From Paenimyroides aestuarii (lineage in GTDB: Bacteria; Bacteroidota; Bacteroidia; Flavobacteriales; Flavobacteriaceae), in NCBI RefSeq assembly GCF_024628805.1, contig NZ_CP102382.1:2852001-2916000 (forward strand): a stretch of 64,000 nucleotides of DNA. Direction: 5' to 3'. Under the pieces are notes generated by a model, which worked only from the letters and a program-made list of their open reading frames with translations, was not told where the DNA came from and searched no databases. The position numbers and the translations under genes were made by a program. Of this stretch, positions 1-64,000 are shown one piece after another. Position 1 is the stretch's first letter. Each line of letters begins with the position of its first letter.

Positions 1-33
1 TAAGAATTAAGATTTTAGATTAAAGTATTAAGA
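1..33. repeat. Heptamer-period AT-rich repeat upstream of first gene
   Basis: The bases fall into 7-bp units on the plus strand: ATTAAGA, TTTTAGA, TTAAAGT, ATTAAGA. The complementary form is TCTTAAT/ACTTTAA. The same phase and wording recur at 2020-2049 and 19319-19353. It sits 3 bp before the start codon at 36. Its function is unknown. Confidence 0.5.
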
Positions 34-35
34 TA

Positions 36-533
36 ATGAAACATTTAATAAATATATTGTTCTTTTTTATTTTAATGATTTCTGATAACGCTTTTGCGTG
101 TGATTGTTATTCGCAAAAAAGTTTTTTAGAGGTTGTACCAAAATCAGATTTTGTTGCATTAGTAAAAGTTGAAAAATACCTGTCCTTTAAAGATATTTAC
201 AACAAAAAAACAGCAATGTCTATGGAAGTTGAGATTATTGACATTTATAAAGGTAATGAAAAAAGAAAAAAAGTCATAGTTTGGGGAGATATAGGATATT
301 TATGCAGACCATATCTTTCACTTTTTGAAGAAGGAAAATACTATGTAATTGCTTTTGAAAAAGGCTCAGAAGGCTCGGGAAAATTTGGTCACAAAGATGA
401 AAAAATAACTGATTATGCTATTTCAATTTGTGGTGAATATTGGTTAAAAGCAGATTTAAAAAAACAAAAAGCGCTTGGTTTTATAAATAAAAATAAAATT
501 AGACTAAAAGATTTAAAAGATAAAATAAAATGA
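36..533 (+). CDS. Small secreted protein with N-terminal CxC, NTR/TIMP-like
   Basis: A 165-residue exported protein. Residues 1-21 form a hydrophobic signal peptide ending in AFA, so the mature protein would begin with Cys22 in a C-D-C motif. An N-terminal CxC, a central beta-rich VEIxDIYKG stretch and later cysteines (LCRP, ISICGE) resemble netrin/TIMP-like domains, which occur in many Bacteroidota secreted proteins. The CxC could instead be disulphide-forming; it is not a good lipobox. The C-terminus is Lys-rich. The stop overlaps the next start by 4 bp, so the two genes are probably co-transcribed. Its substrate or partner is unknown. Confidence 0.6.
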   Translation: MKHLINILFFFILMISDNAFACDCYSQKSFLEVVPKSDFVALVKVEKYLSFKDIYNKKTAMSMEVEIIDIYKGNEKRKKVIVWGDIGYLCRPYLSLFEEGKYYVIAFEKGSEGSGKFGHKDEKITDYAISICGEYWLKADLKKQKALGFINKNKIRLKDLKDKIK

Positions 534-949
534 ACTATTTTATAAAAGAAGAACAAATACGTTTTAGACATACTGATTTTGCAGGAATTGTTTTTTATCC
601 ACGATTTCTGGAAATGTTGAACGATTTAGTGGAAGATTGGTTTGATGAAGCTTTAGACCGACCTTTTTCTAAAATACATGAAACCAATGGAATTCCGACG
701 GTTGATTTAAAGATTCAGTTTAAAAATGCAGCCCGAATTGGCGAAATACTAACCAAAAAATTGTGGGTGAAAGAATTAAAAAGTTCATCGGTAGTTTGCG
801 GTTTTCAATTTATCAATCAGCAAGATAAAACGGTTTTAGAAGGCGAAGTAACCTTGGTAAACGTTGCTATTGCCGAAGACAGAAAAACGATTAAAGCCGA
901 AGCTTTTAATGAAGAAGTGAAAGCGAAAATTGAAAAATACAAGTTGTAA
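530..949 (+). CDS. Acyl-CoA thioesterase, 4-hydroxybenzoyl-CoA thioesterase family
   Basis: A 139-residue single hot-dog domain. Residues 11-24 contain RFRHTDFAGIVFYP, which matches the HxDxAGIVFYP signature of 4-hydroxybenzoyl-CoA thioesterases, with Asp16 as the expected catalytic residue. The family hydrolyses aromatic or short acyl-CoA thioesters in the cytoplasm. The start is fixed by the ATGA overlap with the upstream gene. A gentisate-cleaving cluster lies about 2 kb downstream, so an aryl-CoA substrate such as a hydroxybenzoyl-CoA is possible, but this is inference: three unrelated-looking genes intervene. Confidence 0.8.
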   Translation: MNYFIKEEQIRFRHTDFAGIVFYPRFLEMLNDLVEDWFDEALDRPFSKIHETNGIPTVDLKIQFKNAARIGEILTKKLWVKELKSSSVVCGFQFINQQDKTVLEGEVTLVNVAIAEDRKTIKAEAFNEEVKAKIEKYKL

Positions 950-954
950 TAATA

Positions 955-1521
955 ATGAAAAAAATATTTTTAATAATTCCAATACTATTTTTAAGCTGTA
1001 ATTCGAATTTGAATACAGAAGATCAAATTATTGAATTATCTAAACTTCAACTAACTGAAAATAATCAACTAATAAAAAGTTTAAACGAAAATTTAGATGA
1101 TAAAATTAAAAATTCAATTGATTTAATCCATCATAATCAAATAAAAAAATGTGATAGTTTATCTAAAGAATATTTCAATTATTTACAAACTGTTGAAAAC
1201 GAAGTAAATCAAAAAGGCTTTGAAGTTTTTTTCGATGGTGATAAATATTCTAAGTATGGTAAAGAATACATTTCCCAATCAGAAAAGTACATAAAAGGCA
1301 TAGAAAGTATCACGCAATCAAAAAGTATATTAGAGCGAATTAATATTATATTTAGTACGAAATATGTTACGAATGAAGATGGCTTCAATATTAACTACCT
1401 TGATTATTACTTTAAGGGATTTCCTAAAAGCCAATCAACTGCTTTTATTAATGATAAAAGAAAAGAAATATTGACTTTTGAAAATGAATTGATTGATGAA
1501 TTAATCATAAAAAGTAAATAA
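955..1521 (+). CDS. Hypothetical lipoprotein
   Basis: A 188-residue protein of unrecognised family. A short signal peptide ends in a lipobox, LFLSC (Cys15), so it is predicted to be lipidated and membrane-anchored. The mature part is rich in Asn, Lys and Ile and looks mainly helical, with no motif I recognise. It follows the thioesterase gene by 5 bp and precedes the DinB-like gene by 3 bp, consistent with one transcript. AT content is higher than in its neighbours. Confidence 0.6.
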   Translation: MKKIFLIIPILFLSCNSNLNTEDQIIELSKLQLTENNQLIKSLNENLDDKIKNSIDLIHHNQIKKCDSLSKEYFNYLQTVENEVNQKGFEVFFDGDKYSKYGKEYISQSEKYIKGIESITQSKSILERINIIFSTKYVTNEDGFNINYLDYYFKGFPKSQSTAFINDKRKEILTFENELIDELIIKSK

Positions 1522-1524
1522 ATT

Positions 1525-1995
1525 ATGAATATTTCTATTCAAATAGCCAATCGTTTTCGAGAAGTAATTCTCAATGGAACTTGGATTGCGAATACCAATT
1601 TTAAAAATCAGTTGGCTGGTTTAGACTGGCAAATGGCAACAAAAAAAGTAGATTCGTTAAACACCATTGCCGATTTGGCGCAGCATATTCATTATTATAT
1701 TTCTGGCGTGCTGAATGTTTTTAATGGAGGAACATTAGATATAAAAGATCAATTTAGTTTTGATTTTCCTGAAATAACTGCTCAAGAACAGTGGAATCAT
1801 TTCTTGAATAAATTCTGGAATGATGCTGAAATTTTTGCTCTTAAAGTAGAAAAAATGAGCGATGAAAAATTAGATTCGGTTTTTGTTGATGAAAAATACG
1901 GAAGCTATCGAAGAAACATCGAAGCCATGATTGAACACAGTTATTACCATTTAGGACAAATTGTCCTTATCAAGAAAATGCAATTAAAAGATTAA
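1525..1995 (+). CDS. DinB-like / DUF1572-type four-helix protein
   Basis: A 156-residue protein with the layout of the DinB/YfiT four-helix superfamily. A first metal-ligand site is HIHYY near residues 53-57. A second is HxxYHxGQ near the C-terminus (HSYYHLGQI), giving the three-His metal site typical of the superfamily. Members include bacillithiol or mycothiol transferases and many proteins of unknown role, so the reaction cannot be named. The gene is 3 bp downstream of the lipoprotein gene. Confidence 0.75.
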   Translation: MNISIQIANRFREVILNGTWIANTNFKNQLAGLDWQMATKKVDSLNTIADLAQHIHYYISGVLNVFNGGTLDIKDQFSFDFPEITAQEQWNHFLNKFWNDAEIFALKVEKMSDEKLDSVFVDEKYGSYRRNIEAMIEHSYYHLGQIVLIKKMQLKD

Positions 1996-2019
1996 TTAAG
2001 TTGAAGTCTTCTACAGATG

Positions 2020-2049
2020 TCTTAATTCTTAATACTTGAATCTTAATAC
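2020..2049. repeat. Heptamer-period repeat TCTTAAT
   Basis: Consecutive 7-bp units TCTTAAT, TCTTAAT, ACTTGAA, TCTTAAT lie 10 bp before the DUF1304 gene. It has the same period and wording as the elements at 1-33 and 19319-19353. Confidence 0.55.
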
Positions 2050-2058
2050 AATATCATT

Positions 2059-2427
2059 ATGGAAATAGTATCAAAAATACTCATTGCTTTGGTGGCCTTA
2101 GAACATTTATACATTATGTATTTCGAAATGTTTGCTTGGGAAACAATTGGCAAACGAACCTTTAAATCAATACCCGAAAACCTTTTTAAACCAACAAAAG
2201 GTTTAGCGGCAAACCAAGGTTTATACAACGGTTTTTTAGCTGCTGGGTTAATTTGGTCTTTGCTTATTTGCAACAAAGAATGGTCTGTTAATATTAGTAT
2301 TTTCTTTTTGTGTTGCGTTATTATTGCTGGGGTTTACGGAGCAATTACTGCATCAAAAAGAATATTTTTTGTACAAGCATTACCGGCTATTTTAGCACTG
2401 ATTGCTGTACTTTTTCAAAAACATTAA
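2059..2427 (+). CDS. DUF1304 family membrane protein
   Basis: A 122-residue protein with four predicted membrane helices. It shows the DUF1304 hallmarks: an N-terminal helix followed by EHLYIMYFEMFAW, a conserved NQGLYNGFLA segment and a C-terminal hydrophobic helix. The function of the family is unknown. It ends 10 bp before the nitrilase start, so the two may be transcribed together. Confidence 0.8.
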   Translation: MEIVSKILIALVALEHLYIMYFEMFAWETIGKRTFKSIPENLFKPTKGLAANQGLYNGFLAAGLIWSLLICNKEWSVNISIFFLCCVIIAGVYGAITASKRIFFVQALPAILALIAVLFQKH

Positions 2428-2437
2428 AACAATAATT

Positions 2438-3403
2438 ATGGAATTTAAAAAATTTAAAGCAGCAACGGTTCAAACCGCACCTGTTTTTCTTAATGTAGAT
2501 AAAACAATTGATAAAGCCATTTCATTTGTAAAAGAAGCACATGAAAACGGAGCGAAATTAATTGCTTTTCCCGAAGTTTTTATTGCCGGATACCCTTATT
2601 GGAATTGGATCATGACGCCGGTACAAGGCAGTAAATGGTATGAAGAATTGTATAAAAATTCAGTTGCTGTGAACGATGCATCTATGCAGAAGTTGTATAA
2701 GGCAGCAAAAGATTTCGACATGAATATTGTCATCGGAATCAATGAACGCGGAGACAGTTTTGGCGAAATTTACAACACCAATTTAATTATTGATAATAAC
2801 GGATTGCTCATTGGCAGACACAGAAAACTGGTTCCTACATGGGCAGAAAAATTAACATGGACATCGGGCGATGGCTCTTCGTTAAAAGTATATCCTACCG
2901 AAGTAGGACCAATCGGAACATTGGCTTGTGGCGAAAACACCAACACTTTGGCGCGGTTTACATTGCTTTCTCAAGGCGAATTGATCCACATAGCCAATTA
3001 TATTTCATTGCCAGTTGCCCCACCTGATTACGATATGGCAGAAGCCATTAAAATTCGTGCTGCAGCGCATTCGTTTGAAGGAAAATTGTTTACCATTGTT
3101 TCATGTTCTACTATTTCACAGGAAATTAAAGACGCATTGCGAACAGATGTGCCAAATGTTGATGAATTGTTAGATAGAAAAAGTTCGGCTTTTTCTGGTT
3201 TTATTGGACCCAACGGAGCAGTAATCGGGAATCCTTTAATTGATGAAGAAGGAATTATTTATGCAGATATTGACCTTTCTAAATGTATCCAACCAAAACA
3301 AATGCACGATATTTTAGGGCATTACAACCGCTTTGATATTTTTGATTTACGAGTGAATATTGCTCCAACTAGGAAGATTACATTTGTAGATAAAAAAGAC
3401 TAA
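2438..3403 (+). CDS. Nitrilase-family carbon-nitrogen hydrolase
   Basis: A 321-residue protein of nitrilase length. The Glu-Lys-Cys triad is visible as Glu46 (FPEVFIAGYP), Lys130 (HRKLVPTWAE) and Cys164 (LACGENTN). This predicts hydrolysis of a nitrile to a carboxylate, or of an amide. True nitrilases usually have CWEN at the nucleophile; here it is CGEN, which may change substrate choice. An earlier in-frame codon at 2402 would overlap DUF1304, so the ATG at 2438 is chosen. The gene precedes a gentisate-cleavage cluster after a 427-bp gap, and may feed an aromatic acid into it (inference). Confidence 0.8.
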   Translation: MEFKKFKAATVQTAPVFLNVDKTIDKAISFVKEAHENGAKLIAFPEVFIAGYPYWNWIMTPVQGSKWYEELYKNSVAVNDASMQKLYKAAKDFDMNIVIGINERGDSFGEIYNTNLIIDNNGLLIGRHRKLVPTWAEKLTWTSGDGSSLKVYPTEVGPIGTLACGENTNTLARFTLLSQGELIHIANYISLPVAPPDYDMAEAIKIRAAAHSFEGKLFTIVSCSTISQEIKDALRTDVPNVDELLDRKSSAFSGFIGPNGAVIGNPLIDEEGIIYADIDLSKCIQPKQMHDILGHYNRFDIFDLRVNIAPTRKITFVDKKD

Positions 3404-3830
3404 TTTTGACTAAAGTCTATATTTAAAAGTCATTTAATTCCTCCAAATAAATCTGGAGGCAATTTAAAACTGATTAAAAATTTTAATCTTTAAATATCAT
3501 GTGTATTTTTGATATAACAAATAGATTTCAATTTTCAAAGCTTAAATTAACACAAGTTTTGAATTGACACAGGTTTCAACCTGTGGTTTACGAAAATAAT
3601 ATAATATTAATGGCTTTAGCCAAGTTAAAAGACCATTTATAAAAGTTTACATACATTTTGTTTAGAGTACTAAAAACATAAATCTTTTTCTTAAATGTTG
3701 ATAAAATAAGAAATTATATAAAAAATTAAGAGGTTCATCATTCAAAAAAATCTTTTCAAGAAGAATATCGAGCTAATTGAAAAATTTGAATTTAAAGAAT
3801 TTAATGATAAAACCAACTAAAATATAAAAA
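3404..3830. repeat. Gap with two perfect palindromes
   Basis: This AT-rich 427-bp gap has no credible gene. It holds two perfect inverted repeats: CACAGGTTTCAACCTGTG at 3568-3585 and TGGCTTTAGCCA at 3611-3622. Such short palindromes resemble the REP-like elements elsewhere in the window. No clear TAnnTTTG promoter was seen near the following gene. Confidence 0.5.
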
Positions 3831-4943
3831 ATGGAAACAAACAACTATTCAGACGATCAATATGGAAGAGCACGAGTGGAAGACACGCCCGAATTAAAAG
3901 CCTATTATAAAGAATTAGAAACATTAGGTGCTGGTGCGCTATGGACAGTAGCCAATGATATTGAACCTTGGGAACCACGAAGTTCGTCGGTGCCTATGCT
4001 CTGGAAATATGAAGATTTAAGGCATTTAGTTTTAAAATCTTCCGAATTAGTTACTCCAGAACAAGCAGGAAGGCGTGTTGTATATTTAGTAAACGACAAA
4101 CGCCGTGATGTAAGTGCGGCGGTTGGTTGGCTCTACACAGGAATTCAAGTCACACGCCCCGGGGAATTTACCTCAGCACATCGTCACAAAGCTTCGGCAT
4201 TAAGATTTATTATGGAAGGCGAAGGCGGTTATACGGTTGTTGACGGAAATAAAATCATGCTAGAAGTCAATGATTTTGTGATTACACCCAATTCCACTTG
4301 GCACGAGCACGGCGTTGAAGAAGGTGGAAAAACCTGTATTTGGCAAGATGGGTTGGATATTCCTCTTGTAAATGCTTTGGAAGCCAATGATTACGCGGTT
4401 TATGACGGCACCCAACCACTCACAGCACCAATTAATCAATCGCCAATGACTTATAGCGGTTCTGGGTTAATTCCTCCCGATAAAGAATGGAACAAATCCT
4501 ATTCGCCTTTATTCAAATATTCATGGAAAACCGTTTATCCGGCACTTTTAGAAGCAGAAAAAGTAAACAATGTAAATAGTTTCGATGGAATTATTATGCA
4601 ATACAGCAATCCGCTTACAGGTGGCCACGTTATGCAAACCATGGGAGCTTCTATCCAATTGCTGCCAAAAGGTTTTAAGGGAAAAGCGCACAAACACACG
4701 GGGTCATTCGTTTATCAATGTGCCAAAGGAAAAGGCTTCACCATTATCAACGGTAAACGTTTCGATTGGAAAGAACGCGATATTTTCTGCGTACCAAGTT
4801 GGGCATGGCATGAACACCATAATTTATCAGATACCGAAGATGCTTGTTTGTTTTCGTTTAACGATTTACCTGTTATTGAAAGTTTAGGTTTGTATCAATC
4901 AAGAGAATTAGAGGAAAATAATGGGCATCAAAAAATTCAATAA
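3831..4943 (+). CDS. Gentisate 1,2-dioxygenase (bicupin)
   Basis: A 370-residue two-cupin protein that opens the ring of gentisate (2,5-dihydroxybenzoate) to maleylpyruvate with Fe(II) and O2 in the cytoplasm. The first cupin has the iron ligands in AHRHKASALRF (His117, His119) and in WHEHG (His158 or His160). The second cupin spans about 265-360 and has AHKHTGSF and WHEHH. Length and motif spacing fit gentisate dioxygenases; relatives acting on salicylate, 1-hydroxy-2-naphthoate or 5-aminosalicylate are the main alternatives. The neighbouring FAH hydrolase and maleate isomerase strongly support the gentisate route. Confidence 0.85.
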   Translation: METNNYSDDQYGRARVEDTPELKAYYKELETLGAGALWTVANDIEPWEPRSSSVPMLWKYEDLRHLVLKSSELVTPEQAGRRVVYLVNDKRRDVSAAVGWLYTGIQVTRPGEFTSAHRHKASALRFIMEGEGGYTVVDGNKIMLEVNDFVITPNSTWHEHGVEEGGKTCIWQDGLDIPLVNALEANDYAVYDGTQPLTAPINQSPMTYSGSGLIPPDKEWNKSYSPLFKYSWKTVYPALLEAEKVNNVNSFDGIIMQYSNPLTGGHVMQTMGASIQLLPKGFKGKAHKHTGSFVYQCAKGKGFTIINGKRFDWKERDIFCVPSWAWHEHHNLSDTEDACLFSFNDLPVIESLGLYQSRELEENNGHQKIQ

Positions 4944-5012
4944 CAAAATCAAAAATCAATTTCAAAAAACTTAATGAACCTTAATTTCTTAATGGTTTAA
5001 ATTTATAAAAAA

Positions 5013-5927
5013 ATGAAACTACTTACATACAAAACACAAGACAGCGAATCGCGATTAGGATTTATTCACAACAATATGGTTGTTGATATGGAAGATTTTG
5101 GTGGAATTTCGAATTTTCCGCTACCAAATGATATGTTGGAATTAATTGATATGGGATACGAAGTGATCGAAGAAATCTCCAATTTAATCGAGGATACACG
5201 ATTGGTTGATTTTGAAAATATTTCATTGACCTTAAACGAAGTCCAAATATTAGCTCCGATTGAAAAACCTCGTAAAAATATTATCGGGATTGGTTTAAAC
5301 TATACCGAACATGTTGCAGAAAGTGCCCGAAGCCTTGATACTACAGGAAAATTACCTGCAAAACCAATTATATTTTCTAAACCACCAACCACGGTTACAG
5401 CTACTAATACCGAAATCATCAAAAACACCAAGTTGACTTCGCAATTAGACTGGGAATGTGAATTGGGTGTAATTATTTCTAAAAAAGGAAAATATGTTTC
5501 AAAAGCTGATGCTCTGGATTATGTTTTTGGATATACGGTAATTAATGATATTTCGGCACGCGATTGTCGCCGAGAAGGACAATGGATTGTTTCAAAAGGA
5601 CAAGATACGTTTGCACCAATGGGACCATTTTTGGTTACAAAAGACGAAATTGAAAATCCACACAACTTGAATTTATCGTTGAAAGTAAACGGCATTGAAA
5701 AACAAAATTCAAATACGAAATTCATGTTATTCAACATCAACGATTTGATTGAAGATTTAAGTACTGTTTTCACTTTAGAACCTGGCGATATCATTGCCAC
5801 AGGAACTCCAGCAGGCGTTGGTGCCGGTAGAAATCCACAAGAATGGTTGCACGATGGCGATGTGGTTGAAGCAACTGTGGAAGGCATTGGAACGATTGTG
5901 AATACGGTTAAAGAAATTTCAAAATAA
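5013..5927 (+). CDS. FAH-family hydrolase, probable maleylpyruvate hydrolase
   Basis: A 304-residue fumarylacetoacetate-hydrolase-fold protein. Typical segments are IIGIGLNYTEH near residue 90, a KPPTTVTATN loop, the metal-binding LDWECELGVII, and a C-terminal DIIATGTPAGVG. The family cleaves C-C bonds of 1,3-diketone acids with a divalent metal. Between a gentisate dioxygenase and a maleate isomerase, the expected reaction is maleylpyruvate to maleate plus pyruvate. Fumarylpyruvate is the alternative substrate, but no maleylpyruvate isomerase is seen. It starts 69 bp after the dioxygenase. Confidence 0.8.
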   Translation: MKLLTYKTQDSESRLGFIHNNMVVDMEDFGGISNFPLPNDMLELIDMGYEVIEEISNLIEDTRLVDFENISLTLNEVQILAPIEKPRKNIIGIGLNYTEHVAESARSLDTTGKLPAKPIIFSKPPTTVTATNTEIIKNTKLTSQLDWECELGVIISKKGKYVSKADALDYVFGYTVINDISARDCRREGQWIVSKGQDTFAPMGPFLVTKDEIENPHNLNLSLKVNGIEKQNSNTKFMLFNINDLIEDLSTVFTLEPGDIIATGTPAGVGAGRNPQEWLHDGDVVEATVEGIGTIVNTVKEISK

Positions 5928-5940
5928 ACAGTCAACCGCG

Positions 5941-6053
5941 TTAGGGATTGCAGTGGAAATCCTTTAAAACGTTAGCTTTTGTAAAAAAGCAAACGTTTTA
6001 AAGATTGAAACGAAAAGCCCGACCCGCCTTAGCGGGGAACGCCCAAAATATAG
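5941..6053 (+). repeat. Dispersed ~110-bp intergenic repeat, copy 1
   Basis: The element begins with TTAGGGATTGCAG and contains a long hairpin (5962-6003; arms CTTTAAAACGTT and AACGTTTTAAAG). It ends with AAAGCCCGACC followed by TTAGCGGGGAACGCCC. A second, inverted and diverged copy with the same ordered blocks lies at 18612-18711. It sits between two genes of one pathway, so it may act as a transcript-stabilising or terminating hairpin. Confidence 0.6.
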
Positions 6054-6062
6054 AAAGTAAAA

Positions 6063-6812
6063 ATGAAAAAATATAGAATCGGACAAATAGTTCCATCAAG
6101 TAACATTACCATGGAAACCGAAATTCCGGCAATATTCAAGGCGCGCGAAACTATTTTACCTGAACGTTTTACGTTTCACAGCAGCCGCATGCGCATGAAA
6201 AAAGTGACCAAAGAAGAGTTGGAAGCTATGGATGCGATGAGTTTAAAATGTGCGTTGGAACTTTCGGATGCACAAGTTGATGTGATGGGTTATGCGTGTT
6301 TGGTGGCGATTATGAGTATGGGCCGCGGGTATCATTGCGTTTCTGAAGTAAATCTGCATCAGGAAACTGTTGCTAATGGTTTTCCTACGCCTATTGTTAC
6401 TTCTGCGGGTGCATTGATTAACGGCTTGAATGTTTTGGGTGCCAAAACGGTTTCGGTGATTACGCCGTATATGCGTCCGTTGACCGATATGGTGGTTGAT
6501 TATATTGAACATCAAGGGTTTAAAGTGAAAGAAAGCATTGCTTTGGAAATCCCTGATAATTTAGAAGTTGCGGCTCAAAATCCGTTGAATTTGTTGGATA
6601 TTTACAAACAATTGGATTTAACCGGAGTGGATGTTTTGGTAGCATCGGCTTGTGTGCAGATGCCGTCGTTAGAAGCAATTGACCAAATTGAACAAGAAAT
6701 TGGTATTCCAGTAACATCGGCTGCTGTTTGCACAACTTATGAAATGATGAAAAAGTTGGGGATTGAAGCGAAATCGACTATTGGTGGTGCTTTATTGAAA
6801 GGAAATTATTAA
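6063..6812 (+). CDS. Maleate cis-trans isomerase
   Basis: A 249-residue Asp/Glu racemase-superfamily protein. The two catalytic cysteines fit maleate isomerase spacing: Cys79 in MGYACLVA and Cys197 in VASACVQMP. The N-terminal IGQIVPSSNITMETE is typical of the family. It converts maleate to fumarate in the cytoplasm without a cofactor. As the last gene of the cluster it would pass the ring-cleavage product to the TCA cycle. The alternative, an arylmalonate decarboxylase-like enzyme, is less likely with both cysteines present. Confidence 0.85.
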   Translation: MKKYRIGQIVPSSNITMETEIPAIFKARETILPERFTFHSSRMRMKKVTKEELEAMDAMSLKCALELSDAQVDVMGYACLVAIMSMGRGYHCVSEVNLHQETVANGFPTPIVTSAGALINGLNVLGAKTVSVITPYMRPLTDMVVDYIEHQGFKVKESIALEIPDNLEVAAQNPLNLLDIYKQLDLTGVDVLVASACVQMPSLEAIDQIEQEIGIPVTSAAVCTTYEMMKKLGIEAKSTIGGALLKGNY

Positions 6813-6819
6813 GGTTAGG

Positions 6820-6894
6820 CCTGCAAGGTCTTAACGACTTTGTGGGTTTGCAATATTTTTTGATACCTACAAGGTTTTTAAAACCTTGCAGGTA
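6820..6894. repeat. CAAGGTTTT-type palindromic repeat pair
   Basis: A long inverted repeat at 6864-6894 has arms TACCTACAAGGTTTT and AAAACCTTGCAGGTA. It is preceded at 6820-6847 by a degenerate copy of the same arms (CCTGCAAGGT and ACTTTGTGGGT). It lies between convergent genes and could serve as a bidirectional terminator, but the duplicated layout suggests a dispersed palindromic element. Confidence 0.55.
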
Positions 6895-6895
6895 T

Positions 6896-7528
6896 TTAAT
6901 GAAAGTTTATTTTCCTTGCGCAATCAGTACAAAGTTTTAATTCTGCGTTATCAATGGTTTTTACACTTTCCACGGCATCGGTCATCACACACTTTTTGTT
7001 CGGGCAATGTGGCAACCCAAGGTTATGTCCAAATTCGTGAACTGTAACTTTTTTTAATCTGTTAAAATAAACAGTTTTGTTTGTACTCTTTATTCGAAAT
7101 GTAGAAACAACGCAGCTTTTTCCGGGGCAATATGCCAAACCCATTATGCCCCAATCTTTATATTTGTATTCTGGCTTTTTGATGTTTCCTGATACATCTT
7201 TTTTAGTAACTGAAATATCTTTTGAAGTCAATCCTAAAACATAATCAATATTACTGCTAATTTCTTTCTGTTGAAATTTAATAATACTGTCGGCTCGGTA
7301 TCGGGGTGATTTTATATTTATAAATGCTTCCGGATATAATTTTTGTTTATGAGAAATTACTGTTTTAACTCCGTAAAACTTTTGTAAAATCGACGCTACT
7401 GTATCTACTTGACTTTTTGGAAATGCTTCATATTGTTTAAGTAAAACGGTTGTTTCAGGTGTAACAGTGGTAGTTTTCTTACAACTTATAAGCAACAAGA
7501 AGCTTAAAACGAAAAGGCAAAACTTCAT
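6896..7528 (-). CDS. Archaemetzincin-like zinc metallopeptidase lipoprotein
   Basis: A 210-residue protein with a lipobox LLISC (Cys16). It matches the archaemetzincin signature exactly: HExxHxxGxxxC at 164-175 (His164, Glu165, His168, Cys175), then Cx4CxM (Cys180, Met182), 17 residues, and CxxC (Cys200, Cys203). These residues bind a catalytic and a structural zinc. The Met182 in the metzincin turn is present. Lipidation would place this peptidase in the periplasm or outer membrane. It lies 5 bp downstream of recN on the same strand. Its substrate is unknown. Confidence 0.8.
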   Translation of the reverse strand: MKFCLFVLSFLLLISCKKTTTVTPETTVLLKQYEAFPKSQVDTVASILQKFYGVKTVISHKQKLYPEAFINIKSPRYRADSIIKFQQKEISSNIDYVLGLTSKDISVTKKDVSGNIKKPEYKYKDWGIMGLAYCPGKSCVVSTFRIKSTNKTVYFNRLKKVTVHEFGHNLGLPHCPNKKCVMTDAVESVKTIDNAELKLCTDCARKINFH

Positions 7529-7533
7529 AGCTA

Positions 7534-9186
7534 TTAGTTAAGCAATTGTTTTGCGTGTTGCAAAGCTGCATCGGTAATAGTGTTCCCAGAAAGCATCTGT
7601 GCAATTTCATGAATACGTTCTTCGGTACTCAACAATTTTATGGTTGACGTGGTTTGTTGGTCTTCATCGAATTTGGCAACTTTAAAATGCTGGTTTCCTT
7701 TTGATGCAACTTGCGGTAAATGCGTTATGGCAAAAATTTGCATGTGTTTGCCCATATCCTTCATGATATTTCCCATTTTATCGGCAACATCTCCCGAAAC
7801 TCCGGTATCAATTTCATCGAAAATAATCGTTGGTAAGTTACTTTTTACGGCTAATATCGATTTTACGGCAAGCATAATTCTAGAAAGCTCACCGCCCGAT
7901 GCTGTTTTTTTCAACAAACCAAATTGCATGCCTTTGTTTGCAGAAAACAACCAATTCACATCGTCTTTTCCGTTGCTTAGAAAAGCTTCACCAGGCGTTA
8001 ATTGAATGTTAAACTGCGCATTTGGCATACCCAATGGTGCAATAAGATTACTTATTTCGCTACTTAATTGCGGCAAAACGGCTGTTCGGTTTTGGTGCAG
8101 CTGTTCTGCTAAATTATTTAGCTTAATTTCGGTTTCTTGTAACAATTTTTCTAAGGTGTTTATTTGCTCATCTATTGCTTCTAAACCGGCTACTTTTTGT
8201 GAAAGTTCGTCTTGAATATTAAGTAAATCTTCAATTGTTGAAACATTGTGCTTTTTTTGCAATTGATAAATCAATTGTAATTTTTGATTGATTAATTCTA
8301 ATTGTTGTGGATCGGCAATAAGTTGTTGCAATTCCGTTTGTAATTCATCAGAAATATCTTCCAACTCAATAAAACTGCTTTCTAAACGCTGATACAGATT
8401 TTCGTATTTGGTACTGATTTGTGCCAACTTCTGTATGTGCGATTTTACTTCGTACAACTGTTTGGTTACTCCAAATTCTTCGTTTGATAAAACCGCGTAA
8501 CCTTGTTCTAAAAATCCGCCGACTTTTTCTACATTCGCCAATACTTCAAACTGACTTTCTAATTCTTCTTGTTCCCCACTTTTTAAATTTGCTTGGGTTA
8601 ATTCATCAAGTAAAAATGCATTATAATCTTGCTCTTTGGTAACCTGCGACTGCTGTTCTTTTAAAAGATGTAATTGTTGTTGTTGCTTTTTAAAATGTTG
8701 CAAATGATGTTGGTAATCTTTTAGTAGATTTCCATTATTGGCATAAACATCAATTAAATTTAACTGATATTTTTCACTGAAAAGATCTTGTGTTTGGTGT
8801 TGTGTATGAATATCAATTAACACATTTCCCAATTGCTGTAAGTTTTGTAATGTGGTAGGAACATCGTTTACAAAAGCTCTTGATTTACCCGACGGAAGAA
8901 TTTCCCGTCTTACAATAGTATCTTTTTCGTAATCTAAATCCAATTCTGAAAACAAACTTTGCAACTGATACGATGCGATATTAAAATGTGCTTCGATGAC
9001 GCATTTTTCATCTGCATTTCTTAAAACGTTTAAATCGGCACGTTTTCCAAGCACCAAACCCAATGCATCAAGCAAAATAGATTTTCCGGCACCTGTTTCT
9101 CCTGTGATGATGGTAAGATTGTTTGCAAATTGAACCGATGCGTGTGTGATTAACGCGTAGTTTCTAATTGATAAGTGTGTTAACAT
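7534..9186 (-). CDS. recN: DNA repair protein RecN
   Basis: A 550-residue SMC-like ATPase. Walker A is GETGAGKS at residues 29-36. Long Gln/Leu/Glu-rich coiled coils occupy about 150-370. A signature TASGGELSR and a Walker B ending in FDEIDTG follow, then the H-loop region AITHLPQ. RecN helps organise broken DNA ends during recombinational repair. Length is normal. It is the last core gene of a minus-strand run that starts with bamD, as in other flavobacteria. Confidence 0.95.
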   Translation of the reverse strand: MLTHLSIRNYALITHASVQFANNLTIITGETGAGKSILLDALGLVLGKRADLNVLRNADEKCVIEAHFNIASYQLQSLFSELDLDYEKDTIVRREILPSGKSRAFVNDVPTTLQNLQQLGNVLIDIHTQHQTQDLFSEKYQLNLIDVYANNGNLLKDYQHHLQHFKKQQQQLHLLKEQQSQVTKEQDYNAFLLDELTQANLKSGEQEELESQFEVLANVEKVGGFLEQGYAVLSNEEFGVTKQLYEVKSHIQKLAQISTKYENLYQRLESSFIELEDISDELQTELQQLIADPQQLELINQKLQLIYQLQKKHNVSTIEDLLNIQDELSQKVAGLEAIDEQINTLEKLLQETEIKLNNLAEQLHQNRTAVLPQLSSEISNLIAPLGMPNAQFNIQLTPGEAFLSNGKDDVNWLFSANKGMQFGLLKKTASGGELSRIMLAVKSILAVKSNLPTIIFDEIDTGVSGDVADKMGNIMKDMGKHMQIFAITHLPQVASKGNQHFKVAKFDEDQQTTSTIKLLSTEERIHEIAQMLSGNTITDAALQHAKQLLN

Positions 9187-9197
9187 TTATAGTTGGT

Positions 9198-10085
9198 TTA
9201 CATGCGGTTCCACTTGGTTCCGTTTGTAGAATTTATGCGTGTTAAAGTTTCAATTAATTGGGTGGTATCAAAAGTAGGTCCAGCGCCAAAAACTTTTGTA
9301 ATCTCGTCGGCTTTTGCATCAAAGAAAATTCGGGTTGTTAAAGCATTTGGACGGGTTTTGTGCGTATTTGCTAAAATATTTATAGCGTTTGCAATACCTT
9401 TTTTACCTTGTTCTGGATTTTCTGCCATGATATCCAACCCTTTAATATGGTATTCGTATAAGGCTTCTCGGTAAGGTGCATATAAGTTTGAAAGCAAATC
9501 GTTTATTAAAGCATAGCGATTGTTTTGTTCGCCCATTGTCCAGCCTTTGTCTTCGGTTTGTTGCAGCATTGCCACTACATTTGAAGCCTTTTGATAATTA
9601 GCTGTTCCGCCGTATAAGGAAAACGAATCAGCATCTAATCCGATGATTAAATTGGCATAATAGGTTAGCAAACCAACCAAATTGGAACTGATGGCATTTT
9701 CTGAATATACCAATGGTTCAAATTCTAAATAATTAAAAGTGATGAATTTATCGCTAAAATTAAAAAGAGTGGTTCCGTAGCCTGAATTATAAACTGGTCG
9801 CGATGACTGAATTTGTAAAGTGCCTGTGAAAGCATTGGTATTGGGGTCATAACTATTTACAACCAAAAGCACGTTGCAATCAATTAATTCCGATCTCTTT
9901 ACGTTGTAATTGGTGAATTTATTATTGTTAAAAAAATCGCGGATAGCATTTTGTAAGGTACTAAAAACCTGCTTATTCGATTGTTGAATTCGATCAGCAT
10001 TTACCACCACATTTGCATTTAACTCTTGTGCAGCTGCATTTGTACCAACAAGCAATACAAGAAAAAGAACAATTTTATTCAGCAT
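9198..10085 (-). CDS. DUF4835 family protein (PorD-like)
   Basis: A 295-residue exported protein with a signal peptide ending in NAAAQ and no later membrane helix. Sequence features and its position between coaBC and recN fit the DUF4835 family, which has been linked to the type IX secretion system as PorD. The ATG at 10085 overlaps the coaBC stop (AATTATGCTGAATAA context), so it is preferred over an upstream TTG. No catalytic motif is seen. The family assignment is firmer than the secretion role. Confidence 0.75.
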   Translation of the reverse strand: MLNKIVLFLVLLVGTNAAAQELNANVVVNADRIQQSNKQVFSTLQNAIRDFFNNNKFTNYNVKRSELIDCNVLLVVNSYDPNTNAFTGTLQIQSSRPVYNSGYGTTLFNFSDKFITFNYLEFEPLVYSENAISSNLVGLLTYYANLIIGLDADSFSLYGGTANYQKASNVVAMLQQTEDKGWTMGEQNNRYALINDLLSNLYAPYREALYEYHIKGLDIMAENPEQGKKGIANAINILANTHKTRPNALTTRIFFDAKADEITKVFGAGPTFDTTQLIETLTRINSTNGTKWNRM

Positions 10086-11283
10086 AATTTTTAACAATTT
10101 GGTCTATAATATCTTTTGCCACCGCTTCTTTGGATTTTAATTCCTGAGGAAAGATATTAAAATCTTTGTCTATAAAGGTAACTTTATTTGTTGGTTTTCC
10201 AAAGCCTGCGCCGTGATCATTTAACGAATTTAATACAATTAAATCTAAATTTTTCTTTTTTAGTTTGCCTTTTGCATATTCTATTTCGTTTTCGGTTTCC
10301 AATGCAAAACCAACTAAAAATTGCTGTTTCTTTACAGCACCTAACGAAGCTAAAATATCTGGGTTTTTTTCTAAAACAATGGTGATTTCTTCATCGCTTT
10401 TTTTAATTTTTTGCGATGCTATGGTTTTAGGACGATAATCTGCAATTGCTGCTGCACCAATCACAATATCAGCAGTTTGAAATGCTTCATGACACGCTTG
10501 ATACATATCGTTTGCAGAAACAACGTGCTTCACTTGAACAGCCGGATTGTTAGTTTTTAGCGAAGTGGGTCCAGTGATTAATAACACTTCTGCTCCGCGT
10601 TTGGCAGCTTCATTGGCTATATCAAACCCCATTTTTCCAGTGGAATGATTTCCTATAAAACGTACCGGGTCTATTGGTTCGTATGTGGGACCTGCTGTAA
10701 TTAAAACTTTTTTTCCTTTTAAATCTGGAGTAGTATCTTTCAAAAAGAAGTCGGAAATTTTTTGCAGCATTTCTTCGGGCTCGGCCATTCTTCCTTTTCC
10801 TACCAATCCCGAGGCTAATTCGCCAAATCCGGCTTCAATCTCTATGTTTCCGTAACTTTTTAATATATGGATATTTTGCTGATTAGCTGGATGTTGAAAC
10901 ATATCTAAATCCATCGCCGGAGCAAAAAACACCGGACATTTTGCAGATAAATAAGTGGCTAACAATAAATTATCGCACAAACCGTTTGCCATTTTCGCCA
11001 AAGTATTTGCTGTGGCGGGCGCTATAATCATTAAATCGGCCCATAACCCCAATTCTACATGGTTGGTCCATTCACCAAAATCTTTTTCAAATTCAGAATA
11101 TACGGGGCGTTTAGATAATGTAGCTAAGGTTAATGGTGTAATAAAAGCACAAGAAGCAGGTGACATGATTACTTGAACCTCTGCACCTGCTTTTATTAAT
11201 AATCGTACAAAACTTGCCGTTTTATAAGCGGCAATACCACCTGAAATTCCCAGAATAATTTTTTTACCGCTTATGTGTTGCAT
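10075..11283 (-). CDS. coaBC: Bifunctional phosphopantothenoylcysteine decarboxylase/synthase CoaBC
   Basis: A 402-residue enzyme for two steps of coenzyme A synthesis. The N-terminal flavin-dependent CoaC half starts with ILGISGGIAAYKT and includes PAMDLDM. The CoaB half starts near residue 185 with VLITAGPTYEPIDPVRFIGNHSTG, followed by an AAADY-like segment (AAIADYRP). Full length. It overlaps the downstream DUF4835 start and follows rpoZ by 7 bp, so it lies inside an operon. Confidence 0.95.
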   Translation of the reverse strand: MQHISGKKIILGISGGIAAYKTASFVRLLIKAGAEVQVIMSPASCAFITPLTLATLSKRPVYSEFEKDFGEWTNHVELGLWADLMIIAPATANTLAKMANGLCDNLLLATYLSAKCPVFFAPAMDLDMFQHPANQQNIHILKSYGNIEIEAGFGELASGLVGKGRMAEPEEMLQKISDFFLKDTTPDLKGKKVLITAGPTYEPIDPVRFIGNHSTGKMGFDIANEAAKRGAEVLLITGPTSLKTNNPAVQVKHVVSANDMYQACHEAFQTADIVIGAAAIADYRPKTIASQKIKKSDEEITIVLEKNPDILASLGAVKKQQFLVGFALETENEIEYAKGKLKKKNLDLIVLNSLNDHGAGFGKPTNKVTFIDKDFNIFPQELKSKEAVAKDIIDQIVKNYAE

Positions 11284-11290
11284 TTTTTGC

Positions 11291-11599
11291 TTACTCTTTA
11301 AAAGTTATATCGCCTTTTAACCACTCTTCTACTGCTAATGCATGTGGTTTTGGTAGCTTTTCGTAGTATTTAGAAACTTCGATTTGTTCTTTGTTTTCAA
11401 AAACTTCGTCTAAACTATCATTGTAAGTAGCAAATTCATCTAACTTATCAATCAGTTCTTTCTTAATTTCGGTATTGATTTGGTTGGCTCTTTTTGCAAT
11501 AATTGTAATCGCCTCGTAAATATTACCAGTTGGTTTTTCAATTTCGGCTTTGTTATAGGTAATGGTATTTACCGCAGCATTTGTTTTCTTCAAGTCCAT
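11291..11599 (-). CDS. rpoZ: RNA polymerase omega subunit family protein
   Basis: A 102-residue protein. The segment GNIYEAITIIAKRANQIN resembles the Rpb6/omega helix that latches the beta' subunit. The acidic second half (YNDSLDEVFENKEQIEVSKYYE) is typical of the Bacteroidota version. Its place between bamD and coaBC is the standard one in flavobacteria. It starts 4 bp after the bamD stop. Confidence 0.8.
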   Translation of the reverse strand: MDLKKTNAAVNTITYNKAEIEKPTGNIYEAITIIAKRANQINTEIKKELIDKLDEFATYNDSLDEVFENKEQIEVSKYYEKLPKPHALAVEEWLKGDITFKE

Positions 11600-11603
11600 T
11601 TTC

Positions 11604-12413
11604 TTATTTTGTTGAAAATTGTTTTAATTCTTTTTTTAGACGAACAAGCATTTGGTCTGCTTCTTCTTTATATTTTGTATCAGGTGCGTATGAAATTAAA
11701 TCATCGTGCAAACTGATTGCATTTTTTAAACGCTCTTCCATTTTAGAGTACACACTGTTTAGTGCTAATTTATAAGCCGAGTCGAATTTATAAAATAATG
11801 CATCGGTTTTGTACACAGTTCCGGGATAATCTAGCAAAAAGTTGTCTAAAGCAACTATTGCAGCATTGTAATCGCGTGTGTAATCGCCAATTTTATTGTA
11901 CAAACGTGCCGATTCAAATGCCTTACGCTCTATTTTTTCGTTCAACTCGCGCATTTTAGTATTGGCATCTTCTTTATACGAAGATTCTGGATATGCTGCT
12001 AAAAAGGTTTCAAATTTCTTTATTCCTTCATAGGTTGCGTGTTGATCCAATGAATATACTTCTGACAATTGATAGGCCGACATGGCTTCTAAGTACATTG
12101 TTTCTTCACGGTTGGGACTGGTGATATAAACCAAATTAAACTTTTGAAACATGGGTTTAGCGGCTTCCCATTTTCTTGCATTGTAAAACGACTTACTAAA
12201 TTTATAATACATTGATTGAAAATTAGGAGCCCAACTTTCTTTTGCTTCGATTTGTTCGTATAATCGAATAGCTTGTTTGTATTTTCCTTTTTCGTATAAC
12301 TGGTCGGCAACTTCGTTTTTATAAGCGGTATCATCAACCTTTAAAGCTTTCTGAAGCGGTGAACAGCTTGCAAATACTAATGCTGTGAAAATGATATACG
12401 AAATTTTTCTCAT
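11604..12413 (-). CDS. bamD: Outer membrane assembly lipoprotein BamD
   Basis: A 269-residue TPR lipoprotein of the BAM complex, which inserts beta-barrels into the outer membrane. The signal peptide ends in a lipobox VFASC (about Cys16 from this start). Repeated YxxGKYxxAIxxYE-like helices follow, as in YfiO/BamD. The ATG at 12413 places the signal peptide directly at the N-terminus; seven extra residues from 12434 would spoil it. It is first in the run bamD-rpoZ-coaBC-DUF4835-recN. Confidence 0.9.
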   Translation of the reverse strand: MRKISYIIFTALVFASCSPLQKALKVDDTAYKNEVADQLYEKGKYKQAIRLYEQIEAKESWAPNFQSMYYKFSKSFYNARKWEAAKPMFQKFNLVYITSPNREETMYLEAMSAYQLSEVYSLDQHATYEGIKKFETFLAAYPESSYKEDANTKMRELNEKIERKAFESARLYNKIGDYTRDYNAAIVALDNFLLDYPGTVYKTDALFYKFDSAYKLALNSVYSKMEERLKNAISLHDDLISYAPDTKYKEEADQMLVRLKKELKQFSTK

Positions 12414-12504
12414 AAATTGGTGTTGTTTATACAAAAGCTATATGTTTTATAGCAAACGCAAAGTTACTACTTATCTTGTTAATGAACAATATCTTTTTTA
12501 AATA

Positions 12505-12538
12505 AAAAAAGACACCCTAAAATAAGGCATCTTTTTTG
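12505..12538 (-). terminator. Terminator after ferritin gene
   Basis: Read on the minus strand, the arms AAAGATGCC and GGGTGTCTTT pair with two G-U wobbles and end in a run of T. It is 30 bp past the ferritin stop. Confidence 0.6.
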
Positions 12539-12567
12539 GTATTTAAACTTAACGATTCGTTAAATTA

Positions 12568-13077
12568 TTAAACCGTTTGGTCATTTTGTTGCGGAAAGTT
12601 TTTTATATCATTATCAAATAGATATAAACCTCCTTTATCATCACCAATTAGGTTGATTTTATCTAAAATAGTGCGTGCGGTTGCTTCTTCTTCTATTTGT
12701 TCTGCCACATACCATTGCAAGAAATTATGCGTGGCATAATCCCGTTCTTGAAGAGATATGTGCACTAATTCATTGATGCTTTTTGAAACAAAAACTTCGT
12801 GTTCAAATAATTGTTTAAAAAGAGTTCTAAACGAAGAATGATCTAAACTTGGTTGTTCCACCCTTGGTATTAAAGCCTCGCCGCCTCGTTGATTAATGTA
12901 TTTAATCAATTTAAGCATATGTAAGCGTTCTTCATCAGACTGTGCATACATAAAAGTGGCAATACCTTCAAAACCTTGAATTTCTGCCCAAGATGCCATT
13001 GCTAGATATATTTGCGAAGAATCGCCTTCGATTTTTACTTGATTGTTTAAAGCTGTTTGTAAATCTTTGGATAACAT
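12568..13077 (-). CDS. ftnA: Ferritin (FtnA type)
   Basis: A 169-residue four-helix iron-storage protein. Ferroxidase ligands are recognisable: an early Glu in IEGDSSQIYLAM, the ExxH of SDEERLHMLKL, and a later QIEEEATA helix. No haem-binding Met or rubredoxin domain is present, so this is a bacterial non-haem ferritin. It follows dapA by 17 bp on the same strand and has its own terminator. No Fur box was recognised. Confidence 0.9.
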   Translation of the reverse strand: MLSKDLQTALNNQVKIEGDSSQIYLAMASWAEIQGFEGIATFMYAQSDEERLHMLKLIKYINQRGGEALIPRVEQPSLDHSSFRTLFKQLFEHEVFVSKSINELVHISLQERDYATHNFLQWYVAEQIEEEATARTILDKINLIGDDKGGLYLFDNDIKNFPQQNDQTV

Positions 13078-13094
13078 AGTTTTTACTTTTTAGG

Positions 13095-13970
13095 TTAAAA
13101 TTTTTTAAGATAATCTGCCAAACGATTTGATAAATCTTGGTTTACATTTACCAAAGGTAAACGTACATAGTTTTCACATAAATTCAAATGTTTGAACAAT
13201 TCTTTTACACCACCTGGGTTTCCTTGTTCAAAAATCATATTGATGGCATCGGTTAACTTGTAGTGCGTTTTGTAAGCTTCGTCCACGTTTCGATTTAAAC
13301 CTAAACGCACCATTTGTGAAAATTCTTTTGGAAAAGCTTCGCCAATTACAGAAATCACACCTGCGCCACCTGCTAAAACCATAGGTAAGGTAATGATATC
13401 ATCGCCCGAAATTACAAGAAAGTCATTCGGTGTGTTGCGGATTAATTCCATGGCTTGCACCATATCGCCTGCTGCTTCTTTTATTCCAATAATGTTTTTA
13501 AAATCGGTTGCCAAGCGAACCACCGTTGCTGGAAGCATATTGCTACCGGTTCTTCCGGGTACATTGTAAACAATGATGGGTAGCGGTGATTTTTCGGCAA
13601 TCATTTTAAAGTGCTGGTAAATACCTTCCTGCGTTGGTTTGTTGTAATAAGGCGAAACCGATAAAATGGCATCAAATCCTTTTAAGTTATCCGCATTTAA
13701 TTGGTTTACAATGTCTGCAGTATTGTTGCCACCAACACCCAAAACCAAAGGCAATTTTCCGTTATTTGCATCGATAATGGTTTGTTTTACCAACGCTTTT
13801 TCTTCTTTGGTTAATGTAGCGGTTTCGGCAGTTGTTCCCAACACCACTAAATACTCCACACCACCATCAATATTGTATTGTACAATTTTTTTTAGTGCTT
13901 CAACATCAACCGATAAATCTTGTTTAAAAGGCGTAATTAAAGCAACACCTGTACCTATGAATGCTTTCAT
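13095..13970 (-). CDS. dapA: 4-hydroxy-tetrahydrodipicolinate synthase
   Basis: A 291-residue class I aldolase that condenses pyruvate with aspartate semialdehyde at the branch point to lysine and diaminopimelate. Schiff-base Lys164 lies in IGIKEAAGD. Tyr135 lies in VYNVPGRTG and the substrate loop GTTAET at 45-50. Full length. It is divergent from the nucleotidase pair; the 103-bp gap carries a TAACTTTG box on its strand. Confidence 0.95.
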
Positions 13971-14028
13971 TTTTATAAATTAGTAATTAAATATAAACTA
14001 AATGAAACAAGTTACAAATTATTCGTTG

Positions 14029-14036
14029 TAATTTTG
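14029..14036 (+). promoter_or_regulatory. Bacteroidota -7 box for nucleotidase pair
   Basis: TAATTTTG matches the Bacteroidota TAnnTTTG box, 37 bp before the ATG at 14074. No good -33 TTG is seen. Confidence 0.4.
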
Positions 14037-14044
14037 TTTACCAA

Positions 14045-14052
14045 CAAAGTTA
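14045..14052 (-). promoter_or_regulatory. Bacteroidota -7 box for dapA
   Basis: On the minus strand TAACTTTG matches TAnnTTTG, about 75 bp before the dapA start. It overlaps the divergent promoter region. Confidence 0.35.
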
Positions 14053-14073
14053 ACCATTTTCATTAAAATAAAC

Positions 14074-14853
14074 ATGAAATATAGAAACTTACCCAAACAA
14101 TATTTTTATCTGTTTTTTGTAAGTATTGCTGCACTTTTAGCTACAAACTGTGCATCAAAAAAATATGTAAATACAAATATTGCTACGAAATATATTGAAT
14201 TGAACGATACTGTTGAGGGAAACATTACCGTTGAAAATTTTCTAAAACCGTATCGAAATCATATCCAAAATGATTTATCGAAAGTTTTGGCATATAATCC
14301 AAATGATTTAGATAAAGCTGCTGGAAAATGGCAAAACCCAATGACTAATTTTTATGCCGATGCCATTTTTGAAATTGCACAACCTGTTTTTGAAAAAAAA
14401 TGGAATAAAAAAATCGACTTTTGCTTACTGAATTATGGTGGAATTAGAGCAACTATTGCCAAAGGAAATATCACCACTCGAACAGCTTATGACATTATGC
14501 CTTTTGAAAACAGCGCAGTGGTTTTAGCTTTAAAAGGCGATGTGGTTTTTGAAATGGCACAATTCATTATTGCCAATAAAACAGCACATCCTTTAAGCGG
14601 AATTGAAATCGTTGTTGATCAAAATCAGTTGGTTAAAGATCTAAAAATCAACAATGAATCAATCGACAAAAACAAAAGCTATTTTGTGGTAACCAATGAT
14701 TATCTGGCAAAAGGCGGCGATAAAATGGATTTTCTTTTAAAAGCAACCGAAAATCATTCATTAGATTATAAATTGCGCAACATGTTTATTGCGTATTTCA
14801 CAAAGATTGACACATTGAATCCTTCTGTAAAACCAAGAATAATTTTTGAATAA
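14074..14853 (+). CDS. 5'-nucleotidase C-terminal domain protein (lipoprotein)
   Basis: A 259-residue protein corresponding to the substrate-binding C-terminal domain of UshA-type 5'-nucleotidases. NYGGIRA and MPFENSAV are the conserved nucleotide-site segments. A hydrophobic N-terminus ends in ATNC, a possible lipobox at about Cys27. It lacks the metallophosphatase half, which is encoded by the next gene with a 1-bp overlap (TAATG). The two would work together in the periplasm to remove phosphate from nucleotides. Confidence 0.85.
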   Translation: MKYRNLPKQYFYLFFVSIAALLATNCASKKYVNTNIATKYIELNDTVEGNITVENFLKPYRNHIQNDLSKVLAYNPNDLDKAAGKWQNPMTNFYADAIFEIAQPVFEKKWNKKIDFCLLNYGGIRATIAKGNITTRTAYDIMPFENSAVVLALKGDVVFEMAQFIIANKTAHPLSGIEIVVDQNQLVKDLKINNESIDKNKSYFVVTNDYLAKGGDKMDFLLKATENHSLDYKLRNMFIAYFTKIDTLNPSVKPRIIFE

Positions 14854-15764
14854 TGAAACGTCGCGATTTTATCATACAAACAGCAGCTGCAACAACTTTA
14901 ACCCTTACCGGTTTTGGATTGAGAAGCTTTTCATTGGCAAAAACCAAACGTATCACCATTTTGCATACCAACGATACCCACAGCCATTTGGATGTTTTCC
15001 CAGCTAGCGATGCCAAATTTGCCAATCAGGGTGGCGCAGCAAAGCGGGCAACGATTTTTAACAAGATAAAGGCCGAAAATCCCAACACACTTATTTTTGA
15101 TGCAGGCGATATGTTTCAGGGAACGCCCTATTTTAATTATTATGGTGGTGAATTGGAAATAAAAATCATGAATATGTTGCAATATGATGCCGCAACTATT
15201 GGCAATCATGAGTTTGACAACGGTGTGAACAGTTTAGCCGAGCAAATTTCGAAAGCTGATTTCACGGTTTTAAACGCCAATTACGACTTCACTAACACAC
15301 TAATGAATGGATTTACAAAACCTTACAAAATTTTCATGAAAGATGGAATTAAAATTGGTGTGTTTGGTTTGGGAATTAAATTGGAAGGTTTGGTGAATAA
15401 AAGCGAATATGGGGAAACTGTTTGGAACAATCCCATAGAAATTGCGCAAGATGTATCCCGAATTTTAAAAGATGATTTAAAGTGCGATTTAATCATTTGT
15501 TTGTCGCATTTAGGCTATCAATACAGCAGTAAATCTCAAATGATTTCTGATTTGGATTTAGCCGCACAAACCAAAAATATCGATTTAATTATTGGCGGAC
15601 ACACCCACACTTTTCTCGAAAAGCCTACTGTTGTAATTAATGCCGAAGGAAAAGAAGTAATTGTAAACCAAGTTGGCTGTTATGGCGTTCGCGTGGGGCA
15701 AATCGATTTTTACTTTGATGAATTAAAAAACAAGTCAACCACCGCAAGGGTTATAAAGGTGTGA
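14853..15764 (+). CDS. Metallophosphatase domain of 5'-nucleotidase
   Basis: A 303-residue calcineurin-like phosphoesterase. Metal-site motifs are LHTNDTHSH near residue 39, GDMFQG, GNHEFDNG near 114, and GGHTHTF near 250. The N-terminus MKRRDF followed by a hydrophobic Ala/Thr stretch suggests export, possibly by the Tat route. In most bacteria this domain is fused to the domain encoded just upstream; here the two are separate and translationally coupled. A strong terminator follows. Confidence 0.9.
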   Translation: MKRRDFIIQTAAATTLTLTGFGLRSFSLAKTKRITILHTNDTHSHLDVFPASDAKFANQGGAAKRATIFNKIKAENPNTLIFDAGDMFQGTPYFNYYGGELEIKIMNMLQYDAATIGNHEFDNGVNSLAEQISKADFTVLNANYDFTNTLMNGFTKPYKIFMKDGIKIGVFGLGIKLEGLVNKSEYGETVWNNPIEIAQDVSRILKDDLKCDLIICLSHLGYQYSSKSQMISDLDLAAQTKNIDLIIGGHTHTFLEKPTVVINAEGKEVIVNQVGCYGVRVGQIDFYFDELKNKSTTARVIKV

Positions 15765-15777
15765 TTTCACAAAACAA

Positions 15778-15814
15778 AAAAACGTTCGGAAATTCGAACG
15801 TTTTGTGTTTTTTT
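15778..15814 (+). terminator. Terminator after nucleotidase pair
   Basis: Perfect stem AAAACGTTCG and CGAACGTTTT with a 6-nt loop, then GTG and a run of nine T. Confidence 0.85.
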
Positions 15815-15854
15815 TTACTAATTCAAATAATACTCTTACACTTTTTAATTGCTT

Positions 15855-15947
15855 TTACAAGTTAGAACACACCAACAGCATCAAAGCCACATAAGCACAC
15901 AAACTTAAAATTCCTTTAAAAACGCATTTCATTTCGATAGATTTCAT
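15855..15947 (-). CDS. Possible 30-residue membrane peptide
   Basis: The minus strand has an ATG-to-TAA frame of 30 codons: start MKSIEMKCVFKG, then one hydrophobic helix rich in Leu, Ala and Val, ending in CSNL. A box GATCTTTG, one mismatch from TAnnTTTG, lies about 30 bp upstream. No strong ribosome-binding site is seen, which is common in this phylum. It could be chance in an otherwise empty gap between a terminator and ligA's end. Confidence 0.3.
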   Translation of the reverse strand: MKSIEMKCVFKGILSLCAYVALMLLVCSNL

Positions 15948-16042
15948 ATTGTTTATTTTTTACAATACAAAGATCTAAACACCGAGTTATTTGAGTATTT
16001 TCTAAATATTAAGTAATTATTATGTTCTTTTTTGCGAATTAT

Positions 16043-18534
<2,492 letters not shown>

Positions 18535-18611
18535 TTAAAACATTTTTACAAAAATACAAGTATAAAATCATACTCAAACAGATTTTTTAAGATTATTGCC
18601 AGATGTTTTTC

Positions 18612-18711
18612 TTGGGCAATCCCTTCCACTAACGTTTCAGGTCGGGCTTTCCGCCGTCGCTTTTGTTTTTTTGCAAAAAACAAAGAGCTCCAACAAGGCT
18701 GCAATCCCTAT
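18612..18711 (-). repeat. Dispersed ~110-bp intergenic repeat, copy 2
   Basis: On the minus strand the same ordered blocks as at 5941-6053 are present: TAGGGATTGCAG, a hairpin (arms TTTGTTTTTTTGC and GCAAAAAACAAA), AAAGCCCGACC, then TTAGTGGAAGGGATTGCCC. Block order and the two ends are conserved, while the hairpin arms differ. Confidence 0.6.
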
Positions 18712-18753
18712 TGCTGTTAGCTGATGATTGGTCTGTTATGTAGATTATATGGT

Positions 18754-18950
18754 TGTATAATGTAAATTGTACTGCTGTATATTGAAGAAAATAAGTGCAA
18801 ATTTTGTGATCTGTGGTTTGCTTAAGATTTAAAGTTTCAAGTTCTTTTAGATGAACTTGCCTCGAACCTTAGTTCGATAGTTATGATGTAAATTTACAAT
18901 AGGCCTTAGCCACACTTCATGTATAATGTAAATTGTATTACTGTATATTG
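18754..18950. repeat. Pair of 31-bp direct repeats in a gene-free gap
   Basis: The 31-bp stretches at 18754-18784 and 18920-18950 (both starting TGTATAATGTAAATTGTA) differ at two bases and are 166 bp apart. The surrounding gap 18535-19028 has no credible gene. A GC-rich stretch at about 18960-19015 contains CCCGAGC twice. Confidence 0.55.
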
Positions 18951-19028
18951 TAGAAAAAAAGGCGACGACCCGAGCTTGCGAATTGCGCCGCACCACCCGA
19001 GCGAAGCGAACGGTACGTAGTAAATAAA

Positions 19029-19061
19029 AAAAGAAAGCCTATCTTGAAAAAGACAGGCTTT
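19029..19061 (-). terminator. rRNA operon terminator
   Basis: The minus-strand stem AAGCCTGTCTT and AAGATAGGCTT has one G-U pair and a short loop, followed by a long T run. It is 10 bp past the 5S end, as expected for an rrn terminator. Confidence 0.75.
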
Positions 19062-19070
19062 ACTAAAAAA

Positions 19071-19178
<108 letters not shown>

Positions 19179-19318
19179 AAATCTTTGTTTAAGGTTTAAA
19201 GTTTCTTTTGTTTCAGGTTTTTAACCTTGAACGTGTTAAACTTCGAACTTTAAACGCAGCTTTGCTGCAATATTGTTAACATATTTTCGATACTTTTCTT
19301 TTTTTGTAGATATGCTAG

Positions 19319-19353
19319 TCTTAATACTTAATACTTTTGTCTTAATACTAATA
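19319..19353. repeat. Heptamer-period repeat in the 23S-5S spacer
   Basis: The 7-bp units TCTTAAT, ACTTAAT, ACTTTTG, TCTTAAT, ACTAATA lie in tandem between the 23S end and the 5S gene. It is related to the elements at 1-33 and 2020-2049. Confidence 0.55.
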
Positions 19354-19380
19354 CTATTCTTTACAAAGCAACTTCCAGAG

Positions 19381-19687
<307 letters not shown>

Positions 19688-19891
19688 CCCGATCGCGCGG
19701 ATTTAACAACCCGATCGCGCGGATTTGCAATCCGTGCGCTAAATATAAAGAATAAAGAAGTTCATTGAAATAAAAGTGCAGTATGTCAACAAAATATTAA
19801 GCAACCGATAGTAGCAGTGCCTATTTTATAACCATAACAACAGTAGAATTGTATAGATAAAGTCACGGATTGCAAATCCGCGACATCGGGG
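19688..19891. mobile_element. Inverted-repeat-bounded element abutting 23S fragment
   Basis: The left end carries the 17-bp direct repeat CCCGATCGCGCGGATTT twice (19688-19704 and 19710-19726). The second copy extends into GCAATCCGTG. The right end at 19862-19890 is its inverted counterpart (CCCGATGTCGCGGATTTG and on, read on the minus strand), about 25 of 27 bases identical. The ~120-bp core has no gene. Each end itself contains the palindrome GGATTTGCAATCC. This fits a MITE or a paired REP (BIME) element. Confidence 0.6.
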
Positions 19892-20054
19892 TAAAAAATG
19901 TAGAAGTCGAAACAAATATTATGTTTGATACTTTACAACTTTTATAGAATACAATCCCCATTTAACAATTTAAGTGTTTAATTTTTGAAATTTAACTGAA
20001 TTAAAATGTAGAATTTTTACTTCTTTGTGTATCACAAAATACATTTTTTTAATT

Positions 20055-20062
20055 TATATTTG
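20055..20062 (+). promoter_or_regulatory. Bacteroidota -7 box
   Basis: TATATTTG matches TAnnTTTG, 60 bp before the membrane protein gene at 20123. The rest of 19892-20122 is AT-rich with nothing else recognised. Confidence 0.4.
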
Positions 20063-20122
20063 GTTGGTGTAGAAACACCTTGTGTAATTAGCAATCTACC
20101 AAGATTACAATAAAGTAGCATA

Positions 20123-20509
20123 ATGAAAACCATTAAGAAAGCCATTTTACCAATTTTGATTGCAACAGTTTGGATAAGCATATCTGAATTTGTTAGAAAT
20201 GAATTTTTACTAAAATCATATTGGATAGAACATTATGAAAGTATGGGATTGGTTTTTCCCTCCGAACCAATAAACGGAGCAATATGGGGATTGTGGTCGC
20301 TATGTTTTGCTATCAGTATTTATATCTTTTCACAAAAGTTTACATTGGCGCAGACTACTTTTATTTCGTGGTTTGTTGGATTCGTTTGTATGTGGTTGGT
20401 AATTGGCAATATGAATGTTTTACCGTTTAAAATTTTACCCTTTGCAATTCCTTTGAGTATTTTAGAAGTTTTCTTGTCTTCATTAATCGTAAAAAAGGTA
20501 AAAATATAA
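20123..20509 (+). CDS. Hypothetical four-helix membrane protein
   Basis: A 128-residue protein with four predicted membrane helices (about 8-25, 50-70, 78-98 and 102-122). The hydrophilic loop after helix 1 carries EFVRNEFLLKSYWIEHYESMG. I do not recognise the family. It stands alone between the rRNA remnant and mutS, with a promoter box upstream, in a region that looks rearranged. Confidence 0.65.
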   Translation: MKTIKKAILPILIATVWISISEFVRNEFLLKSYWIEHYESMGLVFPSEPINGAIWGLWSLCFAISIYIFSQKFTLAQTTFISWFVGFVCMWLVIGNMNVLPFKILPFAIPLSILEVFLSSLIVKKVKI

Positions 20510-20831
20510 TCGAAATACTTATTGATTTACTTTCACAAAGAAATTGAAAAACGCAACAACAGGAACCGTTACGCAACTTTTTTTCTTACTGAATCTTTTA
20601 AAGCAATAAAAAATTTGTCTTTAAATTATTGCGGGTTCATCAATTAAAAAACTGTGATTTAAAAAATCCAACACTTTTATTTTATTCGTTCAATCGGGTA
20701 AATACGTGTGTGCAATCCATTTTTATTATTGATTTAGCAAGGTATCTTTCCAAAAAACAAAACAACATTCTGCTAGATTTATTTTTTCTGTGGTAGAAAT
20801 GATATATTTGTAAATTATTAAATACAAAAAC
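20510..20831 (+). promoter_or_regulatory. Gene-free gap with mutS promoter
   Basis: This 322-bp AT-rich gap shows one feature: TATATTTG at 20803-20810, a good TAnnTTTG box 21 bp before the mutS ATG. No RNA gene or repeat was recognised in the rest. Confidence 0.45.
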
Positions 20832-23435
20832 ATGTCAGCAAAGGAAAAAGTAAAAAAAGAAACCCCATTAATGCAACAATACAATCAGATAAAAGCAAAA
20901 TATCCAGATGCTTGTTTGCTTTTTCGAGTGGGCGATTTTTACGAAACCTTTGGCGAAGATGCGGTGCGAACGGCAAAAGTTTTGGGTATTACCTTAACCA
21001 AACGTGGCGCTGGTTCTACGAGCGAAACCGAACTGGCTGGTTTTCCGCATCATTCCTTAAATGTATATTTGCCCAAGTTGGTCAAAGCGGGATTGCGGGT
21101 GGCTATTTGCGATCAGTTAGAAGATCCCAAAATGGCTAAAACCATTGTGAAACGTGGCGTTACAGAATTGGTTACACCCGGCGTTGCGATTAATGATGAA
21201 GTGTTGCAATCTAAAAGCAACAACTTTTTGGCGGCTTTGCATTTTGGAAAGAAAAACATTGGAATTGCTTTTTTAGATGTTTCAACTGGCGAATTTCTAA
21301 CTTCACAAGGAAACGAAGAATACATTGATAAATTACTGCAAAACTTTAAACCCAGCGAAGTTTTGGTTCAAAAAGGGAATAAAAATCATTTTTTGCATCA
21401 TTTTGGAAGCGATTTTAACTTGTTCTATTTAGAAGATTGGATTTTTAAAGACGATTATGCCAACGAAAGCTTAACCAATCACTTTAAAACCAATTCGTTG
21501 AAAGGTTTTGGAATTGATGAATTGCAAGAAGGCATTATTTCTTGTGGAGCTATCTTATACTATTTATCTGAAACACAGCACAATAAAATTCAACACATTA
21601 CTAATATTCAGCGAATTGCCGAAGATGCATATGTGTGGATGGATCGATTTACCATTCGAAATTTAGAATTATACGGTTCTGCAAACGAAAATGCCACTAC
21701 CCTTTTAGATGTAATCGACAAAACCTTGTCGCCAATGGGCGGTCGTTTATTGAAACGTTGGCTGGCTCTGCCTTTAAAGGATATTGATGCCATTAACAAA
21801 CGCTTTGATGTGGTGGATTATTTTAAATCAAATGCCGATATTTTACAAAATTTTCAATACCAAATCAAACAGATTTCCGATTTGGAACGATTGATTTCAA
21901 AACTGGCTACCGGAAAAATCTCACCTCGTGAATTCGTTATTTTAAAAGAAAGTTTAGATGCGATTATTCCTTTAAAAGAAACCGCCTTGAAGTCTAAAAA
22001 CGATGCGTTGAAAGTGATTGGCGATAATTTACATGCCTGCGAACTGCTTCGTGAAAAAATTGCTACAACCATTTCTCCCGATGCCCCAGTTGCTTTAAAC
22101 AAAGGAAATGCCATTGCAAATGGCGTAAATGAAGAGCTCGACGAATTGCGAAATATCTCCCAATCGGGTAAGTCGTTTTTAGAAGCATTGGAACAGCGCG
22201 AAATCGAGACAACTGGAATTCCTTCTCTAAAAGTGGCTTTTAATAATGTTTTTGGATACTATATCGAAGTGCGAAACACACACAAAGATAAAGTTCCCGA
22301 AACTTGGATTCGCAAACAAACTCTTGTAAGTGCCGAAAGATACATCACCGAAGAATTAAAAGAATACGAAGCAAAAATTTTGGGTGCCGAAGAGCGCATT
22401 TCTAAAATCGAAGCCGAAATTTACGAAAAATTCATCATGTGGTGTGCGCAGTATATTCAGCCGGTGCAAATGAATGCCCACCTAGTGGCGCAATTAGATT
22501 GCTTGCAATCATATACTCAATTGGCTACCGAAAATCAGTATGTACGCCCAATTATTGAAGAAAATCATGTGTTGGATATCAAAGAAGGACGCCACCCAGT
22601 TATTGAAAAACAATTACCTGTGGGCACGCCCTATATTTCAAACGATGTGTATTTAGATACGCATTCGCAGCAAATCATCATGATTACAGGACCCAATATG
22701 TCGGGTAAATCGGCTATTTTGCGACAAACTGCACTCATTGTTTTGTTGGCGCAAATGGGAAGTTTTGTTCCGGCAAGTGCGGTAACAATGGGGATTGTTG
22801 ATAAAATATTCACGCGTGTGGGTGCTTCAGACAATATTTCAATGGGTGAATCTACCTTTATGGTGGAAATGAACGAAACCGCATCAATTCTTAATAATTT
22901 AACCAATCGCAGTTTGGTTTTGTTAGATGAAATTGGCCGCGGAACATCAACCTACGACGGAATTTCTATTGCTTGGGCAATTGCAGAATACATCCACGAA
23001 CATCCGCAAAAAGCAAAAACATTGTTTGCAACGCATTATCATGAATTAAATGATATGCAGGAGCAATTCCACCGAATTAAAAACTTTAATGTATCGGTTA
23101 AAGAACTCAAAGACAACGTGCTGTTTTTAAGAAAGTTAATCCCAGGGGGTAGCGCACACAGTTTTGGTATTCACGTAGCAAAAATGGCCGGAATGCCCAA
23201 TTTAGTGGTTCAAAAAGCACAAAAAATATTAAAAAAATTAGAAGCAAGTCACAAAACCGAAAATACGACTAAAGCGTTGAAACAAGACGACTTGCAATTA
23301 TCAATTTTTAAATTAGATGATCCAATTTTAGAAGAAATTCGCGATGAAATAACTCATCTAGACATCAATACCCTTACTCCGGTTGAAGCCTTGATGAAAT
23401 TAAACGAAATCAAAAAAATGGTTTCCAAAAAATAG
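20832..23435 (+). CDS. mutS: DNA mismatch repair protein MutS
   Basis: An 867-residue MutS. The N-terminal mismatch-recognition motif lies in [14 protein letters not shown], with Phe and Glu as the mismatch-contacting residues. Walker A GPNMSGKS is at 620-627. The segment following includes [17 protein letters not shown] and Walker [17 protein letters not shown]-terminal HTH region ([16 protein letters not shown]) follows. Full length, so mismatch recognition should be intact. It is a single-gene unit. Confidence 0.97.
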
Positions 23436-23607
23436 GATTCTATCGATTATTTAATTACTGCTTGCAAACAATTTAGTTTCAACAACTCTGCATCTTTTTA
23501 CAAAATAAAACGAGTTGTAGTTGAACACAAAATATTTGGCAAAAAGCAATTTGAAAAATAGCATAAAAAACCTACTAAATAATTTTCATTAAATCAATTA
23601 CATATAC

Positions 23608-23615
23608 TATTTTTG
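23608..23615 (+). promoter_or_regulatory. Promoter -7 box of purH
   Basis: TATTTTTG matches TAnnTTTG, 26 bp upstream of the purH ATG. Confidence 0.5.
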
Positions 23616-23641
23616 CACCTTAAAAACAACATACAACAATA

Positions 23642-25174
23642 ATGAGTACATCTAAACAAATTCAATCGGCGTTAATTTCAGTATTTGACAAAAATGGATT
23701 AGAACCGATTGTAAAAGAATTGCATAAAAACAACGTAACTATTTACTCAACAGGCGGTACCGAAACGTTTATCAAAGATTTGGGCATTCCTGTTGTTCCG
23801 GTTGAAGACGTTACATCGTATCCATCGATTTTAGGCGGACGTGTAAAAACATTGCACCCTAAGATTTTTGGTGGAATTTTGAACCGTCAGGACAATGAAA
23901 CCGACGTGCAACAAATGATCGATTATGCCATTCCACAGATTGATTTAGTTATTGTTGACTTGTATCCGTTTGAAAAAACAGTTGCATCGGGTGCTGATGA
24001 AGCAGCAATTATCGAAAAGATTGATATTGGGGGTATTTCGTTAATTCGTGCAGGTGCTAAAAATTTTAAAGACACAGTGATTGTTGCATCGGTTGATGAA
24101 TATGAAACCTTTTTAAATTTTTACACTTCAGAGAATGGAGCTACAACGCTGGCTCAACGCAAATATTTGGCGGCAAAAGCATTCCATGTATCATCGCATT
24201 ACGACGGTGCTATTTTCAATTATTTCAACCAAGAAATAAACGAACCTGTGTTAAAAATAAGCCAAGGCGAAGCACAAACATTGCGTTATGGAGAAAACCC
24301 ACATCAAAAAGGAATTTTCTTTGGAAATTTTGATGAAATGTTTGAAAAGTTACACGGAAAAGAGTTATCTTACAACAATTTATTAGATGTGGATGCTGCC
24401 GTTAACTTAATGAACGAATTTAAAGGCGATGCTCCTACTTTTGCTATATTGAAACACAACAATGCGTGTGGTGTGGCACAAAAACCAACTATGAAAGAAG
24501 CTTATTTGGCTGCTTTGGCTGGCGATCCCACATCTGCTTTTGGCGGTGTTTTAATTGCAAATGGCAATATTGATAAAGAAACAGCAACAGAAATTAACAA
24601 CTTGTTCTGTGAAATTGTAATCGCTCCTAGTTATGACGCAGACGCAGTGGCAATTTTACAAGAAAAGAAAAATAGAATTATATTAATTATCAAAGATATT
24701 GAATTGCCAAAAACACAAGTTAGAACGTGTTTAAACGGAATTTTGTTTCAAGATAAAGACAATGTAACAGATACTAAAGAACATTTAACCAACGTTACAA
24801 CTTTAGTGGCTGATACAAAACAGATTGAAGATTTATTGTTTGCTTCTAAAATTTGCAAACACACCAAATCAAACACAATTGTTTTAGCAAAAAACAAAGA
24901 GTTGTGTGCTTCGGGAACCGGGCAAACATCTCGCGTAGATGCATTAAAACAAGCAATTGACAAAGCAAATGCGTTTGGTATTGATTTAACCGATGCAGTA
25001 ATGGCAAGCGATGCATTTTTCCCATTCCCAGATTGCGTGGAAATTGCAAAAAAAGCCGGTATTGCAGCAGTTATTCAACCAGGCGGATCAATTAAAGACA
25101 ATTTAAGCATTGATTATTGTAACGAAAACCAAATGGTTATGGTAACCACAGGTATCCGTCACTTTAAACATTAA
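23642..25174 (+). CDS. purH: Bifunctional AICAR transformylase/IMP cyclohydrolase PurH
   Basis: A 510-residue enzyme for the last two steps of IMP synthesis. The N-terminal MGS-like cyclohydrolase domain (about 1-195) contains YSTGGTETFI, GGRVKTLHPKIFGG and DLYPFEKTV. The transformylase domain contains RYGENPHQKG and LKHNNACGVA, with the catalytic Lys-His pair. The C-terminal GGSIKD and TGIRHFKH are typical. Full length. The mreB start lies 45 bp downstream. Confidence 0.97.
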   Translation: MSTSKQIQSALISVFDKNGLEPIVKELHKNNVTIYSTGGTETFIKDLGIPVVPVEDVTSYPSILGGRVKTLHPKIFGGILNRQDNETDVQQMIDYAIPQIDLVIVDLYPFEKTVASGADEAAIIEKIDIGGISLIRAGAKNFKDTVIVASVDEYETFLNFYTSENGATTLAQRKYLAAKAFHVSSHYDGAIFNYFNQEINEPVLKISQGEAQTLRYGENPHQKGIFFGNFDEMFEKLHGKELSYNNLLDVDAAVNLMNEFKGDAPTFAILKHNNACGVAQKPTMKEAYLAALAGDPTSAFGGVLIANGNIDKETATEINNLFCEIVIAPSYDADAVAILQEKKNRIILIIKDIELPKTQVRTCLNGILFQDKDNVTDTKEHLTNVTTLVADTKQIEDLLFASKICKHTKSNTIVLAKNKELCASGTGQTSRVDALKQAIDKANAFGIDLTDAVMASDAFFPFPDCVEIAKKAGIAAVIQPGGSIKDNLSIDYCNENQMVMVTTGIRHFKH

Positions 25175-25219
25175 AAAATAGAACGGAATAGTTTAACTTA
25201 ACACCATTTTAAAAATTAT

Positions 25220-26248
25220 ATGGGATTTTTTGATTTCATGACCGAGGAAATCGCTATGGACCTTGGTACTGCAAATACGTTAATAATACACAACGGAAAA
25301 GTTGTGGTTGACAGTCCTTCGATTGTTGCCCGCGACCGTGTTTCTGGAAAAATAATTGCTGTGGGTAAAGAAGCCAGCTTAATGCAAGGAAAAACCCACG
25401 ACAACATTAAAACTATTCGTCCGTTAAAAGATGGTGTTATTGCAGATTTTGATGCTTCTGAAAAAATGATCAGTTTGTTCATTAAAAGCATTCCCGCATT
25501 AAAAAAACGCTTATTTACACCAGCATTGCGCATGGTGGTTTGTATTCCTTCGGGAATTACAGAGGTGGAAATGCGTGCGGTGAAAGAATCATGCGAACGT
25601 GTGAACGGTAAAGAAGTTTATTTAATACACGAACCAATGGCAGCAGCTATTGGTATTGGGGTGGATATTATGCAGCCCAAAGGAAACATGATTGTTGATA
25701 TTGGTGGTGGTACTACCGAAATTGCCGTTCTGGCATTGGGCGGTATTGTTTGCGACAAATCGGTAAAAATTGCCGGTGATGTGTTTACAAACGACATCAT
25801 TTATTACATGCGTACCCAACACAATCTATTTGTGGGTGAAGGAACAGCAGAAAAAATTAAAATTGAAATTGGCGCAGCTATTGAAGATTTAGACCAAGGA
25901 CCAGAAGATTTAATGGTGCAAGGGCGTGACTTGTTAACAGGGAAACCAAAACAAGTAAATGTATCATATAGAGAAATTGCCAAAGCATTAGACAAATCTA
26001 TTCAGCGTATTGAAGATGCTGTAATGGAAACCTTGTCACAAACACCTCCAGAATTGGCTGCCGATATTTACAATACTGGTATCTATTTAGCAGGTGGTGG
26101 ATCAATGTTAAGAGGTTTGGATAAACGCATCTCTCAAAAAACCGATTTACCCGTTTATATTGCAGAAGATCCTTTACGAGCTGTGGTTCGCGGAACAGGA
26201 ATCGTTATTAAAAACATAGAGAAGTTTAAAAGCATTCTTATAAAATAA
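25220..26248 (+). CDS. mreB: Rod shape-determining protein MreB
   Basis: A 342-residue actin homologue that guides lateral wall synthesis. The phosphate 1 motif is DLGTANTL near the N-terminus, phosphate 2 is VDIGGGTTEIAVL, and the adenosine motif is LAGGGSMLRGL. Normal length. It heads the operon mreB-mreC-mreD-mrdA-rodA with tight spacing or overlaps. Confidence 0.97.
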   Translation: MGFFDFMTEEIAMDLGTANTLIIHNGKVVVDSPSIVARDRVSGKIIAVGKEASLMQGKTHDNIKTIRPLKDGVIADFDASEKMISLFIKSIPALKKRLFTPALRMVVCIPSGITEVEMRAVKESCERVNGKEVYLIHEPMAAAIGIGVDIMQPKGNMIVDIGGGTTEIAVLALGGIVCDKSVKIAGDVFTNDIIYYMRTQHNLFVGEGTAEKIKIEIGAAIEDLDQGPEDLMVQGRDLLTGKPKQVNVSYREIAKALDKSIQRIEDAVMETLSQTPPELAADIYNTGIYLAGGGSMLRGLDKRISQKTDLPVYIAEDPLRAVVRGTGIVIKNIEKFKSILIK

Positions 26249-26264
26249 AAAACGCCAATTTAGT

Positions 26265-27098
26265 ATGCAGCAAATCATTTATTTTATAACAAAAAACAGT
26301 ACAAAGTTACTGTTTTTGCTGCTTTTAGTAGTTTCATTATACTTAACCGTACAAAGCCATTCGTACCACCAAAGCCAAGTGCTTCACAGTGCAAATGTTG
26401 TTTCGGGAACTATTTATGAAAAAACAAATAGCATCACCGAATATTTGCATTTAAAAGAAGAAAATGAACGTTTGGCAGAAGAAAACGTGAAAATGAAACA
26501 AATTCTGTACAACAGCCAATTGATTGTTGACAGTACTTTTGCGGTGAATCCAGAAATGCGTATTGCCCAAGACTATAAAATGTTTAAGGCAAAAATCATT
26601 AAAAATTCTTTTTTTAAAAAAGAAAATTACCTCACTATAAAAGGCGGAAAATTAAACGGGATTAAAAAAGACATGGGCGTTATAAACGCTAAAGGCGTAA
26701 TTGGCATTGTGGAAAATGTATCAAAAAATTATGCCACCGTGCAAAGCATTTTAAACAGACACACTAAAATTGGTGCAAAGGTGAGCAACACCAACCACTT
26801 TGGAACCATTACCTGGGACGGAAAAAACACCGGATTTGTTCAACTTACCGATATTCCTAAATTGGCAGCACTGCGCAAAGGCGATTCTATTGTAACCGGC
26901 GGTATTTCTACAATTTTTCCGGAAAATATTCCTGTGGGAGTGGTTGATAAAGTGTTTACGTCTAAAAATTCAAATTTTTACACTATCAACGTGCGTTTGT
27001 TTAACGATATGACCAATATTAGTTCGGTTTATTTAATCGAGCACGTGCACATAAAAGAAATTTCACAACTCGAAGAAGAAACAGTAAGCGATGAATAA
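26265..27098 (+). CDS. mreC: Rod shape-determining protein MreC
   Basis: A 277-residue protein with one N-terminal membrane helix (about 12-30), a short coiled coil (LHLKEENERLAEENVKMKQ near 62-80) and a beta-barrel periplasmic domain with GVIGIVENVSKNYATVQ and GDSIVTGGIST. It links MreB to PBP2 in the elongasome. Its last 8 bp overlap mreD. Confidence 0.95.
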   Translation: MQQIIYFITKNSTKLLFLLLLVVSLYLTVQSHSYHQSQVLHSANVVSGTIYEKTNSITEYLHLKEENERLAEENVKMKQILYNSQLIVDSTFAVNPEMRIAQDYKMFKAKIIKNSFFKKENYLTIKGGKLNGIKKDMGVINAKGVIGIVENVSKNYATVQSILNRHTKIGAKVSNTNHFGTITWDGKNTGFVQLTDIPKLAALRKGDSIVTGGISTIFPENIPVGVVDKVFTSKNSNFYTINVRLFNDMTNISSVYLIEHVHIKEISQLEEETVSDE

Positions 27099-27597
27099 CA
27101 CCACACTTCTCAATACTTTTCGTTTTATTGTTCTTGTATTTTTTCAGGTAACAGTATTCAACAATATTCATTTTTTTGGATTTGTAACCCCATACCCTTA
27201 TATTTTATTTATTTTATTATATCCTTTAAACACCAACCGACATTTATTCTTGATTTTAAGTTTTGTTTTGGGATTAATTCTCGACATTTTCAACAACTCG
27301 GGCGGTGTGCATACCACAGCCTGCATAACATTGGCGTTTGTTCGTGAAAATTTGTTAAAAATGGCATTTGGTTATAGTTATGAATTCCATATGATGCATA
27401 TCACCGATAAGTTTTCTTCTGAATTGGTTACTTACGTTATCACCTCGGTTTTAATACATCATACCGTACTTATTTCACTAGAAGTTTTTAACTTTAGCTT
27501 TATTTTGGAGATTTTATTGCGAATTGTAACTTCAGCTGCTTTTACAATCCTTTTAATTTTTCTTATAATAGGATTAATTAAATCGCCACGAAAATGA
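27091..27597 (+). CDS. mreD: Rod shape-determining protein MreD
   Basis: A 168-residue integral membrane protein with about five helices. It is short and hydrophobic with the conserved core GLILDIFNNSGGVHTTACI, as in Bacteroidota MreD. It overlaps mreC by 8 bp and mrdA by 4 bp, so its identity is supported by position. Confidence 0.9.
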   Translation: MNNTTLLNTFRFIVLVFFQVTVFNNIHFFGFVTPYPYILFILLYPLNTNRHLFLILSFVLGLILDIFNNSGGVHTTACITLAFVRENLLKMAFGYSYEFHMMHITDKFSSELVTYVITSVLIHHTVLISLEVFNFSFILEILLRIVTSAAFTILLIFLIIGLIKSPRK

Positions 27598-29510
27598 GAA
27601 AACTGTTATTTCCCATCATCATCATTTTGGCTGCAATTGTTATTGTGGCAAGGCTTTTTTATTTACAGGTAATAGATGATTCTTTCTTAAAAAAAGCAGA
27701 TATAAATGCTTTAAAGATTGTTTACGATTATCCAGAGCGCGGTTATATTTATGATAGAAATGGACAACTTTTAGTAGCCAATCAGCCCAGTTATGATATC
27801 ATGGTGATTCCAAATGAAGCTAAAAATATTGATACTTTAGAAATTTGCAACATTTTAGAAATCACCAAAGAAGATTATATTAAAAAATTAGAAAAAGCAA
27901 AAGTATATTCCCCTCGCCTACCATCGGTATTTTTGGCACAATTAACCAAAACCGAATTTGCTGCTTTTCAAGAAAAAATCCGTCATTTTAAAGGATTTTA
28001 TATACAGAAGCGAAACTTACGCGATTATCAGGTGGACTTTGGTGCCAATGTGTTTGGATACATCCGCCAAATCAATGAAATGGAACTGAAAAAAAGACCT
28101 TATTACAAATCGGGTGAATTAATCGGTATGCGCGGTGTGGAACAAGCATATGAAGAAGATCTGCGAGGTGTTCGTGGGGTATATTACATCCAAAAAGATA
28201 AATTCAACAAAGAAATAGGCTCTTTTAAAGAAGGGATTTACGATACGGTTGCCGTGAAAGGAAACGATGTGACCATCACAATTGATAAAGAGTTGCAAAA
28301 ATACGGCGAAGAATTAATGATACGCAAACGCGGTGGTATTGTAGCAATTGAACCCAAAACCGGTGAAATTCTGGCATTGGTCACAGCTCCGTCTTATGAC
28401 CCTAGTTTGTTAGTAGGTCGCGACCGTTCCAAAAATTATGTACGAATAGACAGCATTCCGGGTAAACCATTTTTCGATAAAGTGTTGCAAGGACAGTTTC
28501 CTCCGGGATCACCTTTTAAAATTTTAACCGGATTAATTGGTTTGCAAGAAGAAGTGATTGATACACAAACGGGATTTTCATGTAGTCACGGGTTTTATGT
28601 AGGCGGGCGTTTTATGAAATGTCACGATGCCGGTACATGGAATCTTCACCCTGCTATTGCCAAATCGTGCAACACCTATTTTGCACAAACTTATATGCGA
28701 ATTATTAACAAATATCCTACATCGTCGCAAGGTGTTGATGCATGGTATAACCATTTAAAAAGCTTTGGTTTAGACGATTATATGGGATATGATTTACCTT
28801 CTGGGCAAAAGGGTCGCATACCCACATCAGACTATTACAACAGGCAATATAAAGGCTGGAACTGGAAAAGCACAACCATCGTTTCAAATGCTATTGGTCA
28901 GGGAGAAGTCGTGATGACCCCTATTCAATTGGCAAATGTGATGTGTGCCGTTGCAAACGAAGGGTATTATTACACGCCGCATATCATCAAAAAAATAGAA
29001 AATAAACAAATTGACAAATCGTTCATTCAGAAAAAGCAAACCACAATCGATAGGCAACATTTCCGTCCGGTTATTGATGGTTTAGAAGAGGTTTACTTGT
29101 CAGGAACAGCAAGCAGATTGCGAATTCCAGATATTACTATTTGTGGTAAAACCGGAACGGTCGAAAACTTTGCAACGGTTGACGGCGAAAAAGTAAAACT
29201 ACAAGATCATTCGGTTTTCTTAGCTTTTGCCCCCAAAGAAAATCCCAGAATTGTTATAGCCGTTTTTATAGAAAATGGTGGTTTTGGAGCAACGTGGGCA
29301 GGACCAATCGCATCGTTAATGATCGAAAAATATATAAAAAAAGAAATTACACGTACCGATTTAGAAAAACGCATGTTAGAAGGTGATTTATCTGCAAATT
29401 ATATCCTAAAAGATATTTCAGATAAACAGCAAGAAGAAAAAGAACGTTTAAGACGTTTAGAAAAAGAACGCTTATTAAAACTAAAAGCCAAGCAAAATGG
29501 TAAAAACTAA
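27594..29510 (+). CDS. mrdA: Penicillin-binding protein 2 (elongasome transpeptidase)
   Basis: A 638-residue class B PBP. An N-terminal membrane anchor (about 5-25) is followed by the pedestal domain with ERGYIYDRNG. The transpeptidase domain has the catalytic Ser306 in SPFK, the SCN motif at 358-360 and KTG at 519-521. A Lys/Arg/Glu-rich tail of about 40 residues ends the protein. It makes the cross-links of side-wall peptidoglycan together with RodA, encoded next with a 14-bp overlap. Confidence 0.95.
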   Translation: MRKLLFPIIIILAAIVIVARLFYLQVIDDSFLKKADINALKIVYDYPERGYIYDRNGQLLVANQPSYDIMVIPNEAKNIDTLEICNILEITKEDYIKKLEKAKVYSPRLPSVFLAQLTKTEFAAFQEKIRHFKGFYIQKRNLRDYQVDFGANVFGYIRQINEMELKKRPYYKSGELIGMRGVEQAYEEDLRGVRGVYYIQKDKFNKEIGSFKEGIYDTVAVKGNDVTITIDKELQKYGEELMIRKRGGIVAIEPKTGEILALVTAPSYDPSLLVGRDRSKNYVRIDSIPGKPFFDKVLQGQFPPGSPFKILTGLIGLQEEVIDTQTGFSCSHGFYVGGRFMKCHDAGTWNLHPAIAKSCNTYFAQTYMRIINKYPTSSQGVDAWYNHLKSFGLDDYMGYDLPSGQKGRIPTSDYYNRQYKGWNWKSTTIVSNAIGQGEVVMTPIQLANVMCAVANEGYYYTPHIIKKIENKQIDKSFIQKKQTTIDRQHFRPVIDGLEEVYLSGTASRLRIPDITICGKTGTVENFATVDGEKVKLQDHSVFLAFAPKENPRIVIAVFIENGGFGATWAGPIASLMIEKYIKKEITRTDLEKRMLEGDLSANYILKDISDKQQEEKERLRRLEKERLLKLKAKQNGKN

Positions 29511-30774
29511 ACACTTAGCAAATCAAAGCGTAATAGCCAATGTAGATTGGTTGAGTATATTTCTGTACGCAGTGCTTGTGATTTTTGGATGGATGAATAT
29601 ATATTCTGCCTCATTGCCGCTTGAACCCACCTCTGTTTTCGATTTTAGCCAAATTTTCGGAAAACAATTATTGTTTATTGGAATTACCATACCAGTAATC
29701 ATTGTTATTCTATCGCTAGATGCAAAAGTTTATGAAAAATATTCCATCATATATTATTTCATAGGCATATTGCTCTTAATGGGGTTGTTTGTGTTTGGAA
29801 AAACCATAAAAGGACAAACCAACTGGTATCAGTTTGGAGGTATTAGTATGCAACCATCAGAGTTTGCAAAGATTGGAACAGCTTTGTTTTTATCAAAATA
29901 CATTAGCGAAAATCAAACATTATACGAAACCTTAAAAGAGCAAGCCATTCCGTTGGGAATCATACTGTTGCCCGTTGCCTTCATTATGTTGCAACCCGAT
30001 ACAGGATCAGCCATGATATTTGCTGTACTTTTTTTAGTTTTATACCGCGAAGGATTTCCCGCTTGGTACTTATGGACTGGTTTTATAGCCATACTTCTGT
30101 TTATTCTAGCTTTAACTATGCAACCAGTTATTTTAATCATTTTTATTCTTTTAGGATGCATTATTCACTATTTCTACAACAAAAGCATTCATAGAAACCC
30201 GATTGTATATGTTCTCTTGGCAGTTGCAATGAGCGCGTTTGTTTTTTCGGTAGATTATGTATTTGAAAATGTTTTAGAATCGCATCAAAAAGACCGTATT
30301 AATGTGTTGCTCGGTGGCGATGATGTGAACATGAAGAAAGAAGGTTACAACCTCAACCAAGCCATGATTGCTATTGGATCAGGTGGTTGGATTGGCAAAG
30401 GATTTTTAGAAGGTACACAAACAAAAGGGGGGTTTGTTCCTGAACAACACACCGATTATATTTTCACAACTGTGGGAGAAGAATGGGGTTTTGCCGGTTC
30501 TCTTCTTGTGGTAGCTTGCTTTATTACGTTGGTACTACGCATTGTTTACTTATCGGAAAAGCAAAAAAATAATTTTGCACGAATCTACGGATATTGCGTG
30601 GCAGCTATTTTATTTATGCACTTTTTTGTAAATGTTTCCATGCTTATTGGAATTTTCCCAACAATCGGTGTGCCATTGCCGTTTTTCTCTTACGGAGGAT
30701 CGAGCTTAATTGCCTTTACTTTACTGCTTTTTATCTTTTTAAAATTAGATGCCAATAAAGTAAATGAATGGTAA
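29497..30774 (+). CDS. rodA: Peptidoglycan glycosyltransferase RodA
   Basis: A 425-residue SEDS-family polymerase with about ten membrane helices. Family marks are GGISMQPSEFAKIG, QPDTGSAMI with its Asp, the long loop ending in GFVPEQHTDYIFTTVGEEWGF, and FPTIGVPLPFFSYGGSS. It polymerises lipid II for cell elongation with PBP2. It is last in the mre operon. Confidence 0.97.
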   Translation: MVKTKHLANQSVIANVDWLSIFLYAVLVIFGWMNIYSASLPLEPTSVFDFSQIFGKQLLFIGITIPVIIVILSLDAKVYEKYSIIYYFIGILLLMGLFVFGKTIKGQTNWYQFGGISMQPSEFAKIGTALFLSKYISENQTLYETLKEQAIPLGIILLPVAFIMLQPDTGSAMIFAVLFLVLYREGFPAWYLWTGFIAILLFILALTMQPVILIIFILLGCIIHYFYNKSIHRNPIVYVLLAVAMSAFVFSVDYVFENVLESHQKDRINVLLGGDDVNMKKEGYNLNQAMIAIGSGGWIGKGFLEGTQTKGGFVPEQHTDYIFTTVGEEWGFAGSLLVVACFITLVLRIVYLSEKQKNNFARIYGYCVAAILFMHFFVNVSMLIGIFPTIGVPLPFFSYGGSSLIAFTLLLFIFLKLDANKVNEW

Positions 30775-30827
30775 TATGGCATAAAATTTGATTATTTTTA
30801 CTGAATTATTAATAAAAATCTATTATA

Positions 30828-31508
30828 ATGAAAAAAATTGTATTATTATCTTCTTTGATCTTGGGCGCAGGTTTGTCAATGAATGCTCAAGTGAACGAAC
30901 CTAAGCCAACACCAGCTGGTCAACCAATTGCCACACAAGTAGCAAACGACAGCTTAAACACCACCACCAATAGCGTTCATACAACCACTACCAATACGGT
31001 TCAAAACAACACCAATGTAGCTACTGCTACTGCAACTGCAATCGGAACTGCTGAAGCGGCAAAAGCATCATACGAAGAGGAGATTTTAAAAGCAGAAAAA
31101 GCCAGACAAAAAGCTGAAGAAAAATTAGCCAAACAAGAAGCACAAGCTGCAAAAAGAGCAAAGAAAAAAGCCGAAGCTGAAGCAAAAGCAGCTCAGAAAA
31201 AGCAGAAAGCACACGAAAAAGAACAAAAAGCTATTGCTAAAGCAGAAAAAAAAGAAGCGAAAAAAGCTAAAGCAATTGCAAAGGCCGAAGACAAGCTTAA
31301 GAAAGCACAAAACGACCTTAGAAAGGCGGAAATGAAATATGAAGAAGCCACAAATTCTTTTGAGCGTAAAAAACTAAAAAACAAATTAGACGCTGAAAAA
31401 GAAATCAAAGAGAAGTCTAAATTAGTTAAAATGGAAACCAAAATTTCAGAGTTGAAATTAAAAGTAAACCAAGAAGAATTAGATCTTAAAAAAGCACAGT
31501 TAAAATAA
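30828..31508 (+). CDS. Secreted Lys/Ala/Glu-rich coiled-coil protein
   Basis: A 226-residue protein. The signal peptide ends near GAGLSMNAQ (about residue 20). A Thr/Asn-rich low-complexity segment follows (about 35-70). From about residue 80 to the end it is one long charged helix of KAEKARQKAEEKLAKQEA-like repeats. No enzyme motif is present. It would be a periplasmic rod or tether, but its function is unknown. It is 53 bp after rodA and has its own terminator, so it may be the tail of the mre transcript. Confidence 0.65.
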   Translation: MKKIVLLSSLILGAGLSMNAQVNEPKPTPAGQPIATQVANDSLNTTTNSVHTTTTNTVQNNTNVATATATAIGTAEAAKASYEEEILKAEKARQKAEEKLAKQEAQAAKRAKKKAEAEAKAAQKKQKAHEKEQKAIAKAEKKEAKKAKAIAKAEDKLKKAQNDLRKAEMKYEEATNSFERKKLKNKLDAEKEIKEKSKLVKMETKISELKLKVNQEELDLKKAQLK

Positions 31509-31510
31509 CA

Positions 31511-31543
31511 AAAAAAACGACCTGAAATTCAGGTCGTTTTTTT
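31511..31543. terminator. Bidirectional terminator between coiled-coil gene and tRNA-Phe array
   Basis: Stem AAAACGACCTGAA with AGGTCGTTTT and an ATTC loop, with A/T runs on both sides. It can end transcripts from both strands. Confidence 0.85.
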
Positions 31544-31544
31544 G

Positions 31545-31617
<73 letters not shown>

Positions 31618-31640
31618 GAGTAATTAAACTCAATAATTTG

Positions 31641-31713
<73 letters not shown>

Positions 31714-31736
31714 GAGTAATTAAACTCAATAATTTG

Positions 31737-31809
<73 letters not shown>

Positions 31810-31844
31810 GTTTTGCAAGGTGTATTACCTTTCAAAAGCGATTG

Positions 31845-31852
31845 CAAATATA
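31845..31852 (-). promoter_or_regulatory. Promoter -7 box of tRNA-Phe array
   Basis: The minus strand reads TATATTTGCAA. The same 11 bases form the -7 region of the tRNA-Thr array at 63070-63080. Confidence 0.55.
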
Positions 31853-31899
31853 GTAGCTTTTTTTAAACATTTCCTAATCTTTTCAAAAAAAAATTTAAC

Positions 31900-31907
31900 T
31901 ACCTTTG
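31900..31907 (+). promoter_or_regulatory. Promoter -7 box of coaX
   Basis: TACCTTTG matches TAnnTTTG, 21 bp before the coaX ATG. Confidence 0.5.
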
Positions 31908-31928
31908 TTGATATATGCCCAATAAATT

Positions 31929-32663
31929 ATGATTATTTGTATCGATGTTGGTAACACCCGAACTAAAGTAGCTGTGTATGAAAACAGTACGTTGCAGCAA
32001 TTGCTTATTACCAACAATGAAAAATTGCTAAAAAATATTTCAAAACAAATTCAAGGAATCGAAAATTGCGTAGATATTATTCTTTCATCGGTAGGTAATT
32101 TACCCTCAACAACCATTGAAGGATTAAAAAAAATAGGCAATTTAATCACAGTTACCCATAATTCACCTATTCCTTTTAAAAATTTTTATACCACTCCTAA
32201 CACCTTGGGAATAGACCGAATTGTTCTAACAGCCGGAGCGGTTTTGAAATATCCTAAGCAAAACCGTTTGGTGATTGATGCCGGAACTTGCATCACATAC
32301 GATTTTGTTAATAGTTTGGATCAATACCACGGAGGCGCCATTTCACCAGGTATAGGACTTCGCTATAAAAGTTTAAACGATCATACCGCCCATCTTCCTT
32401 TGGAAAAAATTTCGGAACTGCACCCGTTTGTAGGAAATTCAACAGCAACTGCTATTCATTCAGGTGTTTTGAACGGCGTTGTGGCTGAAATTGAGGCGTT
32501 TATCGAACACTTCAAACATCAGGATGAGAATTTAACAGTAATTTTAACAGGCGGAAATTCTGAATTTTTGGTAAACCGTTTAAAAAATAGCATCTTTGCC
32601 AATCCAAACTTTCTGCTAGAAAGTTTATTTTTGTTATATCAACACATTGTATCAAATGATTAG
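31929..32663 (+). CDS. coaX: Type III pantothenate kinase
   Basis: A 244-residue ASKHA-fold kinase for the first step of coenzyme A synthesis. The N-terminal phosphate motif is IDVGNTRTKVAV (residues 5-16), GIDRIVLTAGA carries the catalytic Asp, and VIDAGTCITYDFV is the second phosphate motif. GGAISPGIGLR follows. Full length. It overlaps the next gene by 8 bp. Confidence 0.95.
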   Translation: MIICIDVGNTRTKVAVYENSTLQQLLITNNEKLLKNISKQIQGIENCVDIILSSVGNLPSTTIEGLKKIGNLITVTHNSPIPFKNFYTTPNTLGIDRIVLTAGAVLKYPKQNRLVIDAGTCITYDFVNSLDQYHGGAISPGIGLRYKSLNDHTAHLPLEKISELHPFVGNSTATAIHSGVLNGVVAEIEAFIEHFKHQDENLTVILTGGNSEFLVNRLKNSIFANPNFLLESLFLLYQHIVSND

Positions 32664-33927
32664 AAAAATTGTATTAGGAGTTGCTTTGGCAAGCACATGC
32701 CACACTTTTGCGCAGCAAGGTACTGCTTCTCCTTATTCTTATTATGGTTTTGGTGACCAACAATTTAAAGGGGCAAACGAAATAAAATCAATGGGTAGCT
32801 TAGCGGTTTATAGCGATAGCTTGCACATAAATACTTTAAACCCCGCTTCGTATGCCAAATTGCAAACCACCACTTTTTCATTGGGTGCTTCATACAAAGG
32901 AAACAACTTACAAAACGCAAACAGCAAAGAAAAAACCACTAGTGGATCTTTCGATTATTTAGCACTTGCTTTTCCAGCTGGTGATTTTAATGTTGCTGTG
33001 GGGATTATGCCGTATTCTTTTGTAGGATACAATATACAAAATACAAATATTAACGATAATGGAATGACCATTTCGCGCCAATATGTGGGTGAAGGGGGCT
33101 TAAACCGTACATTTTTAGGTCTTAGTTATAAAATTAGCAAAAACTTTAGTATAGGTGTTAATGGAGCGTATATTTTTGGAGATACCGAAACCAGCCTTAC
33201 CAAATTTATTGCAGACAATGGCGAAGGTGTAGCGTTTGACCGCGGCAGCCGTATTAGAAACTTAAACAATTACAGTGGGTTTTCGATAACCGGAGGATTC
33301 AATTTTGAACAACCTTTAAAGAACAAACTTAAATTGTATGCAAGTGCCACGTTTAGCCCGGAAATGCAATTAAAAAACGACCAAACCAAAACACTAGCAA
33401 CTGTTCGATTAAGCACACAAACCGGCTTACAAGAAATTAATGCTACCACCACACAAAATAGCAATGAAGAAATGCTTTTGCCAATGAACTATTCCTTTGG
33501 TGCAGGTATTGGAAATCATTTAAAATGGTTTGTGGGAGCAGAATATACAGCTAACCAAACCTCAAAATACAACACCTTTTACAAGTATGAAAACGCCACG
33601 TATAACGATTATATGAAAATTGGTGTTGGTGGATTTTACACGCCAAAATACAATTCGTTTACCAGTTATTTAGAACGAATGACCTATCGTGCAGGATTTA
33701 ATTACGAAAACACTGGGTTAGTTATTAATCAGGAAGAAATTAAAGGTATTAATGCAAATATCGGTATAGGTTTTCCTGTGGGAAGATACAATTCTAATAT
33801 CAACTTAGGATTTGAATACGGTCAAAAAGGAAATACCAACATGGGCTTGATAAAAGAAAATTATTACGGCGTAAATATTGGGCTTTCTTTTAACGATGTT
33901 TGGTTTAAACGCAGAAAATTCGATTAA
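32656..33927 (+). CDS. Outer membrane beta-barrel protein
   Basis: A 423-residue exported protein. The signal peptide ends in CHTFAQ and the mature protein begins SPYSYYGFGD, a start common in flavobacterial barrel proteins. Alternating hydrophobic strands, many Gly/Tyr/Asn turns and a C-terminal strand (GVNIGLSFNDVWFKRRKFD) fit an OmpP1/FadL-like or related porin. The ATG at 32656 is chosen over a TTG three codons earlier because it begins the signal peptide. Together with coaX and lptC it forms a conserved flavobacterial block. Confidence 0.75.
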   Translation: MIRKIVLGVALASTCHTFAQQGTASPYSYYGFGDQQFKGANEIKSMGSLAVYSDSLHINTLNPASYAKLQTTTFSLGASYKGNNLQNANSKEKTTSGSFDYLALAFPAGDFNVAVGIMPYSFVGYNIQNTNINDNGMTISRQYVGEGGLNRTFLGLSYKISKNFSIGVNGAYIFGDTETSLTKFIADNGEGVAFDRGSRIRNLNNYSGFSITGGFNFEQPLKNKLKLYASATFSPEMQLKNDQTKTLATVRLSTQTGLQEINATTTQNSNEEMLLPMNYSFGAGIGNHLKWFVGAEYTANQTSKYNTFYKYENATYNDYMKIGVGGFYTPKYNSFTSYLERMTYRAGFNYENTGLVINQEEIKGINANIGIGFPVGRYNSNINLGFEYGQKGNTNMGLIKENYYGVNIGLSFNDVWFKRRKFD

Positions 33928-34479
33928 TTGAAAAAATATTTTGCACATATTGCCGCTTTTTCTTTTGTTTTGGTTGCATGTAATAACGATTTAAAAGACA
34001 TTCAAAACCTAAATAAAAAACAATTGTATGCAACGGGCGAGGCCGATTCTATCAATGTGAAATATACCGACTCAGCCAAAATTAAAGCCGAAATGTATGC
34101 CGTGAAAATGCTTGATTATAGCAAAGCGAAATACCCTTTTAATCATTTTCCTAAAGGTGTTAAGGTGACTGTTTACGACAAAAATCGAAACAAAAACTAC
34201 ATCACCGCCAAACAAGCCACGGTTTACAACAAAACAGGAATGATTAATTTGGTGGGCGATGTGAAAATAACCTCACACGATGGCAAAGTAATGCAAACGC
34301 AACAAATGTATTACGACCAAAAAAATAATTGGTTTTTTACCGAACATTACTTTAAAGTCACCGATCAAAACAAAAGCTTTTTTGAAGGAATTGGTGTAGA
34401 TTTCGATCAAAATTTTAAAATTGTAAACGCACAGCAAAATCGTGCAGAATTAAAAGAAGTTAAAGATGAAAGTTTATAA
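33928..34479 (+). CDS. lptC: LPS export lipoprotein LptC
   Basis: A 183-residue lipoprotein with lipobox FVLVAC (Cys18). Beta-rich repeats such as ITAKQATVYNKTGMINLVGDVKI and KNNWFFTEHYFKV are typical of the LptC/OstA beta-jellyroll that passes LPS from the inner membrane to LptA. The only in-frame start that gives a complete signal peptide is the TTG at 33928, directly after the stop of the barrel gene, implying translational coupling. Confidence 0.8.
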   Translation: MKKYFAHIAAFSFVLVACNNDLKDIQNLNKKQLYATGEADSINVKYTDSAKIKAEMYAVKMLDYSKAKYPFNHFPKGVKVTVYDKNRNKNYITAKQATVYNKTGMINLVGDVKITSHDGKVMQTQQMYYDQKNNWFFTEHYFKVTDQNKSFFEGIGVDFDQNFKIVNAQQNRAELKEVKDESL

Positions 34480-34651
34480 ATTTATTGCCTATATCTATCT
34501 GTTGTTTGGAGTTTTTTTTATCTATGATGCATACAGATCCTATACTCTAAACGAAAATTATTGGTTAAAATTAGCCTTAGCAGGGATGGCCATTTTTATG
34601 TTTATATTTAGGTTGCGAAGCATGCGTAAATTGCCCCAAAACAAACAATAA
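34466..34651 (+). CDS. Small two-helix membrane protein
   Basis: A 61-residue protein with two hydrophobic helices (about 5-22 and 34-50) and a basic tail (RLRSMRKLPQNKQ). It overlaps lptC by 14 bp, so it is likely translated with it. Family unknown. Short length limits confidence, but overlap, helices and tail support a real gene. Confidence 0.6.
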   Translation: MKVYKFIAYIYLLFGVFFIYDAYRSYTLNENYWLKLALAGMAIFMFIFRLRSMRKLPQNKQ

Positions 34652-34783
34652 CACACTTTGTATAGCAATTTTGTTGACAGTTGCAGATTCCTTTTGCAAA
34701 AAAATCATCAGTATAGCAGCTAAAAATTTTTTTGTTACCGACAAACACCCGAATTACAACGATTTTACAATCAAAAATAGAAT

Positions 34784-34812
34784 AATGCACTAAAAAAAGT
34801 GCATTTTTTTTT
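34784..34812 (+). terminator. Terminator after lptC operon
   Basis: Stem AATGCACT with AGTGCATT and an A-rich loop, followed by a run of T. The rest of 34652-34878 has no gene; a weak TATTTTCG box lies near 34840 before the PpiD-like gene. Confidence 0.75.
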
Positions 34813-34878
34813 ATTCTCTTTTTTTATTAGACAGATAATTGTATTTTCGCTCATTGAAAAAATTACACATTCATAAAA

Positions 34879-36996
34879 ATGGCAGTTTTACAGAAAATTA
34901 GAGAAAGATCAGGTTTGCTTATTGGCGTAATCGGATTTTGTTTACTAGCATTCGTTGCTGGAGATTTATTAACAGGTGGATTAAGCTTTAATTCTCGCAA
35001 TGTGGGAGAAGTTAACGGAGTTGATATTTCTGCAATGGAATATAGTAATAAGGTTGCAAACCTTGAAAAAAATGGTCAAGGAAAAGGCGCACAATTATAC
35101 AACCAAGTTTGGACCAACGAAGTGCGCACCATTTTGTTTACCGAGCAATTAGAAAAAGCAGGATTGCGCTTGGGCAAAGATCAATTGATCAATGTAATTA
35201 AAACCCACCCAAGTTTTTCGCAAAACCCTCAGTTTTTAAATGATGCTGGTCAATTCGATATGAACAAATTCAACAGCTTTTTGGCTCAAATGAAAGCAGC
35301 AGGCGCTCAACAATGGAACGCTTGGTTAGATTACGAAAAACAATTGGGCATTTTTGCAAAAGAACAAATGTACTTAAACATGATTAAAGGTGCAATTGTA
35401 ACTACTACTGCAGAAGCTAAAATGGCTTATAAAAATGAAGCTACCAAAGTTTCTTTTGACTATGTAACACTTCCTTACACTACTGTAAACGACGAGCAAG
35501 TTAAAGTTACCGATGCGGAGATTGAAGCATACATTAAAAAATATCCAAAACAATTCAAAGCTACGCCGTCGCGCAAAGTAGAATATGTTTTTATTGCCAA
35601 CAAACCATCTAAAGAAGATGAAGCTGCTTCAAAACAAATCATTGAAGATTTATTGAAGCCGTCTGTGGTGTTTAATAAAAATACCAATAAAAATGATACC
35701 ATCTCTGGATTTGCAAAAGCAACAGATGTGAAAGCTTTTGTAAACCAAAATTCGGATGTACCTTTTGATTCTACTTATTATGCAAAAGAACAATTGCCGG
35801 TAGAACATGCAGAAAAAATATTCAACACGCCAGTTGGTACTATATACGGACCTTATGTGTTTAATGATTACTATGCGGTTTCTAAAGTAGTAGCAAAGAA
35901 AAACACAGCTGAAACAGTTGATGCATCGCATATTTTAATAGCATATAAAGGTGCTCAAAGAGCCGACGCAACAGTTACTTTAACAAAAGATGAAGCAAAA
36001 ACAAAAGCAGAAGCCTTGCTGAAACAAGTACAAGGCGGTGCTGATTTTGCTGCATTGGCTTCAGAAAACACCAACGATTCAGGCTCAAAAGCTACAGGTG
36101 GAAAATATCCAAATATTCAAAAAGGACAAATGGTTCCAACCTTTGACCAATACATCTTTAATAATCCAGTAGGGAAATTGGGGATTGTAGAATCTGACTT
36201 TGGTTACCATGTTTTAAAAGTTGATAAAATCAATGAAAAAGAAGGCGTTCAATTGGCAACTATTGCTAAAAAAATTGAATCGTCAAACAAAACACAAGAT
36301 GCTATTTATGCACAAGCAAATAAATTCTTAGAAAGCGTGCAAAATGGAAAAGACTTTGCTAAAGAAGCAACTGCACAAGGTTTGGTATCTTTCCCAGCTA
36401 CAAAAATAGATGCTTTTGACGATCAATTAACAGGTGTTGAAGGAGCGCAAACAGAAGCTGTTCGTTGGGCATCGAGCAAAAACACCAGTGTGGGCGATAT
36501 TAAGAAATTTGATTCAGCAGATGGCTTTTTAATCATTAAAGTGGCATCTATCAACGATACCGAATTAATGTTGGCTGAAGATGCACGCCAAATGGTAGAA
36601 CCAATCTTAATCAACGAGAAAAAAGCAGCAATCATCCGTGAAAAAATGACTGGCAAAACATTAGAAGAAGTTGCTAAAAATGCAAAAATAGGTGTGGTAA
36701 ATGCAATTGATGTTACAGGTGCAAACCCAATGGTAAACGGTTTCCAAGAACCTTTGGTTGTGGGGAATGCATTAGGAAGAAAACCAACCGAAACTTCTCC
36801 ATTAATCGATGGCCGCAACGGTGTTTATATGATTAAAACAAAAAACATTACAAAAGCTACCGATTTGCCAAACTACTTAACCTATAAACAAAAAGTAGGT
36901 ACAAACAACCGCCAAATGGCAGAAAACATGGTGTTTAGCGCTATGTATCAAAATGCAAAAATAGAAGACAACCGTGCGAAAGTATTGTTGCAATAA
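34879..36996 (+). CDS. ppiD: Peptidylprolyl isomerase, PpiD/SurA-like folding factor
   Basis: A 705-residue membrane-anchored periplasmic chaperone. One N-terminal helix (about 12-32) is followed by a SurA-like N domain (about 40-170). A parvulin-type PPIC domain (about 345-455) holds DASHILIAYKG, GADFAALASENTNDSGSK and a GYHVLKV end. A second, diverged rotamase-like region follows. It helps outer-membrane and secreted proteins to fold. Length fits Bacteroidota PpiD. Confidence 0.85.
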   Translation: MAVLQKIRERSGLLIGVIGFCLLAFVAGDLLTGGLSFNSRNVGEVNGVDISAMEYSNKVANLEKNGQGKGAQLYNQVWTNEVRTILFTEQLEKAGLRLGKDQLINVIKTHPSFSQNPQFLNDAGQFDMNKFNSFLAQMKAAGAQQWNAWLDYEKQLGIFAKEQMYLNMIKGAIVTTTAEAKMAYKNEATKVSFDYVTLPYTTVNDEQVKVTDAEIEAYIKKYPKQFKATPSRKVEYVFIANKPSKEDEAASKQIIEDLLKPSVVFNKNTNKNDTISGFAKATDVKAFVNQNSDVPFDSTYYAKEQLPVEHAEKIFNTPVGTIYGPYVFNDYYAVSKVVAKKNTAETVDASHILIAYKGAQRADATVTLTKDEAKTKAEALLKQVQGGADFAALASENTNDSGSKATGGKYPNIQKGQMVPTFDQYIFNNPVGKLGIVESDFGYHVLKVDKINEKEGVQLATIAKKIESSNKTQDAIYAQANKFLESVQNGKDFAKEATAQGLVSFPATKIDAFDDQLTGVEGAQTEAVRWASSKNTSVGDIKKFDSADGFLIIKVASINDTELMLAEDARQMVEPILINEKKAAIIREKMTGKTLEEVAKNAKIGVVNAIDVTGANPMVNGFQEPLVVGNALGRKPTETSPLIDGRNGVYMIKTKNITKATDLPNYLTYKQKVGTNNRQMAENMVFSAMYQNAKIEDNRAKVLLQ

Positions 36997-37015
36997 TAAA
37001 AGCAAAAAACTCTTG

Positions 37016-37048
37016 AAAAAGTCCGTTTAAAAAACGGGCTTTTTTTTA
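37016..37048 (+). terminator. Terminator after ppiD
   Basis: Stem AAGTCCGTTT with AAACGGGCTT (one G-U), then eight T. Confidence 0.8.
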
Positions 37049-37052
37049 TGGG

Positions 37053-37069
37053 TAAATTTGCTATTTTTG
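37053..37069 (+). promoter_or_regulatory. Two -7 boxes upstream of fabD
   Basis: TAAATTTG (37053-37060) and TATTTTTG (37062-37069) both match TAnnTTTG, 20-37 bp before the fabD ATG. Confidence 0.5.
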
Positions 37070-37089
37070 TACCAACAAACTAATTAAAA

Positions 37090-37962
37090 ATGAAAGCATA
37101 CGTATTTCCAGGGCAAGGAGCTCAATTTGTAGGAATGGGAAAAGATTTATATGAATCTTCTGAAATAGCAAAAGAATTATTTGATAAAGCCAATGAAATT
37201 TTAGGGTTCAATATCACTGAAATTATGTTTAACGGTACCGATGAAGAATTAAAGCAAACCAAAGTAACACAACCAGCTGTGTTTTTACATTCAGTGATTT
37301 TAGCAAAAACCTTAACCAATTTCAAACCAGAAATGGTTGCTGGGCATTCTTTAGGAGAATTTTCTGCCTTGGTTGCAAACGGAACGCTTTCGTTTGAAGA
37401 TGCCTTGCAATTGGTATCAAAACGTGCTATGGCTATGCAGAAAGCATGCGAAATTACACCATCAACAATGGCTGCCGTTTTAAATTTAGACGACAAAGTA
37501 GTTGAAGACATTTGCGCTTCTATTGACGGTGTTGTGGTAGCAGCAAATTACAATTGCCCAGGACAGTTGGTTATTTCGGGCGAAACAAAAGCGGTTGAAT
37601 TAGCTTGTGTAAAAATGAAAGAAGCCGGTGCAAAACGTGCTTTAATTTTACCGGTTGGCGGTGCATTTCACTCACCAATGATGGAGCCTGCTCGTGAGGA
37701 ATTAGCCGCAGCTATTGAAGCCACTACTTTTAACACGCCTATCTGTCCGGTGTATCAAAACGTAACTGCTAGTGCCGTTTCAGATGCAGCAGCAATCAAG
37801 AAAAACTTAATCACACAGCTTACTGCACCTGTTCGTTGGACGCAATCGGTGCAACAAATGATTGCCGATGGTGCTACATCTTTTACCGAAGTTGGGCCAG
37901 GAAAAGTGCTAATGGGCTTAATCAATAAAATAAACAAAGAGGTGGAAACTATAAAAGCATAA
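37090..37962 (+). CDS. fabD: Malonyl-CoA:ACP transacylase
   Basis: A 290-residue enzyme that moves malonyl from CoA to acyl carrier protein for fatty acid synthesis. The catalytic Ser87 lies in GHSLGEFSA and His194 in AFHSPMM. The N-terminal FPGQGAQ and the C-terminal EVGPGKVLMGL are typical. Full length, flanked by terminators, so it is probably a single-gene unit. Confidence 0.96.
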   Translation: MKAYVFPGQGAQFVGMGKDLYESSEIAKELFDKANEILGFNITEIMFNGTDEELKQTKVTQPAVFLHSVILAKTLTNFKPEMVAGHSLGEFSALVANGTLSFEDALQLVSKRAMAMQKACEITPSTMAAVLNLDDKVVEDICASIDGVVVAANYNCPGQLVISGETKAVELACVKMKEAGAKRALILPVGGAFHSPMMEPAREELAAAIEATTFNTPICPVYQNVTASAVSDAAAIKKNLITQLTAPVRWTQSVQQMIADGATSFTEVGPGKVLMGLINKINKEVETIKA

Positions 37963-37970
37963 ACACTCCA

Positions 37971-38000
37971 AACGACTTCCGATAAAGAAGTCGTTTTTTT
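37971..38000 (+). terminator. Terminator after fabD
   Basis: Perfect stem AACGACTTC with GAAGTCGTT and a 7-nt loop, then a T run. Confidence 0.85.
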
Positions 38001-38022
38001 ATATCTTTAATAAAAAATAGAG

Positions 38023-38595
38023 ATGAAGTTTTTTAAATTGCTTGCACTGCTCCTATTTATAAGCTGTGTGCCTAAGGAAGATACAACGAGTTTAGATTTT
38101 GTAAAAATAGATATTTTAGCAATTCAACAGCATATTCCAGCATCTATAACGCTTGATTTTAAAAGTAGATCTCTTTCATTTAGCGATTTAACACAAATGA
38201 CCCTTATCCCAGAAGATTGCGCTTGTGCCTTTGACACCCTAAACCCTTCTGTGGATTTTGAATATATTCATTTGAATGACTCTGATTTCAATCATGCTAA
38301 GGTATTGTTTGGAAAGATCTTTGCTTCTGAAATTAAAAAAATAAACACCGAATTCCGTAAAAATAAAGATACTTTAAGTTATCAATACGGTGAAGAAACA
38401 AGATACAGAGTTAGCTTTGCAAAAGACACCATTAAATTTTCTACGGATGATTTTTTGATTATAGATTACAACAATCAACGTGCTATTTATGAGCTTTTAA
38501 AGATTATTAAAAAACACACCAAATCCAGTCATACTAAAAAGTTTATCGAATCTTTTTCGTTTCAATTTGAAAAAGATTATCAAACTACTGATTAA
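38023..38595 (+). CDS. Hypothetical lipoprotein
   Basis: A 190-residue protein with a clear lipobox, LLFISC (Cys15), so it is predicted to be a membrane-anchored periplasmic or outer-membrane protein. A Cys pair in EDCACAF lies near residue 66. The rest is mixed beta and helix, with a Lys-rich end. I recognise no family. It is convergent with the cbb3 operon. Confidence 0.6.
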   Translation: MKFFKLLALLLFISCVPKEDTTSLDFVKIDILAIQQHIPASITLDFKSRSLSFSDLTQMTLIPEDCACAFDTLNPSVDFEYIHLNDSDFNHAKVLFGKIFASEIKKINTEFRKNKDTLSYQYGEETRYRVSFAKDTIKFSTDDFLIIDYNNQRAIYELLKIIKKHTKSSHTKKFIESFSFQFEKDYQTTD

Positions 38596-38675
38596 ATAGT
38601 AAGCGCTATTGAAAATTGTAAAGGTAAACACGCATCCACTTTTTGATTTAAACTTTGTATCCATCCAAAATACCA

Positions 38676-39374
38676 TCAAAAGCATTGCGGATTTGCAGTT
38701 ATAAAAAGTTGTAAGGTGGATGGAGAAACATACGGAATTGCTAAATCTAATCCTCTTAAAATCAATAAAATTCCTGTAAAAGTTAAAAATACAGGTACTG
38801 CTTTTTGCAATTTATTTTTAAAGTATTTATTAATCCAACTGCTCATCCAAATTAAAACGGTTAGCAACGGAATGGTTCCCAAACCATACCAAAGCATGAA
38901 CAAACCACCATATACCCCACCTTGAGTGGCAGTTGCTCCAAACAATGCCATATAAATCATGGCGCAAGGCAACAAGCCATTTAGTAGTCCCAAAACATAT
39001 AAAGAAAAGGCGGTTCGCTTTTTAAGGTATGCTCCAAACACACTTTTAAACTTCATATATCCTTTTGAATTGAATTTTAAGAGTGATTGTTGCAACCTTT
39101 TTTCATTTAAAAAAAGTACACTTATTATTAAACAAACCCCCAAAATAATCGATGTTTGTTGTTGAAAACCTGCGATAAACAATCCTTTTCCTATCGTTCC
39201 AAAAACAACGCCCAGCAACGTATATACTGATATTCTACCCACATGATACAACACAATTAAGAGTGTTTTTTTTGTGGTGGAAAACTGGTGTACAGGTAAT
39301 GCCAAAGCAATGGGTCCGCACATGGCCACACAATGCAGACTGCTTAGCAAACCCAGTAACAATGGTATGATCAT
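38676..39374 (-). CDS. Sulfite exporter TauE/SafE family (UreH-like) membrane protein
   Basis: A 232-residue protein with about six membrane helices. The start LLLGLLSSLHCVAMCGPIAL, with its HCxxMCGP motif, marks the heavy-metal-transporter/UreH-like branch found at the end of cbb3 oxidase operons. It may take part in copper handling for oxidase assembly. It overlaps ccoH by 1 bp and is the last gene of the operon. Confidence 0.85.
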   Translation of the reverse strand: MIIPLLLGLLSSLHCVAMCGPIALALPVHQFSTTKKTLLIVLYHVGRISVYTLLGVVFGTIGKGLFIAGFQQQTSIILGVCLIISVLFLNEKRLQQSLLKFNSKGYMKFKSVFGAYLKKRTAFSLYVLGLLNGLLPCAMIYMALFGATATQGGVYGGLFMLWYGLGTIPLLTVLIWMSSWINKYFKNKLQKAVPVFLTFTGILLILRGLDLAIPYVSPSTLQLFITANPQCF

Positions 39375-39820
39375 TACAAATGGAGTGTTTGTTGTTTCAA
39401 ATAATCGGTGCCCTTGTAAGAAAAATCAATACTAATATCCCAACGGCCATCTATCAAGCGAGATTTAGGTATAAGCAAGTAGTTTGATGACAATTCTATG
39501 GGAATTGTTTGATCAAAAGCTTGATTAGACGGCCTGTAAAGGGATACTGTTCCTTTTATTTCTTGCGGATTGAAATCCTTTGGAAAATAAATTGCTATTC
39601 CTTGTGATGTGGTTTTTATCTGAAAAGCATCAGCCAATTTGTTGGCATTTTGCTGTTTGGAATAATTGCTATTCACCTCGGTTTCTTTTTGGTAATATTG
39701 CTCTGTTACCAATTCATTGTCATAACGTGCGTCCATTTGCACACGAATCACGTATTGCAGTATAAAAATCATAAATGCCGCAATACCAATTACGATGCCT
39801 GTTCCCCAATTAAATTTCAT
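39374..39820 (-). CDS. ccoH: FixH/CcoH family protein
   Basis: A 148-residue protein with one N-terminal membrane helix (about 8-25) and a periplasmic domain with the QYYQKETEVN segment near 41-50 typical of FixH. It is needed for stable assembly of cbb3 oxidase. It sits between ccoG and the SafE-family gene, the usual order. Confidence 0.85.
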   Translation of the reverse strand: MKFNWGTGIVIGIAAFMIFILQYVIRVQMDARYDNELVTEQYYQKETEVNSNYSKQQNANKLADAFQIKTTSQGIAIYFPKDFNPQEIKGTVSLYRPSNQAFDQTIPIELSSNYLLIPKSRLIDGRWDISIDFSYKGTDYLKQQTLHL

Positions 39821-39849
39821 TTGATTTTGTTTTAGTTTTTTTTTCTATT

Positions 39850-41265
39850 TTAATTAAAACTTCGTGGACTCATAAAGTTTGTTTTTGTTTGATCGATTAA
39901 TTCTTCATTGTTATACACCTCTATTTGCACTTCTGTTTTGTCGCTTTTTAAAACGGCTTGTGGAATTTCGATGAACAAAGTTCCTTGTGCCATATCTTCT
40001 TTTGGTATTTGGATTGATTTTTTCCCAACCAATTCAATTTTCCCTTCTGGATGAGCCAGTTTTATGGTAACATTATCAAAATTTCGGGTTGATTTGTTTG
40101 CTATTTTATAGGTATATACATTGCTGATATAATCGCCTTTATGTTCAAATAACTGACCAGGTAAGCGAAGAATTTTTGCTTCTACATCGCTTCGCATAAA
40201 CAGCAATCCGCTTAAAATTCCAATAAGAATTAGCAAAACAGCCGTATAGCCTTTCATGCGTGTGGTGAATACAAATTTTTCTTTTTTTGCTATTTCGCTT
40301 TCAGAGGCGTATCTGATTAATCCTTTTGGAAGATTTACCGATTCCATCATAAAATCACAAGCATCGATACACGCTGTGCAGTTTACACATTCCAACTGGG
40401 TGCCGTTGCGAATATCAATTCCTGTTGGGCAAACATGTACACATTGTGCACAATCGATACAATCGCCTAAGCCTTTTTCGTTTCGATCTTCATTTTTTCG
40501 AAATTTTGCCCGACCGTTTTCAGCTTCTCCTCGTTTGTAATCGTAAGCAACCACAATGGTTTTTTCATCTAACAAAACCCCTTGCAACCTGCCATACGGA
40601 CAAGCGATGATACACACTTGTTCGCGAAACCATACAAATACAAAATAAAATACGGCTGTGAAAATAATGAGTGATACAAATGTGGAAATATTGTTTACTG
40701 GCCCGTTTATAATCATTGATAAAACATGGTCGCTGCCTACAATATACGATAGAAAAACATTGGCTATAAGAAAAGAAACTATAAAAAACACGAACCACTT
40801 TAATGCTTTTTTACGGATTTTTTCAGCATTCCATTCTTGTTTATTCAAGCGAATTTGTGCTCCGCGGTCGCCTTCTATCCAGTATTCAATCCTTCTAAAA
40901 ACCATTTCCATAAAAATGGTTTGCGGGCAAATCCAACCGCAAAAAATCCTTCCAAAAACCACTGTGAACAGTGCCACAAACACAATACCGATGATCATAC
41001 CAATCACAACGATATAAAAATCTTGTGGCCAGAAAGTGAATCCAAAAAACGAAAATTTTCGCTCTAAAACATTAAACAAAAAAAACTGATTGCCGTTGAT
41101 TTTTACAAAAGGCGATGCCAGCAAAATCAGCAGTAAAAAATAGCTGACCCATTTGCGTTTGTTATAAAATTTTCCGGCAGGTTTTTTTGGATATACCCAA
41201 ACTCTTTTTCCTTCTTCGTCAACCGTACCTAATCGGTCTCTAAAGTTGTTGTGATCTTCACTCAT
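39850..41265 (-). CDS. ccoG: Cytochrome c oxidase accessory protein CcoG
   Basis: A 471-residue membrane ferredoxin (RdxA/FixG). Several membrane helices and the segment FCGWICPQTIFMEMVFRRIEYWIEGD are followed by two 4Fe-4S motifs near residues 270-305: CxxCxxCxxxCP and CxxCxxCxxxC. A C-terminal Ig-like domain begins at about 360. It acts as a Cu(II) reductase in oxidase maturation. Full length. Confidence 0.93.
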   Translation of the reverse strand: MSEDHNNFRDRLGTVDEEGKRVWVYPKKPAGKFYNKRKWVSYFLLLILLASPFVKINGNQFFLFNVLERKFSFFGFTFWPQDFYIVVIGMIIGIVFVALFTVVFGRIFCGWICPQTIFMEMVFRRIEYWIEGDRGAQIRLNKQEWNAEKIRKKALKWFVFFIVSFLIANVFLSYIVGSDHVLSMIINGPVNNISTFVSLIIFTAVFYFVFVWFREQVCIIACPYGRLQGVLLDEKTIVVAYDYKRGEAENGRAKFRKNEDRNEKGLGDCIDCAQCVHVCPTGIDIRNGTQLECVNCTACIDACDFMMESVNLPKGLIRYASESEIAKKEKFVFTTRMKGYTAVLLILIGILSGLLFMRSDVEAKILRLPGQLFEHKGDYISNVYTYKIANKSTRNFDNVTIKLAHPEGKIELVGKKSIQIPKEDMAQGTLFIEIPQAVLKSDKTEVQIEVYNNEELIDQTKTNFMSPRSFN

Positions 41266-41297
41266 TATAATATTGAATAATATTTTGTTTTAAATAA

Positions 41298-41324
41298 CCA
41301 CAGCCCTTATGAGAAGAGCTGTGG
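41298..41324 (-). terminator. Hairpin between ccoP and ccoG
   Basis: Arms CCACAGC and GCTGTGG pair perfectly, with extra CTT/AAG pairing inside. It is followed on the minus strand by a modest T-rich tract. It may attenuate transcription, so that the accessory genes are made in smaller amounts than the oxidase subunits. Confidence 0.45.
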
Positions 41325-41367
41325 AAGAAAAATAAAACTAAAACGCTCCAAATGGTTATGGATGTTA

Positions 41368-42324
41368 TTATGGTGCACTAGGTGCTTGATTATTTGTGTT
41401 TGCTAAGGTGTCGTTTGCTACGTTTCCGCTTGTTTGGGATGCGGCACTTGCAGCTGCAACCTTATCACCTTCGGGTGCTTTGGCATCGGCAGGATTTGTT
41501 CCTTGCAATGACAAAATATAACTTGCCACTTTTTGAATATCTGATGGTTTTATTTGTTGTTTCCAAGCCACCATTCCTTTGCCATCACGACCACCTTCCA
41601 TAATGGTAGTAAAAATTTCTTTCACATCACCACCTAAAATCCAATATTCATCGGTAAGGTTGGGACCAATTCCACCACCACCATCGGCACGGTGACATGC
41701 CACACAATTGGAATCGAAAATAGCTTTTCCGGCAGCTAAATCGGCTGGATCGGTTAACAACACAACTTGATCGGCTGTTAACAAATCGGGAGCTGTTTTT
41801 TTGTACTCTTCGATTTCTTTCTGCGCCATTGCCAAGTCTTTTTCTAATTCTTGTATTTGGTTATCGCCGCCAAATAGGTGGTATTTCCCTAAATAGATCA
41901 CTCCGAAAATAATGGTAACATAGAATAAATACACCCACCACGGTGGCAAATCGTTGTCTAATTCTTTGATACCATCGTAGTCATGATCCATTTCAATTTC
42001 TTTTTCTTCTTCAATAGCACGCGATTTGGTAAGCTTTTTCATAAGCTTTTTTATAAACGGCAATTCCGAAAAAGGTAAATTGTCTAATGCTTCTTTTTGA
42101 GCACGTTCTTCGGGTGTCATTAATTGCTCTATGACATTGTTTGAAGCTTTTGCAACAATTTCTAAAGCAATTATTACCAACAAAATCAAACCTAAAAGTG
42201 CTAAGACCGACGGATATGCGATAATCATTGGCTTATCACCCGAATCTATAAAGTATTCCAGAATGCCATAGCAGGTAAAAAATAGTACTGGAACACGAAC
42301 ATATACAGGAAAAAAACGTTTCAT
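41368..42324 (-). CDS. ccoP: cbb3 oxidase subunit CcoP (one haem c)
   Basis: A 318-residue diheme-subunit homologue. Two membrane helices (about 35-60 and 135-155) come before a single cytochrome c domain with CVACH near residue 208 and a Met-ligand segment GKGMVAW. Proteobacterial CcoP has two CxxCH motifs; only one is present here, as in other Bacteroidota. The C-terminus has an Ala/Asn/Thr-rich tail of about 40 residues. It overlaps ccoQ by 4 bp. Confidence 0.92.
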   Translation of the reverse strand: MKRFFPVYVRVPVLFFTCYGILEYFIDSGDKPMIIAYPSVLALLGLILLVIIALEIVAKASNNVIEQLMTPEERAQKEALDNLPFSELPFIKKLMKKLTKSRAIEEEKEIEMDHDYDGIKELDNDLPPWWVYLFYVTIIFGVIYLGKYHLFGGDNQIQELEKDLAMAQKEIEEYKKTAPDLLTADQVVLLTDPADLAAGKAIFDSNCVACHRADGGGGIGPNLTDEYWILGGDVKEIFTTIMEGGRDGKGMVAWKQQIKPSDIQKVASYILSLQGTNPADAKAPEGDKVAAASAASQTSGNVANDTLANTNNQAPSAP

Positions 42325-42530
42325 AATTTAGTGTTTGTGTTAATTGAACTTTCGTTATTGCCCGTATTTTGCAAAGGCAAGTTACTTAATTCGTTGAGTG
42401 TATGTTTTTTGTAAGTGAACACCCATACGATTAATCCTACAAAAAATAGAAAGAAAATAAGTAACGCTATAATGGGATAAATTTCAATGCCCGAAATGGT
42501 ATCCATATTGTGTTTTATAAACTTTAGCAT
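42321..42530 (-). CDS. ccoQ: cbb3 oxidase subunit CcoQ
   Basis: A 69-residue protein with one membrane helix (about 17-38) followed by a FTYKK motif, the pattern of CcoQ/FixQ, which stabilises the complex. It lies 5 bp after ccoNO and overlaps ccoP by 4 bp. Confidence 0.8.
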   Translation of the reverse strand: MLKFIKHNMDTISGIEIYPIIALLIFFLFFVGLIVWVFTYKKHTLNELSNLPLQNTGNNESSINTNTKL

Positions 42531-42535
42531 AAGAT

Positions 42536-44719
42536 TTATTTTTGTTCTTTTACCTTAATATCAGTTCCTAAACGTTGTAAATAAGCTATTAATGCGGTGA
42601 TTTCTCGTTCGCTCATTGGTACAAACTGTTCTCCATTTGCCAAAGCTGCTTTTTTACTAGCTTCGTATGATTTCACAAAATCGGGATCGTTTTTCAGATT
42701 TTCTTCGATCTTTTCAGCTTGTACTTTCATAGATGCTTTTGCATTTTCAATTTCCTGATCGGTATAAGGCACTCCTAATTTTTGCAGCACACGCATTTTG
42801 GTTTCGATTTCAGAAATATTCATCTGTTTGTTTTGGAACAACCATTTATAAGTTGGCATGATAGACCCTGGCGAAGTGCTTTGCGGATCATACATGTGAT
42901 TAAAATGCCAGTTGTCTGAATATTTGGCACCTAAGCGATGCAAATCTGGTCCGGTGCGTTTTGATCCCCATAAAAAAGGATAGTCATAAACATATTCGCC
43001 CGATTTTGAATATTCGCCATAGCGTTCCACCTCACTTCTAAACGGACGAACCATTTGCGAGTGACAGCTCACACAGCCTTCGCGTATGTATAAATCACGA
43101 CCTTCTAATTCTAATGGAGTATATGGTTTTACACTTGCGATTGTTTGGATGTTTGAATCTACTACCAAAGTAGGTACAATTTGAATGATTCCACCAATCA
43201 ATATCGCCACAGTTGCCAAAATGGTTAACTGTATAGGTTTGCGTTCTAACCAAGCATGGAAGCGTTCCCCTTTTATACGATTTGGAGCAATGCGAGCCAA
43301 TGCAGGTGCTTCGGCCAATTCATCTTCTACTTTTGCAGCAGCAGTCATTGTTTTGTAAACATTATACACCAATACCAAAATACCAATAACATATAAAGTT
43401 CCTCCAATTGCGCGCATTGCATACATAGGCATAATTGCGGTAACGGTTTCTAAAAAGTTACCATATTTTAAGGTGCCGTCTGGGTTGAATTGTTTCCACA
43501 TCATGTGTTGGCTAAAGCCTGCCACATACAACGGAATGGTATATAAAATGATTCCTAAGGTGCCAATCCAAAAATGGAAATTCGCCAATTTTTTAGAGTA
43601 TAATTGTGTTTTGGCAATTCTTGGCAACAACCAATAAATGATTGCAAAAGCCATAAATCCGTTCCAAGCCAATGCCCCAACGTGTACGTGGGCAATAATC
43701 CAATCGGTGAAATGGGCAATTGCATTTACGTTTTTAAGAGAAAGCATAGGCCCTTCAAAAGTAGCCATACCATAACCTGTAATTGCCACTACAAAGAATT
43801 TTAAAACAGGCTCTGTTCGCACCTTATCCCAAGCACCACGAAGTGTTAGCAAACCGTTGATCATACCACCCCATGACGGCGCAATAAGCATTACAGAGAA
43901 TACTACACCTAAATTTTGTGCCCATTCTGGCAAAGCAGTATATAGCAAATGGTGAGGACCTGCCCAAATATATAAGAAAATGAGCGACCAAAAGTGAATA
44001 ATCGATAGTCGGTACGAATATACCGGGCGGTTGGCAATTTTAGGCAAGTAGTAATACATCAATCCTAAAAAAGGAGTGGTTAAGAAAAACGCCACTGCGT
44101 TGTGCCCATACCACCATTGCACCAGCGCATCTTGCACACCTGCATATACCGAATATGATTTTAACATATTCACAGGCATCTCTAAATTATTAAAAATATG
44201 CAACACGGCCACGGTAACAAAAGTTGCCAAATAGAACCAAATAGCTACATATAAATGGCGCTCTCTTCGGTTTAAAATGGTCATAATCATATTAATACCA
44301 AAAACCACCCACACGATTGCTATTGCAATATCAATTGGCCATTCAAGCTCGGCATATTCTTTAGAAGAAGTATATCCTAATGGCAACGTAATTGCCGCAG
44401 CTACAATAATTAATTGCCATCCCCAAAAGTTGATATTACTTAAAACATCGCTATACATCCGGGTTTTTAGTAATCGTTGCAGCGAATAATACACTCCACC
44501 AAAAATGGTGTTTCCTACAAAGGCAAAAATTACAGCATTGGTGTGCAACGGACGTATTCTACCAAAACTTAACCAAGGAATATTATCGGTAATATTCGGA
44601 AAGATAAACATAACTGCCAAAAGCAAACCTACCAGCATACCTACAACTCCGAAAAGAATGGCAGCGTAGAGGAATTTTTTAACAATTTTGTTGTCATAAT
44701 AAAATTGTTGTACTTCCAT
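42536..44719 (-). CDS. ccoN: Fused cbb3 oxidase subunits CcoN-CcoO
   Basis: A 727-residue fusion. Residues 1 to about 480 are CcoN, with twelve or so helices and His ligands in RPLHTNAVIFAF, WYGHNAVAFFLT, GPHHLLYT and HVHVGALAWNG. Residues from about 510 are CcoO, with the haem c motif CVSCHSQMVRP near 565. The complex reduces O2 at low oxygen and pumps protons. This fusion is usual in Bacteroidota. It follows ccoS by 9 bp. Confidence 0.96.
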   Translation of the reverse strand: MEVQQFYYDNKIVKKFLYAAILFGVVGMLVGLLLAVMFIFPNITDNIPWLSFGRIRPLHTNAVIFAFVGNTIFGGVYYSLQRLLKTRMYSDVLSNINFWGWQLIIVAAAITLPLGYTSSKEYAELEWPIDIAIAIVWVVFGINMIMTILNRRERHLYVAIWFYLATFVTVAVLHIFNNLEMPVNMLKSYSVYAGVQDALVQWWYGHNAVAFFLTTPFLGLMYYYLPKIANRPVYSYRLSIIHFWSLIFLYIWAGPHHLLYTALPEWAQNLGVVFSVMLIAPSWGGMINGLLTLRGAWDKVRTEPVLKFFVVAITGYGMATFEGPMLSLKNVNAIAHFTDWIIAHVHVGALAWNGFMAFAIIYWLLPRIAKTQLYSKKLANFHFWIGTLGIILYTIPLYVAGFSQHMMWKQFNPDGTLKYGNFLETVTAIMPMYAMRAIGGTLYVIGILVLVYNVYKTMTAAAKVEDELAEAPALARIAPNRIKGERFHAWLERKPIQLTILATVAILIGGIIQIVPTLVVDSNIQTIASVKPYTPLELEGRDLYIREGCVSCHSQMVRPFRSEVERYGEYSKSGEYVYDYPFLWGSKRTGPDLHRLGAKYSDNWHFNHMYDPQSTSPGSIMPTYKWLFQNKQMNISEIETKMRVLQKLGVPYTDQEIENAKASMKVQAEKIEENLKNDPDFVKSYEASKKAALANGEQFVPMSEREITALIAYLQRLGTDIKVKEQK

Positions 44720-44728
44720 AAATACGAA

Positions 44729-44911
44729 TTAATTTGATTGTTTTTGTGATTTATTTTCTTTTTTTGATTTCAATTCATCGTCAAACAACATCCTTACAGA
44801 TGGTGTGTATTGATCATCGAATTGTCCGCTTTTAACTGATTTAATGAAGAGGGTCAGAAAAACGGCTGCAACAAATATGCTGATGCATATTAAAATATAA
44901 ATTACGCCCAT
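44729..44911 (-). CDS. ccoS: cbb3 oxidase maturation protein CcoS
   Basis: A 60-residue protein with one N-terminal helix followed by KSGQFDDQYTPSVRMLFDDE, the CcoS signature. It is needed to insert haem and copper. It is the first gene of this operon. The copper ATPase gene ccoI, usually next to it, is not in this window. Confidence 0.9.
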   Translation of the reverse strand: MGVIYILICISIFVAAVFLTLFIKSVKSGQFDDQYTPSVRMLFDDELKSKKENKSQKQSN

Positions 44912-44927
44912 ACCTAAAATCTTTGTT

Positions 44928-44935
44928 CAAAGGTA
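44928..44935 (-). promoter_or_regulatory. Promoter -7 box of cco operon
   Basis: On the minus strand TACCTTTG matches TAnnTTTG, 16 bp before the ccoS ATG. No clear Fnr box could be called in the ~100 bp upstream. Confidence 0.45.
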
Positions 44936-45071
44936 GGCTGGGCGTATTTCTTAAAATATGATAAAAGTCAGTTTGGTGTTTTTTTTTGTTGAGAGAGGAA
45001 AGAATAGCTGGGTTCTTGATACCAGTATTTGAAAAATAAAAAAACTTCCATATCAACGGAAGTCTCTATTT

Positions 45072-46550
45072 TTAACTTTTCAAACTCGCAATAATCGCTC
45101 TAAAACTCTCCAAACCTGCTTCGATGTTTTCTACAATTTCTTCTGCTAATTCATCAGGGTCAGGTAAGTTGTCTAAATCGGCTAGAGATTTGTCTTTCAA
45201 CCACGTTATGTCTAAACTCGTTTTGTCTCTAGCAATGACTTCATCGTAAGAAAATTTACGCCATCTGCCTTCTGGATTGGTTTCTGAATACGTTTCTTTT
45301 CTTTTAGCCGTATTACCATCTAAATACAAATCAAGGAACTCTTGTAAGTCGCTATATTTTAATGGGTTTTTCTTTAAGGTATGATGAATATTGGTTCTGT
45401 AATCGTACACCCAAATCTCTTTTGTCCAAACTTCTTTACTAGCGGGTTTACCATCAAAGAACAATACATTCGCTTTTACACCATTGGCATAGAAAATACC
45501 CGTTGGTAAACGTAAAATGGTATGTAAATTAGTGGTTTCTAATAACTTTTTACGAACCGATTCCCCAGCACCACCTTCAAACAATACATTATCAGGTAAG
45601 ACAACTGCCGCTTTACCATTTTCTTTTAATTGGGTTTTAATGTGTTGTACGAAGTTTAATTGCTTGTTACTGGTAGTAACCCAGAAATCCTGACGGTTAT
45701 AGGTTAAATCGTCTTTTTCTTGTTCGCCTGCTTCGTTGGTAATGGTCATGCTACTTTTTTTACCGAAAGGCGGATTGGCTAAGATATAATCAAAGCGGTC
45801 GCCATTATCGGCTACAAGGGAATCGTTTGGCGAAATAAAATTATCCGAATCAATATCACCTATGTTGTGTAAAAACAAGTTCATTAACGCCAATCGACGC
45901 GTACTAGCCACAATTTCGTTACCTCTGAACGTGTGGTATTTTAAAAACTGCTTTTGCTCTTTGTCTAAGTTTTGCTCGGTTAAATGGTCGTAAGCCGCTA
46001 AAAAGAAACCTCCTGTACCACAAGCAGGATCGCCTATGGTTTTCATAGGTTGCGGATTCAAACACGTGACCATCGCTTTGATTAATGGTCTAGGGGTAAA
46101 GTACTGCCCTGCACCACTTTTGGTATCTTCTGCGTTTTTCTCTAACAAGCCTTCGTAAATGTCGCCTTTGTCTTTTACGCCCATCATGACCCAGTTTTCA
46201 GCATCTATCATTTTGATGAGTTTGAAAAGCTTGGCTGGGTCTTGTATTTTATTTTGACTTTTAGTAAAAATTTGCCCTAAAATACCTTTGCTTTGCCCCA
46301 ACTCACGCAGCATTTTCGTATAATGCACTTCTAATTCTTCTCCGCTTTTGTACAAAAGACTTTCCCAGTTTAAATTGGTTGGAATATTTAAGTTACGATT
46401 ATGCGGTGGCAAACTGTACTCGTGTGCCATTTTTAAAAACAGTAAATACGTTAATTGCTCTAGGTAATCGCCATAACCTACCCCATCATCTCTCAGGGTT
46501 TGACAAAAGGCCCATACTTTGCTTACTATTGTGGAATTTGCGTTGCTCAT
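45072..46550 (-). CDS. hsdM: Type I restriction-modification DNA methyltransferase HsdM
   Basis: A 492-residue N6-adenine methyltransferase. A helical HsdM N-domain (about 5-120) is followed by the SAM motif DPACGTGGF at 174-182 and the catalytic NPPF at 259-262. FRGNEIVASTRRLALMN lies between them. Length is normal and no break is seen. It modifies the site chosen by HsdS and is part of the nuclease complex with HsdR. It is separated from hsdS by about 1.35 kb carrying a transposase and a repeat array, which is unusual. Confidence 0.93.
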   Translation of the reverse strand: MSNANSTIVSKVWAFCQTLRDDGVGYGDYLEQLTYLLFLKMAHEYSLPPHNRNLNIPTNLNWESLLYKSGEELEVHYTKMLRELGQSKGILGQIFTKSQNKIQDPAKLFKLIKMIDAENWVMMGVKDKGDIYEGLLEKNAEDTKSGAGQYFTPRPLIKAMVTCLNPQPMKTIGDPACGTGGFFLAAYDHLTEQNLDKEQKQFLKYHTFRGNEIVASTRRLALMNLFLHNIGDIDSDNFISPNDSLVADNGDRFDYILANPPFGKKSSMTITNEAGEQEKDDLTYNRQDFWVTTSNKQLNFVQHIKTQLKENGKAAVVLPDNVLFEGGAGESVRKKLLETTNLHTILRLPTGIFYANGVKANVLFFDGKPASKEVWTKEIWVYDYRTNIHHTLKKNPLKYSDLQEFLDLYLDGNTAKRKETYSETNPEGRWRKFSYDEVIARDKTSLDITWLKDKSLADLDNLPDPDELAEEIVENIEAGLESFRAIIASLKS

Positions 46551-46586
46551 ATTTGTTTTACATATGATTTTTGTTAAATTTTTAAT

Positions 46587-46619
46587 ATCCGTAAGGGATT
46601 TTTTTCAGGTGCTAACACC
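46587..46619. repeat. REP-like palindromes downstream of transposase
   Basis: ATCCGTAAGGGATTTTTTT at 46587-46605 is a variant of the array unit CATCCCTACGGGAT at 47118-47781. GGTGCTAACACC at 46608-46619 is a perfect 4-bp-armed palindrome. The transposase gene is therefore flanked on both sides by related palindromes. Confidence 0.6.
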
Positions 46620-46630
46620 AATGATTTAGA

Positions 46631-47092
46631 TTATTTTAAATCCTCAAAGATATAACGTTCATCAAATGGGATATTAAATTTTTCTAAAAAATTTAGATAC
46701 TCTTCTTTAAAATTTTCTTTTTTGTGATGTGATTCTTGATTCTTTACGTAGTTATAAACATTGTTAATTTGAGAATGACTATATGAAAATGCACCATATC
46801 CTTCTTGCCATTCAAATCGATTTATTAAAAAACGATTATCATTAATAAACTTTGAAGATTTTGCTTTAACCGTTTTCATTAATTCAGATATAGATACCGT
46901 TGGTTTTAATCCAAAAAAGCAATGCACATGATCTTCAACACCATTAACAATTATGGTTTTGCATCCAGTTTCATTAATAAGATTACCAATAACCGCAAAG
47001 ACATCTTTTCTCCATTCATTATGAAGAACCGCTTCTCTATATTTCACTGCAAAGACTGCCTGAATATAAACTTGATGATAGGTGTTTGCCAT
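46631..47092 (-). CDS. REP-associated tyrosine transposase (IS200-like, Y1 HUH)
   Basis: A 153-residue single-domain protein. The HUH motif is DHVHCFF with His55 and His57. The likely catalytic tyrosine is Tyr115 in YVKNQESHHKK. The C-terminal KEEYLNFLEKFNIPFDERYIF is typical of the small RAYT/IS200 group. These enzymes cut and join single-stranded DNA at hairpins. The gene looks intact and has no IS605-type tnpB partner. Palindromes of one family lie on both sides, which supports the REP-associated class. Confidence 0.88.
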   Translation of the reverse strand: MANTYHQVYIQAVFAVKYREAVLHNEWRKDVFAVIGNLINETGCKTIIVNGVEDHVHCFFGLKPTVSISELMKTVKAKSSKFINDNRFLINRFEWQEGYGAFSYSHSQINNVYNYVKNQESHHKKENFKEEYLNFLEKFNIPFDERYIFEDLK

Positions 47093-47117
47093 ATGTTTGT
47101 TTTATTATTACATGTTT

Positions 47118-47787
47118 CATCCCTACGGGATTTTTTTACATCGGATTGAAATCCATTGTTACAATATGTGTCATCCTTACGGGATTTTTTATCGATATTT
47201 TTTTACAACGGATTGAAATCCATTGTTACAACATGTGTCATCCCTACGGGATTTTTTTACAACGGATTGAAATCCATTGTTAAAATATGTGTCATCCTTA
47301 CGGGATTTTTTATCGATATTTTTTTACAACGGATTGAAATCCATTCCTACAACATGTGTCATCCCTACGGGATTTTTTTACAACGGATTGAAATCCATTG
47401 TTACAATATAGATCATCCCTACGGGATTTTTTATCAACATTTCTTTTGCAACGGATTGAAATCCATTCCTACAACATGTGTCATCCCTACGGGATTTTTT
47501 TACAACGGATTGAAATCCATTGTTACAATATAGATCATCCCTACGGGATTTTTTATCAACATTTCTTTTGCAACGGATTGAAATCCATTCCTACAACATG
47601 TGTCATCCCTACGGGATTTTTTTACAACGGATTGAAATCAATTGTTACAATATAGATCATCCCTAAGGGATTTTATATCGATATTTTTTTACAAATAGAT
47701 CATCCCTACGGGATTTTTTATCAACATTTCTTTTGCAACGGATTGAAATCCATTCTACAACATGTGTCATCCCTACGGGATTTTTTG
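47118..47787. repeat. Alternating palindrome array, 121-122 bp higher-order period
   Basis: Twelve copies of CATCCCTACGGGAT (variants with T or A) begin at 47118, 47172, 47239, 47293, 47360, 47414, 47482, 47536, 47604, 47658, 47701 and 47768. Ten copies of GGATTGAAATCC begin at 47143, 47210, 47264, 47331, 47385, 47453, 47507, 47575, 47629 and 47740. Spacing of the first unit alternates 54 and 67-68 bp until 47604, then breaks down. Each unit can form a hairpin. It lies directly upstream of the transposase gene and contains no real coding sequence. Confidence 0.92.
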
Positions 47788-47795
47788 TGTCGTGT

Positions 47796-47885
47796 TAGAG
47801 CCAGCGGCTCAACCCATTTTATAAGGATGGACTTCAGTCCAGTCGATAACAAACAACCTGACGTATTAGAGCCGTAGGCTCGACC
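47796..47885. repeat. Second set of palindromes next to hsdS
   Basis: GAGCCAGCGGCTC near 47798, GGACTTCAGTCC near 47829 and GAGCCGTAGGCTC near 47869 are three further palindromes. The first and third share the GAGCC/GGCTC arms and are each preceded by TTA. They end about 20 bp before the hsdS stop codon. Confidence 0.65.
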
Positions 47886-47904
47886 TGTTTTGTACAGCTG
47901 CTTT

Positions 47905-49140
47905 TTAAAGCAGTTGCCCACTAAACGCCTTTTTCAATATACTTTGCCTTAACGCTTCTGCTTTTTGTAAACTCTCTTGAATACTTTCCTCCATTTTATC
48001 GGCAACACTTAAACGACTTTCGATTTCTTGAACGATAACGTGTTGTTCTTCTAATGATGGAATAGGAACATCAATATCAAGAATTCTATATAGTGATAAC
48101 TTTGGTTGGGTAGTTATTTTGGTCTTGCTTTTAATTTGTATTTGAGCTTCTATGCTTGATAAAAATAGAGATAAAAACTTATTATAAACTTTATTAAATT
48201 CTGTGATTTTTGCTGCATTTTCAGTCAAATTTGCTCCATCTAATTGTTCAGGAATAGTTCCAACAACGCCTATTGTACCTGCAATTGATATATATACATC
48301 ATTTTTCGAAATCGTGTAATTTTTAATTGCAAATTGTGTTTCAGGATGTAAATACTTTAACTTATATTTATTGACAGTTTGATTGCAAAAATCCGTGACT
48401 CTTATATAAGGATACTGAGTTTGTTCTTCAGAATAAAAATGTCCTTTAGGTAATCTTTTACCTCCTTTAACTTTTGCGAAATCACCAATTTTTAATTTTT
48501 CCCACCCCTCAGGCAACTCACCCTCTTTTACATTTTTATTGGTTAGTTTTCCTTCAAAAGCGTGTTTTAAAACACTTTGGCGGTACACTTTTAATTGTTC
48601 TTGTGCGGTTTTTAAATCGGCTATGCCTTGGTCTAACTCGCTAAAAAGTTCTTCTATTTTGGAAACGATGGCATGTTGGGTTTCAAGTGGGGGAACGGGG
48701 ATTTCAATTTCAGAAAATACTTTTAATGAAATTTCTTTAAATGTAGTACCACTTGCAATACTTTCAGCTTTTTGTTTAGAAGCTTTTAAAAAATAATATA
48801 TATAGTCACTACTTAAATTTTCATTTGGAATTATACTCTTAAATCCTTGATTAGTACATAATTCAGTATCTGCAATTACAACATAACCGATAGGTGCACG
48901 TGAAGAAAATAAAATAGAACCTTTAGGCATTAATTTGGCAGAAGATTTTTTCAAACCTTCTTCTGTTATTGACTTTTTTCCTTTCTTAATTTTCTTTTCA
49001 ACATACCCCGTTAAGTCTGAAGGTGAAATCCAATTTATATCTCCATTCCAATATTCTGAAATACTTGTTGAAGGAGTTCCTCCAGATATAATTTTACCAA
49101 TATCCCTTAACTTTTTTATTTGCCAGTTGTTTTTAACCAT
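47905..49140 (-). CDS. hsdS: Type I restriction specificity subunit HsdS
   Basis: A 411-residue protein with two target-recognition domains (about 1-150 and 215-365). Each is followed by a conserved helix: PPLETQHAIVSKIEELFSEL near 150 and PSLEEQHVIVQEIESRL near 365. A central spacer QEQLKVYRQSVLKHAFEGKL and the matching C-terminal LRQSILKKAFSGQLL show the internal repeat typical of HsdS. The two domains should read the halves of a split DNA site. Intact. It ends 3 bp... or less from palindromic DNA and 2 bp downstream of the toxin gene. Confidence 0.93.
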   Translation of the reverse strand: MVKNNWQIKKLRDIGKIISGGTPSTSISEYWNGDINWISPSDLTGYVEKKIKKGKKSITEEGLKKSSAKLMPKGSILFSSRAPIGYVVIADTELCTNQGFKSIIPNENLSSDYIYYFLKASKQKAESIASGTTFKEISLKVFSEIEIPVPPLETQHAIVSKIEELFSELDQGIADLKTAQEQLKVYRQSVLKHAFEGKLTNKNVKEGELPEGWEKLKIGDFAKVKGGKRLPKGHFYSEEQTQYPYIRVTDFCNQTVNKYKLKYLHPETQFAIKNYTISKNDVYISIAGTIGVVGTIPEQLDGANLTENAAKITEFNKVYNKFLSLFLSSIEAQIQIKSKTKITTQPKLSLYRILDIDVPIPSLEEQHVIVQEIESRLSVADKMEESIQESLQKAEALRQSILKKAFSGQLL

Positions 49141-49142
49141 AT

Positions 49143-49568
49143 TTAAAATTCCATTTTTTCAAATGGTTTATTTGAAGATCCTCTGTAAGCAAAAGGAACA
49201 TTTTCCTTTTTTATTATTTTTTTAATAGACTCCCACTCTCCAATCATTTTCTTTACAAAATCCCAATATTGAAAACCACTCTTTGAAGGTGTTTTTAAGA
49301 AAAATATTCCTACTCCTGCTTGCTGATATAATTCTCTTTGATGTTTAGTATTTTGTATGTTAAAATCTTGTGTGATGACAATCCCTTTTTCCTCACCAAG
49401 TTTAGGAATCCAATCTTCATCAAGTGCACCTTGTCCAAAAACTTCTTTGATAGATAAAACTTCTATTTCAAAACCATCTTTTGCATTTTGAGGTTGTTGC
49501 AATTCGTTTAGCCCTCTAGCTAACTGAGATGGCATATTTTCATCTATGTAAACTTTATATTTCCTCAT
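49143..49568 (-). CDS. DUF5615 PIN-like toxin
   Basis: A 141-residue protein of the Mut7-C/DUF5615 PIN-like nuclease group. The expected acidic residues are visible: Asp9-Glu10-Asn11 at the N-terminus, Asp50/Glu51/Asp52 and Asp68 in VITQDFN. In VapC45-like systems the protein cleaves RNA and is held by a DUF433 antitoxin, encoded here directly upstream with the start and stop overlapping (TAATG). It lies inside a type I restriction operon, 2 bp before hsdS. Confidence 0.8.
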   Translation of the reverse strand: MRKYKVYIDENMPSQLARGLNELQQPQNAKDGFEIEVLSIKEVFGQGALDEDWIPKLGEEKGIVITQDFNIQNTKHQRELYQQAGVGIFFLKTPSKSGFQYWDFVKKMIGEWESIKKIIKKENVPFAYRGSSNKPFEKMEF

Positions 49569-50239
49569 TATGCAGCTTTTTTGTGAAACTCTATCGCATC
49601 TTTAACTGCTTTTTCAGAGACTTCGTAAATAGAAGCTATAAAACGAATTGGTTCTTTAGCTTTATACATTCTGTAAATCGCTTCAGATTGAATGTTTGTA
49701 CCGTAAATTGTTGGTTGTCCAAATTTGTGATGAGGGTCACAAACTACGCTACGTTTCTTTCCAAGTGGCCAAAATCTTGAAGCTAAATTATCTTTTCCAA
49801 AATCAAGATTATGGAAAAACATTGAAATTAAATCTAAGTTTAATTGTTTAGTTCCATCTAATGAAATGGTATCTCCATTTTGCTTTAAATAAACTTTTAG
49901 TTTATCTGTTTTAATATTTCTTAAAACTTCTTCTTTTGCAAATGGAAAATTTGTTTTATACATATCCGAAAGTTCTTTATGCGCTTTTAAAACTTCTTTT
50001 GTTTTAACTCCCGCTTCTGCAAACTGCATCATTACATAAAACTCAATTAATGTATGAAATCCCACAGCCTTTGTGTTTTCAATAGACCAAGAGTAATTCT
50101 TTTCGTAAAATTTCCCTAATTCTCCATCCCAATATTTGGTTATCCAAGTTCTTACTTTACTGTAAGGTAATTGAAGAATTTGAGCAATTTCTTGCGTAGT
50201 AAATATTCCGTTTCCTATTTCTAATTTATTTTCGAACAT
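49568..50239 (-). CDS. DUF433 family antitoxin (VapB45-like)
   Basis: A 223-residue protein. An N-terminal MerR-like helix-turn-helix (IFTTQEIAQILQLPYSKVRTW, about 13-33) is followed by a helical middle and a C-terminal DUF433 domain (about 165-215) with GTNIQSEAIYRM, FIASIYEVSEKAVKDAIEFH. DUF433 proteins pair with DUF5615 toxins. Its start is 34 bp downstream of the hsdR stop, so the pair may be expressed from the hsdR promoter or from its own. Confidence 0.8.
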   Translation of the reverse strand: MFENKLEIGNGIFTTQEIAQILQLPYSKVRTWITKYWDGELGKFYEKNYSWSIENTKAVGFHTLIEFYVMMQFAEAGVKTKEVLKAHKELSDMYKTNFPFAKEEVLRNIKTDKLKVYLKQNGDTISLDGTKQLNLDLISMFFHNLDFGKDNLASRFWPLGKKRSVVCDPHHKFGQPTIYGTNIQSEAIYRMYKAKEPIRFIASIYEVSEKAVKDAIEFHKKAA

Positions 50240-50273
50240 TGTAGGTTTTAAAGTTTTTACAAAAATACAAATT

Positions 50274-53102
50274 TTAAGCCGCTAATACTTCGTTTAATTC
50301 TTCTATAATTTCCATATACTGGTTACCAAACAACTGGTAAAACTTACCTAAACCACCGTATGCGTTAAACGGGTTCAGTTCAAAATCTTCGGTGTCTAAA
50401 TGAAAGGAGTTGGCAATATAGTCTTTAATCATGCGCAACCATTGCATTTGCTCTTCGGTAAAGGTATTGTGTTGCCCTGCATTTTTCTTAAATATCCACT
50501 CTTGAAAGTTTCTATCTACCGTTTTGTCATAGGCCGTTAAATACTCGTCTATTTGTAAGGCTTTACGAATCACAGAAACCAACAGTACCAAATCTTGTTT
50601 GGGTTTCTCAGTTCTATTTTTGTTCTTGTTATTGCCATTGTTCTTGTCATTGATTTGGTTGTCTTCCAATTCCGCATAAGCATCCCAAAGTTTAGGTGCG
50701 TTCAAGGTAGGTTGTTCCAAAACCAATTTCTCATACAAATCGCGTATCATTTTATAGGTCAATTCCCTTCTTCGGTACGGTTCACCATAAAAGATTTGCA
50801 AGGCTAAGGCTTCGTCTTGGTTATTGGCTACCCAAGTTTCAAAAGCGGTTACGATGCTTTGCGCTTGCTCGGTAACGTCTTTTACCCAACCCATATTGGT
50901 TACTTCGTCTATATTGAGGGTATCAATTATTTGGTCGTATTTTTTGCGTACGTCTATAATGTAATTGCGTAAATCAGGATTATGCAACACCGCAACGGCT
51001 TGTTCTATAATAGCACGGTGCTCCGTTTCAATGGCTTGTTCTATAACGGCTGGCGCTTGTCCTTTTAAATCATTCTGAATTCTAAATTCTAAATTCTGAA
51101 TTACATCTGGGTCGTACGCTTGCAATAACTTTTGTACCACTTGCTTAATCTCTAAACCATTGGCTAACTCGGCAAATTTTTCTTTTTCTTTCGGGTTAAT
51201 TTGGCGGTCTAAACGAATCAAACGATTGGCTAAAGTCGTTAACATTTCTTCCGAGCGGTTGCCCATGGCAATATTTCCCAACACATCTTTTAACGCCACA
51301 CCAGGGGCTTTTTCTAAAGGTCGGCTATCGGTTTTTTGTGATTTTTCAACTCCAATGGCATCAATAATCACAAAATGGTCTTTGTTGTATTTTGCAGTTG
51401 GCGTTCCTGTTTTGCGTAATTCTTCTAACGTACAAGTTCGCGTACCACGACCTTTCATTTGTTCGTAGTAACTTTTACTCTTCACATCACGCATAAACAA
51501 CAATACTTCCAGCGGTCTGATGTCGGTTCCTGTTGCAATCATATCTACCGTAACCGCTACACGAGGATAGTATTCGTTTCGAAACTGACTCAAAATGCTT
51601 TTGGGGTCTTCGGTAGATTGATAGGTAATCTTTTTACAAAACTTATTTTCTTCGCCAAATTCCTCTCGAACAATGTCAATAATATCTTCGGCATGACTGT
51701 CGCTTTTGGCAAAAATTAGCATTTTGGGTACTTCGAAATTGCCATGTTCGTCAAAACGGTCGGGAAACATATTCGGCAAATTATCACGAACGGCTTTAAC
51801 AATACTTCGAATGGTACTAGGATTCACAATGTCTTTATCCAATTGTTTGCTCGAGTAACTAATATCTTCATCTACGGTTTCCCAAAACTTTTTACGGGTT
51901 AAGCGTTCGCGTTTGTCTACTTGCTCGCCTACACCAATAGCAGCACCTTCTTTGGATATTTTAGTTTCAATAGTAAATACATTATACGGCACCAAAACAC
52001 CATCTACCACCGCTTTTTCATAGCCATAATCCGATACTACATTCTGATTGAAATACATAAACGTACGGTTATCAGGCGTAGCGGTTAAGCCCACTTGAAA
52101 CGCATCAAAGTAATCCAACACTTGTCGCCACAAATTGTAAATACTGCGGTGACATTCGTCAATTACGATGAAATCGAAAAACTCAATCGGTATTTTTTCA
52201 TTGTACACTACTGGCACAGGCTCTTTACTAGGTACAAACTCATACGGATTCAATTCTTCGGCACTTTCTTCTAATTCCGTACCTTTTAAAATCGAATACA
52301 TACGCTGAATCGTACTAATATACACCTGATTATCTTGTGGAATGAAACTGCTTTTTAATCGAGTTACAGGATATAATTCGGTAAACTTACTGTTAGAATC
52401 ATTCGGTAAATACGCCATGAATTCTTGTTCGGCTTGTTCCCCTAAGTTTTTGGTATCCACTAAAAACAGAACACGTTTTGCCTTAGCAAATTTCAGTAAG
52501 CGATAAATAAAGGTAATCGCAGTAAAGGTTTTCCCTGAACCTGTTGCCATTTGTACTAATGACTTCGGCTTGAAATCCTTAAATGATTTTTCAAGATTGG
52601 TAATCGTATCAATTTGACAATCACGCAAACGGTCAGTAGGCAATTCAGGAATATCCAATAAACCAGTTCTTAGACTTTTTTCATTTTTCAACCACAATCC
52701 TAAAGTTTCAGGTCGGTGAAACGTAAATACTTCTCTAGCTCTCGGTTTTGGATCTTTGTAATTGGTAAACTTAGTAATGTCGCCCGTACTGATATAAACG
52801 AATGGTAAAGGTTGATTATCTAAATATTTGAGTTTGGCATTCGCATAATCTTCTCCCTGCTCCTCCACCATCGACAACGATTGCCCTAATTCAGAACGTT
52901 TGGCTTCAATAACTCCAACAGGAATTTGATTTACAAATAAGACATAATCAGCTGGACCAACATTAGTCTGATACTCACGTACCGCAACACCAATAGTAGC
53001 CGCTAAATTAATTTGCGACTTATTTTGTATCACCCAACCGCAAGCAATTAACTGCTTGTCTATTTCATCACGAGCTATTTGTTCTGGGTTTTGATTATGC
53101 AT
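50274..53102 (-). CDS. hsdR: Type I restriction enzyme subunit HsdR
   Basis: A 942-residue motor nuclease. The PD-(D/E)xK endonuclease site is Asp52 (GPADYVLF) with Glu66-Ala-Lys68. Walker A ATGSGKT is at 186-192 and DECH at 315-318. Motif VI lies near KGRGTRTC, about 545. The C-terminal helical domain binds the methylase core. It cuts unmodified DNA after translocation. It is the first gene of the locus. Codons near residues 667-677 are made of four tandem heptamers (51073-51100). Confidence 0.95.
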   Translation of the reverse strand: MHNQNPEQIARDEIDKQLIACGWVIQNKSQINLAATIGVAVREYQTNVGPADYVLFVNQIPVGVIEAKRSELGQSLSMVEEQGEDYANAKLKYLDNQPLPFVYISTGDITKFTNYKDPKPRAREVFTFHRPETLGLWLKNEKSLRTGLLDIPELPTDRLRDCQIDTITNLEKSFKDFKPKSLVQMATGSGKTFTAITFIYRLLKFAKAKRVLFLVDTKNLGEQAEQEFMAYLPNDSNSKFTELYPVTRLKSSFIPQDNQVYISTIQRMYSILKGTELEESAEELNPYEFVPSKEPVPVVYNEKIPIEFFDFIVIDECHRSIYNLWRQVLDYFDAFQVGLTATPDNRTFMYFNQNVVSDYGYEKAVVDGVLVPYNVFTIETKISKEGAAIGVGEQVDKRERLTRKKFWETVDEDISYSSKQLDKDIVNPSTIRSIVKAVRDNLPNMFPDRFDEHGNFEVPKMLIFAKSDSHAEDIIDIVREEFGEENKFCKKITYQSTEDPKSILSQFRNEYYPRVAVTVDMIATGTDIRPLEVLLFMRDVKSKSYYEQMKGRGTRTCTLEELRKTGTPTAKYNKDHFVIIDAIGVEKSQKTDSRPLEKAPGVALKDVLGNIAMGNRSEEMLTTLANRLIRLDRQINPKEKEKFAELANGLEIKQVVQKLLQAYDPDVIQNLEFRIQNDLKGQAPAVIEQAIETEHRAIIEQAVAVLHNPDLRNYIIDVRKKYDQIIDTLNIDEVTNMGWVKDVTEQAQSIVTAFETWVANNQDEALALQIFYGEPYRRRELTYKMIRDLYEKLVLEQPTLNAPKLWDAYAELEDNQINDKNNGNNKNKNRTEKPKQDLVLLVSVIRKALQIDEYLTAYDKTVDRNFQEWIFKKNAGQHNTFTEEQMQWLRMIKDYIANSFHLDTEDFELNPFNAYGGLGKFYQLFGNQYMEIIEELNEVLAA
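51073..51100 (-). repeat. Four tandem heptamers inside hsdR
   Basis: TTCTGAA, TTCTAAA, TTCTAAA, TTCTGAA follow without gaps (plus-strand reading). They encode the segment IQNLEFRIQN in the linker before the HsdR C-terminal domain. Seven is not a multiple of three, so gain or loss of one unit would shift the frame. Confidence 0.8.
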
Positions 53103-53227
53103 GACAAGTGGTGTTTTTTATTGATACTGTAAATATAATAATTGTTAAAAATTAAAAAAAATGAAAATTCAAATATTTATTTCGTTAATCTTCAACACTA
53201 TCAATCATCTCTTTTTAAAACTAATTG

Positions 53228-53235
53228 TACATTTG
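53228..53235 (+). promoter_or_regulatory. Promoter -7 box upstream of DUF2200 gene
   Basis: TACATTTG matches TAnnTTTG, 88 bp before the ATG at 53324. On the opposite strand a TATATTTA sequence lies near 53132-53139 in front of hsdR. Confidence 0.35.
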
Positions 53236-53323
53236 TAAAACACACTATCCTAAAAAATGCAGAAGGATGATACCTGATTGTTTCAAATGGTTGGTGTAAT
53301 TCATAAAATTGATTAGAGAATCT

Positions 53324-53680
53324 ATGAAAAGTACTGCTGAACGCGTTTATAAAATGTCTTTTGCATCGGTATATCCACATTATATTGCAAAAGCTGAAAA
53401 GAAAGGAAAAACAAAGGCTGAAGTTGATACAATTATCTTTTGGCTTACTGGTTATGATGAAACCGCGCTTCAGAAGGTGCTAGAAAGCAAGGTGAATTTT
53501 GAAGATTTTTTCAACAATGCACCCGAACTTCATGCAAATGCAACGAAAATAACGGGTGTGATTTGTGGCTATCGTATTGAAGATATTGAAGACCCTATCA
53601 TAAAGCAAGTTCGGTATTTAGACAAACTGATTGATGAGTTGGCAAAAGGCAGAGCTATGGAAAAAATCTTGAGAAAATAA
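53324..53680 (+). CDS. DUF2200 family protein
   Basis: A 118-residue cytoplasmic protein. The start [20 protein letters not shown] and the [10 protein letters not shown] and [30 protein letters not shown] segments are the DUF2200 pattern. The ATG at 53324 is used because family members begin there; a TTG five codons upstream is less likely. Function unknown. It marks the return to chromosomal genes after the restriction locus. Confidence 0.85.
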
Positions 53681-53750
53681 GGCATAAATGAACAAGCACC
53701 TCTTAGTGTGCTTCGCTTGGAATTGTACAATATTGTCTATTATTGCTGTT

Positions 53751-54713
53751 TTATTTTTGAGACGATTCTAATTTTTTATTGATTTCATCATCGGTTTTTG
53801 CAAACAACACTTCCTCTTCTTTATAAATAATTCGAACAGAATATTTATTGGGCTGAATGGGTTTGCCATAAATCTCTGAGTAATTTTTAGTGAAAACAGC
53901 TCCAAAATATAAGATAATTGCTGAATAATATACCCAAACTAATATCACTAAAACCGAGCCTGCTGCTCCGTATAAATCCAATTGTGCGGAATTTCCTAAA
54001 TATAAACCTATCGCCCATTTTCCAACCATAAATAAAACAGCGGTAAATGCAGACCCTACAAATGTTTCCTTCCAGCCTAATTTGCCATCGGGCAATGTTT
54101 TAAATATGAATCCAAAAATTATGGTGATGATAACTGCTACGAAAGTGGTATTAATGGCTGATGCCAGAAAAACTGTGTCGCTATTAAACAAACTGCTTAA
54201 TTGATCATACATATAATCGATTACCGAATTGGCAATTAAACTCACCAATAGCACAAATCCTAAGGCACCAATCATTGAAAAAGACAGCAGTCGGTTCACA
54301 ACAAACCGTATAATTCCCTTTTTGGGTTTAGGTTTTAGTTCCCAAATTTCATTGATGGAACTTTGAATTTCAGCAAAAATACCCGACGCCGAAAACAACA
54401 AAGTAACGGCTCCCACTATTGCCGTAACATTCAAATTGGTAGATAGTTTGATGTTTTTTATGGCTTCTTGAATTTGAAAGGCTGCTTTGGCACCCACTAA
54501 ACTTTCGATTTGACTGAAAAACTCTCCGCGAACAGCTTCTTCACCAAAGAAATATCCAGCCGAAGTGATGATTAATATCGCTAAAGGAGGTATTGAAAAA
54601 ATGGTAAAATAGGAAAGCGAAGCACTAAATTTGATACAATTATCTTCTAAAAATTCGTTTACAGAAACTTTTAGTAGATTAAATATTCCTTTAAATTTAT
54701 CTTTTATCATCAT
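53751..54713 (-). CDS. YihY/virulence factor BrkB family membrane protein
   Basis: A 320-residue protein with about six membrane helices. Family marks are the N-terminal CIKFSASLSYFTIFSIPPL, INEIWELKPK and the C-terminal DLYGAAGSVLVILVWVYYSAIILYFGAVFTKNYSE. It was formerly mis-named RNase BN. It is an inner-membrane protein of unknown transport role. Two start codons are adjacent; the first is used. Confidence 0.9.
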   Translation of the reverse strand: MMIKDKFKGIFNLLKVSVNEFLEDNCIKFSASLSYFTIFSIPPLAILIITSAGYFFGEEAVRGEFFSQIESLVGAKAAFQIQEAIKNIKLSTNLNVTAIVGAVTLLFSASGIFAEIQSSINEIWELKPKPKKGIIRFVVNRLLSFSMIGALGFVLLVSLIANSVIDYMYDQLSSLFNSDTVFLASAINTTFVAVIITIIFGFIFKTLPDGKLGWKETFVGSAFTAVLFMVGKWAIGLYLGNSAQLDLYGAAGSVLVILVWVYYSAIILYFGAVFTKNYSEIYGKPIQPNKYSVRIIYKEEEVLFAKTDDEINKKLESSQK

Positions 54714-54753
54714 TTGTTTTTTGTGTATTTATAGCAATTTATTGAACAGTGTG

Positions 54754-54963
54754 TTAGGCGAAAGGAAGTATTTTGTATGGATTGAACGCATTTATTGCAT
54801 CAATTATTTTTTCGCGATCAGTTCCATCATACCATTTTTTGGTGTTGTTGTCAAAAAATGATAAAATGATGCAATAAATATTGTTTAGTTTCCAATTTGC
54901 AAGATACAAACCCGATTCTTCAGGCTGGTATTGCGGATATCTTTTCCATTCAACTACTTTCAT
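54754..54963 (-). CDS. Small hypothetical protein
   Basis: A 69-residue protein without signal peptide or helix. It is rich in Trp, Tyr and Asn: KRYPQYQPEESGLYLANW, then NTKKWYDGTDREKI and a FNPYKILPFA end. The pattern resembles the short DUF551-like phage and accessory proteins that begin with a W-x-x-YP-P-x2-G-x-Y motif, but I cannot confirm the family. It is the only frame in this gap. Confidence 0.5.
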   Translation of the reverse strand: MKVVEWKRYPQYQPEESGLYLANWKLNNIYCIILSFFDNNTKKWYDGTDREKIIDAINAFNPYKILPFA

Positions 54964-55102
54964 ACGATTTTTTAATAAAAATTAATGAGTAGTTGTTTAT
55001 ATGATGTTTTATAGCATACTAAATGTAGTGCTTTTTTTGCAAAAAACAAATAATTCATTCAGAAAAAACAGCGGAATTTATGGGCTACAGCTTATCTTTT
55101 AG

Positions 55103-55780
55103 TTATTGCTTGTATTGATAAAAAATACCCGTGTCCCAAAGGGTGAAGAAGGAAGCTTTTAAACCTGCCGACTTTAAAGCGTTGTTTGCCCAAGTGTTGC
55201 AGGTATAGAACAAATTGTATCTGCCTTTTGCTTCATAAAAAACATCGTTTTGCCCATAGTTTTGATCGGTTGCAATCAGTTGCAGTTTGTCGTTGTCCTG
55301 ATCAAATCGGTTTAAAATAAATGCGCACAATTGCTTGTATTGTTCTTTGTTTAATTTAATTTCAATACAATCTTGGTCAGCAATCATTTGATCGTGATAG
55401 GTTACATGCATTGCCGATTCACTCAACCAAAAGGCCGCTTTAAAGGCTACCGATGCTTTTAAATCTTTCCATTCGGGGGTTTGCAGATAAAAACCTTTAT
55501 CGCCCCATCCAAAACCCACCCATTGCGCAGAAGTTCTTTTGCCAGGTGTTAGTGAAGGATCCAAGTAGCTGCGCCAATCGTACACTTCATTGAAATAAGG
55601 TACAACTATGTCAGTGTGTACGCCATTTGTTACAATATAAACCGATAGGTTTTGATCTTTGTACTGCGATTGGTCTTTATTTACAGGAATGTAAGATACG
55701 GCAGTAGCCAATGCCAGATAAATCACAAAAAAACCAATAATCAACAGTAAATATGCCACAATTTTTTTTAGTGTTTTCAA
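55103..55780 (-). CDS. DUF2459 (TIGR02117) family protein
   Basis: A 225-residue membrane-anchored protein with one N-terminal helix (about 7-28). The family pattern is clear: VYIVTNGVHTDIVVP near 48-62, GWGDKGFYLQTPEW near 95-108, and NLFYTCNTWANNALKSAG near 190-207 with a conserved Cys-Asn-Thr-Trp. The Cys/His pattern suggests a papain-like/NlpC-type fold facing the periplasm, but the family has no proven activity. Confidence 0.85.
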   Translation of the reverse strand: MKTLKKIVAYLLLIIGFFVIYLALATAVSYIPVNKDQSQYKDQNLSVYIVTNGVHTDIVVPYFNEVYDWRSYLDPSLTPGKRTSAQWVGFGWGDKGFYLQTPEWKDLKASVAFKAAFWLSESAMHVTYHDQMIADQDCIEIKLNKEQYKQLCAFILNRFDQDNDKLQLIATDQNYGQNDVFYEAKGRYNLFYTCNTWANNALKSAGLKASFFTLWDTGIFYQYKQ

Positions 55781-55831
55781 ATGTATAATGTTTTATACCA
55801 CAAGATACAAATAAATTGATTACGATATACA

Positions 55832-56365
55832 CTATTTGTTTGCTTGTATGTATTCTTGTTTTATTTTCATAAAAGATTTTGGCGTGGTGATGAGTTGATT
55901 AATGAAATATGCTTTTAAATCTTGATAGTTGTTGTATGATAGATGCTTTGCCCAAGCATCATTTTGGTTTATTTCATTGATTTTTTTTAAAATTTTTGCG
56001 GTTTCGCTGGCTGATCTATAAACAGCGCTTTGAGTATTGGAATTGCTTTTATGATTGTAAGTATATTGATTGGGCGACACTTCTTCTATAAAATACAAAG
56101 GTTGCGCATCTTCATTGCTGTAAAACTGGTTCCAAACACAAAACCCCCAATAATTGGTTTGCTGCTTATGGTCGATATATTCCAAGCGCCAGCGGCAGTT
56201 CCCTACTCTACCCCAATGGTTCGAATAGCGAAAAACGCCTTCATTTGTAAAAAAATAACAACTACCGTGTTTACTGATAAAGTGCGGTTTGGAATAATCT
56301 TTTGGCTGATCAGTCTTTTTAAATACGGCAAATGTGTTCTTAAAAAAATTAAACCGGTTGTACAT
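55832..56365 (-). CDS. Conserved hypothetical protein
   Basis: A 177-residue protein without signal peptide or membrane helix, rich in aromatic residues and Asn. The segment YFFTNEGVFRYSNHWGRVGNCRWRLEY and the following NYWGFCVWNQFY look like a conserved beta-rich module. The second half is helical. I do not recognise a named family. It lies between DUF2459 and ychF on the same strand. Confidence 0.55.
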   Translation of the reverse strand: MYNRFNFFKNTFAVFKKTDQPKDYSKPHFISKHGSCYFFTNEGVFRYSNHWGRVGNCRWRLEYIDHKQQTNYWGFCVWNQFYSNEDAQPLYFIEEVSPNQYTYNHKSNSNTQSAVYRSASETAKILKKINEINQNDAWAKHLSYNNYQDLKAYFINQLITTPKSFMKIKQEYIQANK

Positions 56366-56433
56366 ATTTAAAATTTCAAAATGGAGGAAAAAGCTAAAAA
56401 CGATTTATAAAATTATCAATGCAAAATACCAAA

Positions 56434-56464
56434 TAAAAAGCCGAATTTTCATTCGGCTTTAAAT
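56434..56464 (-). terminator. Terminator after ychF
   Basis: Perfect stem AAAGCCGAAT with ATTCGGCTTT and a TTTC loop, just after the ychF stop. On the minus strand it is followed by a TTTATTTGG tract. Confidence 0.75.
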
Positions 56465-56468
56465 CGTA

Positions 56469-57563
56469 TTATACATTAAAACGGAAATGCATCACATCGC
56501 CGTCTTTCACGATATATTCTTTACCTTCAACACGTAGTTTTCCGGCTTCTTTTACTTTTGCTTCTGAACCGTAAGCAACATAATCATCATAAGCAATTAC
56601 TTCGGCACGAATAAATCCTTTTTCAAAATCGGTATGAATAACACCTGCTGCCTTTGGAGCGGTATCACCAACTTTAATAGTCCATGCACGTACTTCTTTC
56701 ACACCTGCGGTAAAATAGGTTTGCAAATTCAATAATTTGTAAGCTGCACGAATCAATACTGCTGAACCTGGTTCTGTTAATCCCATGTCTTCTAAGAAAA
56801 TCTGACGCTCTTCATAGCTTTCTAATTCTGTAATATCTGCCTCGGCACCAACTGATAAAACAATTACTTCTGCATTTTCATCTTTTACCAACTCTTTTAC
56901 CTTTTCAACATATTGATTGCCATTTACAGCTGCTTCTTCGTTTACATTGCACACATAAAGCACAGGTTTAGAGGTGATTAATTGAAAATCATTTAACAAA
57001 GCTTCTTCGTCTTGATTTTGCGGAACAATTGTTCTTGCCGATTTTGCCTGTAACAATGCTTCACGAATACGTTCTAACAAAGCCGTTTCTGCTTGTGCAT
57101 CTTTATTACCTGTTTTGGCAGCTTTTTTAGTTTTTTCTAAACGTTTTTCAACTGTTTCTAAATCTTTCAGCTGCAATTCAATATCTATGGTTTCTTTATC
57201 GCGAATGGGATCTACACTGCCATCAACATGTACTATATTATCATTATCAAAACAACGCAACACATGAATAATCGCATTACACTCTCGGATATTTCCTAAG
57301 AATTGGTTTCCTAAACCTTCGCCTTTACTTGCACCTTTTACCAAACCGGCGATATCAACAATATCTACAGTTGCCATTTGCACGCGTTCTGGTTTTACCA
57401 ATTCTTCTAATTTATTAATTCGAGGATCGGGTACATTTACCACCCCAATATTGGGTTCAATGGTACAAAAGGGAAAGTTTGCACTTTGTGCTTTTGCATT
57501 AGACAAACAGTTGAACAATGTTGATTTTCCCACATTTGGTAATCCTACAATACCTGCTTTCAT
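56469..57563 (-). CDS. ychF: Redox-regulated ATPase YchF
   Basis: A 364-residue Obg-family P-loop protein that prefers ATP. The G1 motif GLPNVGKSTLFN is at 6-17, G3 DIAGLVKGASKGEG near 68-81, and the altered G4 NVNEE replaces NKxD, which gives ATP specificity. A coiled coil and the C-terminal TGS domain complete the protein. It binds ribosomes and modulates stress responses. Full length. Confidence 0.96.
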   Translation of the reverse strand: MKAGIVGLPNVGKSTLFNCLSNAKAQSANFPFCTIEPNIGVVNVPDPRINKLEELVKPERVQMATVDIVDIAGLVKGASKGEGLGNQFLGNIRECNAIIHVLRCFDNDNIVHVDGSVDPIRDKETIDIELQLKDLETVEKRLEKTKKAAKTGNKDAQAETALLERIREALLQAKSARTIVPQNQDEEALLNDFQLITSKPVLYVCNVNEEAAVNGNQYVEKVKELVKDENAEVIVLSVGAEADITELESYEERQIFLEDMGLTEPGSAVLIRAAYKLLNLQTYFTAGVKEVRAWTIKVGDTAPKAAGVIHTDFEKGFIRAEVIAYDDYVAYGSEAKVKEAGKLRVEGKEYIVKDGDVMHFRFNV

Positions 57564-57701
57564 ATAATTGTGCTATTTATATCAATTTTTAAAACGATGC
57601 AAATATATCGTTTTTAATTGGATTTTTAAGAGATATTCAATTTATGCGCAGAGCAGTTGTTTTAACTACCGCTTTTTATCAAATTACTGCTCATATTATT
57701 A

Positions 57702-57737
57702 CAAAAAACGGTGCCTACATAGAAGCTCCGTTTTTTA
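57702..57737 (-). terminator. Terminator after M1 aminopeptidase
   Basis: Arms AAAAACGGTGC and GCTCCGTTTTT pair with one mismatch and end in T runs on either strand. The gap 57564-57789 holds nothing else recognised. Confidence 0.55.
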
Positions 57738-57789
57738 TTTATTACATCCGTCAATTACTTAAATTGTAGTTGATTAAATCTTAAAATAG

Positions 57790-59874
57790 CTACAAACTAT
57801 CCATTAATTTTTTTAGCGCCTCGTGTTCGTCCTGTGGCAAATATGGAATCAGTTTTATAAAGTGGTCTTTAAACTCTTTCTTTTCACACAAGCGAACAAT
57901 GGCATCTTTACCAAATTTTTGAAAACGACTGTTGTGATGTACCAATGCGTTTACTAAATGCGGCAACGTGTTACTGTCGTACTGATTCAAATACCACAAG
58001 GCATTTATAGCGTTTGTGCGAATATTGCTGTTGTATTTATTGTAAGCAAAATTTTCCAATTCTGAATACCAATGAGCTTTTTTATCATTTTTGTAATTTT
58101 CGGTTGCTAGTGCAAACATAAGCCAGGTAATGCGTAAATTATAATCGTTAAAACCTTTCCATGTGGCCGTTTTGTCTAATAATTCAGCCCTGCCGGCTTG
58201 GTTTTGTAACCATAAATTTTTTAAAACAATTTCACGAGTTATATAAGATTCATCGTTTAATAATTTGGTGTAATCGTCTAAAAATTCTGCTGGAATTTCG
58301 CTAATAATTTGTGCCAATGCTTGTCGAACTTTTAAATCGTTGGATGCCATTATGGTTTGATAGAATTCTTTTGCATCATTATACGGAACTCCGTGCAATT
58401 GAAAAACAATCTCGCGTTTTACATTGGTAAAGGTATTGGGATCTTTCAGTAATTTCAGCAATTGTTCTTTTTTTACTTCAAACCCTTTTTCTTGCAATGC
58501 CAAAACTTCAAAATACGATTTCACCTTCGGAGAATTCTGAATTAAAAATAAAGCTTCTTTTGTGTTGAATTCTTTGTTTTCCAACCAATTTCGTTTGTAA
58601 TTATCCAGATTAAAATTGGGTGCAACTGCCACTACTTCATTCAAAAAATCTTGTGTTGATGCGTTTTTAAAAGCATATTTGTGCAAATAATTTTTAACAA
58701 CCGTATTAAAATTTGCTTCGCCAATCTGGCTGGATAAGTAGAACAACATCCACGCCCCTTTTTGGTAGTAAGTGGTAGTGGTAGCTTTTTCACTATAAAC
58801 CGCCGTGTTTTTATTTTCTTTGGCATCTTTAGCAATCAATTCTGCCATTTCGTATAGATTCCAATAAAAATCATCCACTCCATACAACTCGCGTTCCGCT
58901 AAAAGTGCATAATAGGTAGCAAATCCTTCTTGCAGCCAATGGTCTTGATTGGTTTTTGCGGTAACTACATTTCCAAACCACTGATGCGCCATTTCGTGTG
59001 CATTTACATTCACAAAATCGCGATCGTTCACTCCAATATTATCCACCACATAATCGCTGTTAAAGATGGTTGATGTAGTGTTTTCCATTCCCCCGTACAT
59101 AAAATCTTGCACCGGAATGTTTCGGTAAATTTGCCATGGATAAGAAAAACTTGTTTGTTTTTCTAAGAAATCGAACATCTTTTTGGTGTGCTGATAAGTG
59201 GTTGCGTATTTTGAGGCATCTACCGGTCGAATATAATTCTCAATGGTAATGCCCGATGCTGCTTTTTCCGTTTTTTTATCAAATTTTCCAATCGCCATCA
59301 TCATTAAATACGAACTCATTGGATGATTCATTTTATAGCTCCATGTGGTTTGTTTTCCACTAACGGTTTTTCCGTCTAAAACACCATTACTGATCACATC
59401 ATAACCTGTTTCGAAGGTTACTTTTGTATTAAAAATCACTTTTTCGTTGTAATCATCGAAACTTGGCAGCCAATGGCTGGTATATTTTCCCTGACCTTGT
59501 GTCCATATTTGTAAATCGGTTCCAGAACCCACATAATATAAGGCTTGTTTAGGATTGGTTTTGTAACTAATTGTAAGCGTATTTTCACCAACAGTATATC
59601 CTTTTGTTAAAGCAATTTTCTTTTTATCATATTGATATTTAGGCGTTTGCCCATTTAGTTTCATACCTTGAATCATCATGTTTTTTGCATCGATTTTAAT
59701 GGTATCGGTAGCTTCGTTTACTGTAAATTGATAGGTTACATCGCCAATAACCATGTGTTCGGCAATATCAAACCGAATGGAAGCATTTGCTGTGGTAAAA
59801 TCAACTTTGGGTGTTGTTTGCGACCAACTATTTAAAGAAAATAATACGCTTAAAGCAAGTATTGTTTGTTTCAT
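57790..59874 (-). CDS. M1 family metallopeptidase
   Basis: A 694-residue exported aminopeptidase. The signal peptide is about 18 residues (ends LNSWSQ). The substrate-binding GGMEN near 261 and the zinc site HEMAHQWFGN with the distant Glu in LQEGFATYYA are present. The C-terminal third is a HEAT-like helical repeat. It removes N-terminal residues from peptides in the periplasm. Length fits the short Bacteroidota M1 group. Confidence 0.93.
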   Translation of the reverse strand: MKQTILALSVLFSLNSWSQTTPKVDFTTANASIRFDIAEHMVIGDVTYQFTVNEATDTIKIDAKNMMIQGMKLNGQTPKYQYDKKKIALTKGYTVGENTLTISYKTNPKQALYYVGSGTDLQIWTQGQGKYTSHWLPSFDDYNEKVIFNTKVTFETGYDVISNGVLDGKTVSGKQTTWSYKMNHPMSSYLMMMAIGKFDKKTEKAASGITIENYIRPVDASKYATTYQHTKKMFDFLEKQTSFSYPWQIYRNIPVQDFMYGGMENTTSTIFNSDYVVDNIGVNDRDFVNVNAHEMAHQWFGNVVTAKTNQDHWLQEGFATYYALLAERELYGVDDFYWNLYEMAELIAKDAKENKNTAVYSEKATTTTYYQKGAWMLFYLSSQIGEANFNTVVKNYLHKYAFKNASTQDFLNEVVAVAPNFNLDNYKRNWLENKEFNTKEALFLIQNSPKVKSYFEVLALQEKGFEVKKEQLLKLLKDPNTFTNVKREIVFQLHGVPYNDAKEFYQTIMASNDLKVRQALAQIISEIPAEFLDDYTKLLNDESYITREIVLKNLWLQNQAGRAELLDKTATWKGFNDYNLRITWLMFALATENYKNDKKAHWYSELENFAYNKYNSNIRTNAINALWYLNQYDSNTLPHLVNALVHHNSRFQKFGKDAIVRLCEKKEFKDHFIKLIPYLPQDEHEALKKLMDSL

Positions 59875-59955
59875 AAATCTGAAATTTTGTTAGGAAGATA
59901 TAGAAAATCATAAAAGTACGAAATTAAAAACGTAATTTTGTTTAAATTTTTTGAT

Positions 59956-61230
59956 ATGAATTTTACAGAATTTCCACTGAATAACAATATTGCCGAAGCT
60001 ATTACCGATTTAGGATACACCACCGCCACTCCTATCCAAGAAAAAGCCATTCCGGTGTTAATTGATGGAAAAGATTTGGTGGGTTGTGCGCAAACCGGAA
60101 CCGGAAAAACGGCTGCTTTTGCCATACCTATCATCAATCATATTCATAGAATTGTGGGCTCGGGCAAAAAGCGCAAACAAATCCGCACTATTGTTCTATC
60201 GCCCACTCGCGAATTAGCCATACAAATTGCAGAAAATTTTGAAGCATTGAGTAAATACACTCAAATTAAAACGTATGTGATTTATGGCGGTGTAAACATG
60301 CAGCCCCAAATTAACGCTCTTAAAGAAGGCGTGGATGTGTTGGTTGCCACACCAGGCAGGTTTCTTGACCTCTACAAACAAAATTTTATTAAAACCGACG
60401 CTATGCACCAATTGGTTATTGACGAAGCCGATTTAATGCTGGATATGGGTTTTATAAACGATGTGCGAAAAATTATAAAACTAACGCCGCCAAACCGCCA
60501 AACGCTCATGTTTTCGGCCACTATGCCAATGGGTGTTCGCGAATTAGCCGATGAATTTCTAAGCAATGCGGTTTATGTTTCGGTGGATCGCGATTCAAGT
60601 GCAGGCGACAATATCACGCAAAAAACCTATTTGGTTGAAAAAGAAGATAAAAAGAAACTTTTAAAACACGTTCTTGAAACGCAACATTTAAAAAATGTTC
60701 TGCTGTTTACACGCACCAAACAAGGCGCCGATAATGTGGTTGATTTTTTACAAAAAGAGGGATACAAAGCCAATGCCATTCACGGCGATAAATCCCAAGC
60801 TGCCCGATTGCAGATTTTGGAAGATTTTAAAAACAAACAAATAGATGTTTTAGTGGCTACCGATGTGGCTTCGCGTGGAATTGACATTCAGCAATTGCCG
60901 TTTGTGATCAATTATGATATTCCAAATATACCCGAAATTTATGTACACCGAATTGGAAGAACAGGCCGTGCGGGCGAAGAAGGTTTGGCTCTATCATTTG
61001 TTGGTCGCGATGAAAAAAACTATTGGCACGATATTGAAAAATTAATTCGTTTGCAGGTAAAAGTGGTTAAAGACAATCCTTTTCCGTGGCGCGAAGCCAA
61101 CCCAAATGCCAAAAAAGATTTTCGCAACAAAAAAACAAACACTGCAAATACAAACAAAAAGAAGCCAGCTAACAGCTCTAAATCTCGAAAATCGGATGCT
61201 TCTAAAAAAAATAAAAAGAGATGGTATTAA
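59956..61230 (+). CDS. DEAD-box ATP-dependent RNA helicase
   Basis: A 424-residue RhlE-type helicase. The Q motif (FTEFPLNN...TPIQEKAIP) leads to Walker A AQTGTGKT at 45-52. PTRELA, DEAD in VIDEADLMLD, SAT in FSATMP, and HRIGRTGRAG follow. The C-terminal tail of about 45 residues is Lys/Asn/Ser-rich and may bind RNA. It unwinds short RNA duplexes. The ATG at 59956 is preferred to a TTG six codons earlier since it starts the Q-motif region as in homologues. Confidence 0.92.
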   Translation: MNFTEFPLNNNIAEAITDLGYTTATPIQEKAIPVLIDGKDLVGCAQTGTGKTAAFAIPIINHIHRIVGSGKKRKQIRTIVLSPTRELAIQIAENFEALSKYTQIKTYVIYGGVNMQPQINALKEGVDVLVATPGRFLDLYKQNFIKTDAMHQLVIDEADLMLDMGFINDVRKIIKLTPPNRQTLMFSATMPMGVRELADEFLSNAVYVSVDRDSSAGDNITQKTYLVEKEDKKKLLKHVLETQHLKNVLLFTRTKQGADNVVDFLQKEGYKANAIHGDKSQAARLQILEDFKNKQIDVLVATDVASRGIDIQQLPFVINYDIPNIPEIYVHRIGRTGRAGEEGLALSFVGRDEKNYWHDIEKLIRLQVKVVKDNPFPWREANPNAKKDFRNKKTNTANTNKKKPANSSKSRKSDASKKNKKRWY

Positions 61231-61247
61231 ACACCATCTCTTTTTTC
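61213..61247. terminator. Bidirectional terminator after helicase
   Basis: Perfect stem AGAGATGGT with ACCATCTCT, A and T runs on both sides. It overlaps the helicase stop codon and ends the convergent small gene as well. Confidence 0.85.
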
Positions 61248-61459
61248 TATAAATCGTTTGTTTCTTTCCTGCTTTTAAATTCATCGGTATAAGGCACAAA
61301 AACTTCCGGAAAATCAACCCCTATTTTTTTGTACAACCAACCACCAGCAACACGTGTAACCCGATAATAAATAATTTGTTTCAATCTGTTTTCGTATTCG
61401 GGTATGATGGTTTTTACCACCGTGCTTTCATGCAAATCTATTTCGTAAACTGTTTTCAT
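61247..61459 (-). CDS. Small conserved hypothetical protein
   Basis: A 70-residue cytoplasmic protein. The order VYEIDLHESTVVKTIIPEY, then RVTRVAGGWLYKK, then VFVPYTDEF suggests a small beta-sheet domain; I cannot name its family. It is convergent with the helicase gene and shares its terminator. A clear ATG and a compact, balanced composition support a real gene. Confidence 0.55.
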   Translation of the reverse strand: MKTVYEIDLHESTVVKTIIPEYENRLKQIIYYRVTRVAGGWLYKKIGVDFPEVFVPYTDEFKSRKETNDL

Positions 61460-61527
61460 AACTAATTTTGTAAGAGAATATCTAAAGATAAATATATTAA
61501 CAATATCTTTACCAAAATATTTTTTTT

Positions 61528-62112
61528 ATGGAAAATAACTCGACTTATATCAACGATTTTGTTTCAGAATTCATACAAAATTACACGGCAGAAATCATTG
61601 AAGATGATGTAGTTGGTTTTTACAACGATGCTTTGGTGCTGTTGCATCATTTTTATGATCTGAAAGATTTTAACACAACTACCGAAACATTGTATGCGCA
61701 ATTTATCAATCATATCATTGAAAATGAATCAATCCTAAAAGAATATACTAATTTTGATTTTGAATCGATAAAAACGTTAGCATCCTTGCAAAAAAGCATT
61801 GATTTTAAATCACTTGCCCCTATTTATACGCCCTACAGCTTTTTGGAAACAGAAGAAGCGATTGACCAAATTTTTGATGAATTGAAAGTTGCGAAAGAGT
61901 TTAAAAAAGAATTGAAGGAAGAAATCAATTATTTGCTAGACGAATACCAATTCCATTTAGATCATTTGAAGGAAAACATGCAATATAATTTTTATACCTA
62001 CTCAGAATTGGAAAATATAAAGGCTTCTGATTTAGATGAAAAAGCGGAAGAATTAAGGGGCGAAAAGCAAAAATTTGTACAGAAATGCCATGATAAATTG
62101 GCAAAGAAATAA
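61528..62112 (+). CDS. Hypothetical acidic helical protein
   Basis: A 194-residue protein with no signal peptide or membrane helix. It is almost all helix by composition (Glu, Lys, Leu, Phe) and ends with a charged stretch EKAEELRGEKQKFVQKCHDKLAKK. No known motif. It is followed after 12 bp by a CDP-alcohol phosphatidyltransferase gene, so the two are probably one transcript. Confidence 0.6.
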   Translation: MENNSTYINDFVSEFIQNYTAEIIEDDVVGFYNDALVLLHHFYDLKDFNTTTETLYAQFINHIIENESILKEYTNFDFESIKTLASLQKSIDFKSLAPIYTPYSFLETEEAIDQIFDELKVAKEFKKELKEEINYLLDEYQFHLDHLKENMQYNFYTYSELENIKASDLDEKAEELRGEKQKFVQKCHDKLAKK

Positions 62113-62124
62113 AACTATAATCAA

Positions 62125-62724
62125 ATGAAAATTCCGCATTTATTAATAGTTTTTCGGTTTCTTTTAGCACCTCTAATTTTGGTACTTGCCTATAAATTGG
62201 GCAATGAAGCGCAATTGTTGCTAGTTGTATTGATGTTTTTAGGACTTTTATCAGATATTTTTGATGGAATCATCGCACGAAAACTAAATATATCAACTGT
62301 TAAATTACGCCGAATAGACAGCCAAGTAGATTTACTATTTTGGTTATCCATTGCATATAGTTGCTATATTCTGCAACCCGAGATTTTCACAACACACAAA
62401 TCTGGAATTATTTCTCTTTTTGTAATGGAAGCAATGTGTTATGCCACCAGCTTCATAAAATTTGGCAAAGAAACATGTACGCATGCTTTTTTATCGAAGA
62501 TTTGGGGATTGTTATTATTTGCAACTTTTGTGGCGATACTCGCTTTTCAGCATACAGGTTGGTTGCTAAATCTTACTATTATATGGGGAATTATCTCGCA
62601 AGCAGATGTCATTCTCATCATTTTCATTTTACCAAAATGGCAAAATGATATTCCAAGCAGCTATCATGCATACTTAATCAGAAAAGGTATTCCGTTTAAA
62701 AAAAGTAAATTGCTGAACGACTGA
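62125..62724 (+). CDS. CDP-alcohol phosphatidyltransferase family protein
   Basis: A 199-residue membrane protein with about five helices. The active-site motif begins SDIFDGIIAR (Asp, Asp-Gly, Ala-Arg) near residues 43-52 and continues with two Asp in RIDSQVD. The usual Gly between Arg and the third Asp is a Leu here. The family makes phospholipids from CDP-diacylglycerol and an alcohol. Its substrate is not clear; the changed Gly may mean an unusual substrate. A terminator follows. Confidence 0.75.
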   Translation: MKIPHLLIVFRFLLAPLILVLAYKLGNEAQLLLVVLMFLGLLSDIFDGIIARKLNISTVKLRRIDSQVDLLFWLSIAYSCYILQPEIFTTHKSGIISLFVMEAMCYATSFIKFGKETCTHAFLSKIWGLLLFATFVAILAFQHTGWLLNLTIIWGIISQADVILIIFILPKWQNDIPSSYHAYLIRKGIPFKKSKLLND

Positions 62725-62734
62725 TTGTAAAAAG

Positions 62735-62766
62735 AAAAACTCCTAAATTGCTTTAGGAGTTTTTTT
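62735..62766. terminator. Bidirectional terminator between phosphatidyltransferase gene and tRNA-Thr array
   Basis: Perfect stem AAAAACTCCTAAA with TTTAGGAGTTTTT and a TTGC loop. Confidence 0.88.
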
Positions 62767-62768
62767 AG

Positions 62769-62842
62769 AGCCTCTGGAGGGACTCGAACCCACGACCTGC
62801 TGATTACAAATCAGCTGCTCTAGCCAGCTGAGCTACAGAGGC
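62769..62842 (-). tRNA. tRNA-Thr (TGT), last in transcript order
   Basis: A 74-nt cloverleaf with acceptor stem GCCTCTG/CAGAGGC, D arm AGCTCAGCTGGCTAGAGC, anticodon stem GCTGA/TCAGC around TTTGTAA with anticodon TGT, and T arm GTGGGTTCGAGTCCC. CCA is not encoded. Confidence 0.97.
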
Positions 62843-62876
62843 AAAATGTAAATTAGTACTTTTATTGAAAATTTAG

Positions 62877-62950
62877 AGCCTCTAGAGGGACTCGAACCCA
62901 CGACCTGCTGATTACAAATCAGCTGCTCTAGCCAGCTGAGCTACAGAGGC
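62877..62950 (-). tRNA. tRNA-Thr (TGT), middle copy with one change
   Basis: The same as its neighbours apart from one base: the 3' acceptor strand reads TAGAGGC instead of CAGAGGC. This turns the seventh acceptor pair from G-C to G-U, which should still fold. Confidence 0.96.
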
Positions 62951-62982
62951 AAAATAATATTTTCAATTGTTAAAAGAACTTG

Positions 62983-63056
62983 AGCCTCTGGAGGGACTCG
63001 AACCCACGACCTGCTGATTACAAATCAGCTGCTCTAGCCAGCTGAGCTACAGAGGC
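62983..63056 (-). tRNA. tRNA-Thr (TGT), promoter-proximal copy
   Basis: Identical to the copy at 62769-62842. It is 16 bp downstream of a full Bacteroidota promoter. The spacers between the three copies (34 and 32 bp) are not identical, unlike those of the tRNA-Phe array. Confidence 0.97.
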
Positions 63057-63072
63057 GACTCATTTACGGTTG

Positions 63073-63102
63073 CAAATATACTGCTGTTTTTTGATTCTGC
63101 AA
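63073..63102 (-). promoter_or_regulatory. Complete promoter of tRNA-Thr array
   Basis: On the minus strand TTG, 19 bases, then TATATTTG: both the -33 and -7 elements of the Bacteroidota promoter with the right spacing. TATATTTGCAA is shared with the tRNA-Phe promoter. Confidence 0.7.
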
Positions 63103-63135
63103 GAGCTACCGTAAATTTTTTAATGTTTTTTTTTA

Positions 63136-63402
63136 TTACAATTTATTGATTTTTTCAACTAATTGATTTGCAGTTTCTTCTAAATCTGAATAAATTGCTT
63201 TAAAGTGCGCTTTTTTGTTTTCTACCTTTTTATTGTTCACTCTTTCGATTAAAACATCAAATTTTTCTATTGCTTCATCTATAATCGCTTCTGATTCTTG
63301 GGTTGGCTTTCCTGCTGTGGACATTTCCCAAATATAAACTGCTTCTATAATATCGCCTAAAACAAAATTAATGTCTTTCTTTAAATTTCTAACATTTGCC
63401 AT
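63136..63402 (-). CDS. Small helical hypothetical protein
   Basis: An 88-residue cytoplasmic protein from the ATG at 63402; a GTG three codons earlier is less likely. It is all helix by composition: NLKKDINFVLGDIIEAVYIWEM, then acidic EAIIDEAIEKFDVLIERVN and a Lys/Glu end. It lies 9 bp after manA on the same strand, so co-transcription is likely. I recognise no named family and its role is unknown. Confidence 0.65.
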   Translation of the reverse strand: MANVRNLKKDINFVLGDIIEAVYIWEMSTAGKPTQESEAIIDEAIEKFDVLIERVNNKKVENKKAHFKAIYSDLEETANQLVEKINKL

Positions 63403-63411
63403 AATAATCAC

Positions 63412-64000
63412 TTATATTTCATTAATAAATACTTCTAATAAGGTTGCATTTCCAGTGAATGCAAAATTGGTTAACTGCGCAGGTACTAAAATGGTTGTGC
63501 CTTGCTGTACCTGAAATGTTTCATTGTTTGCGGTTAACTGTGCGCTTCCTTCGGTACAAATATACACCAAAAAACAATCACTATTTTTGGCTACTTCATA
63601 CAAAGAGGTCAATGAAACTATTTTTGTTGTAAAAAAAGGACAATCAACTAAATTAATTGCTTCATTTTCCTTTTTTTGGTATTGAATTTTTGGATCTTTA
63701 TTTTTATAATTGATTGCTTCTAAAGCCAAATCTACATGCAATTCCCGCTCATTTCCTTGATCATCTACCCGATCCCAATCATAAACGCGGTATGTGATGT
63801 CTGAGGTTTGCTGGATTTCTGCTAAAAGAATACCACCGCCAATGGCATGAATGGTTCCGGTTTCAATAAAGAACACATCTCCTTTTTGAACGTAATATTC
63901 CTGCAAAACATTGGGTAAGGTTTTGTTTTGCAAATGTTGTATATATTCTTCGGGCGAACTATCCTTTTTAAATCCTAAAATAATCCGTGCATCATCGTCG
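63412..64000 (-). CDS. manA: Mannose-6-phosphate isomerase, class I (partial)
   Basis: The C-terminal ~195 residues; the reading frame continues through the window end without a start. Visible parts are DDDARIILGFKK, GDVFFIETGTIHAIGGGILLAEIQQTSD with the zinc-binding His, and TYRVYDWDR. A C-terminal cupin-like domain follows. It interconverts mannose 6-phosphate and fructose 6-phosphate for sugar-nucleotide synthesis. The apparent internal TTG start at 63933 is not the real start. Confidence 0.9.
   Translation of the reverse strand, partial: DDDARIILGFKKDSSPEEYIQHLQNKTLPNVLQEYYVQKGDVFFIETGTIHAIGGGILLAEIQQTSDITYRVYDWDRVDDQGNERELHVDLALEAINYKNKDPKIQYQKKENEAINLVDCPFFTTKIVSLTSLYEVAKNSDCFLVYICTEGSAQLTANNETFQVQQGTTILVPAQLTNFAFTGNATLLEVFINEI

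Follow-up and report, generated by a model that had tools for sequence, protein, structure and literature searches.

The array of alternating palindromes at positions 47,118 to 47,787 of the window (the whole stretch of 64,000 nucleotides of Paenimyroides aestuarii DNA that was analyzed) is, with a probability of about 0.85 as judged by sequence comparison, a cluster, amplified in tandem, of a REP with two hairpins that belongs to the neighboring tnpA gene, i.e., a REPtron of the RAYT type. This appearance results from the concentration of the units beside tnpA, the conservation of their stems, the co-occurrence of units and TnpA, and the subclass 1.2 motifs of the protein. The unit thus looks like a new type of REP for a class of TnpA that was thought to be REP-less.

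Organization of the array and its surroundings

A search of the window in which mismatches were allowed bore out the 12 copies of one palindrome (A, CATCCCTACGGGAT) and the 10 copies of another (B, GGATTGAAATCC) that the initial annotation had described as alternating. Palindrome A was present in nine exact and three one-mismatch copies, all of them within 47118–47781 and in one orientation, and none was found on the opposite strand of the window with up to two mismatches allowed. Inside the array, B was present in nine exact copies and one with a single mismatch; elsewhere in the window, it occurred exactly at 39567 and with one mismatch at 52567. The genome is a single contig of 2.96 Mb, in which the nine exact copies of A all lie in the array, as do nine of the ten exact copies of B, the other being that at 39567, which reached 11 bits with R1, the covariance model of the unit described below.

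The distances between successive copies of A given earlier (54, 67, 54, 67, 54, 68, 54, 68, 54, 43 and 67) were reproduced exactly, and TRF reported a period of 122 with 4.8 copies, 95% matches and a score of 998, which was exceeded by four segments in three loci. Dimers 3 and 4 are identical (122/122), dimers 1 and 2 show four differences over 121 positions, and dimers 1/2 match dimers 3/4 at 111–113 of 122 positions, the fifth dimer being shortened to 97 bp. The dimer of about 121 bp, regarded in the initial annotation as the true unit, is therefore real, but it is not the primary one. The distance from B to A is constant (17 nt, and 16 once), and only that from A to B alternates (11 and 24/25; in one case, in which B has been lost, the next A follows at 29). 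A single A+B repeat is therefore the primary unit, and two such repeats with different spacers make up the 121/122-bp dimer. On the minus strand, A-17-B units follow one another head to tail, separated by spacers of two lengths.

The primary unit, which is read on the minus strand in the window, is composed of hairpin A (13 nt, with a 5-bp stem and a 3-nt loop), a 14-nt linker (GAnnnATnTTGTA[GA]) that features AT.T and GTA[GA], and hairpin B (~20 nt, with an 8-bp stem and a 4-nt loop). The view that the two palindromes are unrelated had to be abandoned, given that A–B pairs near tnpA peak sharply at 17 nt, and the array, initially described as not a simple REP cluster, is a REP cluster, of an unlisted type of REP. 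We agree that it is not a CRISPR array, as the spacers are repeated among themselves. A scan of six proteins, TnpA included, for cas genes near the array gave one Cas-labeled match among the best 25 of each protein, namely that of a DinG helicase profile to HsdR (E 4.4e-7), which was read as a helicase cross-match.

The repeat locus reaches 47916, where two further units lie in inverted orientation (Table 1). On the far side of tnpA, the possible degenerate copy of A may be due to chance, since matches with an equal number of mismatches occur at 25545, 28498 and 40041.

Table 1. Features of the repeat locus and of the adjoining genes, with scores (in bits) for the covariance model R1
Feature	Positions	Strand	Remarks
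hsdM, type I methyltransferase	45072..46550	-	PF02384, PF12161
Possible degenerate hairpin A, far side of tnpA (weak)	46588..46598	.	Two mismatches to 11-base A core
tnpA, 153-aa Y1 HUH transposase-like	46631..47092	-	DHVH, WQ, YVKNQESHH; PF01797 E 1.6e-26; NF033573
Solo hairpin A beside tnpA start, without B	47102..47133	-	R1 23.2 bits
Composite REP unit 1 (A-linker-B)	47138..47187	-	R1 48.9 bits
Composite REP unit 2	47205..47254	-	R1 65.5 bits
Composite REP unit 3	47259..47308	-	R1 52.8 bits
Composite REP unit 4	47326..47375	-	R1 59.8 bits
Composite REP unit 5	47380..47429	-	R1 67.4 bits; folds as A+B hairpins, z -3.57
Composite REP unit 6	47448..47497	-	R1 58.6 bits
Composite REP unit 7	47502..47551	-	R1 67.4 bits
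Composite REP unit 8	47570..47619	-	R1 58.6 bits
Composite REP unit 9	47624..47673	-	R1 55.1 bits
Unit minus hairpin B	47688..47716	-	R1 23.5 bits; by sequence
Composite REP unit 10, linker one base shorter	47735..47783	-	R1 50.5 bits
Second REP subtype, inverted	47796..47845	+	R1 50.7 bits; inverted pair with unit 10, 12-nt gap
Second REP subtype, inverted	47867..47916	+	R1 42.7 bits; shares 12 bases with the end of hsdS
hsdS, type I specificity subunit	47905..49140	-	PF01420
hsdR, type I restriction subunit	50274..53102	-	PF04851, PF08463, PF04313

The array and tnpA lie inside a type I restriction operon (45072–53102) that comprises hsdR, genes for a DUF433 protein and a PIN protein, hsdS and hsdM; at locus L038, tnpA sits between hsdR and hsdS instead. 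With regard to the remainder of the window, the region 19068–19740 matches no more than ~248 nt of the 3' end of 23S rRNA, with a 5S gene beside them and a palindromic stretch (CGCGGATTTGCAATCCGTGCG) after them, and looks like a truncated rRNA operon. Three tandem tRNA-Phe genes with a 96-bp period (31541–31810), three tandem tRNA-Thr genes with a period of ~108 bp (62764–63056) and a match to Flavo-1 RNA (RF01705; 5930–6028) were also observed. At the array, no Rfam family was found above the gathering threshold.

Conservation of the unit and its association with TnpA

The neighboring gene encodes an intact Y1 HUH protein, with both the HUH and the Tyr motifs present, whose PDB relatives by sequence include the ISHp608 TnpA (2a6m, E 4.9e-6). 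Compared with three relatives, tnpA showed a dN/dS of 0.05–0.07, at dS values of 1.0–1.6 that are near saturation. We collected 80 TnpA relatives (66–88% identical, the best 80 of 388), nearly all labeled Bacteroidetes or lower taxa thereof and one labeled Lentisphaeria, which together with the window gave 81 close loci. The motif Y---Q--HH was present in 81/81 close loci, in 27/30 loci of mid relatives (44–57% identity) and in 10/10 loci of far relatives (33–39%); WQ was found in 80 and DH[VI]H in 78 of the 81 close loci. The class 2 signature Y---NP was absent from all 81 close, 30 mid and 10 far loci. By its motifs alone, TnpA would belong to Y1 subclass 1.2. Three other TnpA-like genes of the same genome are at most 48% identical to the array-side TnpA, and each of them (loci L011, L012 and L013) has local palindromes of a different sequence.

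Hairpins were tenfold denser near tnpA, with 741 in 92,047 bp at up to 600 bp, compared with 341 in 410,757 bp at 1.5–4.5 kb. When both stems were required to have at least 5 bp and A and B to be 16–18 nt apart, we counted 202 units in the 152,030 bp that lie up to 1 kb from tnpA, belonging to 73 of the 81 loci, and two in 416,757 bp at 1.5–4.5 kb, the remaining eight loci having no unit at that spacing. These values support the link between the array and the intact neighboring TnpA that had been put forward initially. When all A–B spacings of 8–40 nt up to 1 kb from tnpA were tallied, the peak was at 17 (182 pairs); a second, broad group at 24–31 nt is what one would obtain by reading a cluster in the opposite direction, from B to its next A. 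With a laxer rule for the window, the count within 1.5 kb gave 192 pairs at 17 nt among 214 at 16–18 nt. With spacings of 12–26 nt allowed, 249 units were found near versus three far (74/81 loci), some of these pairs being formed with the wrong A, and five dinucleotide shuffles yielded 0–1 units each. Similarly, the linker motif ATNTTGTA occurred 351 times near tnpA and 117 times far from it, and 205 and five times, respectively, when both hairpins had to be at least 4/5 paired.

Units near tnpA were found in both orientations. In the relatives, the A with an AT.T tail that lies closest to tnpA points toward it from either side, being on the plus strand in 51/61 cases upstream and on the minus strand in 46/53 cases downstream; in 20 (upstream) and 28 (downstream) of the 81 loci, such an A was lacking or the sequence was too short. 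The GTA[GA] box of the composite units carries G in 57% of cases, and the window holds both GTAG and GTAA. A 5-bp stem combined with GTAA in place of GTAG would presumably escape a search with GT[AG]G.

Both stems covary well beyond shuffled controls, in sets of units selected independently of the stem under test. With A scored on units picked by the motif plus B, and B on units picked by the motif plus A, 948 of 1165 cells were paired in the A stem (2000 shuffles: mean 612, maximum 669) and 1363 of 1648 in the B stem (2000 shuffles: mean 931, maximum 995). In an alignment of 83 units, which had been selected for pairing, 98.4% of the cells were paired, compared with at most 48% when the partners were slid. 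Wobbles in the B stem were asymmetric between strands, with 142 G.T versus 22 A.C (44 versus 6 by loci), and 127 of the 142 G.T lie at the three outer pairs; in the A stem this bias was slight (13 G.T versus 6 A.C). Because of the excess of G.T over A.C in B, the strand that is constrained to fold is probably that which reads A-linker-B. The unit that folds as drawn (unit 5) had a z of −1.83 on the opposite strand, as against that of the A-linker-B strand given in Table 1, and an inverted unit gave −2.79.

Beyond the close relatives, hairpins were also enriched within 600 bp of the mid and far TnpA relatives (4.17 and 4.92 per kb, respectively, versus 0.34 and 0.50 per kb beyond 0.9 kb), and these hairpins beside 40 more distant relatives have other shapes. 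In 43 loci (three from the own genome, 30 mid and 10 far), R1 gave one strong match and 17 weak ones (16–24 bits), and a composite REP common to all of subclass 1.2 was rejected.

In the own genome, R1 found 13 units, 13/13 at the array locus. Neither an exact search for A and B nor R1 (150 of 1447 candidates scored) revealed dispersed REP copies elsewhere in that genome, a point in which the unit differs from a classical REP. Among 199 genomes of the genus, 77 had units and 92 a TnpA match. The 30 genomes whose TnpA was identical at 66% or more all had at least four units, compared with 21 of the other 169, 47 of which had at least one (Fisher p 3e-22, uncorrected for kinship); as ~30 candidates were scored per genome, high unit counts are lower bounds. 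Three genomes had many units despite having no close full-length TnpA, namely G107 (28), G182 (45; broken TnpA at 35%) and G074 (33; full-length TnpA at 44%). TnpA identity tracked stem identity across 72 loci (Mantel r 0.33, 0/2000 permutations), with kinship as a confounder; kinship inflates such association tests. A survey of the phylum, in which 20 candidates were scored for each genome, gave one or more matches at E ≤0.001, many of them weak, in 63/296 genomes and 23/139 genera.

Dispersal was evident in relatives: by hand count, 52 of 83 units in four hand-chosen one-contig genomes with TnpA lay away from the close tnpA (G010, 4/20; G179, 4/8; G111, 5/10; G095, 39/45). Among 86 units from G095, G111, G179 and G182 (the last without a close TnpA), adjacent pairs were minus-plus in 26 cases, plus-minus in none and same-strand in two; rows below ~39 bits in these four genomes, as well as G010, G107 and G074, were left out of this count.

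Turnover of units, growth of arrays and alternative explanations

Units at two dispersed sites are lineage-specific. An ortholog search over 59 genomes gave some match in 34 (site 1) and 51 (site 2), and in the 19 orthologous loci fetched for each site the unit was present in 0/19 and 1/19, respectively. At site 1, nine of the 19 junctions were empty, with the two genes abutting or overlapping; two others held different DNA (38 and 72 bp), one held 5 bp, and seven had no clear junction. The insert at this site (in G138) carries another repeat besides the REP, and its ends differ from those of the REP, so that an exact REP-sized insertion is ruled out. Since the genes overlap as TAATGA in relatives, an overlap of 6–7 bp at the junction is not evidence of a target duplication. 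The other repeat (TAGTGTTCAGTAATCAG..., L173 331–366) matches many places in several relatives. The one positive locus for site 2 (G010) has a tandem array of its own, with four units and a period of 49, ~2.3 Mb from its tnpA.

Tandem amplification, of which the 121-bp dimer is an instance, is common beside these tnpA genes. Tandem repeats with a period of at least 40 were detected within 1.5 kb of tnpA at 39 of the 81 loci (46/162 segments, 224,356 bp), compared with 4/144 segments (416,757 bp) in the same search farther away, and those with at least 2.8 copies at 29 loci near versus one far; periods beside tnpA ranged from 41 to 331. In G138 (L177 1–2020), eight inverted REP pairs upstream of tnpA recur every ~262 bp, and the 3' end of hsdS (its final ~30 codons) is included in at least five of the repeats. 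Locus L024 (4665–4754, 5679–5772) shows a 94-bp copy of the start of hsdM, 86% identical, on the far side of a REP-tnpA-REP block, which resembles a large flanking duplication; L104 is the same DNA.

How, then, would the system work? By analogy with the E. coli TnpA-REP in vitro (PMC8266576), the single-copy TnpA may bind the folded single strand of the unit and would cut and join it, possibly with the AT.T of the linker as the exchange point. In relatives, the unit is scattered along the chromosome, often in inverted pairs; here it would have stayed at home, with one REP subtype multiplied as dimers. Amplification by the enzyme and by slippage had both been suggested at the outset, and both are kept as possible; slippage or unequal exchange is the likelier and probably accounts for most of the growth. 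The marks that resemble slippage are the identical dimers 3 and 4, the 262-bp unit of G138 with its hsdS-end DNA, and the loss of one B, where the break lies at the TTACAA repeats flanking B, one base off an exact repeat-to-repeat deletion.

A more tentative possibility is that TnpA itself grows the array, in which case the unit would join two ends, A-GAnnCATAT and TGTA[GA]-B, and repeated insertion of a mini-element of the form B-spacer-A at the AT.T of a resident copy would lead to head-to-tail arrays. The tandem repeats beside tnpA at 39/81 loci, with their many different periods, would agree with this, as would the remnants of units: copies of A without B keep AT.T (0.95, 0.95 and 0.89) and lose the following TGTA (0.65, then 0.38), and copies of B without A keep AT.TTGTA. 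However, the loss of the partner hairpin is given by construction and the sets include decayed composites, so that the fate of the linker alone is informative and AT.T as the exchange point is only a hint. Furthermore, the window array's own variation is slippage-like, and hsdS DNA in the repeated unit of G138 is unexpected for a precise mini-element. Runs of at least three same-strand units within 300 bp were seen in 3/5 TnpA genomes versus 0/11 without a close full-length TnpA (Fisher p 0.018), which is in favor of growth by TnpA, with the reservation that all 16 genomes were chosen by hand. These 11 genomes include G074 and G182, the other nine having no TnpA match; positions were tabulated for the five TnpA genomes and the richer contigs of G107, G182 and G074, and the other contigs of these three and eight further genomes were judged by eye. 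The initial annotation held that dimer arrays in transposase-less genomes would tell against its proposal; this check was run in part, and along with 0/11 above, runs were found in G422 and G493, two genomes from the phylum list that lie outside the comparison of TnpA presence. A bolder version, which we consider doubtful, takes the unit for a ready-made joint of two ends with AT.T as the exchange point and with A and B as both hairpins of a TnpA dimer, such that TnpA would insert mini-elements into its own array as part of an overlooked Bacteroidota class of REP/RAYT. As every resident copy would end in the enzyme's own target, arrays would grow head to tail.

With respect to the nature of the unit itself, it is unlikely that the hairpins are kept as transcription terminators or RNA stabilizers between hsdS and hsdM with the transposase as a bystander. 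The position inside a restriction operon and the 15 terminator-like sites at 46400–48100 (0.8 in shuffles) would suit such a role; however, 11 of these sites run counter to the operon, on the plus strand, and four are on the minus strand, units near tnpA occur in both orientations, and when units of both orientations are pooled, the G.T bias goes with the A-linker-B strand. Hsd neighbors were moreover found at 8 of 149 loci searched by tblastn (7/137 after 12 duplicate genomes were dropped), and an hsd-specific function was rejected on these counts. Even less probable is that the locus represents a normal IS200/IS605 insertion sequence, together with its ends and the MITEs derived from it. IS200/IS605 elements have hairpin ends, and a Y1 HUH protein, hairpins on both sides and dispersed short copies in relatives are what this explanation leads one to expect; the Y---Q--HH signature and the low dN/dS weigh against it. 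The several near-identical copies per genome are missing too: as the next-best TnpA is 48% identical, the own genome lacks a second copy of the element. The REPtron is the reading that we retain.

Comparison with known systems

Relative to IS200/IS605 elements (IS608, ISDra2), which likewise have hairpin ends (PMC8266576), the enzyme is related by sequence (2a6m), but the genome contains a single copy of the element and the two REP subtypes are inverted to each other. Closer similarities exist with the REP/BIME and TnpA-REP (RAYT; subclasses 2.2 and 2.5) of E. coli and Pseudomonas, as portrayed in PMC8266576 and PMC6006769, namely a low-copy Y1 HUH gene with flanking palindromes, the occurrence of REPs in more than one subtype, in inverted pairs and in tandem clusters, a hairpin foot with a GTA[GA] box, and co-variation of TnpA and REP. 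In contrast to those REPs, the unit described here has two hairpins at a fixed distance, and GTAA is nearly as common as GTAG; unlike TnpA-REP, the protein has Y---Q--HH and not Y---NP, the host belongs to the Bacteroidota and the unit is undispersed in its own genome. According to PMC8266576, TnpA-REP processes REP and not iREP, and REP/iREP pairs are usual and often in tandem. PMC3733652, which deals with tandem clusters of GTAG repeats and names Bacteroidetes among the phyla with CGTC repeats, already describes REP dimers that are repeated in tandem together with flanking DNA. The dimer array represents a good example of a common behavior of this REP/TnpA system.

The protein resembles the TnpA-Y1 subclass 1.2 of PMC6006769 in DH[IV]H, WQ and Y---Q--HH, a length of ~150 aa, its occurrence in Bacteroidetes, low copy number and the presence of divergent copies in one genome. 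Table 1 of that article lists this subclass as 'no' for REP, and its members are described there as generally devoid of terminal IS200 structures and as not sharing IS properties. At variance with this listing, composite units flank tnpA in 73/81 close loci, and hairpins are enriched beside the 40 more distant relatives. Among the papers and abstract openings listed from the open-licence literature, outside of which most subscription papers lie, we found no report of REPs for this TnpA class; a search with the sequences of six of the palindromes was also empty, and Bacteroidetes terms were not found in PMC2817692.

Taken together, the system is a real and well conserved one of the REP/RAYT type, whose unit is new and whose enzyme class is unexpected. 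A subclass listed in PMC6006769 as lacking REPs appears to have cognate repeats, with dozens per genome in some species, and the unit would supply a candidate substrate for the subclass 1.2 protein. The natural tandem arrays allow direct tests of how REPs multiply, in a REP system that stands on the IS200 side (class 1) and can be compared with those of class 2.
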